Under the pieces are notes generated by a model. The model was not told where the DNA came from. It saw only the letters and a list, made by a program, of their open reading frames with translations, and did not search any database. A DNA stretch of 46,591 nt from Lachnospiraceae bacterium NK4A179 (lineage in GTDB: Bacteria; Bacillota; Clostridia; Lachnospirales; Lachnospiraceae), in assembly GCA_000421045.1 (NCBI GenBank), contig ATWC01000025.1:1-46591 (forward strand). The letters are read 5' to 3'. Of this stretch, positions 1-46,591 are shown piece after piece; position 1 is the stretch's first letter; every line of letters starts with the position of its first letter. The translations under genes were made by a program, and so were the position numbers.

Positions 1-360
<360 letters not shown>

Positions 361-411
361 CTGATGATGTTAAGTTTTCGATTCTTTGTATTCAGTTAAT
401 AAATGTATAAT

Positions 412-485
412 GGCCTAGTGGCTCAGTTGGTTAGAGCGCCGCCCTGTCACGGCGGAGGTCGTCGGTTCGAGTCCGATCTGGGTCG
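412..485 (+). tRNA. tRNA-Asp (GTC)
   Basis: Full cloverleaf. The acceptor GGCCTAG pairs with CTGGGTC with one G-T pair. The anticodon stem CCGCC/GGCGG encloses a loop with GTC, and the T arm GTCGG/CCGAT encloses TTCGAGT. The discriminator is G485. No CCA is encoded. It is the first gene behind the 23S rRNA and may be part of the rRNA transcript. Confidence 0.96.
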
Positions 486-487
486 TC

Positions 488-616
488 TGCAATTAAGAAA
501 CTCTAATGACTCGCCGCAGTGGCGGCTTCGTCAAGACTTTCTAAATTGCTTAAAGTTTTGCAAAGAGCGCAAAACTTTCCTGAATCCGGTAAAGGCAGCA
601 TTGGAACTGGTTCAGG
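488..616 (+). other. Structured spacer with three successive hairpins behind tRNA-Asp
   Basis: This stretch has no convincing gene but is packed with inverted repeats. An outer arm GCAATTAAGAAA (from 488) matches the complement of TTTCTAAATTGC (538-549) at 11 of 12 positions and encloses a GCCGC-AGTG-GCGGC hairpin (513-526). A perfect 10-bp stem AAAGTTTTGC/GCAAAACTTT follows (552-561 with 569-578). A CCTGAA/TTCAGG pair (579-584 with 611-616) forms a third stem. It may be an rRNA/tRNA processing stalk, a terminator region or a small RNA. The function is unknown. Confidence 0.6.
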
Positions 617-658
617 AAAACGAAGTTCAAAAAAATCATAACTTTATATAATTTCTAC

Positions 659-687
659 TTGAAATTTGTTATTGGCTAGAGTATAAT
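659..687 (+). promoter_or_regulatory. Promoter of the tRNA-Val...Lys cluster
   Basis: TTGAAA (659-664), a 17-bp spacer and TATAAT (682-687) form a near-consensus housekeeping promoter 79 bp before tRNA-Val. It can drive the tRNA cluster independently of the rRNA operon. A perfect 10-bp inverted repeat (722-731 with 744-753) lies between it and the first tRNA. Confidence 0.8.
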
Positions 688-721
688 AGTATAGTGATTT
701 TTGAAGACTTCACATAAGTGA

Positions 722-753
722 TTCTGAGATACGGAATCATTGATATCTCAGAA
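722..753 (+). other. Hairpin in the leader of the tRNA cluster
   Basis: TTCTGAGATA (722-731) and TATCTCAGAA (744-753) are perfect complements with a 12-nt loop, placed between the 659-687 promoter and tRNA-Val. No T-run follows. A role in 5' processing is only a guess. Confidence 0.6.
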
Positions 754-765
754 GTGGTAACAAAT

Positions 766-838
766 GGAAGTTTAGCTCAGCTGGGAGAGCATCTGCCTTA
801 CAAGCAGAGGGTCACAGGTTCGAGCCCTGTAACTTCCA
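766..838 (+). tRNA. tRNA-Val (TAC)
   Basis: The acceptor GGAAGTT/AACTTCC is complete. The anticodon stem TCTGC/GCAGA carries loop CTTACAA with anticodon TAC, and the T loop is TTCGAGC. The discriminator is A838, with no encoded CCA. It is the first tRNA of the cluster read from the 659-687 promoter. Confidence 0.96.
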
Positions 839-880
839 TTTATTATGTAAGCAGGTTTTATCGCTTATATAATACCAGTT

Positions 881-962
<82 letters not shown>

Positions 963-973
963 CTTACCCTTAC

Positions 974-1047
<74 letters not shown>

Positions 1048-1081
1048 TTTTTCTTCATAACAATACTACATTGGTAATTAT

Positions 1082-1154
1082 GCCCAGATAGCTCAGTTGG
1101 TAGAGCAGTGGACTGAAAATCCACGTGTCGCTGGTTCGATTCCGGCTCTGGGCA
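1082..1154 (+). tRNA. tRNA-Phe (GAA)
   Basis: The acceptor GCCCAGA pairs with TCTGGGC. The anticodon stem GTGGA/TCCAC carries loop CTGAAAA with anticodon GAA. The discriminator is A1154. It has the standard 73-nt type I structure. Confidence 0.96.
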
Positions 1155-1182
1155 TTTGCTTTTATCTTAAGGTAAAAGCGAT

Positions 1183-1255
1183 GGGCTACTAGCTCAGGTG
1201 GTAGAGCACTTGACTTTTAATCAAGTTGTCGCGGGTTCGAGTCCCGCGTGGCTCA
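1183..1255 (+). tRNA. tRNA-Lys (TTT)
   Basis: The acceptor GGGCTAC pairs with GTGGCTC with one wobble pair. The anticodon stem CTTGA/TCAAG carries loop CTTTTAA with anticodon TTT. The T arm is GCGGG/CCCGC and the discriminator is A1255. It is the last tRNA before the cluster terminator. Confidence 0.96.
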
Positions 1256-1264
1256 TTAGTTTAT

Positions 1265-1299
1265 CGCAGATCCGGATTCATTCCTGATCTGCGTTTTTT
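1265..1299 (+). terminator. Rho-independent terminator of the tRNA cluster
   Basis: CGCAGATC (1265-1272) pairs with GATCTGCG (1286-1293) and is followed directly by six T. It sits 10 bp after tRNA-Lys. Confidence 0.9.
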
Positions 1300-1309
1300 A
1301 TTTATCGCA

Positions 1310-1354
1310 GAGCCGCCGTAAGGAAAAATGTCAGCTAAAGCTGACCGGCGGCTC
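1310..1354 (+). other. GC-rich double-stem hairpin between two terminators
   Basis: An outer stem GAGCCGCCG/CGGCGGCTC (1310-1318 with 1346-1354) encloses an inner stem GTCAGCT/AGCTGAC (1330-1336 with 1339-1345). There is no T-run, so it is not a terminator by itself. It lies between the terminators at 1265-1299 and 1360-1401. Confidence 0.6.
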
Positions 1355-1359
1355 GCGGG

Positions 1360-1401
1360 CGAGTAGGGTGCGATTACATCTTCCCTACTCGATTATTTTT
1401 T
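1360..1401 (+). terminator. Second terminator behind the tRNA cluster
   Basis: CGAGTAGGG (1360-1368) pairs with CCCTACTCG (1383-1391), followed by ATTA and a run of T (1396-1401). It isolates the rRNA/tRNA region from the next gene. Region 1402-1541 holds only a short TTTGAA/TTCAAA inverted repeat and no clear promoter. Confidence 0.75.
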
Positions 1402-1544
1402 CACAGCTTATGATCCGATAGCATTTTGAAAGAAAATTCAAAGCTGGCTTAACTTATTGTTGGTTACTATAACAGTTTATAAATGGCACTTTGTATGATA
1501 AAATATACAAATGGTTCATTGTGCATTGATTGTGTTGGAGAATG

Positions 1545-3122
1545 ATGAGGAAGAAAAAAAACAATCTTTTAATCAGATCATCTCTTGCATTTATCACCGG
1601 CGTTTGTACGGTGTTCTTTTCAAGTCCGGTTTTAACGGTTGATGCCGATAGTAAAACAGTTAACGGTGTAGTTTCAAATAATATTCATGAAAATGATTAC
1701 AGCGGCACAGGTTCAGTAGACATATGTTCTTTAGTGAATAATAACAACGGTACTTTCAGCCGTGTTGAATTCATGAAGGATATTATCCTGGTTGAAACAT
1801 ATAATTCAAAGTGTCAGCTGCTTAGCCAGCGTTTTGTTAAACCGGAGCTGCAGATCTATGGTGGCTGTTTTAATGGAGTTAATTGTAATTATATTCTCTA
1901 TGGAAATGAAAATCTTTCCAACGATCCAAAGAAAGAAACTGTAAGAGTTGTTAAATATTCAAAGGACTGGCAGAGACTTGGTGCTGCAAGTCTTTATGGC
2001 TGTAATACACAGATGCCTTTTGAAAACTGCAATGTCGATCTTTCCGAATACGGTGACAATGTATTTGTAAGGATGGGACACAGGACATATGACGGAAATC
2101 ATGCAGTTTTGTCTTTTAGTTTCAGTGCATCGAATTTTGGAGTAAGGGATATCCTTTCAGATAATAAGGATACTGAAAAGGGTTGCTATTCCGATTCAGC
2201 TGCTACTTATATTGATACTTCGGATGGATATGTCGTTGCAGCGGATCACAGTCTTATCGATCCATATGCATGCGTAGTTTCCAGATATGATAAGCAGGCA
2301 GGTGAGGAGAAATTCGTATCAAAAGTTTCAAGAGCCTATGCTTTAAGAATGGAGAACGGAGAGGCAAAGCTTGGCGGATTTGAATCATCACCGCAATACT
2401 ATCTTGCCGTAGGATGTGCTTCACCTCAGGATGGGACTTCTCCCAATATGAATGTATTTGTTTCATCAGTACCGAAAAACGGCTTTGGTTCAAATGTAGA
2501 ACTTGCTTATCTTACCGGCTATGCATACGGTGACGGTAATACTGTCATGATGCCGTACCTGTTGAAAGTCGATAATGACAATTTTGCTGTTATCTGGGAA
2601 TGCCGTAATGGTTATGGTGAAACAGCGACGGTAAATTATACGTATCTTGACGGTGCAGGAAATATGAAGGGCGAAATTCAGTCAATGAATGGATGCCTTT
2701 CAGACTGCAGACCGCTTCTTGTCGGAAATACTATCTACTGGTATACGACGGACGGATCTTCACTTAAGATCTATTCTATACCGGCATATGCCTCAGCTAA
2801 GCAGAAGTCACCTTCCGTAAAGGCTGCGCAGGAGTACAAGGGTGTAGATTATTCAAGAGTATTTGATTATACATATTATGTAAGCAGATATCCCGATATG
2901 AGGGTTCTGTTTGAAAAACAGCCGGATAAGGCGCTTGAACACTTTGTGTCAGTTGGCATGGCTGAGGGCAGACAGGGTTGTGAAAATTTCAATCCTGCAG
3001 CATATAAAGCCAACTATGCAGATATAAGAAAGGCATACGGAAATAACTGGAAACAGTATTATCTTCACTTTATGAAGATAGGGTATGCCGAAGGCAGAAA
3101 TGCCAGGAATTATAACGAATAA
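1545..3122 (+). CDS. Secreted protein with C-terminal EGR-type repeats
   Basis: Residues 2-9 are basic (RKKKNN), followed by a hydrophobic stretch and a likely signal-peptidase site near VDADS, so the product should be exported. The central 370 residues are unrecognised, beta-rich by composition and contain many Cys. The last about 95 residues hold two tandem units of the pattern FDYTYYVSRYPD...HFVSVGMAEGR and FNPAAYKANYADIR...HFMKIGYAEGR, a repeat I know from extracellular proteins of Lachnospiraceae, probably used in cell-surface attachment. Several starts exist (TTG 1530, ATG 1542, ATG 1545). The GGAG at 1537-1540 is best spaced for ATG 1545. The sirtuin-like gene follows 25 bp downstream. 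The exact function is unknown. Confidence 0.8.
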   Translation: MRKKKNNLLIRSSLAFITGVCTVFFSSPVLTVDADSKTVNGVVSNNIHENDYSGTGSVDICSLVNNNNGTFSRVEFMKDIILVETYNSKCQLLSQRFVKPELQIYGGCFNGVNCNYILYGNENLSNDPKKETVRVVKYSKDWQRLGAASLYGCNTQMPFENCNVDLSEYGDNVFVRMGHRTYDGNHAVLSFSFSASNFGVRDILSDNKDTEKGCYSDSAATYIDTSDGYVVAADHSLIDPYACVVSRYDKQAGEEKFVSKVSRAYALRMENGEAKLGGFESSPQYYLAVGCASPQDGTSPNMNVFVSSVPKNGFGSNVELAYLTGYAYGDGNTVMMPYLLKVDNDNFAVIWECRNGYGETATVNYTYLDGAGNMKGEIQSMNGCLSDCRPLLVGNTIYWYTTDGSSLKIYSIPAYASAKQKSPSVKAAQEYKGVDYSRVFDYTYYVSRYPDMRVLFEKQPDKALEHFVSVGMAEGRQGCENFNPAAYKANYADIRKAYGNNWKQYYLHFMKIGYAEGRNARNYNE

Positions 3123-3147
3123 GTAAAAATACCGGGGGTATGTATCA

Positions 3148-3987
3148 ATGGATGAACAGAACGGAAAAACGATCGAAAAAGTTAAGGAAATGATCGAAAG
3201 GTCCGAGGATATTGTTGTCCTTCTTGGAATAGGAACAGTTATTGAAAGTGGAGGAGAAAATATCTGGTCCTCAAGAGAATGCTACAGGATCGAGGAAAAG
3301 TATCATAAGTCTCCTGATGAGATGATGTCCGTTGAGTATTACAGTGCCAGACGCGACAAGTTTTTTGAGTTCTATAAAAACGAGATCATCAGTTCATGCT
3401 TAACTCCGGCTCCGCTTTATAAGGATCTTAAGAGATTGCAGCAATCCGGCAAGGTTCGGAAATTTATAACTCAGAATTATTTTGATCTGGAGGAAAGAGC
3501 AGGCCTTGAAGACGTGATAGAGCTTCACGGAAACATCAAGTATAATGCATGTCCGCATTGTGGTAAGAAATTCAACGTGGAATATGTTCGGAATGCAAAG
3601 GGTGTTCCTGTATGTGATGAATGTAATTCGGCGATCAGGCCCGGAATACTTCTTTTCGGAGAGAAGATCCTTAACGGACTTATGACGGAAGCTGTAAATG
3701 CGTGTGAAAGTGCTGATCTGATACTTGTGCTTGGCACAAATATGTATGACAATATGGTAAAGTTCTGTACCGGCAATTATGAAGGTGAGCGGCTTGTCCT
3801 TATCACAAAGGAAGAGCACTATACTGACAGATATGCTGATTTTGTGATACATGATACGGTGACGAATGTTCTTCCAAAGGTGATCTCAGATGACCTTCCG
3901 AAGATAACACCAAAAGCAAAAGCAGAATCAGAGCCGGGAAAAGAAAAAAATGAAAAGCAGAATAAAACAGTCACAGTAAAGAAATGA
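3148..3987 (+). CDS. Divergent sirtuin (SIR2 family) protein
   Basis: Sirtuins are NAD+-dependent deacylases or ADP-ribosyltransferases. Seen here are TQN (108-110), LHG with the catalytic-type His127, a Zn ribbon CPHC (135-138) and CDEC (156-159), RPGILLFGE (164-172, canonical RPxVVxFGE) and LGTNMY near 195-200. The NAD-binding motif normally GAGIS...SGIPDFR reads GIGTVIESGGENIW (27-40), and TQNIDGLH reads TQNYFDLEE. Cofactor or substrate use may therefore differ, or the protein may be a pseudoenzyme. The last about 30 residues are Lys/Glu-rich and look disordered. It ends at the start region of the next gene, suggesting co-transcription and translational coupling. Confidence 0.85.
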   Translation: MDEQNGKTIEKVKEMIERSEDIVVLLGIGTVIESGGENIWSSRECYRIEEKYHKSPDEMMSVEYYSARRDKFFEFYKNEIISSCLTPAPLYKDLKRLQQSGKVRKFITQNYFDLEERAGLEDVIELHGNIKYNACPHCGKKFNVEYVRNAKGVPVCDECNSAIRPGILLFGEKILNGLMTEAVNACESADLILVLGTNMYDNMVKFCTGNYEGERLVLITKEEHYTDRYADFVIHDTVTNVLPKVISDDLPKITPKAKAESEPGKEKNEKQNKTVTVKK

Positions 3988-3995
3988 GGTTGCCT

Positions 3996-5030
3996 ATGGA
4001 CGGGGTTACAATTCCGGGTACTGCACAGATCAGAAAAATCGGAGCACAGTACAGTTCAATGGAGCTTCTTGAATTGTGTGCTCAGCTTGCACAGGATGGA
4101 TTGGATAAGAAATTATTCAGTGTTCTTTCCAGAGTTTATACTGAACACAAGGGGTTCAGAAAAAAGGAAGAAAGCGGGATGAGGGAGAAGGCTGAGCTGA
4201 TAATTTCAGCAAAGATCCCTTCTGAACTTAAGATGCAGGCTTTTACATCCTTTGAATTTCCGAAGGATTTTGCGCCGGATGCTGAAACGATAATTGACTG
4301 GGTGAACAACTGCAGTCCGAAGCGTATGAACATTGCGGGATATTTTCTTGCAGTTTATGCCGATCCCGGAATGATATACAAGCTTGTACTTGGAAATAAA
4401 GTTTTATTCAGAACCTATGCGGTAGCTGCATCACCGGATGCACTGCTTGCGTTCACATACAGTGTGATAGAAAATGAAGAGAAGGAAGTTATAACCGGTC
4501 TCATCAGAGGTGTGAAGGATAACAGAAAGTATATCGCTTATAAGGATGAAGAGGCGATAGGTAAGCTTACTGAAAAGATCTTTTCTTCAAAGAAAGTATT
4601 TTATACAACAAAGCTTATTTTCTGTATCGCATATAATGTACCGGCCGCCTGCCTTCCGCAGAAGCGGGAACTTTATAAGATGCTTCGTATAACCATCAAT
4701 TATGATGAACGCACAAGTCGTGAGTTTGCATCAAAGTATCATCTTGATTTTGATACCTCAGATGAAGCAGTATGCAATTATCATCTGAAAAACAAGAAGA
4801 CAGAAAATGAGCGCATGCTGGTATCACGTTTTGCAACTCATCTTGTAAGGATAAACGATCAGCAGACAAGAGGTCGACTTCTTCATCAGGCATTCAGAAG
4901 AGGCGGATATTTCAGGATGTATGCGGGATGCATGCAGGATGGATATGTCAATGAAGATAAGCAGAGACATTTCCATTATACGGATGAACAGATAGCCTGG
5001 GTAAAAGAACTTCCGGGCTTAAAAAAATAA
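3996..5030 (+). CDS. Conserved-looking protein of unknown function
   Basis: About 344 residues, soluble by composition, with no membrane segment or signal peptide and no family I recognise. The helical, charged sequence has a C-terminal RLLHQAFRRGGYFRMYAGCM stretch. Two starts compete: ATG 3984, overlapping the sirtuin stop as ATGA, and ATG 3996. The TGAGGT at 3985-3990 is a good ribosome binding site for 3996, which I prefer. It lies 12 bp before guaA, so sirtuin, this gene and guaA probably share a transcript. Confidence 0.75.
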   Translation: MDGVTIPGTAQIRKIGAQYSSMELLELCAQLAQDGLDKKLFSVLSRVYTEHKGFRKKEESGMREKAELIISAKIPSELKMQAFTSFEFPKDFAPDAETIIDWVNNCSPKRMNIAGYFLAVYADPGMIYKLVLGNKVLFRTYAVAASPDALLAFTYSVIENEEKEVITGLIRGVKDNRKYIAYKDEEAIGKLTEKIFSSKKVFYTTKLIFCIAYNVPAACLPQKRELYKMLRITINYDERTSREFASKYHLDFDTSDEAVCNYHLKNKKTENERMLVSRFATHLVRINDQQTRGRLLHQAFRRGGYFRMYAGCMQDGYVNEDKQRHFHYTDEQIAWVKELPGLKK

Positions 5031-5042
5031 AGAGGGACAACA

Positions 5043-6692
5043 ATGTCAGTCAACAAAAAAGAAAAGATCATAGTAATAGACTTCGGCGGCCAGTATAATC
5101 AGCTGGTCGCTCGTCGTGTGAGAGAGAACAATGTATATTGTGAGATCTACTCTTACAAAACTCCCTTAGAAGATATTAAAAATATGTCTCCTAAGGGGAT
5201 CATTCTTACCGGAGGCCCTGCAAGCTGTTATGAGGAAAATGCAGCAAGCTGCGATACCGGTCTGTTTGAAATGGGAGTGCCGGTGCTTGGTTTATGCTAC
5301 GGCGCCCAGCTTATGATGCATCTGCTTGGAGGAAAGGTGGAGCATGCACCGGTAAGAGAATACGGTCATATCGATCTTACGGTGGATACATCATCTCCCG
5401 TATTTGCTGATGTCAGCGAAAATACGGTCTGCTTTATGAGCCACAATGACTATATCTCTAAGGCGGCTCCGGGTTTCCATACCATAGCACATACGGAAAA
5501 CTGTCCTTTTGCGGCAATTGCAAATGATGAAAAGAAACTTTATGGTTTCCAGTATCATCCTGAAGTGCTTCATACAACTGAAGGCTCGGTGATGCTTAAA
5601 AACTTTGTCTATAATGTCTGCGGCTGCTCCGGTGACTGGAAGATGGATTCGTTTGTGCAGGAATCCATTGAAGAGATAAGGAAAAAAGTCGGAGACGGAA
5701 AAGTTCTTTGTGCACTTTCAGGCGGCGTTGATTCATCAGTAGCTGCTGTCCTGCTTTCAAAGGCAGTTGGAAAGCAGCTGACATGTGTGTTTGTAGATCA
5801 CGGTCTTCTCAGAAAAGATGAAGGCGATCAGGTTGAAGGGATATTCGGACCGGATGGTTCATATGATCTGAATTTCATCCGCGTGAATGCTGCATCACGT
5901 TACTATGAGAAACTCAAGGATGTTACCGAGCCGGAGCGCAAGCGTAAGATAATCGGTGAGGAATTCATACGAGTATTTGAAGAAGAAGCAAAGAAGATAG
6001 GACGTGTTGACTATCTTGTGCAGGGAACCATATATCCTGATGTTGTAGAGTCCGGTCTTGGCGGAGAATCTGCTGTGATCAAGTCACATCATAATGTTGG
6101 CGGCCTTCCCGAACATGTTGATTTCAAAGAGATCATAGAGCCGCTCAAGTATCTTTTCAAGGATGAGGTCCGCAAAGTAGGGCTTGAGCTTGGAATTCCC
6201 GATCATCTTGTTTTCAGGCAGCCATTCCCCGGCCCGGGCCTTGGCGTGCGCATAATCGGAGAAGTGAATGAAGAGAAGGTTCGTATAGTTCAGGATGCGG
6301 ATGCGATTTATCGTTCAGAAGTTGAGAAGGCAGCAGAGGAATATGCAGTAAAGAAGCTTTCGTATGAAGGCGCGGAAATCTGGGGCGGCCATCTCCATAA
6401 TTCAAGAGCTGCGATCATCAGACACAACTACCCCGACTGGATGCCTGATCAGTATTTTGCAGCGCTTACAAATATGCGCTCCGTAGGCGTTATGGGTGAT
6501 GAACGCACATACGATTATGCCGTTTGCCTTCGCGCTGTTAAGACGGTTGATTTCATGACAGCAGAAGCAGCGCAGATTCCATGGGAAGTGCTCCAGAAGG
6601 TAATGAACCGCGTGATCAATGAAGTGAGCGGTGTAAACAGAGTAATGTTTGATCTTACGAGCAAGCCGCCCGGAACAATAGAGCTTGAGTGA
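5043..6692 (+). CDS. guaA: GMP synthase (glutamine-hydrolysing)
   Basis: Converts XMP to GMP with ATP and glutamine in de novo purine synthesis. The N-terminal class I glutamine amidotransferase has nucleophile Cys85 (GLCYGAQ) and His172/Glu174 (YHPE). The ATP pyrophosphatase P-loop SGGVDSS is at 226-232. The C-terminal dimerisation domain ends in the usual PPGTIELE. At 549 residues it is about 30 longer than the common 515-525. The extra residues lie in the C-terminal domain between the IYRSEVEKA helix and [22 protein letters not shown]. Start ATG 5043 follows AGAGGGACA. No purine riboswitch fits in the 12-bp upstream gap. The 3' end abuts an accessory region (6693 onward). Confidence 0.98.
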
Positions 6693-6746
6693 TTTTTTTC
6701 AAAAAAGAACCCAGTATTTACGCGGGTTGCAAGCGTATTTGTTTAA

Positions 6747-6768
6747 GATTTGGCAACGATTTGGCAAC
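6747..6768. repeat. Tandem 11-bp direct repeat next to the guaA 3' end
   Basis: GATTTGGCAAC occurs twice in exact tandem (6747-6757 and 6758-6768), about 55 bp behind the guaA stop. Short direct repeats of this kind are typical arm-type binding sites of tyrosine recombinases, and the guaA 3' end is a known integration hot spot for mobile islands in Firmicutes. No integrase gene lies nearby, so this would be a relic boundary. Confidence 0.5.
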
Positions 6769-6780
6769 AAAAATGAACTG

Positions 6781-6843
6781 TATTGTTGTGAATAACGGAT
6801 AGAGGTTAGCTTGCTAAACCGAAAGCCGGTATTCACGACAATA
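6781..6843. repeat. 63-nt inverted repeat upstream of the toxin-antitoxin module
   Basis: TATTGTTGTGAATA (6781-6794) and TATTCACGACAATA (6830-6843) are complementary except for one G-T. They enclose CGG/CCG and a GGTTAGC/GCTAAACC stem (6804-6820). The whole block can fold as one long hairpin with an inner stem. It could be a terminator-like barrier, a recombination site or a miniature element end. Confidence 0.6.
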
Positions 6844-6882
6844 TAGGGCGGATGCCCTACAGTGAGGATTTTGTGAAATATC

Positions 6883-6910
6883 TTGACAAATCGCCAGTTT
6901 ATGGTAGTCT
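6883..6910 (+). promoter_or_regulatory. Promoter of the type III antitoxin RNA
   Basis: TTGACA (6883-6888), a 16-bp spacer and an extended -10, TGG-TAGTCT (6902-6910). The predicted start near 6917 coincides with the first repeat of the antitoxin RNA. Confidence 0.75.
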
Positions 6911-6916
6911 ATAGTC

Positions 6917-7014
6917 GATGGTGAGTCCTACCGATAAGTGGAAGTTGTAAAAGCGATGGAATCGCTGATGGTGGTTCCACATCATGGCTATGTCGCAAGA
7001 CATAGCCATATTTA
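6917..7014 (+). ncRNA. Candidate type III antitoxin RNA (CptI/ToxI type)
   Basis: Type III systems carry a repeated RNA antitoxin directly before a ToxN-like RNase. Here a promoter-driven noncoding stretch precedes such a gene. It holds about one and a half imperfect units: GATGGTGAGTCC at 6917 and GATGGTGGTTCC at 6967, 50 bp apart. Internal pairing is strong: GTGGAA/TTCCAC (6938-6943 with 6975-6980) encloses AGCGAT/ATCGCT (6952-6966). It ends in the hairpin at 6984-7009. The toxin would cut the precursor into units that bind and neutralise it. RNA limits and repeat register are inferred. Confidence 0.65.
6984..7014 (+). terminator. Leaky terminator between antitoxin RNA and toxin gene
   Basis: A perfect 11-bp stem, ATGGCTATGTC/GACATAGCCAT (6984-6994 with 6999-7009), has a stable GCAA tetraloop and a poor T-tract (ATTTATG). 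In type III modules an attenuating terminator here keeps the RNA in excess of the toxin mRNA. Confidence 0.75.
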
Positions 7015-7029
7015 TGTTATAGGGGAATT

Positions 7030-7560
7030 ATGATTCAGGAACGATTAAACCTTTATCTGATAGATATGAAATATGTTCGGGATTTGCATCATGCTGATGA
7101 CAGGGTCTCTTCTGTGTCTCCACAGATTGGCAAACAGCACAGGATATATGTGGGAGTTGTTGTCATATGCAATAAACGAAAATATCTTATACCGCTTTCA
7201 CATCCGGTTGAGAAGCACAAGAAAATGAAACCCAGGGCGGATTTTGATAAAATCATTGATAAGCGTGGGAAACTGATCGGTGTGCTAAACTACAATCTGA
7301 TGGTTCCCGTTACTGATGAACAAATACAGCGGATTGACCTTGGAAAAATGAGAACGGACACTCCTGCCGATAAGCATTATAAGGATCTGTGCATAGATGA
7401 ACTGACCTGGTGTCGGAGAAATCAGGAGAATATCGTTAATAAAGCTAATGTGCTATACAGCTTATGCATGGAACCATCTGATTATAAGGGCAAAGACAGA
7501 TGCCTGGACTATAAGAAGATGGAAAAGATCTGTGACAAGTATAATTCAAATAAGAAGTGA
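7030..7560 (+). CDS. Type III toxin-antitoxin toxin, ToxN/AbiQ/CptN-family endoribonuclease
   Basis: At 176 residues it has the usual family size. The N-terminal half matches the ToxN/AbiQ pattern: LYLIDMKYVRDLHHADDRV, IYVGVVVICNKRKYLIPLSHP, then KLIGVLNYNLMVPVTDEQI and a C-terminal helical part around YKDLCIDELTWCRRNQENI. In this family the enzyme cleaves its own antitoxin RNA and, when freed (for example in phage infection), cellular RNA, causing dormancy or abortive infection. The promoter, repeated RNA and leaky terminator upstream complete the module. The CptIN subgroup was first found in Coprococcus/Eubacterium, so CptN is the likely subtype, but this is inference. The ribosome binding site is AGGGG at 7020-7024. 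Confidence 0.88.
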   Translation: MIQERLNLYLIDMKYVRDLHHADDRVSSVSPQIGKQHRIYVGVVVICNKRKYLIPLSHPVEKHKKMKPRADFDKIIDKRGKLIGVLNYNLMVPVTDEQIQRIDLGKMRTDTPADKHYKDLCIDELTWCRRNQENIVNKANVLYSLCMEPSDYKGKDRCLDYKKMEKICDKYNSNKK

Positions 7561-7575
7561 AGAAATCGGAGTAGG

Positions 7576-7619
7576 ACCCCGTGGTTGTCGGTGAGGAGCC
7601 GATAAATGCGGGGTTTTTT
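7576..7619 (+). terminator. Terminator of the toxin gene
   Basis: ACCCCG (7576-7581) pairs with CGGGGT (7609-7614), with a possible inner CGG/CCG pairing in the loop, followed by a run of six T. It lies 16 bp after the toxin stop. Confidence 0.85.
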
Positions 7620-7880
7620 GTTAAAAAAATAATCAAAATGTACAAGTTTTTCGTTTAAATATATAGAGTGATCACTTGGGAGCAACAGTAGTAGTTTAAT
7701 TCAAAACTACGAATAAGAAGATATCACTACTACTATTCACACAACAGGAAAAAAGAATGGATAATGCTCAATCAAGGACTTATAGAACTTGAATAATACA
7801 TTTGTATTATCTTGTTCATTTGGTACAGATAATGATAATAGGTTGCAGGTAATCCTTGTGGTTGCCTGCAGTTTTTTTGT
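7620..7880 (+). other. Intergenic region with competing hairpins and a terminator; possible small RNA or leader
   Basis: No gene is seen in 7620-7910. It contains a perfect palindrome AGTGATCACT (7667-7676). Two mutually exclusive stems follow: GTAGTTT/AAACTAC (7691-7710) and AGTAGTAGT/ACTACTACT (7687-7695 with 7726-7734). A hairpin ATAATAC/GTATTAT (7793-7810) comes next. The region ends with a terminator, TGCAGG/CCTGCA (7844-7849 with 7865-7870) plus seven T (7872-7878). Competing stems ahead of a terminator resemble an attenuator or a small RNA, but no clear promoter was found. Confidence 0.45.
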
Positions 7881-7910
7881 AGAAATAGTGTTGTACCCAA
7901 TAAAAGAAAT

Positions 7911-7946
7911 GTATACGTTGACAACGTATACGAGTTGATTTATACT
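7911..7946 (+). promoter_or_regulatory. Promoter with overlapping palindromic operator for the XRE/BRO pair
   Basis: A perfect inverted repeat, GTATACGTT-gac-AACGTATAC (7911-7931), overlaps TTGACA (7918-7923). A 17-bp spacer and TATACT (7941-7946) complete a near-consensus promoter. The dyad covers the -35 box, the classic position for repression, and the likely ligand is the XRE protein encoded next. The predicted transcript start near 7953 also rules out a translation start at 7935. Confidence 0.85.
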
Positions 7947-7982
7947 TTAATAAAGTACAAAGATGTTTTTGGAGACGATGAT

Positions 7983-8213
7983 ATGGATATTGCAGCCAAA
8001 ATAAAAGAATTAAGAAAGAAAACGGGATTATCGCAAAGTAAATTTTCCGCTAAATTTGGAATTCCCGTAAGAACTCTTCAGCAGTGGGAACAGGGAATAA
8101 GTGCCCCTCCGGAATATTTGGTCAGAATGATGGCATATATTATGCAGCTTGAGGAAAACGCGCAAATAAAAGATGAAGAATCTATAAGGGGGAAAAATGC
8201 AGATGACAAATGA
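7983..8213 (+). CDS. XRE-family helix-turn-helix regulator
   Basis: A 76-residue protein consisting of one HTH: IKELRKKTGLSQSKFSAKFGIPVRTLQQWEQGI (about residues 7-39), with a short C-terminal helix. The open frame extends up to 7935, but that overlaps the promoter. GGAG at 7971-7974 is 8 nt before ATG 7983, so this start is chosen. It overlaps the BRO gene by 17 bp. It probably binds the palindrome at 7911-7931 and represses its own operon, as in phage-type repressor/antirepressor pairs. Confidence 0.85.
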   Translation: MDIAAKIKELRKKTGLSQSKFSAKFGIPVRTLQQWEQGISAPPEYLVRMMAYIMQLEENAQIKDEESIRGKNADDK

Positions 8214-9114
8214 TAAAGTTCAATTATTTGAAGACCAGCCGATAAGGACAGCATGGGTAGAGGATGAGGAAGAATGGTATTTTTCAATTGTGGATGTAGT
8301 GCAGGCATTAACAGAAAGTGCGGATGGAAGAAAATATTGGAATAAACTAAAACAGAGACTTAAAGAAGAGGGCAGTCAGTTGGTGACAAATTGTCACCAA
8401 CTGAAAATGAGATCTCCGAAGGATGGAAAACGATATAGTACTGATGTAGCAAATACGGAGCAATTGCTCCGTATTATCCAATCTATTCCGTCTAAAAAAG
8501 CGGAGCCGTTTAAGATGTGGTTAGCGCAGGTTGGGCGCGAGCGGATTGAAGAAGTAATAGATCCGGAATTGACTATCGAGAGGGCTCTTGAAACCTACGC
8601 TAAGAAAGGTTATTCCAGAGAATGGATCAATCAGCGACTGCAGGCAATTCAGGTAAGAAAAGAACTTACAGATGAATGGGAAAAGCGTGGCGTAAGGAAA
8701 GGTGTTGAATATGCAATCCTGACAGATGAGATTACGAAAGCCTGGTCCGGGATGACGACGCGGCAGTATAAGAATCATAAAGGTCTGAAAAAGGAAAACC
8801 TCAGGGATAATATGTCCACATTGGAGCTTGTACTGAACATGTTGGCTGAAGCCACCACTACGGAAATTTCGAAACAAAAGCAACCTGAGTCCTTTGAAGA
8901 AAGTCGAATGGTCGCAATTGAAGGTGGAGAAGCCGCTGGAGAAGCACGATTGGCGGTGGAAAAAAGAACCGGGAAGCCTGTAATCACGAATAAAAACGCA
9001 GCTCAATTGCAAGATTTAGTTACAGGTCTCATTGAAACTATAAATGACAAAAGCGATGATCAAGAAGGGGAAAGAAACCCCGAAGAAGACACAGGAAATT
9101 TTTTCCGCACCTAA
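8197..9114 (+). CDS. BRO-N domain antirepressor-like protein
   Basis: The N-terminal BRO domain is clear: IRTAWVEDEEEWYFSIVDVVQALTES (about 16-41), the DGRKYW turn, EQLLRIIQSIPSKKAEPFKMWLAQVG and ERIEEVIDPE. Such proteins occur as antirepressors in phages and as DinD-like DNA-damage proteins in chromosomes. The middle part continues with SREWINQRLQAIQVRKELTDEW and AWSGMTTRQYKNHKGLKKENLRD, common in Firmicutes copies. The C-terminus is charged and probably flexible. It is translationally coupled to the XRE gene. The start ATG 8197 follows AAGGGGG. Together the pair looks like a domesticated phage switch. The sensed signal is unknown. Confidence 0.85.
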   Translation: MQMTNDKVQLFEDQPIRTAWVEDEEEWYFSIVDVVQALTESADGRKYWNKLKQRLKEEGSQLVTNCHQLKMRSPKDGKRYSTDVANTEQLLRIIQSIPSKKAEPFKMWLAQVGRERIEEVIDPELTIERALETYAKKGYSREWINQRLQAIQVRKELTDEWEKRGVRKGVEYAILTDEITKAWSGMTTRQYKNHKGLKKENLRDNMSTLELVLNMLAEATTTEISKQKQPESFEESRMVAIEGGEAAGEARLAVEKRTGKPVITNKNAAQLQDLVTGLIETINDKSDDQEGERNPEEDTGNFFRT

Positions 9115-9243
9115 GCGTATGCTCAATATGGTCAGCATGAAAGCGTGGCTTAAGAAAAGAAGGAAGTCGTCAATGAACGAGACGAACATAGGGAACCAAC
9201 AACAAAGAAACAGAAATGTAGGTTTGGAATGATATGTTGCGTA

Positions 9244-9281
9244 GGATCCGGAGAATTAAAGGTTCTCCGGATCCTTTTTTT
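9244..9281 (+). terminator. Strong terminator closing the XRE/BRO operon
   Basis: GGATCCGGAGAA (9244-9255) is perfectly complementary to TTCTCCGGATCC (9263-9274), with a 7-nt loop and seven T. It marks the right end of the accessory block. 9115-9243 holds no supported gene. Confidence 0.93.
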
Positions 9282-9301
9282 ACTTGATTGTAATAAAAAG
9301 G

Positions 9302-9330
9302 TTGAAAATTCGCTGCTTTTAACATATGCT
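9302..9330 (+). promoter_or_regulatory. Probable promoter of the small-membrane-protein/pyk operon
   Basis: TTGAAA (9302-9307), 17-bp spacer, TATGCT (9325-9330), 57 bp before the first gene and just behind a strong terminator. Confidence 0.6.
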
Positions 9331-9386
9331 GTATATAAGTATTATTTTGCGAAAAAATAGTAAAACACAGAAAGGAGACGCTTATA

Positions 9387-9797
9387 ATGTTCAATGTGCA
9401 ACATATCAGAAATAGACGTTATAGCAGCTCCTTATTATGTTTTATTATCGTATGTATTCTGGTTGTATGTGCTGTCAATGAGAAACCGGAGTTTGAGAAG
9501 CTTTCATATTCGGATTCAAATAATGCCAGCTCAATCAAATCGCCGGAGAATGAGTTTTATGTTATTGTTTCTGACGAGACAACAAGTTATCAGGTAATTA
9601 AAAGTATTGTTTCAAAGAAACCTGTTGCTGGAAAAACCATCGGTCCCAGGGAGCAGCTGACATATGCTGTAATAGATGGTCTGTTTATACTTGTCGGTAT
9701 ATGTGTTTTCTTTCTGCTGCATTTCTTTAGAGAGTTAACAACAAGTCATCATTTTATCATTACTTATATCCATAATCTGGATGGAATGAAACCCTAA
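9387..9797 (+). CDS. Small membrane protein of unknown function
   Basis: 136 residues. Residues about 12-30 (SSLLCFIIVCILVVCAV) form a membrane segment, followed by about 65 polar, presumably extracytoplasmic residues, then a second segment YAVIDGLFILVGICVFFLLHFF near 92-113 and a short tail. AAAGGAG lies 8 nt before ATG 9387. No family is recognised. It is the first gene of a run of small membrane proteins leading into pyk and ion transporters. Confidence 0.7.
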   Translation: MFNVQHIRNRRYSSSLLCFIIVCILVVCAVNEKPEFEKLSYSDSNNASSIKSPENEFYVIVSDETTSYQVIKSIVSKKPVAGKTIGPREQLTYAVIDGLFILVGICVFFLLHFFRELTTSHHFIITYIHNLDGMKP

Positions 9798-9883
9798 TCT
9801 CAATTAAATACGTAACATGTTGTCGGGTGAGCGTAGGATACGTTTGCCTTGTTTTGCTATGGAAAAAAGAGATGGAGGTTATC

Positions 9884-10030
9884 ATGAATCAGTTATTTTA
9901 TTATTTAGTTTTTGGAATTATGGCTATTGTGGGTGGCGGTTCTTCGTTGTTTTTAGTTATTTCTTTACCCGCGGTGATCATATGGAAATTATACCGAAAG
10001 ATCAAATACGGTTATAAGATCACAGACTGA
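9884..10030 (+). CDS. Single-pass membrane microprotein (48 aa)
   Basis: Residues 4-34 form one long hydrophobic stretch (YYLVFGIMAIVGGG...VIIW) followed by a basic tail RKIKYGYK, so the C-terminus should face the cytoplasm. The frame is open from 9827, but GGAGG just before ATG 9884 (spacing about 6) fixes this start. Gly-rich single-pass proteins of this size often act as accessory subunits of transporters or oxidases. No specific family is recognised. Confidence 0.65.
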   Translation: MNQLFYYLVFGIMAIVGGGSSLFLVISLPAVIIWKLYRKIKYGYKITD

Positions 10031-10049
10031 GATTCCGGAGGCAAGAGAA

Positions 10050-10220
10050 ATGATATCAAACATAATAGTAGGAATAATGTGTGTGATAATTATAGCGGCA
10101 GGTGTTTTTGGCTGGTGGTGGGAAAATGGAGGAGCTTATCAGGATAGTAAAAAAGAGGAAGACAAATCAGAAGCCGAAGATAATGAGACAGAAGGGATAG
10201 CGGAAGATGAGAAAAACTAA
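10050..10220 (+). CDS. Membrane microprotein with acidic tail (56 aa)
   Basis: A clear GGAGG 7 nt before ATG 10050 starts a frame of 56 codons. Residues 4-24 are hydrophobic (NIIVGIMCVIIIAAGVFGWWW), and the last 25 residues are strongly acidic and Glu/Asp-rich (KKEEDKSEAEDNETEG). It overlaps the pyk start (10207) by 14 bp, so it is likely co-translated. Function unknown. The charge layout (hydrophobic anchor, acidic tail) is the reverse of the preceding basic-tailed microprotein, so the two might interact. Confidence 0.65.
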   Translation: MISNIIVGIMCVIIIAAGVFGWWWENGGAYQDSKKEEDKSEAEDNETEGIAEDEKN

Positions 10221-11622
10221 GATCATATGTACAATCGGACCGGCAAGTGCCGGCGAAGAGATACTGACCAGGATGTGTCGATCCGGAATGAATGTGGCAA
10301 GGCTGAACTTTTCTCATGGAACACATGAGGAACATTTGGAAAAGATCAGGATGATAAAGAAGGTCAGAGAGAAGCTGGGATATCCTTTGCCGATCATGCT
10401 TGATACCAAGGGACCGGAGTACAGGATCGGGGATTTTAAAAACAGAAAAGAAACCCTGCAGGATGGCCAGACCTTTACATTTACCACGAGAGATGTTTCA
10501 GGGGATGCGACTATTGTTTCCGTAAACTATGCAGCCCTTGTGTCAGAATTAAATGTTGGTGACAGGATACTTGTAAATAATGGTTTGCTCATTTTTGAAG
10601 TCAGGGAATTGACGGAAACAGATATAGTGTGTGATGTCATAGCCGGCGGAGAAATCTCCGATTATAAAAGCATGAATTTTCCGGGGCGTGTGTTCAAAGG
10701 TGATTTCCTCAGTGAAGCTGATAAATCCGATCTGTTGTTTGGTATTGAGAATGATATTGATTTTGTTGCGGCTTCTTTTGTGTCTAACAAAGAAAATGTC
10801 AGTGAACTCAGGAATTTTCTTGATGAAAACGGGGGCAAGGATATTGATATTATCGCCAAGATTGAGAACAGATCCGGTGTGGATAATATTGATGAGATAT
10901 GTGAAATCGCTGATGGGGTAATGGTGGCGAGAGGAGATCTGGGCGTTGAGATTCCATTTATTGAAGTACCGGCTATCCAGAAATATCTTATCAAGAAATG
11001 CAGGCTTCTCGGAAAAAGAGTTATTACCGCAACGGAGATGCTTGAATCCATGATACATAATCCCAGACCTACGAGGGCAGAGATTTCGGATGTTGCCAAT
11101 GCTGTATATGATGGTTCTTCTGTCATAATGCTTTCCGGGGAATCTGCTGCAGGGAAATATCCTGTTGAAGCCGTAAAAAATATGGCAGAGATCGCAGAGT
11201 ATACAGAAAAGAATATTGACTATGTTAAAAGATTTTACAGAACGGATTATGTCATAAAGAACAATCTGGATGCACTCTCACATGCTACATGTGCAATGGC
11301 AATTGATACTAAAGCAAAGGGAATCGTAATAAGTTCCATGTCAGGGATAACAGTCAGAATGGTAAGCCGGTTCAGGTGTCCGGTGGATATTGTCGGTATG
11401 ACTACTTCGTCAAAGGCATGGCGAAAATTGAATCTGAGCTGGGGAGTTACTCCTGTCATGAGTGATGAGTTCGATTCGGTAGATGTAATGTTCTATCATG
11501 CCGCGCGGCATGCTACGGATCTTCTTGAGCTTAAGAGCGGAGATAATATCATACTTACCGGTGGACAGGCGGGCAAACAATCAGGCTGTACCAACACGAT
11601 ACGCTTGGAAACGATAAAGTAG
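10207..11622 (+). CDS. pyk: Pyruvate kinase
   Basis: Catalyses the last step of glycolysis, PEP + ADP to pyruvate + ATP. Motifs in order: CTIGPAS, VARLNFSHG (substrate/K+ region), MLDTKGPEYRIG, IIAKIENRSGVDNIDEI (catalytic Lys and metal-binding Glu), MVARGDLGVEIP, ITATEMLESM and NPRPTRAEISDVANAVYDGSSVIMLSGESAAGKYP. At 471 residues it lacks the extra C-terminal PEP-utilizer-like domain of the long Bacillus form. It overlaps the preceding microprotein gene and is 15 bp from the exchanger gene, so it lies within an operon with ion transporters. Confidence 0.97.
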   Translation: MRKTKIICTIGPASAGEEILTRMCRSGMNVARLNFSHGTHEEHLEKIRMIKKVREKLGYPLPIMLDTKGPEYRIGDFKNRKETLQDGQTFTFTTRDVSGDATIVSVNYAALVSELNVGDRILVNNGLLIFEVRELTETDIVCDVIAGGEISDYKSMNFPGRVFKGDFLSEADKSDLLFGIENDIDFVAASFVSNKENVSELRNFLDENGGKDIDIIAKIENRSGVDNIDEICEIADGVMVARGDLGVEIPFIEVPAIQKYLIKKCRLLGKRVITATEMLESMIHNPRPTRAEISDVANAVYDGSSVIMLSGESAAGKYPVEAVKNMAEIAEYTEKNIDYVKRFYRTDYVIKNNLDALSHATCAMAIDTKAKGIVISSMSGITVRMVSRFRCPVDIVGMTTSSKAWRKLNLSWGVTPVMSDEFDSVDVMFYHAARHATDLLELKSGDNIILTGGQAGKQSGCTNTIRLETIK

Positions 11623-11637
11623 AGGAGGAATCTTTCT

Positions 11638-12618
11638 ATGCATATTTTGCTTCAAATACTGCTTCTGGCAGTAGGTTTTGTATGTCTTGTTAAGGGTGCT
11701 GACATATTCGTAAGTGGAAGCTCAGCGCTCGCCAGGAATTTTAATGTTCCCGGGTTGATCATCGGATTAACGATCGTTGCGCTTGTGACAAGTGCACCGG
11801 AAATGGCAGTCAGTACAGTTGCAGCGTTTCAAGGTTCAAACGAGATCGCACTCAGTAACGTTGTAGGCTCCAATATTTTTAATCTGTTGGGCGTTCTCGG
11901 AATGTGTGCGATCATTTATCCTCTCCCGGTTGACGGGATTGTATTAAAGCGGGATTTCCCTTTTGCAATTATAACCACTATATTACTGCTTTTGGTGTCA
12001 TGCGGCTCAGTGTTGATAGGCGGACACTTTATCGAATACAGCATGGATCGTGAAGTTGCTGTTGTATCGCGGCCGGTGGCATTTATCCTTGTATTATTGT
12101 TTATCGGGTATATTGTTTTCCTGATCTTAAAAGCGAGAAATAATACAACTGATGATGACCAAGCCGGCAAAGAGCCTATGTGGAAGTGTTTATTGTATAT
12201 TGTGATCGGACTTGTGCTGATCATTGCCGGAGGACAGATTGTTGTAAACAGCGCAAAAGAAATCGCAAGAGCAGCCGGTATGACAGAGACGCTGATAGGA
12301 CTTACGATCGTGGCTATCGGAACATCCCTTCCGGAACTGGTCACATCCGCAGTTGCCGCCAGAAAGGGTGAAACCGGTATGGCGATTGGAAACGTTATTG
12401 GTTCTAATATTTTTAATCTTCTGTTCATTTTGGGAATTTCGGCATTGATTCATCCTGTATCGATCAATATGGCTTCTGTATATGACTTAATGATACTCGT
12501 AGTAGTCAGTGGAATATCTTATATATTTGCCTTTACCTCGAGGAAAATTGCACGTGGCGAAGGAATATTGATGCTTATGATCTATGCCGCGGATGTCGTA
12601 TTTGCAATACTCAGGTAA
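11638..12618 (+). CDS. CaCA-family sodium/calcium-type exchanger
   Basis: An integral membrane protein of 326 residues with about 10 membrane segments in two homologous halves. The alpha-1 repeat reads GLTIVALVTSAPEM...ALSNVVGSNIFN and the alpha-2 repeat GLTIVAIGTSLPEL...AIGNVIGSNIFN. These repeats form the ion site in the YrbG/NCX_Mj type of antiporter. The alpha-1 repeat has Val50 where the family normally has Gly (AxGTSxPE), while alpha-2 is canonical; the acidic Glu residues are kept in both. The ribosome binding site is GAGGAGG. Located between pyk and a Na+/phosphate transporter, it suggests a sodium or calcium homeostasis role. Confidence 0.92.
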   Translation: MHILLQILLLAVGFVCLVKGADIFVSGSSALARNFNVPGLIIGLTIVALVTSAPEMAVSTVAAFQGSNEIALSNVVGSNIFNLLGVLGMCAIIYPLPVDGIVLKRDFPFAIITTILLLLVSCGSVLIGGHFIEYSMDREVAVVSRPVAFILVLLFIGYIVFLILKARNNTTDDDQAGKEPMWKCLLYIVIGLVLIIAGGQIVVNSAKEIARAAGMTETLIGLTIVAIGTSLPELVTSAVAARKGETGMAIGNVIGSNIFNLLFILGISALIHPVSINMASVYDLMILVVVSGISYIFAFTSRKIARGEGILMLMIYAADVVFAILR

Positions 12619-12644
12619 TAAATGATTGTAGATCGGAGGATGTG

Positions 12645-14393
12645 ATGAGTTTGTTTTCGGTTTTTACATTATTGGGTGGTCTTGCCTTTTTCATATATGG
12701 AATGAATCAGATGTCACATAGTCTTGAACGCATCGCCGGAAGCAAAATGGAGCGGATTATAAATAAGATGACAAAGAACCGCTTAAGCGGACTTCTTATG
12801 GGGTGTATTATTACCGTTGCTATCCAGAGCTCATCGGCTGTAACTGTAATGCTTGTTGGACTGGTTAACTCCGGACTTATGAATATAGGTAATACTGTCG
12901 CTGTTATCATGGGATCAAATATAGGAACAACCATAACAGCCTGGCTTATGAGCCTTGTGGGAATATCCAGTGATAATGTGTTTGTAAAAATGCTGAAACC
13001 GGAGTCATTTTCTCCGATACTCGCTTTCGTTGGGATCGGACTTATAATGCTCTCTAAGAAGCCGGTAAAAAAAGATGTAGGAAACAGCTTCGTTGGGTTT
13101 GCAATATTGATGTACGGAATGATGCTGATGAGCAGTTCTGTTGCGCCATTGGCTGATTCAACATCATTTTCAAGACTTCTTGTTAGCTTTAAGAATCCAG
13201 TTTTGGGAGTGCTGACAGGTTTGATCGTTACCGCAATAATCCAAAGCTCCGCGGCTTCGGTTGGTATGTTACAGGCAATTTCCATGACCGGCAGTATTTC
13301 ATATGGAATGGCTGTTCCGATCATTATGGGTCAAAACATCGGAACTTGCGCAACGGCAATCCTGTCAAGTATAGGAGTTAACAAAAATGCGAAAAGGGTT
13401 GCTGCGATCCATCTTTCTTTTAATTTGATAGGAACGCTGTTTTTTATGGCGCTGTATTTTGGATTGCATATGATTTTTGATTTTTCTTTTGTAGACGAAC
13501 CGATAAAACCGATGGGAATAGCCTTGTGCCATAGCATCTTTAATATTGCGACGACAGTGCTTTTGCTTCCCTTTAGCAATCAGCTTGTTATGCTTGCGTC
13601 CAAAACAATTAAGACTGAACCGGAAAGACAGATAGCATTTTTGGATGACAGGATATTTGAAATGCCTTCTATTGCGATAGGTGAATGCGAAAAGCTTTCT
13701 CATGAAATGGCTGAAATAGCAAGGAGGTCAGTGGTTGATGCTATAAACAATATTTTTGATCATTCCGGGGAAACAGATGAGCATATAGCAGACGCAGAAA
13801 AAATGGTGGATAAGTATGAAGATAGATTGGGGTCATATTTGATGAGGTTTTCGGGCAGGGAGATATCCATTAGCGATAGTCGGACTGTATCCAAAATACT
13901 TCATACAATAGGTGATTTTGAAAGGATCAGCGATCATGCGTTAAATCTTACGGAATCGGCCAAAGAAATATCGGAAAAAAGAATCATGATGTCTAAAAGT
14001 GCGGAGGAAGAATTAAAGAGATTGGGAGAAGCTGAAGAGGAGATTGTTCAAAAGACGATTAGAGCCTATACGAACAATGATGCTGCATTAGCATCGGAAA
14101 TAGAACCTCTTGAGCAGGTTATTGATGTGTATACGGAAACAGTCAGGCAAAATCATGTTGACAGGCTCAGAAAAGGGGAATGCACAATAGAAAGAGGATT
14201 TGTATTGGCAGATATCTTAAATAATTATGAGAGAATAGCTGACCATTGTTCAAACATAGCGATTGCCGTGATACAGGCGGACTCGGATACTTATGATCCG
14301 CATGAATATATTAAGAACCTGCATACGAATGATGATATGCAATATGAGAGATTGTATAACATATATAGAGAAAAATACATGGGTAAAGGTTGA
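12645..14393 (+). CDS. Na+/phosphate cotransporter family protein with PhoU-like domain
   Basis: Residues about 1-320 hold two inverted NptA/PNaS repeats with the signature GxxxTxxxQSSSA: LMGCIITVAIQSSSAVTV and LTGLIVTAIIQSSAASVG, each followed by a GxNIGT motif. From about 350 to 560 a helical PhoU-like domain follows (EMAEIARRSVVDAINN...ERIADHCSNIA). Such proteins move phosphate with sodium, with the PhoU part probably regulatory. GTG 12642 and ATG 12645 compete; GGAGGA (12635-12640) is better spaced for ATG 12645. It belongs to the same run as the exchanger, 26 bp downstream of it. Confidence 0.93.
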   Translation: MSLFSVFTLLGGLAFFIYGMNQMSHSLERIAGSKMERIINKMTKNRLSGLLMGCIITVAIQSSSAVTVMLVGLVNSGLMNIGNTVAVIMGSNIGTTITAWLMSLVGISSDNVFVKMLKPESFSPILAFVGIGLIMLSKKPVKKDVGNSFVGFAILMYGMMLMSSSVAPLADSTSFSRLLVSFKNPVLGVLTGLIVTAIIQSSAASVGMLQAISMTGSISYGMAVPIIMGQNIGTCATAILSSIGVNKNAKRVAAIHLSFNLIGTLFFMALYFGLHMIFDFSFVDEPIKPMGIALCHSIFNIATTVLLLPFSNQLVMLASKTIKTEPERQIAFLDDRIFEMPSIAIGECEKLSHEMAEIARRSVVDAINNIFDHSGETDEHIADAEKMVDKYEDRLGSYLMRFSGREISISDSRTVSKILHTIGDFERISDHALNLTESAKEISEKRIMMSKSAEEELKRLGEAEEEIVQKTIRAYTNNDAALASEIEPLEQVIDVYTETVRQNHVDRLRKGECTIERGFVLADILNNYERIADHCSNIAIAVIQADSDTYDPHEYIKNLHTNDDMQYERLYNIYREKYMGKG

Positions 14394-14406
14394 AAGGGGA
14401 GCGATA

Positions 14407-15306
14407 ATGTCAAAAACAAGAACAAAAATTTCATTAAGAAGTACATTGAAGGAGATCAGGCCGGTTAATATCCTCATGCTTTTTATTGCAGGGATTATAA
14501 ATTCTTTTGGCGTTACAATGTTTCTGTTTCCGGTGAAGCTTTACGATAGTGGAATATCGGGCTTATCAATGCTGCTGGATCAGCTGACTCCGGATTGCTT
14601 AACACTTTCACTTTTTCTGATCATTATCAATGTACCGATATTTGTTTTTGGCCTTAAGAGACAGGGGGTTACTTTTACCATATATTCGATTTTTGCCGTA
14701 GTGGTTTACTCACTTGCATCGTTTATGATCATGGATGTACTTCCGGTTGATGTTTCGTTTATTTCACCTCTTGCGGGATCGGATTTGCTACTGTGTGCTG
14801 TTTTCGGCGGAGTTATATCCGGTGTGGGAAGTGGTATGACAATTCGCTTTGGTGGAGCGATCGATGGTATAGATGTTCTCTCTGTAATATTTGCCCGAAG
14901 AATAGGCATTTCCATCGGAACATTTGTGATGCTGTTTAATACTCTTCTGTACACAATATGCGGGATCGCAATTCAGAGTTGGATTTTGCCTTTATATTCT
15001 ATTGTTACATACTATGTTGGGTCGAGAACCGTGGATTTTATTACGGAGGGGTTTGATAGGGCAAAATGTGCAATGATTGTTACGGTTAAGGCAAATGAGA
15101 TATCGGACGCCTTATCCGAGCATTTTGAGTCGAGTGGTACTATTGTAAAGGCAATCGGTGGATACTCAAAGGAAGATAAGGAAATTATTTGTTTTATAGT
15201 GAACCGCTTTCAGATCAACAAATTGAAAAATATAGTGCATGATATAGATAAGGGTGCATTCATTTCACTACAGGATGTGGCTGATATAATAAAAAATCAT
15301 GAATGA
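14407..15306 (+). CDS. YitT family membrane protein (DUF161/DUF2179)
   Basis: 299 residues. The N-terminal 200 residues contain about six membrane segments with YitT-type motifs (INSFGVTMFLFPVKLYDSGISGLSMLLDQLT; GGVISGVGSGMTIRFGGAIDGIDVLS). The C-terminal DUF2179 domain follows (EGFDRAKCAMIVTVKANEISDAL...GTIVKAIGGYSKEDKEIICFIV). AAGGGGAG precedes ATG 14407, and the longer open frame from 14293 overlaps the previous gene and lacks a ribosome binding site. The transported substrate of the family is not established. It is the last gene of the operon. Confidence 0.93.
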   Translation: MSKTRTKISLRSTLKEIRPVNILMLFIAGIINSFGVTMFLFPVKLYDSGISGLSMLLDQLTPDCLTLSLFLIIINVPIFVFGLKRQGVTFTIYSIFAVVVYSLASFMIMDVLPVDVSFISPLAGSDLLLCAVFGGVISGVGSGMTIRFGGAIDGIDVLSVIFARRIGISIGTFVMLFNTLLYTICGIAIQSWILPLYSIVTYYVGSRTVDFITEGFDRAKCAMIVTVKANEISDALSEHFESSGTIVKAIGGYSKEDKEIICFIVNRFQINKLKNIVHDIDKGAFISLQDVADIIKNHE

Positions 15307-15353
15307 AATATACAAATGGCTCTCGTATGGGTGCGAGTCCTTAGTCTACTCGA

Positions 15354-15395
15354 CTAACCGTATGGAAATCTATACGGTTAGAAATATCTTTACTT
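15354..15395 (+). terminator. Probable terminator behind the YitT gene
   Basis: A perfect 10-bp stem, CTAACCGTAT/ATACGGTTAG (15354-15363 with 15372-15381), is followed after AAATATC by a T-rich stretch. The T-run is displaced, so efficiency is uncertain. 15396-15530 shows nothing recognisable. Confidence 0.6.
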
Positions 15396-15530
15396 TTTTC
15401 TTTGTTGTTATATATTGTCAGTTGTATTTTACGAAAGTTCTATACAAAGTTCATTTTGAAATGGCTGTTCTTTCTGGGACAGCTTGAAAATTCCTAAAAT
15501 TATAGGCAAAAAAGGGTCAAAAATGACAGA

Positions 15531-15760
15531 TTATGTGAGCAGTGGCTTTTTTGAGCTACTATTCGCGTAGTGATAAGCATGATATTTATGGCGTCTACGT
15601 GAGATATTGCTCTCAATTATTGTGGACCCGTAGAAATAAATTAATTCTGGGGAAAAATACGTGAGAAGAGGTTTGCTAACAGAGATGTATCACGTAGAGT
15701 GCCAGAATATCATTGCGAAACTACGTGATAAAAGTCAAAAGATAAAGTGTAGTCACGTAG
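15531..15760. repeat. Phased array of eight alternating 8-bp motifs (CTACGTGA / TCACGTAG)
   Basis: The motif CTACGTGA and its reverse complement alternate strictly. Positions and sequence: 15531 TTATGTGA, 15563 TCGCGTAG, 15595 CTACGTGA, 15626 ACCCGTAG, 15657 ATACGTGA, 15690 TCACGTAG, 15721 CTACGTGA, 15753 TCACGTAG. Start-to-start distances are 32, 32, 31, 31, 33, 31 and 32 bp, i.e. three helical turns. The two most distal copies and the one at 15626 are degenerate. The intervening 23-25 bp are unrelated to each other. The last copy is about 10 bp before an AAAGGAG ribosome binding site. It could be a binding array for an oligomeric DNA-binding protein or a chain of RNA hairpins. Function unknown. 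Confidence 0.85.
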
Positions 15761-15782
15761 ATTTGAATAAAGGAGTTTGGTG

Positions 15783-15839
15783 ATGCAGAATTACAAGGAA
15801 GAATTGGAAAAACAAATACGCCAAGGGAATGCATGGTAA
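15783..15839 (+). pseudogene. Truncated 18-codon ORF behind the motif array
   Basis: AAAGGAG at 15769-15775 precedes ATG 15783, giving MQNYKEELEKQIRQGNAW and then TAA. The start region looks like that of a normal gene, but the frame ends within 18 codons and the sequence changes to a more GC-rich, oppositely oriented esterase gene only 10 bp later. I read it as the 5' stump of a gene lost by recombination; a genuine short peptide is the alternative. The family is not recognisable. Confidence 0.45.
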
Positions 15840-15849
15840 TCGTTCCGGA

Positions 15850-16686
15850 TTACGAATTCTCCACAAAGCTTAAGAACCTGTCTACGGTTTTGTCTTCGCT
15901 GCGTCCGAACAGGAAGCAGCCTGCGGTATACCAGGAGTGCGTGTTTCTTTTATCCTCAACCTCATAGATACTGCACTTGTTGCCCACGGACTCGGCCTTT
16001 CTTGCAAAGTCTTCGGCGCACTCGAATTCAAGGAGGCCGTCGTGCCTGCTCTGTATCAGGAGCATAGGTATATTGCTGCTCTCCATGAGCGACACCGGCT
16101 CCGCCTGTACACGGTCGTACCCCTTCTCGAAAAGCATCCCCAGCAGCATTTTTATCGTCATGCCCTGACTTTCTCTGAAGCTGAACGGGCCACCGACGCC
16201 TATGTATCCGATTACACCTGAGATGTCGACGTTATACTCCTGCTGGACCTTCTTGCTGTAGCAAAGAATCGATGACAGATGCGCGCCCGCTGAAGGACCG
16301 GAAAGTATTATCCTTGAAGTGTCTATTCCCTTGCCCTTAAGATGATTCACGGCGGCGTTAAAAGCTGCACATGTGTCTTCTATCTGCACAGGATATTTGT
16401 TCTTGGGAGAGAGCCTGTACCCGAGTGAGACGAAGCGGTAACCTTCGCGCGCAATATTCTGTCCGACGAAGTCGAAGAACTTCGGATTGCCGGCATTCCA
16501 GCCGCCGCCGTGAACCCACACGATGATCTTATCGCTCACGGGAGTCTTGGGCTCGTAGTAATAGAAGTACTGTTCCTTATCGCTCCCGTAGTCCACGCGC
16601 TCCGGAACGATCTCCTTCTTCGTCTTAAAGAGCATCCTGTAATACATAGGGTAGTAGCTTAAGTTCTCTCTGATGAAATCGATCAT
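15850..16686 (-). CDS. Alpha/beta hydrolase (carboxylesterase/HSL-type)
   Basis: A 278-residue cytoplasmic esterase-like protein. The oxyanion-hole motif HGGGW is at 59-63, the nucleophile elbow GPSAG has Ser132, and Asp216 (SRHDG) and His250 (NTHSW) complete the triad. Motifs fit the hormone-sensitive-lipase type of acyl esterases; the natural substrate cannot be told. It lies 17 bp behind the TetR gene and shares its promoter. Codon use is visibly more GC-rich than in neighbouring genes (many GCG, CGC, CCG codons), suggesting acquisition. Confidence 0.9.
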   Translation of the reverse strand: MIDFIRENLSYYPMYYRMLFKTKKEIVPERVDYGSDKEQYFYYYEPKTPVSDKIIVWVHGGGWNAGNPKFFDFVGQNIAREGYRFVSLGYRLSPKNKYPVQIEDTCAAFNAAVNHLKGKGIDTSRIILSGPSAGAHLSSILCYSKKVQQEYNVDISGVIGYIGVGGPFSFRESQGMTIKMLLGMLFEKGYDRVQAEPVSLMESSNIPMLLIQSRHDGLLEFECAEDFARKAESVGNKCSIYEVEDKRNTHSWYTAGCFLFGRSEDKTVDRFLSFVENS

Positions 16687-16703
16687 GATATTAATCCCTC
16701 GTA

Positions 16704-17381
16704 TTATTTCATTGCCTTTCCGCCCAGCATGAGTACTACAGCCGTCGCGAGATTCCTGTACATGTCGTCGGGCTTGTATTTGCCTTCGATATGTTCCGCC
16801 TTAAAGCACTCACTCAGAACATATCCTGACTCTATTCCGTGATAGTTGATGATAAAAAACTGGATTATCTCGTCTACCGACGAAGCAGGATTAAGCTTGT
16901 TTACCTTAACGACTTTCGTAAGAAATTCCGTCATGGTTTCGGTAGCGTAGAGCAGGGGGCTTAACTCGTCTTTGCCAAGCCTTGATGAGATCCTCATGGC
17001 GCGTACGGGGTCGGTCATCGCGAGCATGTCTCCGTATATGGAGACCTTGAGCATTTCGGTGCCGACTTCCTTCATGTAATCCGCGAGCATGCCGCAGATC
17101 TCGTATACTGTCTTCTCCCAATGCTTAATGTCAGACTTCGCAATGATCTCATTAAGTCTGTCATCGATCCTGTTTTCTGAATTGATCGTTATGATCAGAT
17201 CCTTGAATATCTCATCAAGGTCCTTGTAGTATCTGTAGATAACGCCGTGCGAGAACCCGGTCTGCGCGATAATGTCTTTCATCTCGACGGATGTGATCGG
17301 CTTACTTGCACACACTTTATATGCGGCCTTTATGATCTCTTTGCGCTTGTTCTCGAAGTATTCTTCGCTTACTTTCGGCAT
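16704..17381 (-). CDS. TetR/AcrR-family transcriptional regulator
   Basis: 225 residues with an N-terminal TetR HTH: RKEIIKAAYKVCASKPITSVEMKDIIAQTGFSHGVIYRYYKDLDEIF (about 13-59), followed by a helical ligand domain of about 160 residues. It probably represses itself and the esterase gene behind it, since a perfect 7-bp dyad overlaps the -10 of its promoter. The inducer is unknown but may be an ester or acyl compound handled by the hydrolase. Base composition is higher in GC than the flanks, as for the esterase. Confidence 0.92.
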   Translation of the reverse strand: MPKVSEEYFENKRKEIIKAAYKVCASKPITSVEMKDIIAQTGFSHGVIYRYYKDLDEIFKDLIITINSENRIDDRLNEIIAKSDIKHWEKTVYEICGMLADYMKEVGTEMLKVSIYGDMLAMTDPVRAMRISSRLGKDELSPLLYATETMTEFLTKVVKVNKLNPASSVDEIIQFFIINYHGIESGYVLSECFKAEHIEGKYKPDDMYRNLATAVVLMLGGKAMK

Positions 17382-17404
17382 GAGGGCCTCCTGTTCTGAA
17401 ATAT

Positions 17405-17448
17405 AAATGACACGAAGTCATTTTAAAACGCGGTCATTAAACTGTCAA
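17405..17448 (-). promoter_or_regulatory. TetR promoter with overlapping operator
   Basis: On the minus strand TTGACA (17448-17443), a 17-bp spacer and TAAAAT (17425-17420) form a near-consensus promoter. The perfect dyad AAATGAC-acgaa-GTCATTT (17405-17423) covers the -10 and start region, the usual site for TetR autoregulation. Confidence 0.85.
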
Positions 17449-17560
17449 GAATGATGTTTCTGTTTTGTTTAAACGTTGGTAAAATTATGGGGAAACACAG
17501 AAAAGGCTTTGATAAAACAGAGCAATAGTATTTCTGTCAAAGAAAGGGAGAAAAGCATTT

Positions 17561-19093
17561 ATGGGATTAAGGAGAGGAAAAAGGAGGAGAATACTTAAGG
17601 CTGTCCTGACGGTCATGTTGTCATTGGCCATTGTTATGGGAATTATACCGGGAACGGATTTTGTTATGCCGATATATGCCGACGGAGACAAGACAATCTC
17701 AGGACTCGGAACCGGGGCAATAGGTAACCCGACATCGGGAGCCGGAGGATGGAGTTATGTGTATTACGGGAAATATAATAGAAATCCCGTAAAATACAGA
17801 GTACTTGATAAGTCAACAACGGAGTTTAATTCCGATACGGATAATGCAAACAGCAGAAAAACCATGCTCCTTGACTGCGATAGTACACTTGATGAATATC
17901 GTTTTGATGTTTCTGATAATTACTGGGGATGGAGTAAAATAAAGAGATGGCTTAACGGAGTTGATTTTTTAAATAAAGCGGGCGTATTCACTGACCCTGA
18001 AAGAAATGCAATAGCCACAAGCACAAAGATTTCAAAAGTCACAGGTGATGGTGACGTGAGTTTTCTGAATTATGCAGCACTTAGAGGAGAGCAGATATTT
18101 CTCTTGGATGCGGGCGAAGCAACAAGAGCATCATATGGATATTCAAGTACTGATAGTAATAGTACCAGAATTAAAAAAGGCGCAGGCGATTGGTGGTGGC
18201 TGCGCTCGCCTTATGATCACAGCGATCGATATGCCGGCTTCGTGGATACCTTGGGCCTTATCCAAAGCTACGATGTGGACCGCAACATTACCGGTGTGAG
18301 TCCCGCTTTTAATATTGATCTGGGATCTGTAATCTTCGCATCTGTAATATCAGGAGAATCGGGCTCGTATAAGCTCACTATTGCGGATGCTGGTTTGGAC
18401 ATTACGTCCGGAACGATCACAAGGAGCGATTCTACGATAAACGTACCGTATACCATAACCGGAACTGCAAACCGGGTGTCCGTGCTTATTACGGACAGCG
18501 CGTATTCCGCAGGAACAGCTGCTACAAGCGGATATACCTATCTAAAACTGTCAGGTGGCGTATCGGGAAGCGGAACATTTACCCTTCCTGCAGTATATGC
18601 CGATAAAACCTGCGGTACAGATTATTACACATATATCCTTGCGGAGTATGTAAATGATGGAAAAGATACGGATTACGCATGTACTCCTGTAGAGATCACA
18701 ATACCGGATGCATCCGGTGGTGGCCTCGATCTGAAACCCGACCCGAAGCATGATGATGACGATGATTCTGACAACGGATCGTCAGATCCCAAACCCAAGG
18801 ATGAAAAGCTTGATGAGCTTCGTGCAAAACTTAAGACCGCGATAGATAAGGGCGGCTATCAGACGGTTACATGGGATAAAGGTACGGCTCTGCCTTATGA
18901 CATCATGAAGACCCTCCAGGATAACCCGAAGATCACGCTCGTATTCAGTTATACATATGAGAATGAATTCTTCAAGGTCACTCTTCCCGGTCAGAGCGTG
19001 AAGGCATATACGAATATCCCGTGGTACGGGCCGCTGTATCTGTATGCATATTACGGTGGATGTGGTGCAATCCCGGAATGCCCCGAAGATTAA
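17561..19093 (+). CDS. Secreted DUF6273-domain protein
   Basis: 510 residues. A basic N-terminus (RRGKRRR) and hydrophobic segment, with likely cleavage after YADG near residue 41, indicate export. Residues about 65-255 form a DUF6273-type domain with its hallmark WWWLRSP and the later GVSPAFNID. A beta-rich region (about 270-390) follows, then an Asp-rich linker (KHDDDDDSDNGSSDPKPKDE). A C-terminal about 85-residue module (ELRAKLKTAIDKGGYQTVTW...TLPGQSVKAY) is found at the ends of other Lachnospiraceae surface proteins to my knowledge. The ribosome binding site is AAAGGGAG. It is probably a cell-surface or extracellular protein; its partner or ligand is unknown. Confidence 0.82.
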   Translation: MGLRRGKRRRILKAVLTVMLSLAIVMGIIPGTDFVMPIYADGDKTISGLGTGAIGNPTSGAGGWSYVYYGKYNRNPVKYRVLDKSTTEFNSDTDNANSRKTMLLDCDSTLDEYRFDVSDNYWGWSKIKRWLNGVDFLNKAGVFTDPERNAIATSTKISKVTGDGDVSFLNYAALRGEQIFLLDAGEATRASYGYSSTDSNSTRIKKGAGDWWWLRSPYDHSDRYAGFVDTLGLIQSYDVDRNITGVSPAFNIDLGSVIFASVISGESGSYKLTIADAGLDITSGTITRSDSTINVPYTITGTANRVSVLITDSAYSAGTAATSGYTYLKLSGGVSGSGTFTLPAVYADKTCGTDYYTYILAEYVNDGKDTDYACTPVEITIPDASGGGLDLKPDPKHDDDDDSDNGSSDPKPKDEKLDELRAKLKTAIDKGGYQTVTWDKGTALPYDIMKTLQDNPKITLVFSYTYENEFFKVTLPGQSVKAYTNIPWYGPLYLYAYYGGCGAIPECPED

Positions 19094-19168
19094 TACTGCC
19101 AACAGAACATATAAAGATATATAATAATTCTGAAAAGTTGTTAAGGCTACCTGGAGGCACAGGATCAT

Positions 19169-21175
19169 ATGCTATACTCGATGGCTCCGGCATCAGCGCT
19201 GGTGATCATTCTTATATTAAACTTGGAATCAATCAAAAAGTACGGATTCCGCGAAAAGAAGCAGGACGAGAAGAAGCGTGTGCCTGTACGCTTTAACTGC
19301 TTTATTCTTGCCTCGGTCTGTTATGTTCTCATCGATATGGCATGGGGACTCCTTTACGAGCACCATGATATCCCGGAACTGTTTCCCTTCATATATTCTT
19401 CTACGGTCTTTTATTTTATGTTCATGCTCCTGACAATGCTCACATGGACACGGTATATAGTCGCATATCTCGATAAGAGAGGCTTCCGTACCACTCTGAT
19501 GCTCCACGGAGTATGGACAATGTTCATGATAGGCATTATATGTCTGGTGCTTAACTGTTTTTTCCATTTCATGTTTTCATATAATGATGCACATGAATAT
19601 ATCGTAGAGTCCGGAAGGAATATCTCTTTCCTTCTGCAGATTGCATTCTATACCTTCATATCGCTGTATATGCTGTATGTTGCCCATAAAAGTTCGGGAA
19701 GCCAGAAAGTCAGATATAACGCGGTGGCGGCTACAAGTATCGTCCTTGGCGTGTCACTGATCTTTCAGATTGCTTTTGCATTTCTCCCTTCCTATGCCGT
19801 TGGACTTATGATCGGAATATGCCTTGTTCACTCATATGTCATGCTTGGTGAGAAGAAAGAGAAGGAAATTCATGATCATATCGCATCTGTGATGGCAGAG
19901 GATTATGAAGCGATATTCTATATCGAAATAGAATCAGGTGAATTTATATCTTTTGCCAGAAGTCAGAAATATATGACTTTAAATGCGACGGCACAGGGTA
20001 AAAACTTCTTTAAAGAAGCTTATGACAGCATTGATGACTGTGTATATCCTAATGACCGTGAATATGCGAAGACCTTTTACGATAAAGATAACATGCTAAG
20101 GAGCCTTGAAGGCAGGCGTTCGTTTTCGTTCAAATACAGAGTTATGGTAAAAGGAGAGCCGAGATACTTCCTGTTTACCGTGATGCGTGAAAGCAACAGT
20201 CAGTATCTGATCTTTTATGAAAAAGACATAGAGGATGAGCTTATTGCCGAAAAAGCCCAGAAGGAAACACAGAAAAAGACAGTCACCTTCGGACGTATTG
20301 CAGAGAGTCTTGCCTCCAACTATGATGCTATCTACTATATTGAAATAGCGGATTCTTCATATGTCGGCTATGAAGTGAATAATATATTCGGACAGCTCGA
20401 GGTCAGCAAATCCGGAGAGGATTTTTATGCGGATTGTATTGAAACGATACCGCATGTGATCCATAAGGATGACCGTGACCGGGTGATCGATTTTATAAAT
20501 AAGGATAGCATGATCACCAGACTCGAGAACCATAAAGACTACAGTGTTACCTACCGTATCATGATATCGGACAAGCCTCAGTACACCAGGATGACTGTCC
20601 GCAAGACCAGCGATGGAACACACTTTATTATAGGTGTTGAAAATGTTGACAATGAGATCAGGAAAGAAAAACAGCGCCTTCATGAGCTTAAGACGGAGAA
20701 GGAACTTGCAAGGCGCGATGAGCTGACAGGAGTCAAAAACAAGACCGCATATAAGGAGTTTGAGGAATCGGTACAGGAAAGCATCAACAGCGGAAAGGAA
20801 GAATTGTCATTTGCTCTTGTAGTATGTGATGCCAATAACCTGAAATTGATAAATGATACTAATGGGCATGCTGTGGGGGATGAGTATATCAAGGCATCTG
20901 CCCGCCTTTTGAGTGATGTTTTCGTTCACAGTCAGATATTCAGGGTCGGTGGAGATGAGTTTGCGGTATTCCTCCGTGGAAGCGATCATTCTTCTCGCCA
21001 TGAGCTTTTGAAAAAGTTGCGCAACAAGGTGCTTGAGAATAAGAAAGAAGACAGCGGTGTTATCCTGGCCGCAGGAATGTCGGAATACGATCCTAAAATT
21101 GACAGATCGGTATCCGATGTTTTTGAACGTGCGGACAAAGAGATGTATGAGAACAAACAGAAACTGAAGTCTTAA
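19169..21175 (+). CDS. Membrane-bound diguanylate cyclase (GGDEF)
   Basis: Synthesises c-di-GMP from two GTP. The N-terminal 230 residues contain six or seven membrane segments. Two related PAS-like regions follow (about 238-355, DYEAIFYIEIESGEF, and about 370-490, NYDAIYYIEIADSSY), then a helical linker KTEKELARRDELTGVKNKTAYKEF and the GGDEF domain with an intact GGDEF at 594-598. The RxxD product-inhibition site five residues upstream is absent (FVHS), so feedback inhibition is not expected. GGAGG lies 11 nt before ATG 19169. It sits 75 bp after the secreted DUF6273 gene and may control surface behaviour. Confidence 0.93.
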   Translation: MLYSMAPASALVIILILNLESIKKYGFREKKQDEKKRVPVRFNCFILASVCYVLIDMAWGLLYEHHDIPELFPFIYSSTVFYFMFMLLTMLTWTRYIVAYLDKRGFRTTLMLHGVWTMFMIGIICLVLNCFFHFMFSYNDAHEYIVESGRNISFLLQIAFYTFISLYMLYVAHKSSGSQKVRYNAVAATSIVLGVSLIFQIAFAFLPSYAVGLMIGICLVHSYVMLGEKKEKEIHDHIASVMAEDYEAIFYIEIESGEFISFARSQKYMTLNATAQGKNFFKEAYDSIDDCVYPNDREYAKTFYDKDNMLRSLEGRRSFSFKYRVMVKGEPRYFLFTVMRESNSQYLIFYEKDIEDELIAEKAQKETQKKTVTFGRIAESLASNYDAIYYIEIADSSYVGYEVNNIFGQLEVSKSGEDFYADCIETIPHVIHKDDRDRVIDFINKDSMITRLENHKDYSVTYRIMISDKPQYTRMTVRKTSDGTHFIIGVENVDNEIRKEKQRLHELKTEKELARRDELTGVKNKTAYKEFEESVQESINSGKEELSFALVVCDANNLKLINDTNGHAVGDEYIKASARLLSDVFVHSQIFRVGGDEFAVFLRGSDHSSRHELLKKLRNKVLENKKEDSGVILAAGMSEYDPKIDRSVSDVFERADKEMYENKQKLKS

Positions 21176-21235
21176 GAAGTTCTGATCATCTGTCTTACCG
21201 CCGCTTAAACCAAATTGGGGCTATTGAATGCCTAT

Positions 21236-21541
21236 ATGAGTGAAATGAATGACTTAAAATCTACCGCTTTGAGGACGATAAGAATCATATATATCCTTCA
21301 CACGCTGCTGTATATTCCTGTTATGTATGCATTCAGTCCGATATGGATGTTAGTTCTTTTTTTGAGATGTTTATTTATCCCATACATATCAACAATCATC
21401 CTATCGATTTTGTATATATGGATAATAAAAAAACAGGAATTAGCCCCGCCGGATGTAATTCTATATCCTGTTATGCTGATCATAAATCTCATAAGTTTTG
21501 TAGGCATGGAAGCATTGTTTAAGGCGGCAATGGGAATATAA
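21236..21541 (+). CDS. Small membrane protein of unknown function
   Basis: About 101 residues with three hydrophobic segments (IIYILHTLLYIPVMYAF, IWMLVLFLRCLFIPYISTIILSILYIWII, VILYPVMLIINLISFVGM). No family is recognised. The start is uncertain: the frame is open from a TTG at 21215, ATG 21236 and ATG 21245 are alternatives, and none has a strong ribosome binding site. Co-directional with the cyclase gene. Confidence 0.55.
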   Translation: MSEMNDLKSTALRTIRIIYILHTLLYIPVMYAFSPIWMLVLFLRCLFIPYISTIILSILYIWIIKKQELAPPDVILYPVMLIINLISFVGMEALFKAAMGI

Positions 21542-21586
21542 CGATTCATAGTACCTGAACCCATATGTTTTGCATAGTACATAAGG

Positions 21587-21615
21587 TTGACTTTACGAGG
21601 ATTCTGGGCTAACAT
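21587..21615 (+). promoter_or_regulatory. Promoter of the proS T-box transcript
   Basis: TTGACT (21587-21592), 17-bp spacer, TAACAT (21610-21615). The predicted start near 21622 coincides with the beginning of the T-box stem I region. Confidence 0.75.
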
Positions 21616-21621
21616 TAAATT

Positions 21622-21825
21622 CCGCGATGATAAGAAATAGTAGGTTTTACGGTGTTACAGAGAGGTGGCGGATGCTGCGAGCCATTACATACGATTTCCG
21701 AACCCGTCTTGGAGCGTTAAATTCATAATTAAGAGCGAGCTTTGCTAATAAGGGTGGTACCGCCGACGGTACATAGATTTGTTTGTCGGTCCCTTAATTC
21801 CCATAATGGGAGTTAAGGGACTTTT
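21622..21825 (+). promoter_or_regulatory. T-box riboswitch (proline) controlling proS
   Basis: The conserved T-box AAGGGTGGTACCGCC is at 21750-21764, and stem I signatures (CAGAGAGGTGGCGGATGCTG near 21658-21677; TTGGAGC near 21709-21715) are present. In the specifier region GAACCCGTC near 21700-21708 the codon CCC (21703-21705) fits proline. The intrinsic terminator GTCCCTTAA/TTAAGGGAC (21789-21797 with 21813-21821), with inner TCCC/GGGA and a T-run, lies just before proS. Uncharged tRNA-Pro is expected to stabilise the antiterminator and switch proS on. Confidence 0.93.
21789..21825 (+). terminator. Conditional terminator of the proS T-box
   Basis: Stem GTCCCTTAA/TTAAGGGAC, with inner TCCC/GGGA and loop ATAAT, is followed by TTTTGTT. 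It competes with the antiterminator that contains the T-box at 21750-21764. Confidence 0.9.
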
Positions 21826-21856
21826 GTTATTCAAATGATCTCAGGAGGAAAGAGTA

Positions 21857-23599
21857 ATGAAATTATCCAACATGGTAGGAGACAGATTTAAGGAACGTCC
21901 TTCGGATTGCGTGATTGATTCTCATGCATTTTCTGTAAGAGGAGGATATATCAAATATGTATCCAACGGTATTTATTCTCTTTACCCGCCAATGAAGAGA
22001 GTTACTGCCAAGATTGAAAATATTATAAGAGAAGAAATGGATGCCGCTGGTTCTCAGGAAGTTCTCTTCCCTGTTGTTTTACCCGGATCTCTCTGGGAAG
22101 AGTCCGGAAGATTTGAAAGCGTCGGAGAGGAACTTTTAAGATTCAAAGACAGAAACAATTCATCTATGGTTCTTGGTATGACACACGAGGAAGCAGCAGT
22201 CCATATGGTTCGTGAGTGGGGTAATACTTATGCAAAGTATCCCTTCTCGATTTACCAGATTCAGACAAAGTTCAGAGATGAAGCACGACCCAGAGCAGGT
22301 CTTATCCGTGTTCGTGAGTTCACAATGAAGGATGCTTATTCTTTCCATACATCTCAGGAAGACCTCGAGAAATACTATGCCGTTATGGCGAATTCATATT
22401 TCAGAATATTCGAGAGAGCAGGTATTCCCGAAGTTGTTTCCGTTAAATCCGATTCGGGCATGATCGGCGGAAGTGTTTCTCACGAGTATATGCTTTTGGT
22501 TGATGCCGGCGAGGACTCGATCGTTTTTTGTGATGAATGTGGCTATAGCGCAAATATGGAAGCGGCCGATACAACAGTAGACAATTCCGGATGTACACCC
22601 ATTGGCGAACTTACCAAAGTTAACACTCCGGACTGCAAGACAATAGAAGAAGTATGCAACTTCCTTCACAGCAAAGTTGAGGAATCATGTAAGGCTGTTA
22701 TTTATCAGACAAACCAGACAGACGAATATATCGTTGTTTTCTTAAGAGGAGATTATGAAGTAAACGAAACCAAGCTTACAAATCTTCTCGGTGATAAAGT
22801 ACATGCTGCTACAATTACCGAAGAATGCGGACTCTGTGCAGGCTTCTGCGGACCTTACAAACAGGAAGCAAAATGCAGGATTATATATGACAAGTCTCTG
22901 GAAGGCCTTGAAAATATGGTATGCGGTGCCAACGAAGTGGATTACCACTATACAGGACTTAATATCAAACGTGATATCGGTGATGTTGAATATGTAGATG
23001 TCGCTAAAATAAGAACCGGAGATATCTGTCCCGTATGCGGCAAAAAGTCGATCAGAATAAGCAGAGGAATCGAAGTGGGAAACATCTTCCAGCTAGGGAC
23101 CAAATATACCAAGTCAATGGGCATGACATATACCGATGTGGACGGAAGTGTTAAGACACCCATAATGGGATGCTACGGAATAGGTGTAGGCCGACTTGCT
23201 GCCAGCGTAATGGAAGCAAAGCATGACGACTACGGTCCTATCTGGCCCATCAGCATTGCTCCCTGGCAGGTACATCTTTGCTGCATGAGATCTGATAAGG
23301 CAGAGTGCAAGGAAGCTGCCGACAAAATTTACAATGATCTGCTCAAAGCGGGAGTTGAAGTTATTTATGACGACAGAAACGTTCAGGCGGGCGTTATGTT
23401 TGCGGATGCCGACCTTCTCGGCGTACCTGTAAGAGTAACGATCGGCCCCAAGAATATTGCAAACGGACAGATTGAAATTTCAACGAGAGACAAGAGTGTT
23501 AAGGAACTTGTTAATGTTGATGATGCAAATGCCGAGATTAAAAAACTTATCGACAAGCTCTTCGATGAGATCAATTCAAAGGTAAGAGACAGAATCTGA
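21857..23599 (+). CDS. proS: Prolyl-tRNA synthetase (bacterial type)
   Basis: A class II aminoacyl-tRNA synthetase charging tRNA-Pro; 580 residues, as usual for the bacterial form with an editing (INS) domain. Motif 1 lies around EVLFPVVLPGSLWEESGRF, motif 2 is FRDEARPRAGLIRVREFTMKDAYSFH, the inserted editing domain spans about 230-390, motif 3 is GCYGIGVGRL, and the anticodon-binding domain follows. The ribosome binding site is AGGAGG before ATG 21857. Regulated by the T-box directly upstream. Confidence 0.98.
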   Translation: MKLSNMVGDRFKERPSDCVIDSHAFSVRGGYIKYVSNGIYSLYPPMKRVTAKIENIIREEMDAAGSQEVLFPVVLPGSLWEESGRFESVGEELLRFKDRNNSSMVLGMTHEEAAVHMVREWGNTYAKYPFSIYQIQTKFRDEARPRAGLIRVREFTMKDAYSFHTSQEDLEKYYAVMANSYFRIFERAGIPEVVSVKSDSGMIGGSVSHEYMLLVDAGEDSIVFCDECGYSANMEAADTTVDNSGCTPIGELTKVNTPDCKTIEEVCNFLHSKVEESCKAVIYQTNQTDEYIVVFLRGDYEVNETKLTNLLGDKVHAATITEECGLCAGFCGPYKQEAKCRIIYDKSLEGLENMVCGANEVDYHYTGLNIKRDIGDVEYVDVAKIRTGDICPVCGKKSIRISRGIEVGNIFQLGTKYTKSMGMTYTDVDGSVKTPIMGCYGIGVGRLAASVMEAKHDDYGPIWPISIAPWQVHLCCMRSDKAECKEAADKIYNDLLKAGVEVIYDDRNVQAGVMFADADLLGVPVRVTIGPKNIANGQIEISTRDKSVKELVNVDDANAEIKKLIDKLFDEINSKVRDRI

Positions 23600-23622
23600 T
23601 AAAAATGATTTAAGGGGAAGTT

Positions 23623-24183
23623 ATGATATCAGCTGAAGAAGCAATCGAGCGATTAAAAAAAGGTAATGAACAGTATGTTGCTATTGATACATTTCATACG
23701 GATGTATCCCCTATCGTATTAGAGCATTTTGCTAAAAACGGACAGGAGCCGTATGCGATAATTATAGGATGTTCAGATTCAAGGGTTATCCCGGAGAGGA
23801 TATTTCATGCGGCGATCGGAGACCTGTTTACGATCCGCGTGGCAGGAAATGTGATCGATGATCATCAGCTGGGAAGTATTGAGTATGCCGCAGGACATCT
23901 GGGGACAAATCTGATAGTGGTGCTTGGTCATAATCAGTGTGGAGCGGTAACAGCTGCGATCCATCATGATCCTGATGGTTATATCAAATTTATAACCGAC
24001 GAGATCAAACAGGCCATCGGGGCGGAGAAAGATGATTATAAGGCAGCAGTGCTCAACGTGAAGCAGAGTGTGAGCATTATAGAATCAAGTCTGGAGATTC
24101 AGAAAGATGAGGAGCATGGATTAAAGGTGATCGGTGCAGTGTATCGTATTGAAGATGGGACGGTTGAATTTATAAATGAATGA
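23623..24183 (+). CDS. Beta-class carbonic anhydrase
   Basis: Interconverts CO2 and bicarbonate. Zn ligands are Cys50 (GCSDSR), His103 and Cys106 (GHNQCGA), and the Asp52-Arg53 dyad is intact, giving the full active-site set. At 186 residues it is a short clade member. AAGGGGAAG precedes ATG 23623. It lies 23 bp behind proS and is probably read through from it; a terminator follows at 24317. Confidence 0.94.
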   Translation: MISAEEAIERLKKGNEQYVAIDTFHTDVSPIVLEHFAKNGQEPYAIIIGCSDSRVIPERIFHAAIGDLFTIRVAGNVIDDHQLGSIEYAAGHLGTNLIVVLGHNQCGAVTAAIHHDPDGYIKFITDEIKQAIGAEKDDYKAAVLNVKQSVSIIESSLEIQKDEEHGLKVIGAVYRIEDGTVEFINE

Positions 24184-24316
24184 CCCATTTGTCTGATAAA
24201 GTTAAGCAGGAGAGTATTCATTGAATGCAAGAGCTTTTAATGGTATGATAAAGCCTGTTTTTGATAACAGAATTATATAAGGGAGTAAGTATAAACTTTA
24301 GAATGGACAAACTTAT

Positions 24317-24351
24317 AACCTTGTAACCCTAAAACGGTTGCAAGGTTTTTT
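24317..24351 (+). terminator. Terminator behind the carbonic anhydrase gene
   Basis: AACCTTG-t-AACC pairs with GGTT-g-CAAGGTT (24317-24345), followed by six T (24346-24351). 24184-24316 holds no supported gene. Confidence 0.88.
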
Positions 24352-24362
24352 CGTTAATTGAC

Positions 24363-24536
24363 ATGAAAAATCTCTTCGGGATCAAGGATAAAGAGAAGAT
24401 ACAAGCGATATCAGGTTCGTTTACTCTGATACTGTTAGGATTAATATATTCGCCGGTATTAGGCGATGAGTTGGCCGAAAAGAGTACACGGCTCCTGGTA
24501 AGAGGAGTTGTAAATCAGATGGTTGAAGCATCTTGA
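24363..24536 (+). pseudogene. Orphan 57-codon ORF, probably a gene remnant
   Basis: ATG 24363 to TGA 24536 encodes 57 residues (start MKNLFGIKDKEKIQ, then a hydrophobic stretch FTLILLGLIYSPVL). It lies 12 bp behind a terminator with neither a promoter nor a ribosome binding site, so expression is doubtful although codon use looks coding. It could be a decayed membrane-protein gene. The family is unknown. Confidence 0.35.
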
Positions 24537-24552
24537 GGAAAAGAATAGATCC

Positions 24553-24580
24553 TTTTGTCAGATATGCATTGTAGTATAAT
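24553..24580 (+). promoter_or_regulatory. Probable promoter of the single-pass membrane protein gene
   Basis: A consensus TATAAT (24575-24580) with a weak TTTTGT (24553-24558) at 16-bp spacing, 53 bp before the start at 24633. Confidence 0.55.
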
Positions 24581-24632
24581 ATACAAGTGTTTAAAGCTGT
24601 TAATATAACAAATAAGACAGGTGAAAGATCAT

Positions 24633-25190
24633 ATGAAAGATGTGTTTCCGATAGTAGAAAATAATGAAGAACAATCTCATTCCACTGATCGGGTAGAAGA
24701 AAAAACAAAAGGAACACAAAAGAAGCATAGGATTAGGAAGGGCATTCTTATTTTTATTATGGTCATCCTGATCTATGATTTGTTATGGTTTGCAGGAATG
24801 CATATTTCTTTCAACGGATATCATTTGCCTGAAGGCGCGCAGGTAGTATTGAGACCCAATATTGGTCATTTCAGCGGATGCAGCTGTGGAAATTATACGT
24901 CGATAGAAATGGTATATAAGATTCCTGAGGAGAGAATTGCTGAAGTAGAGTTTGGCAATATTAAAAATGGTTTTAATGTTGAACCTTTTAATATTCAGAC
25001 CACCAATATTCATTATACCGGTATAGAAGGCCGCTGTGGATATGTATATGATCCTAACTATCCTGAAAGATATGAAGCCTATACAGAGAACGATGGGAAT
25101 GTTTATGTTCATGTGGATAGAGTAGTGTATCATGGAGGATATGATGAGAATCCGTTAACAATCCCGTTACTACTATTTGATTTTATCTGA
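24633..25190 (+). CDS. Single-pass membrane protein of unknown function
   Basis: 185 residues: a polar, charged N-terminus (1-36), one membrane segment GILIFIMVILIYDLLWFAGM (about 37-56), then an about 130-residue domain that is probably extracytoplasmic, with Cys pairs (GCSCGNY, GRCGYVYDPNYPERY). A GTG at 24621 would add four residues. AGGTGAAAG fits ATG 24633 better. No family is recognised. Confidence 0.65.
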   Translation: MKDVFPIVENNEEQSHSTDRVEEKTKGTQKKHRIRKGILIFIMVILIYDLLWFAGMHISFNGYHLPEGAQVVLRPNIGHFSGCSCGNYTSIEMVYKIPEERIAEVEFGNIKNGFNVEPFNIQTTNIHYTGIEGRCGYVYDPNYPERYEAYTENDGNVYVHVDRVVYHGGYDENPLTIPLLLFDFI

Positions 25191-25254
25191 AAATATTTCA
25201 ACCAGCTGGGATTTGAGCTCTTATTAATTGTAGATTGGGAGGCGAGAAGAAGGT

Positions 25255-25638
25255 ATGAGTCTGATCAAAGGGCTCCATCACATTTCAATGAAATGTAATA
25301 CAGAGGAAGAACTCAATAGAGTAAAAGATTTCTATATCTCAATATTAGGTTTGGAGATAATACGCGAATGGCCGGATGGGATTATGATCGATACCGGTAA
25401 CGGATATATTGAGATTTTTACAAATGCTGATGGAGAGCATCGTTTGGGATCGATCCGTCATTTTGCGCTGCTTACTGATGATGTGGATACGATAGCAGAA
25501 AAGGTGAAGGCTGCCGGATATGAAGTGTTCGTAGAACCGATTGATAAAGTGATAGATTCAGATCCTAAGTATCCTATCAGAATGGCTTTCTGCTTTGGCC
25601 CGCTTGGCGAGCAGGTTGAGTTTTTCTGTGAAAGATAA
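25255..25638 (+). CDS. VOC-superfamily (glyoxalase-like) protein
   Basis: 127 residues forming one vicinal-oxygen-chelate unit pair. Likely metal ligands are His in LHHISMKC (8/9), Glu in YIEIF, His in IRHFALLTDD and Glu in EQVEFFCE. Members include glyoxalase I, dioxygenases and antibiotic-binding proteins; the substrate cannot be decided here. It is followed by the aminoglycoside adenylyltransferase-like gene 27 bp downstream. GGGAGG precedes ATG 25255 at a rather long distance. Confidence 0.88.
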   Translation: MSLIKGLHHISMKCNTEEELNRVKDFYISILGLEIIREWPDGIMIDTGNGYIEIFTNADGEHRLGSIRHFALLTDDVDTIAEKVKAAGYEVFVEPIDKVIDSDPKYPIRMAFCFGPLGEQVEFFCER

Positions 25639-25665
25639 TAATTTCATAAAAATGAGGAATGAAAA

Positions 25666-26547
25666 ATGCGTACAGAAAAAGAGATGATAGATCTGATCTT
25701 AAGTACTGCTAAGGAAGACGACAGGATCCGTGCTGTCTACATGAATGGATCTCGAACCAATCCCAATGCGCCAAAGGACATTTTTCAGGATTATGATATC
25801 GTTTATGTCGTAGAAGAAACCGGATCGTTTATCCGGGATAAAGAATGGATCCGCCGATTTGGCGATATCCTGTTTATGCAGTATCCGGATGAACATCCGG
25901 ACTATCCAAGTGATAAAGAAAACTCATACGGCTGGCTTATGATATTTACGGATGGGAACAGGTTGGATCTGACCGTGAAAACCATTTCTCATGCAAAGGA
26001 AAATGTTCTGGAAGACAGCCTGTGTAAGATCCTGCTTGATAAGGATAGTATTCTTCCTCCCGTTCCAGAGGCTTCGGATGAAACGCATTATATCAAAAAG
26101 CCATCACAGGAGCAGTATGCGGCGGTTTGTAATGAATTCTGGTGGTGCTTAAACAACATCGCAAAGGGGCTTTGGAGAAAGGAAGCGACATATGCCCAGG
26201 ATATGCTGAACTTTGTGGTAAGAAAGCAGCTTGAAAAGATGCTTTCCTGGAGAATCGGTGAGCAGACCGGTTATTCCGTCAGCGTTGGCAAATCCGGAAA
26301 GTATATGAATAAATGGCTCTCCGAGGAAGAATGGAAGAAGTACCTGGATACATATTGCAATGCTGATATAAACAGTATGTGGAGATCAGTGGAAACGATG
26401 TGCAGGTTGTTTTATGATACATCGAAGTGGGTGGCAGAACAAAACGGATTTCCTTTTGAAAAACAGGAAGCGGATAATAGTTTTAAATACTTTAATGCCG
26501 TAAAAGAAATGGACGAAAAAGGAAAACAAACTATTGAATATACCTGA
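25666..26547 (+). CDS. Aminoglycoside 6-adenylyltransferase-like nucleotidyltransferase (AadE/AadK family)
   Basis: The family transfers AMP from ATP to the 6-hydroxyl of streptomycin. Nucleotidyltransferase motif GSRTNPNAPKDIFQDYDIVYVV (about 28-49) has the metal-binding D-x-D in DYD. The C-terminal helical part carries NEFWWCLNNIAKGLWRKE and YAQDMLNFVVRKQLEKMLSWRIG, typical of AadE/AadK. At 293 residues it has normal length. It may be an intrinsic chromosomal copy, so actual resistance is not certain. It lies between the VOC gene and an MFS exporter. Confidence 0.9.
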   Translation: MRTEKEMIDLILSTAKEDDRIRAVYMNGSRTNPNAPKDIFQDYDIVYVVEETGSFIRDKEWIRRFGDILFMQYPDEHPDYPSDKENSYGWLMIFTDGNRLDLTVKTISHAKENVLEDSLCKILLDKDSILPPVPEASDETHYIKKPSQEQYAAVCNEFWWCLNNIAKGLWRKEATYAQDMLNFVVRKQLEKMLSWRIGEQTGYSVSVGKSGKYMNKWLSEEEWKKYLDTYCNADINSMWRSVETMCRLFYDTSKWVAEQNGFPFEKQEADNSFKYFNAVKEMDEKGKQTIEYT

Positions 26548-26608
26548 ATATGCTAAAATGAGCATTGATTACGAAATGGAGGCACCAATATGAGACTTTG
26601 CATTGCAA

Positions 26609-26716
26609 ATGCTCCGTGCAGAGCTTGAGGAGACTGCATGGAGGAACGGAAAAACGATCCGTGATCCTCAGGCTTTGCTTCTGAAATATGTATTTATAAA
26701 AGGAGCAAAGAAATGA
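26609..26716 (+). CDS. Short ORF (35 codons) coupled to the MFS gene
   Basis: ATG 26609 to TGA 26716 gives 35 residues, MLRAELEETAWRNG and onward, ending KGAKK. Its stop overlaps the MFS start as ATGA (26713-26716). A good GGAGG (26578-26582) instead serves ATG 26590, which gives only 12 codons in another frame. The coding-like composition suggests either a coupling peptide or the remnant of a frameshifted gene. Low confidence. Confidence 0.35.
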   Translation: MLRAELEETAWRNGKTIRDPQALLLKYVFIKGAKK

Positions 26717-27996
26717 ATAAGAATAAAGATATAAAATTACGTGATTTCTATATACTTTGGGGTACCCAAAGTCTGTCACAGCTTGGAAGTTCCATTACAG
26801 CATATGCATTAACGCTGTGGCTTTATGATGAGACGGGATCGTCGCTTGATACTGCGGCACTTAGGATCTCTACATATGCTCCCTATGTGCTTGTCAGCAT
26901 ATTTGCGGGAGCTCTTGCCGATAAGTTTGATAAGAAAAAGACTATGCTGATCTGCGACCTTCTGGCCGCCATCAGTACAGTAATGGTATTCGTTTTATAC
27001 AAAACGGAGCTGCTATGTGTATGGCATCTTTATCTTATCAATGCCATATCGGGACTCATGAACACCTTTCAGCAGCCTGCTTCTGAGGTGGCTTATACGA
27101 TCATCACTCCCAAGGATTGTTATCAGAAGACAGGAGTGCTTCAGGCATTATCCAGGTCAATCATAACGATAGGACATCCGATGATCGCAGCTGCTTTATA
27201 TGGGCTTGCAGGACTTGATGCTGCGATAGCTCTGGATATGGGGACTTTTCTTATAGCCTTCCTCGCACTTGCGTTGTTTATCAAGCTTACCAAAGTTTCA
27301 AGTGAAGGCACGGAAGGAAAAGGAACACTTCGTCTTGCAAAAGAAGGTTTAAGTTACCTGAAGAGTAAGCCGATGATCTTGTACGTGATCCTTTTTATGT
27401 CGGGCGTGAATCTCATATCTTCAGCCTTTGAAGCAACGCTTCCGGGATACATAATACCTAATCCACAGGGTGGGAACTATGTGCTTGGGATCGTGAGTTC
27501 CTGTTCCGGAATAGCCATGATCTTAGGGAGTCTTATCTTTGCAAAGATGCCAAAACCTAAAGACAGGGTACGGATGATCTATCTGTCCATGCTGTTCTCG
27601 CTTGGAACGGAAAACTTTATCCTGGCATTCTCAAGAAGTCCGATCCTATGGTGTATAGGGCAGATGCTTGGATGGATTTTCGTTCCGGTAATGAGTGCGA
27701 ATCAGAATGTGATCATGAGAAACGAGATACCGGTGGAACTTCAGGGCCGTGTATATGCCTGCAGAAACACGCTTCAGTTTTTCACTATACCGATAGGACT
27801 CTTTCTGGGCGGCTTTCTTGTAGACAATATTTGTGAGCCTTATATGAAAAACAGCGGGTATGCACTTTCTTTCTTTTTCGGAGAAGGAAAAGGATCAGGT
27901 GCAGCTATGGTGCTGTTCATACTGGGGATTGCAGGGACTGCGATGTGTCTTGTGTTTGGCAGGATACTAAAAAAGTACAGTTATAGCGATCAATAA
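26713..27996 (+). CDS. MFS transporter (macrolide-efflux-like)
   Basis: 427 residues with about 12 membrane segments. The motif A-like loop is GALADKFDKKKTMLICD. The overall pattern (FYILWGTQSLSQLGSSITAYAL at the start, ELQGRVYACRNTLQF in the second half) fits the MFS_3/Mef-type exporters. It probably exports a small drug-like molecule. AAAGGAG sits 6 nt before ATG 26713. The stop is followed by an inverted repeat at 28006. Confidence 0.9.
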   Translation: MNKNKDIKLRDFYILWGTQSLSQLGSSITAYALTLWLYDETGSSLDTAALRISTYAPYVLVSIFAGALADKFDKKKTMLICDLLAAISTVMVFVLYKTELLCVWHLYLINAISGLMNTFQQPASEVAYTIITPKDCYQKTGVLQALSRSIITIGHPMIAAALYGLAGLDAAIALDMGTFLIAFLALALFIKLTKVSSEGTEGKGTLRLAKEGLSYLKSKPMILYVILFMSGVNLISSAFEATLPGYIIPNPQGGNYVLGIVSSCSGIAMILGSLIFAKMPKPKDRVRMIYLSMLFSLGTENFILAFSRSPILWCIGQMLGWIFVPVMSANQNVIMRNEIPVELQGRVYACRNTLQFFTIPIGLFLGGFLVDNICEPYMKNSGYALSFFFGEGKGSGAAMVLFILGIAGTAMCLVFGRILKKYSYSDQ

Positions 27997-28005
27997 ATTA
28001 AAAAT

Positions 28006-28035
28006 AGCCGAAGGAGCAATGAAGCTCTTTCGGCT
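28006..28035. terminator. Hairpin behind the MFS gene, weak terminator
   Basis: AGCCGAA/TTCGGCT (28006-28012 with 28029-28035) encloses GAGC/GCTC. The following GTATTGT is a poor T-tract, so termination may be partial. Confidence 0.6.
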
Positions 28036-28104
28036 GTATTGTATAATAGAACATGAGTTTTTCTGAATATCAGGATCATATGAATGAAAAGAGCGGAGGT
28101 TAGA

Positions 28105-30138
28105 ATGAGAAGCTATGCATTGGGACATTCAATAAATAAGCTGGTTCACGGATGTGATTATAATCCGGATCAGTGGCTGGACCGTCCGGATATACTCAGT
28201 AAGGATATTGAGTATATGAAGGAAGCCGGGATCAATGAGGCAACACTCGGAGTTTTTTCGTGGGCGGCATATGAACCTGTTGAAGGCGAGTATCATTTCG
28301 AGTGGCTCATTGAAATAATGGACAGACTGTATGAGAACGGGATCAGTACCATCCTCGCCACTCCTTCCGGAGCGAGACCCGTCTGGATGGATCACAAGTA
28401 TCCTGAAGTCATGCGTGTGGACGGCATGGGACACAGAAACCGTCATGGATTCAGGCACAACCATTGTTTATCATCAGAAGTCTTCAGGGATAAAGTAAGG
28501 ACGATCGATACAAAGCTTGCAAAGATCGCCGGAGGTCATCCCGGGCTTATCGCGTGGCACATCTCTAACGAATTCGGAGGAGAATGTTTTTGTGATCTGT
28601 GCAAAGAGAAGTTTAGGGAATATCTCAGGAAACGGTACCACAATGACATAAATGAACTCAATCACGAATGGTGGAGTTATTTTTGGAGTGCTCAATACAA
28701 TGATTTCTCAGACATAGAACCTCCTTACATTAATGGTCAGAATGCCCTTATGGGACTGAAGATCGACTGGAGAAGATTTACATCGGCAAATTATGCGGAT
28801 TATATCTCCGTTGAGATCGATGCTATCAGAGAAGCATCGCCGAATAAGGATGTTCCGGTCACGACAAATCTTATGCAGAGGTTCTATGATATTGATTACA
28901 GGGAACTGGTCAAAAAGATAGACTTCATTTCATGGGACAGCTACCCTGCTTTCCATAATGATCACGAAAGATACGAAGATACCATGATGGAATCTGCTTT
29001 TGATCATACACTTCTGAGATGCCTTAAAAAAGACAGGCCATTCTTCCTTATGGAGAGTGCTCCCGGCCATGTTAACTGGATGAATTACAACAAATTAAAA
29101 CGGCCCGGTGTTCATGAGCAGTTCTCATGTCAGACTGTTGCGAGCGGATCTGATTCAATTCAGTATTTTCAGTGGAGATGTTCCAGGGGCGGAGCAGAAC
29201 AGTTTCACGGTGCAGTTGTTGACCATAGTGGAACTGATGATACAAGAGTATTCAGAGATGTGGCTCATTTAGGCGAGATATTATCAAAGCTTTCAGAGAT
29301 TGAAGGATCGGTAAAGAGAAATGAGGCGGCTGTCATCTTCGAATGGGATAACTGGTGGTCTATAGATGTATCCGGCGGTTTTAGCCGAGAGACAAAGAAG
29401 TATGATATCACCTGCCTTAACCACTGGAAGAGCCTGATGCCTTTTGGCGTTGAAGCGGATGTTATATCTGTTAATGATAACTTTGAAGATTACAAGCTTA
29501 TCATAGCTCCAATGCTTTTCCTTATAAGACCTGAGACCATAGAGAAGCTTAAAGGATTCGTGGAGAACGGAGGTATTCTTCTTGCAACTTATATGACAGG
29601 CTATGTTAATGAGAATTCGTTGTGTTATGAAGGCGGTTTTCCGGGTGATGGGCTGAAGGACCTGTTCGGTATTATTAATGAAGAGATAGATACTCTTTAT
29701 CCGTCGGACAAAAACGGAATCAGAATGGAAAATGAAACTCTGAAAGTAAAAGACTATGCTGAGCTTATCAAGCTCATCGATGCTGATGTGATAGGTACAT
29801 ATACGGATGATTTCTATAAGGATATGCCTGTGATCACCTGTAAGAAATATGGCAAGGGAAAAGCATATTATCAGGCAGCCAGGATCGAGAATGAAGATAT
29901 GGTTAAGTTATCAGGGAAACTCCTTGCCGAGAGTGGTATCAAAATACGCGAGCTTCCTTCCGGAATAGAGTATCATGCAAGATATGGCGATGACTGTATT
30001 TATGAGTTTTACTTCAATATAGGAGAGGAAGCGGTTGAAGTTTCAAGACTTAACGGAATAGATATGCTCACCGGAAAGGCCGTAGACGACAGTGTAACGA
30101 TCCTTCCCGGGAAATTTATTGTTCTAAAATCCAAATAA
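28105..30138 (+). CDS. GH42 beta-galactosidase
   Basis: About 677 residues with the three GH42 domains. The TIM barrel (about 10-395) has acid/base Glu156 (HISNEFGG) and nucleophile Glu317 (FFLMESAPG). A Zn-type Cys cluster is present (C121, C161, C163, C166). A trimerisation domain (about 400-600) and a small beta domain follow. No signal peptide, so it is intracellular, acting on imported galactosides from plant or host glycans. The frame starts at 28084, but GGAGGT (28095-28100) points to ATG 28105. No sugar transporter is adjacent. Confidence 0.95.
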   Translation: MRSYALGHSINKLVHGCDYNPDQWLDRPDILSKDIEYMKEAGINEATLGVFSWAAYEPVEGEYHFEWLIEIMDRLYENGISTILATPSGARPVWMDHKYPEVMRVDGMGHRNRHGFRHNHCLSSEVFRDKVRTIDTKLAKIAGGHPGLIAWHISNEFGGECFCDLCKEKFREYLRKRYHNDINELNHEWWSYFWSAQYNDFSDIEPPYINGQNALMGLKIDWRRFTSANYADYISVEIDAIREASPNKDVPVTTNLMQRFYDIDYRELVKKIDFISWDSYPAFHNDHERYEDTMMESAFDHTLLRCLKKDRPFFLMESAPGHVNWMNYNKLKRPGVHEQFSCQTVASGSDSIQYFQWRCSRGGAEQFHGAVVDHSGTDDTRVFRDVAHLGEILSKLSEIEGSVKRNEAAVIFEWDNWWSIDVSGGFSRETKKYDITCLNHWKSLMPFGVEADVISVNDNFEDYKLIIAPMLFLIRPETIEKLKGFVENGGILLATYMTGYVNENSLCYEGGFPGDGLKDLFGIINEEIDTLYPSDKNGIRMENETLKVKDYAELIKLIDADVIGTYTDDFYKDMPVITCKKYGKGKAYYQAARIENEDMVKLSGKLLAESGIKIRELPSGIEYHARYGDDCIYEFYFNIGEEAVEVSRLNGIDMLTGKAVDDSVTILPGKFIVLKSK

Positions 30139-30158
30139 CGGATATCTGTAAGGAGGGG

Positions 30159-30185
30159 ATGGCCTATTTTCGTAGTATTACTTAA
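30159..30185 (+). CDS. Candidate 8-codon leader peptide before the 30187 gene
   Basis: AGGAGGGG (30151-30158) is directly followed by ATG 30159, whose frame reads MAYFRSIT then TAA (30183-30185), one base before ATG 30187. Spacing to ATG 30159 is zero, so use of that start is doubtful. An ATT at 30166, in frame with the main gene and at ideal spacing, is an alternative start. Confidence 0.3.
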   Translation: MAYFRSIT

Positions 30186-30186
30186 T

Positions 30187-30825
30187 ATGGTTGCAGGCAT
30201 GATAGCCATAGGGATAGCGGCTTTTCTGACCTTAATAGCTATAATTCTGATAATCGTCTCGTGCGTGCGTGCTTCGTCTGCCAAAAAGGAAGGAAAAAAG
30301 ACGTCGAGAGTTGGATTGTGGGTAGGGCTTTTTATGTTAGTGAGCCCATGGATCCTGGTGGGAGTTTTTCTTATCATTGTGAAGATAGACGATAAAAAGT
30401 TTAACCGATGGGATGTCGGCAAAGAGGTGCTTGCTACGGCAGTTCTTGATGATACTTCTGATGAGCTCTATGATATGTTTGCAGATGATGTTATCAGCCG
30501 CAACAACTTAACACAGGCTGAGCTTGACTCGTTCCTTGCTGAGTGCAACATAGAGAATGATAGTGAACTTGATCTGGAGAACTATTCGGATTTTTCCGGG
30601 AAGTACAGCCATTACAGGCCTTATTCGAGTCAGGATAACGGAAGGAGACAATATTGTTTCCAATACACTATGTATGATGTCAACGATGAAGGTGGTAAGA
30701 TCACGGTTTTAGGCGTTGACGGCGATCAAGAAGATGAGAGCAAGATCGGGATTTGGTACATGACTTACATGGATGATCAGACAACATGTTCGTTCGGCGA
30801 ACCGGCACCTTCAGAGAGTCGATAA
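30187..30825 (+). CDS. Membrane protein of unknown function
   Basis: 212 residues: two membrane segments (about 2-27 and 43-66) separated by a basic loop (RASSAKKEGKKTSR), then a polar acidic domain of about 140 residues (DVGKEVLATAVLDDTSDELYDMFADDVISRNNLTQAELDSF...) resembling small extracellular lipoprotein-like domains. The nearest ribosome binding site is 28 nt before ATG 30187, so the true start may be an upstream non-ATG codon. The last 15 bp overlap the convergent HAD gene. Confidence 0.65.
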   Translation: MVAGMIAIGIAAFLTLIAIILIIVSCVRASSAKKEGKKTSRVGLWVGLFMLVSPWILVGVFLIIVKIDDKKFNRWDVGKEVLATAVLDDTSDELYDMFADDVISRNNLTQAELDSFLAECNIENDSELDLENYSDFSGKYSHYRPYSSQDNGRRQYCFQYTMYDVNDEGGKITVLGVDGDQEDESKIGIWYMTYMDDQTTCSFGEPAPSESR

Positions 30826-31494
30826 AAAACAGACCCTGCACACATCCATAGGTGTCTGTGCATGTTCAAAACCATCAAGTATCCCAACCGGCTGATGAGT
30901 TCCTTCCTTAAGGTACCATACTGCCTGAAGTGGGCGCATACCAAGGCTCTCAGCCGTTTCAAGTTCTCTGCTACCGCCGTCACCGACATACAGGCACTCT
31001 TCAGGGCTTACGCCAAGTTTATCCATACAGATCCTGAACACTTCTTTTTCAGGCTTCATTAAGCCAAGCTCACAGGACATACATACAACATCGAAAAACT
31101 CATACAGCGGGCTTTTAACTATCACATCACGTTCTTCAAAAAAACAATTGGTAAGAAGTCCTGTTTTTATCCCTATCTCCTTCAGCTTTACAAACATCGG
31201 GATAATCTCAGGATGAAGATGTTCAAAATACTCTGTTTCTGCTTTATATCGCTTATCTATTATCATATTAAAAAGCTCAACAGAATATATGGAGTTTTCT
31301 TTCATGATCCTCTCAAGAACATCCTCCAATGTCTGCCTGCCTTTAGTCCGGTCTTCATCTGTAGTATCCCATATTTCGCGGAATTTCTTTTCATCTATGC
31401 CCATATCCTTACAGATATTTCTTCCTGTATAGGTCTCTGATTCATACATGGTGACAAGAGTTTCGAACATATCACATATCACAGCTTTTATCAT
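30811..31494 (-). CDS. HAD-superfamily hydrolase
   Basis: A haloacid dehalogenase-like phosphatase. Motif I is AVICDMFETLV with the nucleophile Asp, the motif II Thr/Ser region is GLLTNCF, the motif III Lys is GLMKPEKEVF, and motif IV is CLYVGDGGSRELETAESLGM. A helical cap lies between motifs I and II. The substrate is unknown. ATG 31512 would add six residues, but AAAGGAG directly serves ATG 31494. It follows the Nudix gene by about 20 bp on the same strand and overlaps the convergent 30187 gene by 15 bp. Confidence 0.9.
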   Translation of the reverse strand: MIKAVICDMFETLVTMYESETYTGRNICKDMGIDEKKFREIWDTTDEDRTKGRQTLEDVLERIMKENSIYSVELFNMIIDKRYKAETEYFEHLHPEIIPMFVKLKEIGIKTGLLTNCFFEERDVIVKSPLYEFFDVVCMSCELGLMKPEKEVFRICMDKLGVSPEECLYVGDGGSRELETAESLGMRPLQAVWYLKEGTHQPVGILDGFEHAQTPMDVCRVCFLSTL

Positions 31495-31513
31495 CACGTC
31501 TCCTTTACTCATT

Positions 31514-32542
31514 TCAACGCAGCGTACTTATATACTTTTCAAACCTCTGGTTATGTGACTTCATTGCATCTTCTGAATCAACGTGTGTGAGGAATTGCTG
31601 CTTATCCAGCCATTTATGATCCGTGGTCTCTCCTTCCTGAAGGATTATGCGATCTTTGTCGCCGCTGACTCTTGCAAGATATGAATAAAACATTGCATGA
31701 CTTGTGTCTTTGAACAGGATATTAACAAGTTCCAATGAATCAGCTGTAAGTCCTGTCTCTTCCAGGAGTTCTCTACCGGCAGCTTCAAGCGGATCTTCTC
31801 CGCTTAATGCCGAACCGCCTGCACTTGCCTCCCAGTAGCCGGGATAAACATCCTTGCATTCACTTCTCTTCATCAGAAGATATGTTCCATCTTCATGTAA
31901 TACCAGAAGATCTACTACCAGATGGTACCTGCCATCGGGAATGTTTTTGAACTGACCAAAGCCTCTTACGAACGTCTCTCCTGTCCTGTTGCCTTCACGA
32001 TCGTACAGATCCCAGACCTCATGTCCTGCTTCTATTACAGTCTTAAGCATCCTGAGGACACGGAGTTCTCTTTTGATCATAACCTCATTGAAATAAACAT
32101 CACTTGTATAAATATCATTTGCTTCTATGGCAGTATCTATATCTACGATCCTTAATTCAAATCCGGCTTCATCTTCATAAGCATCAAGATCCTGATCGAC
32201 CAGTTCATCCTCCACATCACAGAAGTAATAATAATTCTCCTGTTCAAAAATGGTATTCTCGTCTTTGTCGCTTTTCTGTCTTCTTAAAACGCTTCCGAAT
32301 TCCTTTATACTTTCGGGGATCACGACCATTCCGGCTTCTTCCCTGACTTCACGGGCTAATGCCTGCTTTTTATCTTCGTCATCATGGATCCCGCCGCCCG
32401 GAAATTTGTAATATTTTTCCTTCCTGCTGTATACGAGAGCTAACTTATCCCCACGAACGATTATCGCTCTGGCAGAAGGTCGCCTGAATACCTTGTCTGT
32501 TTCCTTGTAATCCTTAATATCTATTTCGAATAATCTGTTCAT
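31514..32542 (-). CDS. Double-Nudix hydrolase
   Basis: 342 residues with two complete Nudix domains. Box 1 is GGIHDDE...REVREEAGM (about 50-72) and box 2 is GGSALSGE...RELLEETGL (about 240-265). Both keep the GX5EX7REUXEEXGU signature, so both may hydrolyse nucleoside-diphosphate-linked substrates. The second half resembles the isopentenyl-diphosphate-isomerase-like Nudix group (EVWDLYDREGNRTGETFVRG lead-in). The fusion may couple two house-cleaning activities. Probably co-transcribed with the HAD gene behind it; divergent to the DUF1963 gene. Confidence 0.92.
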   Translation of the reverse strand: MNRLFEIDIKDYKETDKVFRRPSARAIIVRGDKLALVYSRKEKYYKFPGGGIHDDEDKKQALAREVREEAGMVVIPESIKEFGSVLRRQKSDKDENTIFEQENYYYFCDVEDELVDQDLDAYEDEAGFELRIVDIDTAIEANDIYTSDVYFNEVMIKRELRVLRMLKTVIEAGHEVWDLYDREGNRTGETFVRGFGQFKNIPDGRYHLVVDLLVLHEDGTYLLMKRSECKDVYPGYWEASAGGSALSGEDPLEAAGRELLEETGLTADSLELVNILFKDTSHAMFYSYLARVSGDKDRIILQEGETTDHKWLDKQQFLTHVDSEDAMKSHNQRFEKYISTLR

Positions 32543-32611
32543 TCCTGATTCCTTCTTTCATCTGTTTCTACACACAAGGATAATTATATCATTCCGGACA
32601 GGGAACCATGA

Positions 32612-32617
32612 TATAAT
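32612..32617 (+). promoter_or_regulatory. -10 box placing transcript start on the ATG (possible leaderless mRNA)
   Basis: A consensus TATAAT ends 6 nt before ATG 32624, so the usual start distance of about 7 nt falls on the A of the ATG. No ribosome binding site is present. The -35 region is weak. See the findings. Confidence 0.5.
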
Positions 32618-32623
32618 CCTCTT

Positions 32624-33856
32624 ATGAGTTCGCTTAAACATATTTACAACAGACTGCGTTCCGAATCCGATAAAGTAAGCTACGCCCCTCATGATCAGGT
32701 CGTCTCTTATGTATCGGAAGAATGTTCGGTAGAAAGTATCAGCGGCTGCAACGGCAAAAAGATACGCGTATCTTACGACGGTAAGAATTATGATATTACC
32801 GTCAATAATAATATTGCGCTGTATGAACTGATACATGGCATCATTCATAAGACTGTAAGTATAAAAGCCGTTGACGCAAGACGTATCGTGATAAATGGCT
32901 GGAAACATGAAGTGCCGGCCAAAAATCCACCCAGCTTAAGCATCCTGCTCCTTATGGCAGGAGGAATTCTGTCTGTTCTTTTATGTACTTTCTCCGTTAG
33001 CCTTGCTGCATTTATGAGCGAGCATGGGGTAAAAGTCGGAATAGTTTTCTTTATTGTCTGCGCCGTAATATTCTTTATATTATGTCTGGCTGCTTTTATT
33101 TCCTGTAATTTCTGTATCGAAAGGTCCCGAGGTGTGATGGTATTAGCTGATACCTTCATAAGAATTCCGGATCTCCCCTCATCTGATGAACAGAAGAAGC
33201 TTATCGAATATGTTGAAAACGCTTCCGGAGCAGATACTTACAAAATAACAAGAAAGCCCGTGTCATCACCGCTGCCTGTTACGTCATCAAAGATCGGCGG
33301 CACATATTACGGTGATATTCCAAAGTCAAAAAGCGGACATTCAAGCTTTAGTTTTATAGCTCAGATCAATCTTGAGGATTTCTGTCTTAACTTCCCTGAT
33401 GAGAATAGGATCCCGAAAAACGGTATCCTTCAGTTCTGGGGTGAAAGTGACTATCAGGACTCCTGGTTTGTGACGAGAATAGTCAGACCGGATGCTGAAA
33501 ATGATAAGAAGCAGGTGGAGCAGAAATTGGAAGAATACGAGATTGTATTCGAAAAGTGTGAGAGGCCTGTAAGTGCCAAAAGCAGCAATGCTACAAAGAT
33601 GATGTTCGAGGCTGCAGAGAAGTTCGGGATAGATCTTGATCCTACTCTTTTATATTCCGAGATTAAAGAATACAAGAGTCTTGAAGAAGAGTACTTTCTC
33701 CCACCCGATTCAATCGATGGCGGATATATAGGCCTCATTCATTTCTCGCCGGCTTACAGTCTAGGCCCTGATCTTATCAAACAGAACTGCATTAATATCT
33801 ATATCAAGCCGGAGGATCTTTTTTCAGGGGATACAAGTGACGTGATATACCGGTAA
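32624..33856 (+). CDS. DUF1963 (YwqG-like) protein with two membrane segments
   Basis: 410 residues. The N-terminal about 95 residues are polar, followed by two membrane helices (about 104-128 and 138-160), then a C-terminal DUF1963 domain. Its hallmarks are SKIGGTYYGDIP, FIAQINLEDFC, PKNGILQFWG and, near the end, GGYIGLIHFSP. The domain's biochemical role is not known. Most DUF1963 proteins are soluble, so the membrane-anchored N-terminal extension is unusual. The start ATG 32624 lacks a ribosome binding site. Confidence 0.82.
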   Translation: MSSLKHIYNRLRSESDKVSYAPHDQVVSYVSEECSVESISGCNGKKIRVSYDGKNYDITVNNNIALYELIHGIIHKTVSIKAVDARRIVINGWKHEVPAKNPPSLSILLLMAGGILSVLLCTFSVSLAAFMSEHGVKVGIVFFIVCAVIFFILCLAAFISCNFCIERSRGVMVLADTFIRIPDLPSSDEQKKLIEYVENASGADTYKITRKPVSSPLPVTSSKIGGTYYGDIPKSKSGHSSFSFIAQINLEDFCLNFPDENRIPKNGILQFWGESDYQDSWFVTRIVRPDAENDKKQVEQKLEEYEIVFEKCERPVSAKSSNATKMMFEAAEKFGIDLDPTLLYSEIKEYKSLEEEYFLPPDSIDGGYIGLIHFSPAYSLGPDLIKQNCINIYIKPEDLFSGDTSDVIYR

Positions 33857-33930
33857 GAGAGTTTAGCTAATGGAAAACAAATATTATAATGTTTCACGTT
33901 ATATCAATGTATACGGCAGGAAGCCACAGA

Positions 33931-34356
33931 TCATTCTTCGTCGCGGATCTTTTCAAGAGCCTGATTTACTAAATTCTCTTCATGCTTAAGGATCGAGAAG
34001 TTTCCGATCCATACGAGTGAAAAAACAACTATGAATTCCACAAATGTGATGATCCCGCCGGAGAATCCGTGATACCAGTTAAAGATATATGCGGAAGTCA
34101 TTACGATCACCATAATGATGATAAAATGCAATACGATCCGCAGCCACGCTGTTTTCTCATTATTCGGTGAGAGCAAAAGTACGGTGGGGATCGATGTGCA
34201 CACCCCGACGGCAAGAACGGACAGCGGCTGCCATCCCTCCAGATAAAAAAATGCACCTGTAGTCAGATATTCCACAAGCTCTGTAATTCCTATCACTATT
34301 GTGATCAGGAATGAAACCATCATCGTTGTTGTAAGGAAAATTTTAAATTTATCCAT
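33931..34356 (-). CDS. DUF3021 family membrane protein
   Basis: 141 residues with four membrane segments, typical of DUF3021 proteins that are paired with LytTR regulators. The pairing holds here: its gene starts just behind the LytTR stop. The pair is thought to act as a membrane-linked regulatory unit, the DUF3021 protein restraining the LytTR partner. Last gene of the ABC-transporter operon. Confidence 0.85.
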   Translation of the reverse strand: MDKFKIFLTTTMMVSFLITIVIGITELVEYLTTGAFFYLEGWQPLSVLAVGVCTSIPTVLLLSPNNEKTAWLRIVLHFIIIMVIVMTSAYIFNWYHGFSGGIITFVEFIVVFSLVWIGNFSILKHEENLVNQALEKIRDEE

Positions 34357-34357
34357 T

Positions 34358-34792
34358 CTAAAGCCCCATCCTTTTCTTTAAGTCCTTTACGTATCCCCTG
34401 GAAATGACTATCGTTTCACCATTCAACAGAGTCGCTGTCATTCGTGAATTGACAGCGTTCTTCACACTCCGTATCTTCCGGATATTGCATATCATAGACT
34501 TTGATATCCTGATAAATCTTCCGTCAAGGATCCCTTCCAGTTCGTATAGTCTGTACTTTACCTCGTAGCATTCATTTTTAGTATAGATGAAGCTCTTATC
34601 ATCCACTGACTCGGCATAGTATATTCCATAAACGGAAACAGGATAGGTTTCCCCATCCTTGATCCCTGTTATGGTTGGCTCGCCATCCTGCAGGAGTGAA
34701 ATTGCATTCCTCACTCCTGCTGTCATCGAATGAATACTTATGACCGCTGATTCTTCAGCTTTCTCCGGTATAGTATTAACAGTTACTCTCAC
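34358..34792 (-). CDS. LytTR-domain DNA-binding regulator
   Basis: 144 residues. The C-terminal LytTR domain (about 45-142) carries GIYYAESVDDKSFIYTKNECYEVKYRLYELEGIL, FIRISKSMICNI and the final RGYVKDLKKRMG. There is no receiver domain, so it is not a classical response regulator. It starts with GTG (34792) behind AAGGGG. With DUF3021 behind and the ABC-2 transporter ahead, it most likely controls the operon promoter. No LytTR direct repeats were identified. Confidence 0.88.
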   Translation of the reverse strand: MRVTVNTIPEKAEESAVISIHSMTAGVRNAISLLQDGEPTITGIKDGETYPVSVYGIYYAESVDDKSFIYTKNECYEVKYRLYELEGILDGRFIRISKSMICNIRKIRSVKNAVNSRMTATLLNGETIVISRGYVKDLKKRMGL

Positions 34793-34804
34793 TTAATAGC
34801 CCCT

Positions 34805-35713
34805 TTACTTCCTCTTATAAACACGAGGATATATCAGACTGATCGCTGCAACCGATACAAGAAATACTGCCAGTACATAGATGACTGACTGCCCGGGTTC
34901 GATCGCTTTTCCGTCAAAGTATGGATTAACAGAGAATGCTTTTTCCATGCTCTGTACGAACAGACCGTTATCCACACCACCTATTTTAGCATCAATAAGC
35001 GAAAGATTATCAGTTAAAAGTGTTTTTTTGATCAATGATGTGACCTGAGTGGCAGGGAACATAGTGCAAACGGATTCAACACCGGACGAAAAGTTTGAAA
35101 GGGGAATGTATGCTCCTATAACAAAGCCGGCAGCAGCAGAAAGTATTCCCATAAATGCAGAGCTTGCTCCGGTACTCTTAAAAAACATCATGATAATCAT
35201 AAACAGTGCGGAAGAGGATACTGAACCGAGTGCGATGACAGGGATAAGCTTTAATACAGAATCAACGCTGATATTATATCCTCCTGCTTTTATGGCCATA
35301 CAGCCTGTTAAAGTAACGCCAAGGACCATAATAAAAGATGAAATGGCTGCAGCAAAGAAATAGGAAAGTATTATATTTACTCTGCTTATCGGTGTTGCGG
35401 ATATGTCATAATCCACTTTATACTCCTTATCCTTTACGATGGTCGTAAGTGCCTGGAATGGGATAGTGATGAGTGCCGAGCCCAGGATACCGGCAAGAAG
35501 GAGCGAAGCCGTGAGATTCTCAATATCACTGACATCGATAAATGCTTCCAGGCCTTTGGCAGAATCCTGTATCTGCGAAACATATGTGTCTTTTAAGAAT
35601 AAGATATAAAGTGCAAAAATTATGATAGGTGTAAGTACTGAAAAGAATACTGAGGATTTATCTTTAAAATATACAAGCAGATTTCTTTTTGTGAGTCCGA
35701 GTAATTTATTCAT
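34805..35713 (-). CDS. ABC-2 type transporter permease
   Basis: 302 residues with six membrane segments and a large extracytoplasmic part between the first and second (LKDTYVSQIQDSAKGLEAFIDVSDIENLTAS). It fits drug or lipid exporter permeases. The frame opens at 35752, but GGGAG before ATG 35713 marks the start; this overlaps the ATPase stop by 8 bp, a sign of coupled translation. Confidence 0.9.
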   Translation of the reverse strand: MNKLLGLTKRNLLVYFKDKSSVFFSVLTPIIIFALYILFLKDTYVSQIQDSAKGLEAFIDVSDIENLTASLLLAGILGSALITIPFQALTTIVKDKEYKVDYDISATPISRVNIILSYFFAAAISSFIMVLGVTLTGCMAIKAGGYNISVDSVLKLIPVIALGSVSSSALFMIIMMFFKSTGASSAFMGILSAAAGFVIGAYIPLSNFSSGVESVCTMFPATQVTSLIKKTLLTDNLSLIDAKIGGVDNGLFVQSMEKAFSVNPYFDGKAIEPGQSVIYVLAVFLVSVAAISLIYPRVYKRK

Positions 35714-36608
35714 ATGCGATCTCCCTTCCGGTAATATTAAGAAAAACATCATCCATTGTGCCTTTGAGTACTTCGTAATCAGTCATGATGTCCCGGTTTT
35801 TATAAAGCAGATCAGTCACGTTTCCGCTGTGAGCGATATCGTAATGATCGGAAACATATTTGTAATCGAGTGATTCGATCCTGTTCTCGACATCTGTCGA
35901 CTGCTCCGTGTACCAAAGGATATGATCCTTTGCAAATCTGCGTTTTAATTCGGCAGGTGTTCCTTCAGCCTTTATCTGGCCTTTGTCCAGAATGACCACA
36001 TTGTCGGCATCTCTGGTCTCTTCCATGTAATGAGTTGTAAGAAATACTGTCATATTCCGGTTTTTTCTGATGTATTCTATGTAATCCCATAAAGCTTTTC
36101 TTGAAGCAGGATCAAGTCCGGTAGTCGGTTCATCAAGAAATAAGATACTCGGTTTGTTAAGCAGGGCCCTTGCAATGTCGACGCGTCTTCTCTGTCCGCC
36201 TGACAGGCTGTCGTAACGCTGATCCCACATTTCTTCCAGACCAAAGCTTTCCATGATATCAGAAAGATTGTTAAGGACTTTTTTCTTGTTAAACCCGTAG
36301 TAGCTTCCTCTGGTCAAAAGATTTTCTTTTACTGTAAGTTTTTTATCCAGAACAGAATTCTGGAAAACTATACCTATCCTGTTTCTTACCTCATCACCGT
36401 TTCGATCGGGATCAAACCCCATGATCGATACTTCACCTGATGTTCTTCCGAGTATAGTACAGAGGATATTTATCGTAGTGGATTTTCCTGCTCCGTTTTC
36501 GCCAAGGAATGCAAACAGTTCACCTTCCTGCACATCAAAGCTTATCCCGCGTACCGCTTCATGACTTCCATATTTCTTAGTAAGGTTTTTAACGCTTATG
36601 ACACTCAT
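35706..36608 (-). CDS. ABC transporter ATP-binding protein (drug-exporter type)
   Basis: 300 residues. Walker A GENGAGKST is at 36-44, the signature LSGGQRRRVDIARAL, Walker B ILFLDEPTTGLD and the switch His in FLTTHYMEE are all intact. A C-terminal extension of about 80 residues with VLKGTMDDVFLNITGRE is typical of the daunorubicin-resistance (DrrA-like) group. First gene of the four-gene operon, with AGGAGG before ATG 36608. Confidence 0.95.
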   Translation of the reverse strand: MSVISVKNLTKKYGSHEAVRGISFDVQEGELFAFLGENGAGKSTTINILCTILGRTSGEVSIMGFDPDRNGDEVRNRIGIVFQNSVLDKKLTVKENLLTRGSYYGFNKKKVLNNLSDIMESFGLEEMWDQRYDSLSGGQRRRVDIARALLNKPSILFLDEPTTGLDPASRKALWDYIEYIRKNRNMTVFLTTHYMEETRDADNVVILDKGQIKAEGTPAELKRRFAKDHILWYTEQSTDVENRIESLDYKYVSDHYDIAHSGNVTDLLYKNRDIMTDYEVLKGTMDDVFLNITGREIAYE

Positions 36609-36733
36609 GTCTAACCTCCTTTTTTTCGGCGTTTTTTGTTTCTGAGCTCATTGTTATTCAAACGGAAAAAAAGTAAAAGCTTTGAGCAGGTGAGTTGCAG
36701 ATTTGATAAGGTAAGATACAAAAAAGGAATAAA

Positions 36734-36754
36734 AAAGGACCGTTTCGGTCCTTT
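36734..36754 (-). terminator. Terminator of the DUF2975/XRE operon
   Basis: On the minus strand AAAGGACC-gaaac-GGTCCTTT (36754-36734) is followed by a T-rich tail. The stem overlaps the XRE stop codon (36755-36753). The complement is also hairpin-like, so it may act for both strands. Confidence 0.85.
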
Positions 36755-36962
36755 ATTCTTTGCTGTATTCAAGTATGTCTCCCGGTTGGCAATCCAGTGC
36801 TTCGCAGATCGCTTCCAGTGTTGAGAATCGTATTGCCGATATCTTGCCGTTTTTCATCTTGGATAGATTGACATTGGATACGCCGACCTTTTCAGCCAGA
36901 TCGTTAAGTGAGATCTTGCGGTCAGCCATAACACGGTCAAGTCTTAATATGATCTGTCCCAT
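36753..36962 (-). CDS. Small XRE-family regulator (YozG-like)
   Basis: 69 residues, all HTH: MADRKISLNDLAEKVGVSNVNLSKMKNGKISAIRFSTLEAICEALDCQPGDIL, matching the Cro/YozG group that is normally encoded with a DUF2975 membrane protein. The same pairing is seen here, with the stop of the DUF2975 gene 9 bp upstream. It likely regulates the operon through the dyad at 37660-37680. Confidence 0.9.
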   Translation of the reverse strand: MGQIILRLDRVMADRKISLNDLAEKVGVSNVNLSKMKNGKISAIRFSTLEAICEALDCQPGDILEYSKE

Positions 36963-36971
36963 GCGCCCTCC

Positions 36972-37565
36972 TTAAAGAGTCTCGTCTGACTGTGTCTGAA
37001 GAGTCTTGCCGTAATCCATTACAGTGCAGACAACCCATGTGGTAAGTGCACCCAGAGCTCCGAAAGCCAATCCTGAGGTGAGGAAGAGTACAACGGTTGA
37101 TGCTCCAAGTACGATGGCTACTTTCTTTATTACCTTGTCAGTAAAAGGTGAGTATTCTTTCTCGATAGTTGCAAAAACATTCTGGATCAGTTTGATCAGT
37201 ATTGCTGCTACGGCGCATGCCAATGCGCATATCATAAGAGTCATGCTGTACTTTATCGCATACGGATGTCTGTCTATCTGCTCCTGAAGGGCAGGGATAT
37301 CTGAATGGATGTTGTCGGCACTTCCCAGATTTATATTGACGGCACGGACGGATCCATATGAGTCTTCATCCGCATTGATCATGCCTTTATCGATCATAAG
37401 GACGATATTACTGTCAAATTTGTCCCCCATTGAAAATATAGTGATGCTTCCTATCAGGCATAATACGCATCCTGAAATAGATGCAATGCAGAGTATGACT
37501 GACAGTATCCTGCCTAAACGGCAGCTCTTTTTTATCTTTGCGAGTTTAGTTATCTCTTCATTCAT
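36972..37565 (-). CDS. DUF2975 family membrane protein
   Basis: 197 residues with four membrane segments (about 20-43, 105-130, 145-165, 168-185), as in DUF2975 proteins, which pair with YozG-type XRE regulators. The biochemical role is not established. AAAGGAG lies before ATG 37565. First gene of a two-gene operon with a strong minus-strand promoter. Confidence 0.85.
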   Translation of the reverse strand: MNEEITKLAKIKKSCRLGRILSVILCIASISGCVLCLIGSITIFSMGDKFDSNIVLMIDKGMINADEDSYGSVRAVNINLGSADNIHSDIPALQEQIDRHPYAIKYSMTLMICALACAVAAILIKLIQNVFATIEKEYSPFTDKVIKKVAIVLGASTVVLFLTSGLAFGALGALTTWVVCTVMDYGKTLQTQSDETL

Positions 37566-37625
37566 AGTTATTCTCTCCTTTATGCATTTCGTTTACAAAA
37601 GTGGCAGGTCAGCCCCGGTGATTGC

Positions 37626-37654
37626 ATGATACAACCTGAGTTAATTATTGTCAA
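37626..37654 (-). promoter_or_regulatory. Promoter of the DUF2975/XRE operon
   Basis: On the minus strand TTGACA (37654-37649), 17-bp spacer, TATCAT (37631-37626), 61 bp before the DUF2975 start. Confidence 0.85.
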
Positions 37655-37659
37655 TAAAT

Positions 37660-37680
37660 ATTTAACGATAAACGTTAAAT
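37660..37680. promoter_or_regulatory. Palindromic operator upstream of the DUF2975/XRE promoter
   Basis: ATTTAACG-ataaa-CGTTAAAT is a perfect 8-bp dyad just upstream of the minus-strand -35 box. A further half site, AATTAACG, follows at 37681-37688. The XRE protein of the operon is the likely ligand; the divergent dehydrogenase promoter (37713-37741) is close enough to be affected. Confidence 0.7.
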
Positions 37681-37712
37681 AATTAACGAATATGATAATG
37701 AATTCAAATGCA

Positions 37713-37741
37713 TTGAAACGCTGTCGGAAAACACGTAAAAT
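37713..37741 (+). promoter_or_regulatory. Promoter of the G1P-dehydrogenase-like gene
   Basis: TTGAAA (37713-37718), 17-bp spacer, TAAAAT (37736-37741), 53 bp before ATG 37795, which has GAGAGGGGG as ribosome binding site. Confidence 0.75.
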
Positions 37742-37794
37742 GGCACAAGAGTCAGTTTTTAAGCAGTTTTTGTTATGGGAGAGGGGGCACAATT

Positions 37795-38856
37795 ATGAAT
37801 CAATTCAGATTGCCATATCACCTGATCGTGGATGAAGGGATATTCGGTCGTATTCCCGATGTTATGGAAGATGTGATCCCGGGGATCGCATCGAAAAAGA
37901 TGATCCTCGTTACAGAGGAAAATCTTAAGTCGCTCTTTGACGGTATCCTGTCAGGGATCCGTGAGGATTTTCCTGATAGTGAGGAATATCTGATAAAAGA
38001 GGCTTCATACGATAATGCGGTTGCACTGGCAAAGTATATCAGTATGAATGACATTAAGGTGGTGATAGGTTTTGGTGGAGGCACAGTCCTTGATCTGGCT
38101 AAATTTGCTGCTTTTGTAAGCAAGACACAGTTGATATCGCTTCCGACGACACTGAGCAATGACAGTCTGGCATCGCCGGTTGCTGTATTAGGCACCGAAG
38201 GCAGAGTGAGAAAATCTTTCAATTGCACGATACCTGACGCGATACTTGTGGATGCCAATATCATTATGAGTGCACCCACGAGGCAGATCCTTGCGGGGAT
38301 CGGTGATACAGTCAGCAAATATACCGCATTGAATGACTGGAAGCTGGCACATACCAAGGGTAAAAGCTATGTGGATGACTTTGCCTATATGATCTCCAAG
38401 ATGGCTTTTAATTCTCTGGCTTACAGTTCTGACAAAGATCTGAAGACGGTTGATTTTATCAAACGTCTGACTCAGGCGCTGGTAATGGGAGGACTGGCAA
38501 TGGAGATCGCCGGAGAATCAAGACCCAGCAGCGGATCCGAGCATCTTTTCTGTCATTCACTGGAAGAGAATTATGCAGATGCGGTTAATGTGCCGCATGG
38601 GATCGCAGTAGCCATGGGAAGCTATGGGGCCTGCAAGTTTCAGAAACGTAATCTTGCCAAGATCACAAGGATCATAAAAGAGTATGGGATCCCGGTACGC
38701 CCGTCGGAATGGAACATTAGTGAGGAAATCTTTATCGGAGCATGGCAGAAGGCAGCAGCTACACGCAAGGACAGATATACGATCTTAAACGAAACTGATC
38801 TTTCGGATGATACGCTGCGGAAGCTTTATCATGAGATGGAAGAAGTATTTGCCTAA
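37795..38856 (+). CDS. sn-glycerol-1-phosphate dehydrogenase-like protein (AraM/EgsA family)
   Basis: 353 residues of the iron-containing alcohol dehydrogenase fold. The NAD(P)-binding motif GFGGGTVLDLAKF is near 93-105, LPTTLSNDSLASPVAV follows, and metal-site motifs SRPSSGSEHLFCH and NVPHGIAVAMG supply the His/Asp ligands. The SGSEH motif is typical of the G1P dehydrogenase branch, which reduces dihydroxyacetone phosphate. The product could feed an unusual lipid or a sugar phosphate pathway. The methyltransferase follows 27 bp downstream. Confidence 0.88.
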   Translation: MNQFRLPYHLIVDEGIFGRIPDVMEDVIPGIASKKMILVTEENLKSLFDGILSGIREDFPDSEEYLIKEASYDNAVALAKYISMNDIKVVIGFGGGTVLDLAKFAAFVSKTQLISLPTTLSNDSLASPVAVLGTEGRVRKSFNCTIPDAILVDANIIMSAPTRQILAGIGDTVSKYTALNDWKLAHTKGKSYVDDFAYMISKMAFNSLAYSSDKDLKTVDFIKRLTQALVMGGLAMEIAGESRPSSGSEHLFCHSLEENYADAVNVPHGIAVAMGSYGACKFQKRNLAKITRIIKEYGIPVRPSEWNISEEIFIGAWQKAAATRKDRYTILNETDLSDDTLRKLYHEMEEVFA

Positions 38857-38883
38857 ACAACGTTAAACGATAGAGGGGAAAGA

Positions 38884-39645
38884 ATGGATTATCGGAAAGT
38901 TTTTGATACGATACCTGAGCAGTTTGATAAGTTCAGACCGCGTTACAGCGCTGATCTGTTTGAGTATTTTATAAAGACAGCAGGAATAGGGAAAGAGACG
39001 AAGGTCCTTGAGATCGGTCCCGGAACCGGACAGGCAACGGATCCGATACTGGATACCGGCTGCGATTATCATGCCATCGAGCTTGGGGAGCATCTCTATG
39101 CGAAGATGCAGGAGAAATATGGTGCAAGAGAGAATTTCCATATTGTGAATGATGATTTTATCACTCATGATTTTGGAAATCAGAAATTTGATGTGATCTA
39201 TTCTGCAGCAACGATACAGTGGATCCCGGAGAGAGTTGCATTTCCCAAAACTTTGGAATTGTTATCGTCAGGCGGAACACTGGCTATGATGTATCTGATC
39301 GGGGATTACAAAACGCCCAATGAAGAACTGTACAGTAATATCCAGAAGGTTTATGACGAATACTACAAGCCGGAGACTGAGTATAAAAACATGAAGGAAC
39401 CCTTTGATTATCTGCATGCGACGGACTATGGATATGTGGATATGACGAGGCGGGATTTCCAAGGGAAGCGGGTATTTAACGCCGATGAGTATGTACAGTA
39501 TTGCGGAACTCACAGTGACCATATGGTCATCCCCGAGCCTTATAAGACAAAGTTTTTTGAAGAAATAAGACGAGCGGTGCTGGAAGCCGGTGATAAGGTG
39601 GAGTTTTGGGATACCTATGTATTGTATCTGGCGAAGAAACCGTAG
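38884..39645 (+). CDS. Class I SAM-dependent methyltransferase
   Basis: 253 residues. The SAM-binding motif VLEIGPGTGQAT (about 41-52), an acidic residue after motif II (YHAIELGEHL) and the motif IV-like FDVIYSAATIQWIP are all present, with a C-terminal lid region. The target is unknown. Same strand as, and probably co-transcribed with, the dehydrogenase. Terminated at 39728-39754. Confidence 0.9.
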   Translation: MDYRKVFDTIPEQFDKFRPRYSADLFEYFIKTAGIGKETKVLEIGPGTGQATDPILDTGCDYHAIELGEHLYAKMQEKYGARENFHIVNDDFITHDFGNQKFDVIYSAATIQWIPERVAFPKTLELLSSGGTLAMMYLIGDYKTPNEELYSNIQKVYDEYYKPETEYKNMKEPFDYLHATDYGYVDMTRRDFQGKRVFNADEYVQYCGTHSDHMVIPEPYKTKFFEEIRRAVLEAGDKVEFWDTYVLYLAKKP

Positions 39646-39727
39646 GCGACCACTATTCGAAGGATCAACACATAGGAGTATGTGTGTCTATGACTGTATT
39701 TATATTGTGAGATACTAAAAATATTAC

Positions 39728-39754
39728 ATCCCCCTAGGTTTCTAAGGGGATTTT
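39728..39754 (+). terminator. Terminator behind the methyltransferase gene
   Basis: ATCCCC (39728-39733) pairs with GGGGAT (39746-39751), with CTAG/CTA pairing inside the loop and a short T-run. An additional hairpin ACACATA-ggag-TATGTGT lies upstream near 39668-39686. Confidence 0.75.
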
Positions 39755-39958
39755 ATTATATGGAGATAGGGAACATGTGGTGTTATAATTATTGTTATAG
39801 ATAAAAACGACGGCTTCAGCTTATGTTTTAAAGAATCTGGCTGTTCTTGAAGCCTAAATAGTGATGCATAGATATTTATAGAGAAAGAAAACTTCCGTTT
39901 GATACGGCCTGACATGAGAATAGGTAAGTATAAAGAATAGAGGTGATTTGTCTATAAA
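39755..39958. other. Unassigned intergenic stretch before the CRISPR locus
   Basis: No gene is supported. It holds a lone TATAAT (39784-39789) without a -35 and an inverted repeat GGCTTCA/TGAAGCC (39812-39818 with 39848-39854) with a 29-nt loop. No similarity to the CRISPR repeat was found here. Confidence 0.4.
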
Positions 39959-39961
39959 AAT

Positions 39962-39988
39962 AAAAAAACTTCATAAAGAAGTTTTTTT
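39962..39988 (-). terminator. tracrRNA terminator
   Basis: On the minus strand AAAAAAACTTC (39988-39978) pairs perfectly with GAAGTTTTTTT (39972-39962) across a 5-nt loop. The run of T (39968-39962) closes the RNA. Confidence 0.92.
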
Positions 39989-40051
39989 AAAAGGTGCCAA
40001 TGCACACAAATGATTTCGGAAAATCCTTATTTGAACTCGCCTTGTAAAACT
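39962..40051 (-). ncRNA. tracrRNA of the type II-A CRISPR system
   Basis: The anti-repeat is at 40051-40030: AGTTTTACAAGGC is the exact complement of repeat positions 9-21, then a GAGT bulge, then TCAAA complementary to repeat positions 2-6 (TTTGA). A nexus-like AAGGATTTTCCG follows, then a GTGC/GCAC stem with GGCACC, and a terminator stem of 11 bp. This layout (lower stem, bulge, upper stem, nexus, terminal hairpins) is that of streptococcal II-A tracrRNAs. The promoter at 40086-40058 predicts a 5' end at about 40051, the first base of the anti-repeat, giving a compact about 90-nt RNA. Confidence 0.9.
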
Positions 40052-40057
40052 AAAATT

Positions 40058-40086
40058 ATTATCGCATATCATATTTTGACAGTCAA
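40058..40086 (-). promoter_or_regulatory. tracrRNA promoter, -35 shared with a divergent cas-side -35
   Basis: On the minus strand TTGACT (40086-40081), 17-bp spacer and GATAAT (40063-40058). The -35 is one half of the palindrome TTGAC-a-GTCAA (40076-40086), whose other half is a consensus plus-strand TTGACA (40076-40081) pointing at cas9. The matching plus-strand -10 is weak (around 40099-40106); TACTAT at 40126-40131 is an alternative. Confidence 0.75.
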
Positions 40087-40150
40087 GTGCGTTACTGATC
40101 GCATAAGTAAAGTAACTCAATGATGTACTATATATGAAAGGGGATAGCAG

Positions 40151-43100
40151 ATGGCAGAAAAGTATTATGTGGGGCTTGATTTAGGTACTAATTCGATTGG
40201 ATGGGCTGTTACAGATGAAAGATATAGAATTCTTAGAAAAAAGGGTAAAGACATGTGGGGTGCCAGGCTTTTTAATGAAGCAGAGTCTGCTGCGGGAAGG
40301 AGGACTGCCAGGGTAGCGCGAAGGAGACTCGAAAGACAGAAGGCTAGGGTTGGGTATCTTAAAAAGGTGTTTGCGCCATATTTATCCGAGGTGGATCCTG
40401 GTTTTCTTCAGAGACTGGAAGATAGCCGTTTTTTTGAAGAAGATAAAACAGAAAAACAGAAATATGCGTTATTTTCTGATAAAGATTATACAGATAGGGA
40501 TTATCTAAAAAAATATCCGACAATATTTCATTTGAGGAGTGAATTGCTGGAATCAAAGGAGCCTCATGATATTAGGCTGGTATTTTTAGCTGTTCTTAAT
40601 ATTTTTATTCATAGAGGTCATTTCCTTAACCAGGGGCTGAAAGAGGGGACGCTTGGAGATATTAGGGAATGGATGAAAGTGCTTGATGAGAATCTTGAAA
40701 TGCTTTATCAGGACCGAGATTGGCATATGGCTGTTAACATTGAAGAGCAGCAAAGAATCTTGTCTTCAAAGGAGCTGACAGCAACAGCAAAACTTGAAAA
40801 ACTGTTATCGACCGTAGGAATTGAGAAGAAAGATAAAGATAATAAACCTCTGATAGAAATATACAAGCTAATATGTGGGCTAAAGGGAACCTTGGCTGTA
40901 GCTTTTGATGGTGAGATAACAGATGAAGAAAATTTAAAGTTTTCAGTCTCATTTCGTGATAGTGCCTATGAAGAAAATGAGAGAAAAGCAGAGGATCTTC
41001 TGGGAGAGACTGCCTTTGAGACATTTAAGGTGCTGAAGGAAATACATGATTGGGGTGTGCTTTCATCAATAATGAAAGGTGATGAAAAAACATATTCCTA
41101 TATCTCACTTGCCAAAGTAGATATGTATGAGAAACATAAGAAGGATCTAAAAGTACTTAAAAAGGTGATAAAGACATATAAGGCAGATGATTATAATCGT
41201 CTGTTCAGAAGTATGGAGGATAATACATACAGTGCTTACGTAGGGTCAGTAAATTATAAAAACAGAAAGATAAGACGTGGTGCAAAAAGTGATGCATTTA
41301 TTCCCGGTATCAAAAAAATAGTAGAAGAGATTTACAAATCGAATCCGGACAGTGATTGCGAGTATATATTAAATGAGATTTCCAAGGATAATTTTCTGCC
41401 TAAATTGCTTACGACGGCCAATGGTGTAATCCCTAATCAGTTGTATGCAGCAGAATTACGCAAGATACTCGATAATGCTTCCGAGTATCTTCCTTTCCTT
41501 AACGAGATAAGTGAAGATAAAAAAGGCTTGAGCATTAAAGAACAGCTTATAGCACTTTTTAAGTTCCAGATTCCATATTATGTGGGACCTTTAAAACGAT
41601 CAGAGAGTGGAAAGGCTTGGGTTGTCAGAAAGAATGACGGTACAGTTTATCCCTGGAATATAGATGATATGGTTGATATGCCGGCCACGTCGGAAGAGTT
41701 TATAAAAAATCTTATAAACGATTGTACTTACATAGAAGGGGAGAAGGTTCTCCCTCGGAATTCGCTTTTATTTGAAAAATATAAAGTCCTTAATGAATTA
41801 AATAATCTTAAGGTTAACGAACAAAAAATATCTGTGGAATTGAAACAAGATATTTTTATAAATTTATTTAGGAAAAATGGTAAAAAGGTTACCAATAAGA
41901 GTCTGCTGTCGTTTCTGAAAAGTAGAGGCATTATTGAGGCCAAAGCAACAGACGACTGTCTTAGCGGGTATGACAAGGAACTAGGTGGATTTACCGGAAC
42001 ACTTTCGAATTATGAAAAGTTTAAGCAGATATTCGACACAGAGGTGCTTACTGATCGTCAGATCGAGATTGCTGAAGATGTGATCTATTATTCTACGGTT
42101 TATGGGGATTCAAGGTCATATTTGAAAACAATACTGAGTGATAAATATGGCGATGTTTTTGATAAAAAACAGCTTGATAGATTAATCGGAATAAAGTTTA
42201 AAGATTGGGCAACCGTTTCCAAAGAGTTTTTACAGCTTCAGGCGCCCGAAAAGATGAACGGGGAAGTGGTTACGATAATATCTGCGTTATGGAATACAAA
42301 TATGAACCTGATGCAGATCATCAATGCTCCAGAGTATGGCTTTGCAGATGAACTTTCGGAAAAAAGAAAGAAACTTAGTAAAACACTTACAGAGATAACA
42401 TATGAAGATATAGAAGATTCGTATATGAATGCTCCTGTAAGGCGAATGGTATGGCAGACTATACGAATACTTCAGGAAATTGTTGGCATTATGGGGAGTG
42501 AACCCGAAAAAGTCTTTGTCGAGATGGCAAGATATGAAGGGCAGAAGGGGAGGAAAGGCCGTAAGGATAGCAGGAAGAAAAAACTGATGGCGCTGTATAA
42601 AAAATGTGAGGATGATGAAAAAAATTTAGTGACAGAGATAGAGCGTAGAGATGAGAAAGATTTCCGGATAAAGAAATTGTATCTATATTATTTGCAACGT
42701 TGTAAATGTATGTATTCAGGAAGGCCTATCGATCCTGAAAAACTGCTAGATGATAATTATTATGATATAGATCATATTTATCCAAGACATTATGTAAAGG
42801 ATGACAGCTTAGAGAATAACCTTGTTTTAGTAGAGTCAAAATATAATCGTGACAAGTCCGACGACCTGCTTGGAGAAGATATTCGGATGAAAATGAAGGA
42901 TGAATGGAAGGATTTGCTTGATAGAGGCTTTATTAATAATACTAAGTATGCACGCCTTATGAGAAGAGAGGCGTTTACTGATGAGGAATTCGCTACATTT
43001 ATAGAACGCCAGATGGTTGAGACCGGTCAAGGAACCAGAGAGGTTACAAGGATACTTGGTGAAGCCTTGGGTAACACGGGTGAAAATCATAAGGTGATTT

Positions 43101-44308
43101 TTGTGAAAGCCGGTTTGGTAAGCCAGTTTAGAAAATATAATGCAGATGCAGGCTGCCCGGCATTCGTAAAAAGCAGGATAATCAATGACCATCATCATGC
43201 GAAGGATGCTTATTTGAATATAGTGGTAGGAAATGTCTATTATACTAAATTCACTATGAACCCTATAAACTATATCAAGGAATTAAGAAATAAAAAAAAT
43301 CCGACGAAAAATGATAATTATCATATGGATATAGAAAAGCTTTTCGATCGCTTGACGGAAAGAAATGGTTATGTGGCCTGGAATCCTGATGAGGACAGGA
43401 TAGTTGTAAGAAAAATGATGGAGAAAAACTCTCCGATCATTACAAAAAGAACATATATGAATCATGGCCCTATATCTAAACTTAATCCTATATCACCTAA
43501 AGAATTTGGAAAAGCTGGTGGAAAAAGTTATTTGCCATTAAAAACATCGGATCAGCGCTTGATCAATACTGAAAGGTATGGTGGCTATTCGGATGTTAAG
43601 GGAGCATATTTCTTTTTGGTTGAGCATACTGTAAAGAAGAAGAGAATACGGACCATAGAGCCTGTTTATGTCTATATGACAGAAAAAATGTCCGGAAAAG
43701 AGCATTTGGAAGAATACTGTCGAGAACAATTGGGATACACGGATCCTGATGTAAGACTGGAAAAAATCCTTATGAATAGTTTGCTGAAAGTGAATGGGTT
43801 CAATCTATATCTTACCGCAAGAACCGGTAATTCTTTAGCGGTTTGTAATGCAGAGCAGCTGACTTTGGATATGGCAAAAGCCGCGTATACAAAGACTATA
43901 GCAAAAGCGATAGAGGAAAAAGCTTCGGAGGAGTATCTTCGCAAAATGCACGGAAAAAGTGCTGCAGTTATCACATGTGAGAATAATTTAGAATTATACG
44001 AAGCATTATGTGATAAACATAATAAAGGGATTTATTCCATAAAACCTACTTCTATAGGAGCTGTGATAGAGAAAGGTAAAGAATCTTTTAAGGTACTTGA
44101 TTTGGTTGATCAGGTATATGTACTAAATCAGATATTAATTGCAACGCAGTTGTTGAATAATGGGGTTGATCTTTCTTTGATAGGTGGTAGTTCATCTGTG
44201 GGAAAGACAAGAATTAATAAAAATATAACGGGTAATAGGGAAATAAAATTGATCGATCAGTCAGTTACAGGGCTTTATGAGCGGGAAATTGACCTGCTTA
44301 CCATATGA
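40151..44308 (+). CDS. cas9: CRISPR-associated endonuclease Cas9 (type II-A)
   Basis: 1385 residues, the large Cas9 size class. RuvC-I is YYVGLDLGTNSIGWAV with Asp10; an Arg-rich bridge helix (RRTARVARRRLERQKAR) follows near 51-67; RuvC-II is KVFVEMARYEG with Glu791; HNH is YDIDHIYPRHYV with His875; RuvC-III is DHHHAKDAYLN with His1016 and Asp1019. All catalytic residues are present, so double-strand cleavage guided by crRNA:tracrRNA is expected. The C-terminal part (about 1100-1385) would hold the PAM-interacting domain; PAM preference cannot be read. AAGGGG precedes ATG 40151. The stop overlaps cas1 as ATGA. Confidence 0.98.
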   Translation: MAEKYYVGLDLGTNSIGWAVTDERYRILRKKGKDMWGARLFNEAESAAGRRTARVARRRLERQKARVGYLKKVFAPYLSEVDPGFLQRLEDSRFFEEDKTEKQKYALFSDKDYTDRDYLKKYPTIFHLRSELLESKEPHDIRLVFLAVLNIFIHRGHFLNQGLKEGTLGDIREWMKVLDENLEMLYQDRDWHMAVNIEEQQRILSSKELTATAKLEKLLSTVGIEKKDKDNKPLIEIYKLICGLKGTLAVAFDGEITDEENLKFSVSFRDSAYEENERKAEDLLGETAFETFKVLKEIHDWGVLSSIMKGDEKTYSYISLAKVDMYEKHKKDLKVLKKVIKTYKADDYNRLFRSMEDNTYSAYVGSVNYKNRKIRRGAKSDAFIPGIKKIVEEIYKSNPDSDCEYILNEISKDNFLPKLLTTANGVIPNQLYAAELRKILDNASEYLPFLNEISEDKKGLSIKEQLIALFKFQIPYYVGPLKRSESGKAWVVRKNDGTVYPWNIDDMVDMPATSEEFIKNLINDCTYIEGEKVLPRNSLLFEKYKVLNELNNLKVNEQKISVELKQDIFINLFRKNGKKVTNKSLLSFLKSRGIIEAKATDDCLSGYDKELGGFTGTLSNYEKFKQIFDTEVLTDRQIEIAEDVIYYSTVYGDSRSYLKTILSDKYGDVFDKKQLDRLIGIKFKDWATVSKEFLQLQAPEKMNGEVVTIISALWNTNMNLMQIINAPEYGFADELSEKRKKLSKTLTEITYEDIEDSYMNAPVRRMVWQTIRILQEIVGIMGSEPEKVFVEMARYEGQKGRKGRKDSRKKKLMALYKKCEDDEKNLVTEIERRDEKDFRIKKLYLYYLQRCKCMYSGRPIDPEKLLDDNYYDIDHIYPRHYVKDDSLENNLVLVESKYNRDKSDDLLGEDIRMKMKDEWKDLLDRGFINNTKYARLMRREAFTDEEFATFIERQMVETGQGTREVTRILGEALGNTGENHKVIFVKAGLVSQFRKYNADAGCPAFVKSRIINDHHHAKDAYLNIVVGNVYYTKFTMNPINYIKELRNKKNPTKNDNYHMDIEKLFDRLTERNGYVAWNPDEDRIVVRKMMEKNSPIITKRTYMNHGPISKLNPISPKEFGKAGGKSYLPLKTSDQRLINTERYGGYSDVKGAYFFLVEHTVKKKRIRTIEPVYVYMTEKMSGKEHLEEYCREQLGYTDPDVRLEKILMNSLLKVNGFNLYLTARTGNSLAVCNAEQLTLDMAKAAYTKTIAKAIEEKASEEYLRKMHGKSAAVITCENNLELYEALCDKHNKGIYSIKPTSIGAVIEKGKESFKVLDLVDQVYVLNQILIATQLLNNGVDLSLIGGSSSVGKTRINKNITGNREIKLIDQSVTGLYEREIDLLTI

Positions 44309-45171
44309 GCTGGCGAACAGTTGTAATAACTGAAAATGCCAAACTTGATTATCAGGTTGGCTATATGATAGTACGAAGTAAGGATACTGTCCGTATTCAT
44401 TTGTCTGAAATTGAGACCCTTATTGTAGAATCGACGGCAGTATCCTTGACTTCATATTTAATGAGTGAACTGATGAAGAATAAGACAAAAGTAATATTCT
44501 GTGATGAAAAGCGCAATCCTTCTTCAGAACTCTTGCCATATTATGGAAGCCATGATACCAGTGCAAAAATACGCAATCAGATTGCATGGACAGAGGAAAA
44601 AAAGGGGGAAGTCTGGACTGAAATCGTTTCGGAAAAGATACGACAGCAGGCAATAACACTGGAACATCATGGTAAAGCTGAAGCCGGATTATTAAGGGGG
44701 TATTTAGAAGAAATAGAGTTCGGGGATAAAAGCAACAGGGAAGGACATTCTGCAAAAGTATATTTTAATGCTTTATTTGGGAAAAAATTCAGCCGGAAAG
44801 ATGATAATTCTGTTAACGCTGCGCTGAATTATGGCTATTCGTTATTGTTATCATCATTTACGAGAGAAGTGGTTGCAAATGGATACATTACTCAAATTGG
44901 GCTATTTCATGACAATATGTTTAATCCTTATAATCTGGCCAGTGATCTTATGGAACCCTTTAGACCTATTGTAGACGACATGGTTTTAAATCTTATGCCT
45001 GACAAGTTTGAGGTGGAAGAGAAACACGAAATGATACAACTATTTAATGTTGAGGTTACAATAAATGGGAGAAGGGAATATCTGCCCAATGCTGTAAGGA
45101 TTTATTCTAAAAGTGTTTTTGATACATTAGATGATGCCGGCACCGGATGCCTAAGGTTTTACGAAAGATGA
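44305..45171 (+). CDS. cas1: CRISPR integrase Cas1 (type II)
   Basis: 288 residues, type II size. The metal-dependent integrase residues are visible as Glu146 (REGHSAKVYF), His202 (IGLFHDN) and Glu217 (DLMEPFRP), matching the E/H/E set of the family. With Cas2 it inserts new spacers at the leader end; in II-A systems Csn2 and Cas9 also take part. Overlaps cas9 and cas2 by 4 bp each. Confidence 0.97.
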   Translation: MSWRTVVITENAKLDYQVGYMIVRSKDTVRIHLSEIETLIVESTAVSLTSYLMSELMKNKTKVIFCDEKRNPSSELLPYYGSHDTSAKIRNQIAWTEEKKGEVWTEIVSEKIRQQAITLEHHGKAEAGLLRGYLEEIEFGDKSNREGHSAKVYFNALFGKKFSRKDDNSVNAALNYGYSLLLSSFTREVVANGYITQIGLFHDNMFNPYNLASDLMEPFRPIVDDMVLNLMPDKFEVEEKHEMIQLFNVEVTINGRREYLPNAVRIYSKSVFDTLDDAGTGCLRFYER

Positions 45172-45488
45172 CATATCGTTTTATGAGAGTAATTGTTATG
45201 TTTGATCTGCCGGTTTTAACCGTTGCTGAAAGAAGAGAATACCGATTATTTCGGAAATATTTGATAAAAAGTGGTTTTATCATGATGCAGGAAAGTGTAT
45301 ATACGAAATTAGTGCAGAACCAGACAGCAGCGGATTGGGTGATTCAGGGGCTTCATAAGAATAAACCAACGAGCGGGCTGGTTCAGGCTTTGAGGGTGAC
45401 AGAAAAGCAGTTTTCCAAAATGGATTTCATTATTGGACATATCGAAACGGATGTTCTGGAAAGTGATGAGAGGATTGTATTTCTATGA
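45168..45488 (+). CDS. cas2: CRISPR-associated Cas2
   Basis: 106 residues starting MTYRFMRVIVMFDLPV, with the conserved Asp13 after the first strand, and RKYLIKSGFIMMQESVYTKL. It is the structural centre of the Cas1-Cas2 integrase. The frame is open from 45147, but the ATG at 45168 overlapping the cas1 stop (ATGA) gives the family N-terminus. Confidence 0.96.
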   Translation: MTYRFMRVIVMFDLPVLTVAERREYRLFRKYLIKSGFIMMQESVYTKLVQNQTAADWVIQGLHKNKPTSGLVQALRVTEKQFSKMDFIIGHIETDVLESDERIVFL

Positions 45489-46156
45489 TCATGAGTATAC
45501 CGTCAAAACAGCTTTCATTAGATCTTTCATCAGAATATATTTCGACAATAGTTGCTGAATCCGGAGATGTTATGTCTGAAATTGTTTTGGGAATTTCTGA
45601 ACAGTATGAAGGAGGGGAGCCAAGTGTTGTGATATCGGAGGATAACAAGATTTTAAAGCTGTCTCAGATGATGTCGTTCATTCCGGATCCTCTTCATGTA
45701 GATATTAATAGTCGGCCAATGTTAAAAAAGCTATATACTGATTTACAGGAAATAGGAAACAGACAGCTGGAAAAAATAAATGAAATAAACAGGCTGGCTA
45801 TAGATTTTCTGGATGATTTATCAGTCAGGTCAAACTACAACAATATAACATATAATTTGGAATTATCTGTAGAGTCGTTATTGAAAATGTACGAAGTTAA
45901 AATAGAGCCTTTATATGGTTCAATGTCTGACCGGTTATCGGAATATGTAAAGGCTGTGTCAAATCTGTTAGGTGTTAAGGTGTTTTGCTTTGTGAATCTT
46001 AAAGCTTTTCTATCTGAACAGAGGTTAAATGAGCTATTTACAATGACACGCTATTATAATGTTAATCTTATACTTATAGAATATAGAGAAAGAAATGAGA
46101 TCTGCCCCGAAAAAAGCTATATTATTGACAAAGATCAATGCCTAATAGTTAAATAA
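45485..46156 (+). CDS. csn2: CRISPR adaptation protein Csn2 (type II-A marker)
   Basis: 223 residues. Position (last cas gene, before the array), size and the pattern of an alpha/beta head and a long helical leg (KLYTDLQEIGNRQLEKINEINRLAIDFLDDL), ending with VKVFCFVNLKAFLSEQRLNELFTMTRYYNVNLILIEY, fit the short (about 220 residue) Csn2 group. Csn2 forms a ring on DNA ends during spacer capture. Overlaps cas2 by 4 bp. Confidence 0.92.
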   Translation: MIMSIPSKQLSLDLSSEYISTIVAESGDVMSEIVLGISEQYEGGEPSVVISEDNKILKLSQMMSFIPDPLHVDINSRPMLKKLYTDLQEIGNRQLEKINEINRLAIDFLDDLSVRSNYNNITYNLELSVESLLKMYEVKIEPLYGSMSDRLSEYVKAVSNLLGVKVFCFVNLKAFLSEQRLNELFTMTRYYNVNLILIEYRERNEICPEKSYIIDKDQCLIVK

Positions 46157-46234
46157 ATGGCAGTTTTTTGATGGAAAACCTTGGGTTAGGTTTTCACAAA
46201 AAATACAAGGCATCGGTGAGAACCTTAATTTGAG
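46157..46234 (+). promoter_or_regulatory. CRISPR leader with ATTTGAG anchoring motif
   Basis: 78 bp between csn2 and the first repeat. It contains an AAAACCT/AGGTTTT hairpin (46175-46194) and a weak promoter candidate, TTGGGT (46181-46186), N17, TACAAG (46204-46209). The last seven bases before repeat 1 are ATTTGAG (46228-46234), identical to the leader-anchoring sequence shown to fix spacer insertion in streptococcal II-A systems. Confidence 0.85.
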
Positions 46235-46591
46235 GTTTGAGAGCCTTGTAAAACTGAATATCTCTCAAACTTTTTAAAGTCTATGACAGTCTGGGTATTC
46301 GTTTGAGAGCCTTGTAAAACTGAATATCTCTCAAACAAAATATGGCAATTGGCGCATTGATTTTAGGTTTGAGAGCCTTGTAAAACTGAATATCTCTCAA
46401 ACAATAGCCTTAATCCAAGCCTCGCGCCATGGTTTGAGAGCCTTGTAAAACTGAATATCTCTCAAACTAACTTTATATTAGGCTGTACAAAAGGAACGTT
46501 TGAGAGCCTTGTAAAACTGAATATCTCTCAAACTAATTCCTCTGCTGTTGTGCATTCTGTAAGTTTGAGAGCCTTGTAAAACTGAATATCT
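46235..46591 (+). CRISPR. Type II-A CRISPR array (5 spacers visible, runs off the window)
   Basis: 36-bp repeat starting GTTTGAGAGCC and ending ATCTCTCAAAC, with 9-bp palindromic ends. Repeats start at 46235, 46301, 46367, 46432, 46498 and 46563; the first five are identical and the sixth is cut by the window end. Spacers: 46271-46300 (30 bp), 46337-46366 (30), 46403-46431 (29), 46468-46497 (30), 46534-46562 (29). The leader-proximal end is at the left, so the spacers seen are the most recent. The 30-nt spacer length is usual for II-A. Confidence 0.99.

Follow-up and report, generated by a model that had tools for sequence, protein, structure and literature searches.

We found that an array of eight short, alternating sites (positions 15531 to 15760) in the window, a 46,591-nucleotide stretch of DNA from Lachnospiraceae bacterium NK4A179 (contig ATWC01000025.1), is, judging from sequence comparisons, a partial and orphaned copy of a system with two parts, such an array and a nuclease gene. 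The two parts appear to form a REPtron-like repeat system of Clostridia, in which the nuclease would recognize phased sites in double-stranded DNA and the arrays would spread as nonautonomous repeats; we put the probability of this reading at about 0.58. It draws support from the adjacency of arrays to the gene, motif differences between loci, phasing at integral helical turns, conserved residues of catalytic type, and orphan arrays, some of which show homology that is limited to the array.

The window array comprises four +/− units with a unit period of ~63.5 bp (6 helical turns). Relative to CTACGTGA, its plus-strand sites are site 1 (15531 to 15538; TTATGTGA, two mismatches), site 3 (15595 to 15602; CTACGTGA, exact), site 5 (15657 to 15664; ATACGTGA, one mismatch), and site 7 (15721 to 15728; CTACGTGA, exact); between and after them on the minus strand lie site 2 (15563 to 15570; TCGCGTAG, one mismatch), site 4 (15626 to 15633; ACCCGTAG, two mismatches), site 6 (15690 to 15697; TCACGTAG, exact), and site 8 (15753 to 15760; TCACGTAG, exact). 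At the spot equivalent to site 4, an 82% identical copy from the same genome (locus L006) reads TTACGTGC on the plus strand of L006. The first-pass annotation had described eight alternating 8-bp motifs 31 to 33 bp apart, and we confirmed a site at every start it claimed: orientation alternates strictly, and the start-to-start spacings are 32, 32, 31, 31, 33, 31, and 32 bp (mean, 31.7 bp). It had also described a decay of the copies with distance from the ribosome-binding site; this holds roughly, given four perfect copies among the eight (mismatches for sites 1 to 8: 2, 1, 0, 2, 1, 0, 0, and 0), but not for site 3, which is distal yet perfect.

As a word, CTACGTGA is not enriched in the whole window (16 matches with ≤1 mismatch versus 21.6 expected), and thus the special feature of the array is the regular, alternating placement of its sites. 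When this regularity was compared with shuffled sequences, as the first-pass annotation had proposed, the de novo chain score of positions 14950 to 15850 (any motif, ≤1 mismatch) was 3.7, resting on four of the eight sites; none of 400 Markov shuffles exceeded 3.4, and the highest score among 150 other window stretches was 2.7. Decay of four of the eight sites keeps the margin over the shuffles thin; recurrence in other genomes settles the question, and the array is not due to chance. Other features of the window are separate from the array: a type II CRISPR-Cas locus (40151 to 46591) encoding Cas9 (1385 aa), Cas1, and Cas2, with a further ORF at 45485 to 46156 and an array of a 36-bp repeat (GTTTGAGAGCCTTGTAAAACTGAATATCTCTCAAAC) that runs to the window end, and a cluster of six tRNA genes (Asp, Val, Tyr, Met, Phe, and Lys; 411 to 1256) at the window start.

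Arrays like that of the window, with 94 to 96% identity, are present elsewhere in its genome and genus. The genome itself holds three more copies, one 96% identical over the whole array, one 96% identical over a five-site part, and one 82% identical on another contig, with six sites still recognizable. Two of these copies (in L007) align to window positions 15525 to 15768 and 15520 to 15671, which is little beyond the array. One own-genome copy (L006, 1127 to 1856) lies beside a pyruvate formate-lyase-like gene and is nested, by eye, in an inverted repeat of ~700 bp. In a genus sample, 2 of 35 genomes carried a window-type array. A scan of one genome per species (84,980 species) for a three-site pattern matched 60 genome stretches, several per genome in places, against about 3 matches expected by chance (a hand estimate); 59 of the 60 are titled Butyrivibrio, Pseudobutyrivibrio, Lachnospiraceae, or uncultured Clostridiales, and one Planctomycetaceae. 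One IMG/VR contig also carried the pattern. Among these 61 fetched stretches, 54 held an alternating array of at least four sites with a score of ≥9 and 7 held none; comparisons of gene linkage and of sites and spacers used a score of ≥11. A single +/− pair matched 4 of 397 family genomes versus 11 for a reversed control, so one pair alone is no evidence.

The site count was even, with a plus site first and a minus site last, in 54 of 58 arrays lying away from stretch ends (a count that includes earlier loci, four of them double: L010/L064, L011/L071, L012/L069, and L014/L055), which argues that the repeat unit is the +/− pair. The 31 nonredundant arrays share the consensus YTACGTGA, whose TAC rounds to 100%; this consensus is conditional on sites having been admitted at ≤2 mismatches, and site 1 of the window (TTATGTGA) is an exception to TAC. 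Spacers differ widely between array families and are often near copies of one another inside one array.

Of the 61 stretches retrieved by pattern, 17 encode a homolog of a 266-aa protein, directly downstream of the array in 16 of them (the exception is L061); the start codon of this gene follows ~22 bp after the same array in Butyrivibrio relatives. On the plus strand, window positions 15355 to 15819 are 95% identical to a locus of Lachnospiraceae bacterium XPB1003 (L064), where they cover the array region and the beginning of the nuclease gene. The shared sequence includes ~175 bp to the left of the array, and beyond 15819, inside the nuclease gene, the window diverges from L064. A ribosome-binding-site-like AAAGGAG (15769 to 15775, plus strand), common to many relatives that possess the gene, is followed by a stub of 18 codons and a stop (15783 to 15839, plus strand), of which the initial 12 codons (to 15819) agree with intact relatives and the remainder does not. 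By this comparison, the window array is an orphan truncated shortly after the nuclease gene begins, and only a distant homolog of that gene was found in its genome: the sole match to the protein there has 32% identity, and the array score upstream of it is 3.1, below threshold. Internally deleted nuclease genes also occur in L031 and L068, judging by the BLAST pattern. The upstream flank in genome G012 is 95% identical to the window up to about position 15321 and unrelated beyond, and consequently offers no clean empty site. Of nine neighbor proteins examined by eye, six look like guaA products, with the gene ~280 bp ahead of the array (L018, L021, L039, L064, L072, and L073); these neighbors clearly differ among themselves and may be guaA paralogs or mark an integration hot spot. 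The first-pass annotation had overlooked both the partner gene, present in the window as its 12-codon stub, and the dispersed copies; the genome search it proposed, for the pattern and the gene that follows, bears out recurrence of the array and shows the nuclease gene directly after it in 16 of the 61 stretches.

The encoded protein probably combines a DNA-binding N-terminal part with a C-terminal PD-(D/E)XK-like nuclease. The 266-aa protein scores at or above the cutoff of no Pfam or NCBIfam family, and a search of 26 members against both databases found no family that matches more than one member at an E value of 0.1. PADLOC models match its C terminus: PDC-S68 (E value, 3e-26) and HEAT_CxxC_PD-DEXK (E value, 7e-5). 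An AlphaFold model based on 13 sequences (mean pLDDT, 83; pTM, 0.50) consists of a helix (residues 2 to 28), three strands (35 to 42, 45 to 52, and 57 to 60), a second helix (63 to 98), then a linker modeled with less certainty and an alpha/beta domain at the C terminus. With the whole model, the top Foldseek matches in the PDB include DrdV (E value, 0.012), Bax1, and FAN1, all of them PD-(D/E)XK enzymes, along with other folds, none of them at an E value of 0.001; the predicted N-terminal reader gave nothing significant in the same search. An AP2- or integrase-arm-like fold, prompted by the predicted strands and helix, was considered for the N terminus and set aside as conjecture, since Foldseek returned nothing significant. 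The nuclease region is the best-conserved part of the protein in an alignment of 91 sequences, and E163, D194, E209, and H210 are identical in all 91. Taken together, the alignment, the PDC-S68 match, and the model suggest an acidic catalytic set on a restriction-type core, for which the fold evidence is weak; the invariance of these catalytic-type residues makes an active enzyme likely, rather than a repressor with a dead domain.

Homologs (E value, 1e-10) are encoded in 94 of 299 Lachnospiraceae genomes. A sample of the phylum gave matches in 15 of 398 genomes, which outside Lachnospiraceae cover only C-terminal parts, and a sample of the class, searched at an E value of 1e-30, gave matches in 17 of 291, near full length also in four other families (f179, f7, f155, and f3). 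We scanned the 900 bp upstream of 90 homologs de novo for any 8-mer that alternates with its complement at steady spacing (score, ≥4). Such arrays lie upstream of 54 of the 90 genes, downstream of 11, and inside none, and shuffled sequences yielded 0 of 89; the remaining 36 homologs have no upstream array at this threshold. Among the 83 homologs with at least 500 bp of upstream sequence (7 have less), 52 have an upstream array. The 90 homologs are the 30 best matches plus 60 chosen by rank and contig room, and hence not a random sample; two of them, L104 and L109, are one gene, an array-less locus that was fetched twice. The scan settings were chosen after the first arrays had been seen and were applied unchanged to a second set, in which 16 of 24 loci score ≥4, including 12 of 19 from other Clostridia families. 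The motifs beside homologs are mostly different from that of the window (for example, GACACGCA, TACTGCAT, TTACGGTG, GTACGTAG, and TTGGACTA), and at three loci (L092, L124, and L094) one motif forms arrays on both sides of the gene.

Several of these observations bear on a regulatory reading, in which the protein represses its own gene on a cooperative operator array and stays parked there until phage or plasmid entry releases it to cut; orphan arrays would then be coregulated promoters or sponges. The array often occupies the 5′ region of its gene, with ~22 bp to the start codon in window-type loci, which fits this scheme, as would integral-turn phasing (below) if repression is cooperative; the resemblance of the nuclease part to the C terminus of PDC-S68, a candidate defense protein, and one locus (L098) that lies, by eye, between genes for a HerA-like ATPase and a UvrD-like helicase point in the same direction. 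However, the distance from array to gene ranges from about 0 to >500 bp among the scanned homologs, arrays also occur downstream and in stretches without a homolog, and most of the 22 neighbor sequences viewed (of 55 selected) appear by eye to be housekeeping or metabolic. Phage and plasmid records also speak against it: with one tblastn query, >80% of the protein was covered in 1 of 50,697 phage records and in no plasmid record. The three phage records that match are all unannotated and of human fecal origin (one aligns across 94% of the protein, with 36% identity); partial matches, mainly to the C-terminal half, occur in six plasmid records. We keep the operator, which the first-pass annotation had suggested, as a live but rather unlikely rival; autoregulation is compatible with a mobile system, and the two may coexist. 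A phage origin was also considered and rejected, given the single IMG/VR contig with the triple-site pattern, the few phage matches, and a scan of IMG/VR with the protein alignment, which gave 47 pattern stretches but no relative.

The unit periods of the arrays, measured between sites of the same orientation, cluster at 51 to 54, 61 to 64, 71 to 75, and 83 to 87 bp, with single arrays at 94 and 105 bp. For the 54 upstream arrays, phasing at 10.5 bp gave an R of 0.877, on a broad peak (0.867, 0.877, and 0.869 at 10.25, 10.5, and 10.75 bp), and the residual from whole turns was 0.17 ± 0.86 bp; with 12 arrays from other families added (n = 66), R was 0.867, and the best fit in a scan from 8.5 to 13 bp was 10.55 bp. 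Chains from 31 shuffles gave an R of 0.105. Since the loci are not independent, we repeated the test with one array per protein cluster; phasing was kept down to 17 clusters (R = 0.847, P = 5e-6). Thus, units fall on whole helical turns, which argues for a protein on one face of double-stranded DNA and upholds the same-face spacing proposed in the first-pass annotation. Its figure of three turns per site holds for the window-type array and not as a rule: units measure about 5, 6, 7, 8, 9, or 10 turns depending on the locus, and the period and turn-class analyses rule out a fixed three-turn spacing. The turn class follows protein relationship, being shared with the nearest homolog in 40 of 54 arrays versus 17.9 in shuffles. 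Single-site spacing shows no such phasing (R = 0.12, n = 58), which is what inversion of sites within the unit would predict.

These periods also bear on whether the array acts as RNA, either as a chain of hairpins that is processed by or inhibits the protein, as in type III toxin-antitoxin systems, or as a supply of guides. The array does lie directly upstream of the nuclease gene, an 8-bp stem is possible for each +/− unit, and the excess of agreement over shuffled pairs at base 6, though small, is larger within units (0.90; shuffled, 0.85) than between them (0.84; shuffled, 0.81). The most variable base, the first, shows no such excess: agreement is 0.55 (shuffled, 0.44) within the putative stem and 0.60 (shuffled, 0.46) between neighboring units. 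Mismatched pairs, such as CTACGTGA with TCACGTAA, recur along the array in L074; spacers within arrays are often near copies, unlike guides; and unit periods track the DNA helical repeat, which RNA would not. Varying spacing had been taken as a sign of hairpins, and the period analysis overturned this. A search of window positions 15300 to 15900 against Rfam found nothing at the curated threshold (best match, 24.5 bits; cutoff, 70). The hairpin chain envisaged in the first-pass annotation thus finds little support in Rfam or the pair test, and we regard an RNA element as very improbable.

The motif tracks the protein, if weakly. Motif similarity correlated with similarity of the reader part (Mantel r = 0.159, P = 0.0035, n = 47) and of the nuclease part (r = 0.152, P = 0.001); the partial correlations were 0.105 and 0.094, respectively, the reader being no stronger. 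Of four motifs tested in other genera, three also form orphan arrays elsewhere in the same genome. Two of these belong to genome G269, which encodes two nucleases with two motifs; both motifs are found at four locations apiece in this genome and at none in four other genomes, and the orphan arrays fetched have up to 23 sites. Mutual homology of the TTACGGTG arrays of G269 stops within ~26 bp of the outer sites, and such array-limited homology also holds for the copies in L007 from the genome of the window; two GACACGCA stretches of G269 (L177 and L180) match each other also outside the arrays as delimited. The third motif, that of G244, forms 63 exact pairs in its genome, against a single match in one of five other genomes; eight orphan stretches fetched from G244 carry 4 to 17 sites each, none contains a homolog, and by eye the units are more alike within an array than between arrays. 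The motif of G330, the exception, was found solely at its own gene. In one intergenic region of G269 (L176, 2723 to 3179), two different nuclease motifs stand side by side, the second of them drifting.

The arrays apparently also hitchhike. One orphan family, with 12 copies, consists of a miniature element that has a six-site array inside and is bounded, on one side or both, by slightly varying terminal repeats CAATGTCATTTAGATAAG. Identified by eye in L006, L017, L020, L029, L033, L037, L041, L042, L046, L048, and L056, these copies come from Butyrivibrio-titled stretches in eleven cases and from the genome of the window in one (L006). Apparent 9-bp duplications, also scored by eye, are exact in two copies, match at 8 of 9 bases in two, and are poorer or absent in the others. 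Since the element that carries this family has its own terminal repeats, no such nuclease is required for the family to spread. One might then view all of the arrays as passengers or transposase sites of ordinary miniature elements of the DDE type, with the nuclease an accidental neighbor. For the CAATGTCATTTAGATAAG family itself, that view may hold; as an account of the whole system, we hold it to be quite improbable, since such terminal repeats were not seen in the flanks examined of the window copy or the L007 copies and since linkage of the nuclease to different motifs in many genera is hardly accidental. Several copies of the element adjoin GGGGACGGGGT-type repeats. Intergenic GGGGACGGGGT(T) repeats in both orientations, at L007 (7820 to 7940) and at several Butyrivibrio loci, look like another interspersed family.

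Dispersed, phased arrays whose motif is retained where spacers differ might also serve as chromosome-organizing sites of a centromere or nucleoid type, with the nuclease as their binding factor. The distribution described above is patchy for such a role, both for the homolog (94 of 299 family genomes) and for the window-type array (2 of 35 genus genomes), and catalytic-type residues are retained throughout. We found nothing in favor of the centromere-like reading raised in the first-pass annotation, and consider this role scarcely credible.

The REPtron-like reading can be put as a sequence of steps. Its first part would be a single gene for a ~266-aa protein made up of an N-terminal helix, a three-strand-plus-helix region (the probable DNA reader), and the C-terminal PD-(D/E)XK-like nuclease. 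The second would be the array, with short inverted sites that are particular to that protein and with whole-turn units, so that successive units present the same face. We propose that the protein binds successive sites as dimers or as a filament through its N-terminal part and that the nuclease acts on array DNA; repair of the breaks would amplify units in place and copy arrays to new intergenic positions, which would explain both tandem amplification and copying. A stronger version, to which we give slightly less than even odds, is that this is a new class of self-spreading repeats, in which a PD-(D/E)XK nuclease with a fast-changing reader assembles on alternating sites in helical phase and causes the arrays to multiply and disperse through Clostridia genomes. 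If the model is correct, gut Clostridia share a common and so far unnoticed module that couples an unnamed nuclease family to a helically phased DNA architecture. It would make testable an origin of bacterial interspersed repeats without a classical transposase. With the motif varied at most loci and the layout kept, the arrays form a natural series on DNA reading by a small protein, a compact, predicted DNA-binding nuclease whose probable substrate can be read beside its gene.

The first-pass annotation knew of no described element with this layout, and our searches agree: no Rfam, Pfam, or NCBIfam entry matched at its cutoff, and among the open-access titles and opening portions of abstracts listed, none describes a system of array and nuclease. 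Several known systems share individual features with it. CRISPR arrays combine identical repeats and unique spacers with cas genes, whereas here sites invert and spacers are often near copies. ToxIN and other type III toxin-antitoxin systems likewise place a repeat array immediately upstream of a nuclease gene, and ToxIN repeats are direct. The repeats described here are inverted, with little sign of RNA structure or stem covariation, a best Rfam score far below the cutoff (see above), helical phasing, and dispersed orphans; the protein is unrelated, and the ToxN/AbiQ-type endoRNase family is absent among the Pfam and NCBIfam matches listed for the 26 members. In TIGR-Tas, short repeats and spacers are arrayed beside one effector gene, whose product contains a Nop domain. 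Here, no Nop family is among the Pfam matches listed for the 26 members, spacers within an array are often near copies, and phasing follows the DNA helix. The system belongs to none of these three classes. PDC-S68 and the helicase-nuclease proteins share a homologous C-terminal nuclease region with the protein, but the PDC-S68 models span ~1200 positions versus ~266 aa here. Arrays of transposase or replication-initiator sites, such as Tn7 ends and iterons, also repeat short sites for one protein, and some are in helical phase; the present arrays differ in their strict alternation and motif-specific orphans, and no transposase or replication gene was noticed among the neighbors viewed.

The closest parallel is with REPtrons (RAYT/TnpA-REP with REP, REPIN, or BIME). 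Both combine a single chromosomal gene with adjacent, cognate inverted repeats and with orphan copies elsewhere, as found here in the same genome for the three motifs of G269 and G244, with G330 as the exception; in both, repeats vary among lineages in step with the protein, a link that is weak here by the Mantel correlation given above. REPtrons encode an HUH/Y1 transposase, whereas the protein here is a PD-(D/E)XK-like nuclease, and the Y1 transposase family is absent from the Pfam matches listed for the 26 members at an E value of ≤0.1. REP repeats are palindromes of 20 to 40 nt with a GTAG or CGTC tag (PMC3733652 and PMC8266576). REPtron repeats are such palindromes folded as single strands; the sites here are ~7 to 10 bp, lie in arrays of 4 to 31, show little stem covariation, and, given the helical phasing of long arrays, are apparently read as phased double-stranded DNA. 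By these comparisons, the system appears to work like a REPtron yet to stand outside that class in both its enzyme and the structure of its repeats; if our reading is right, it is the nuclease counterpart of the transposase-based REPtrons.
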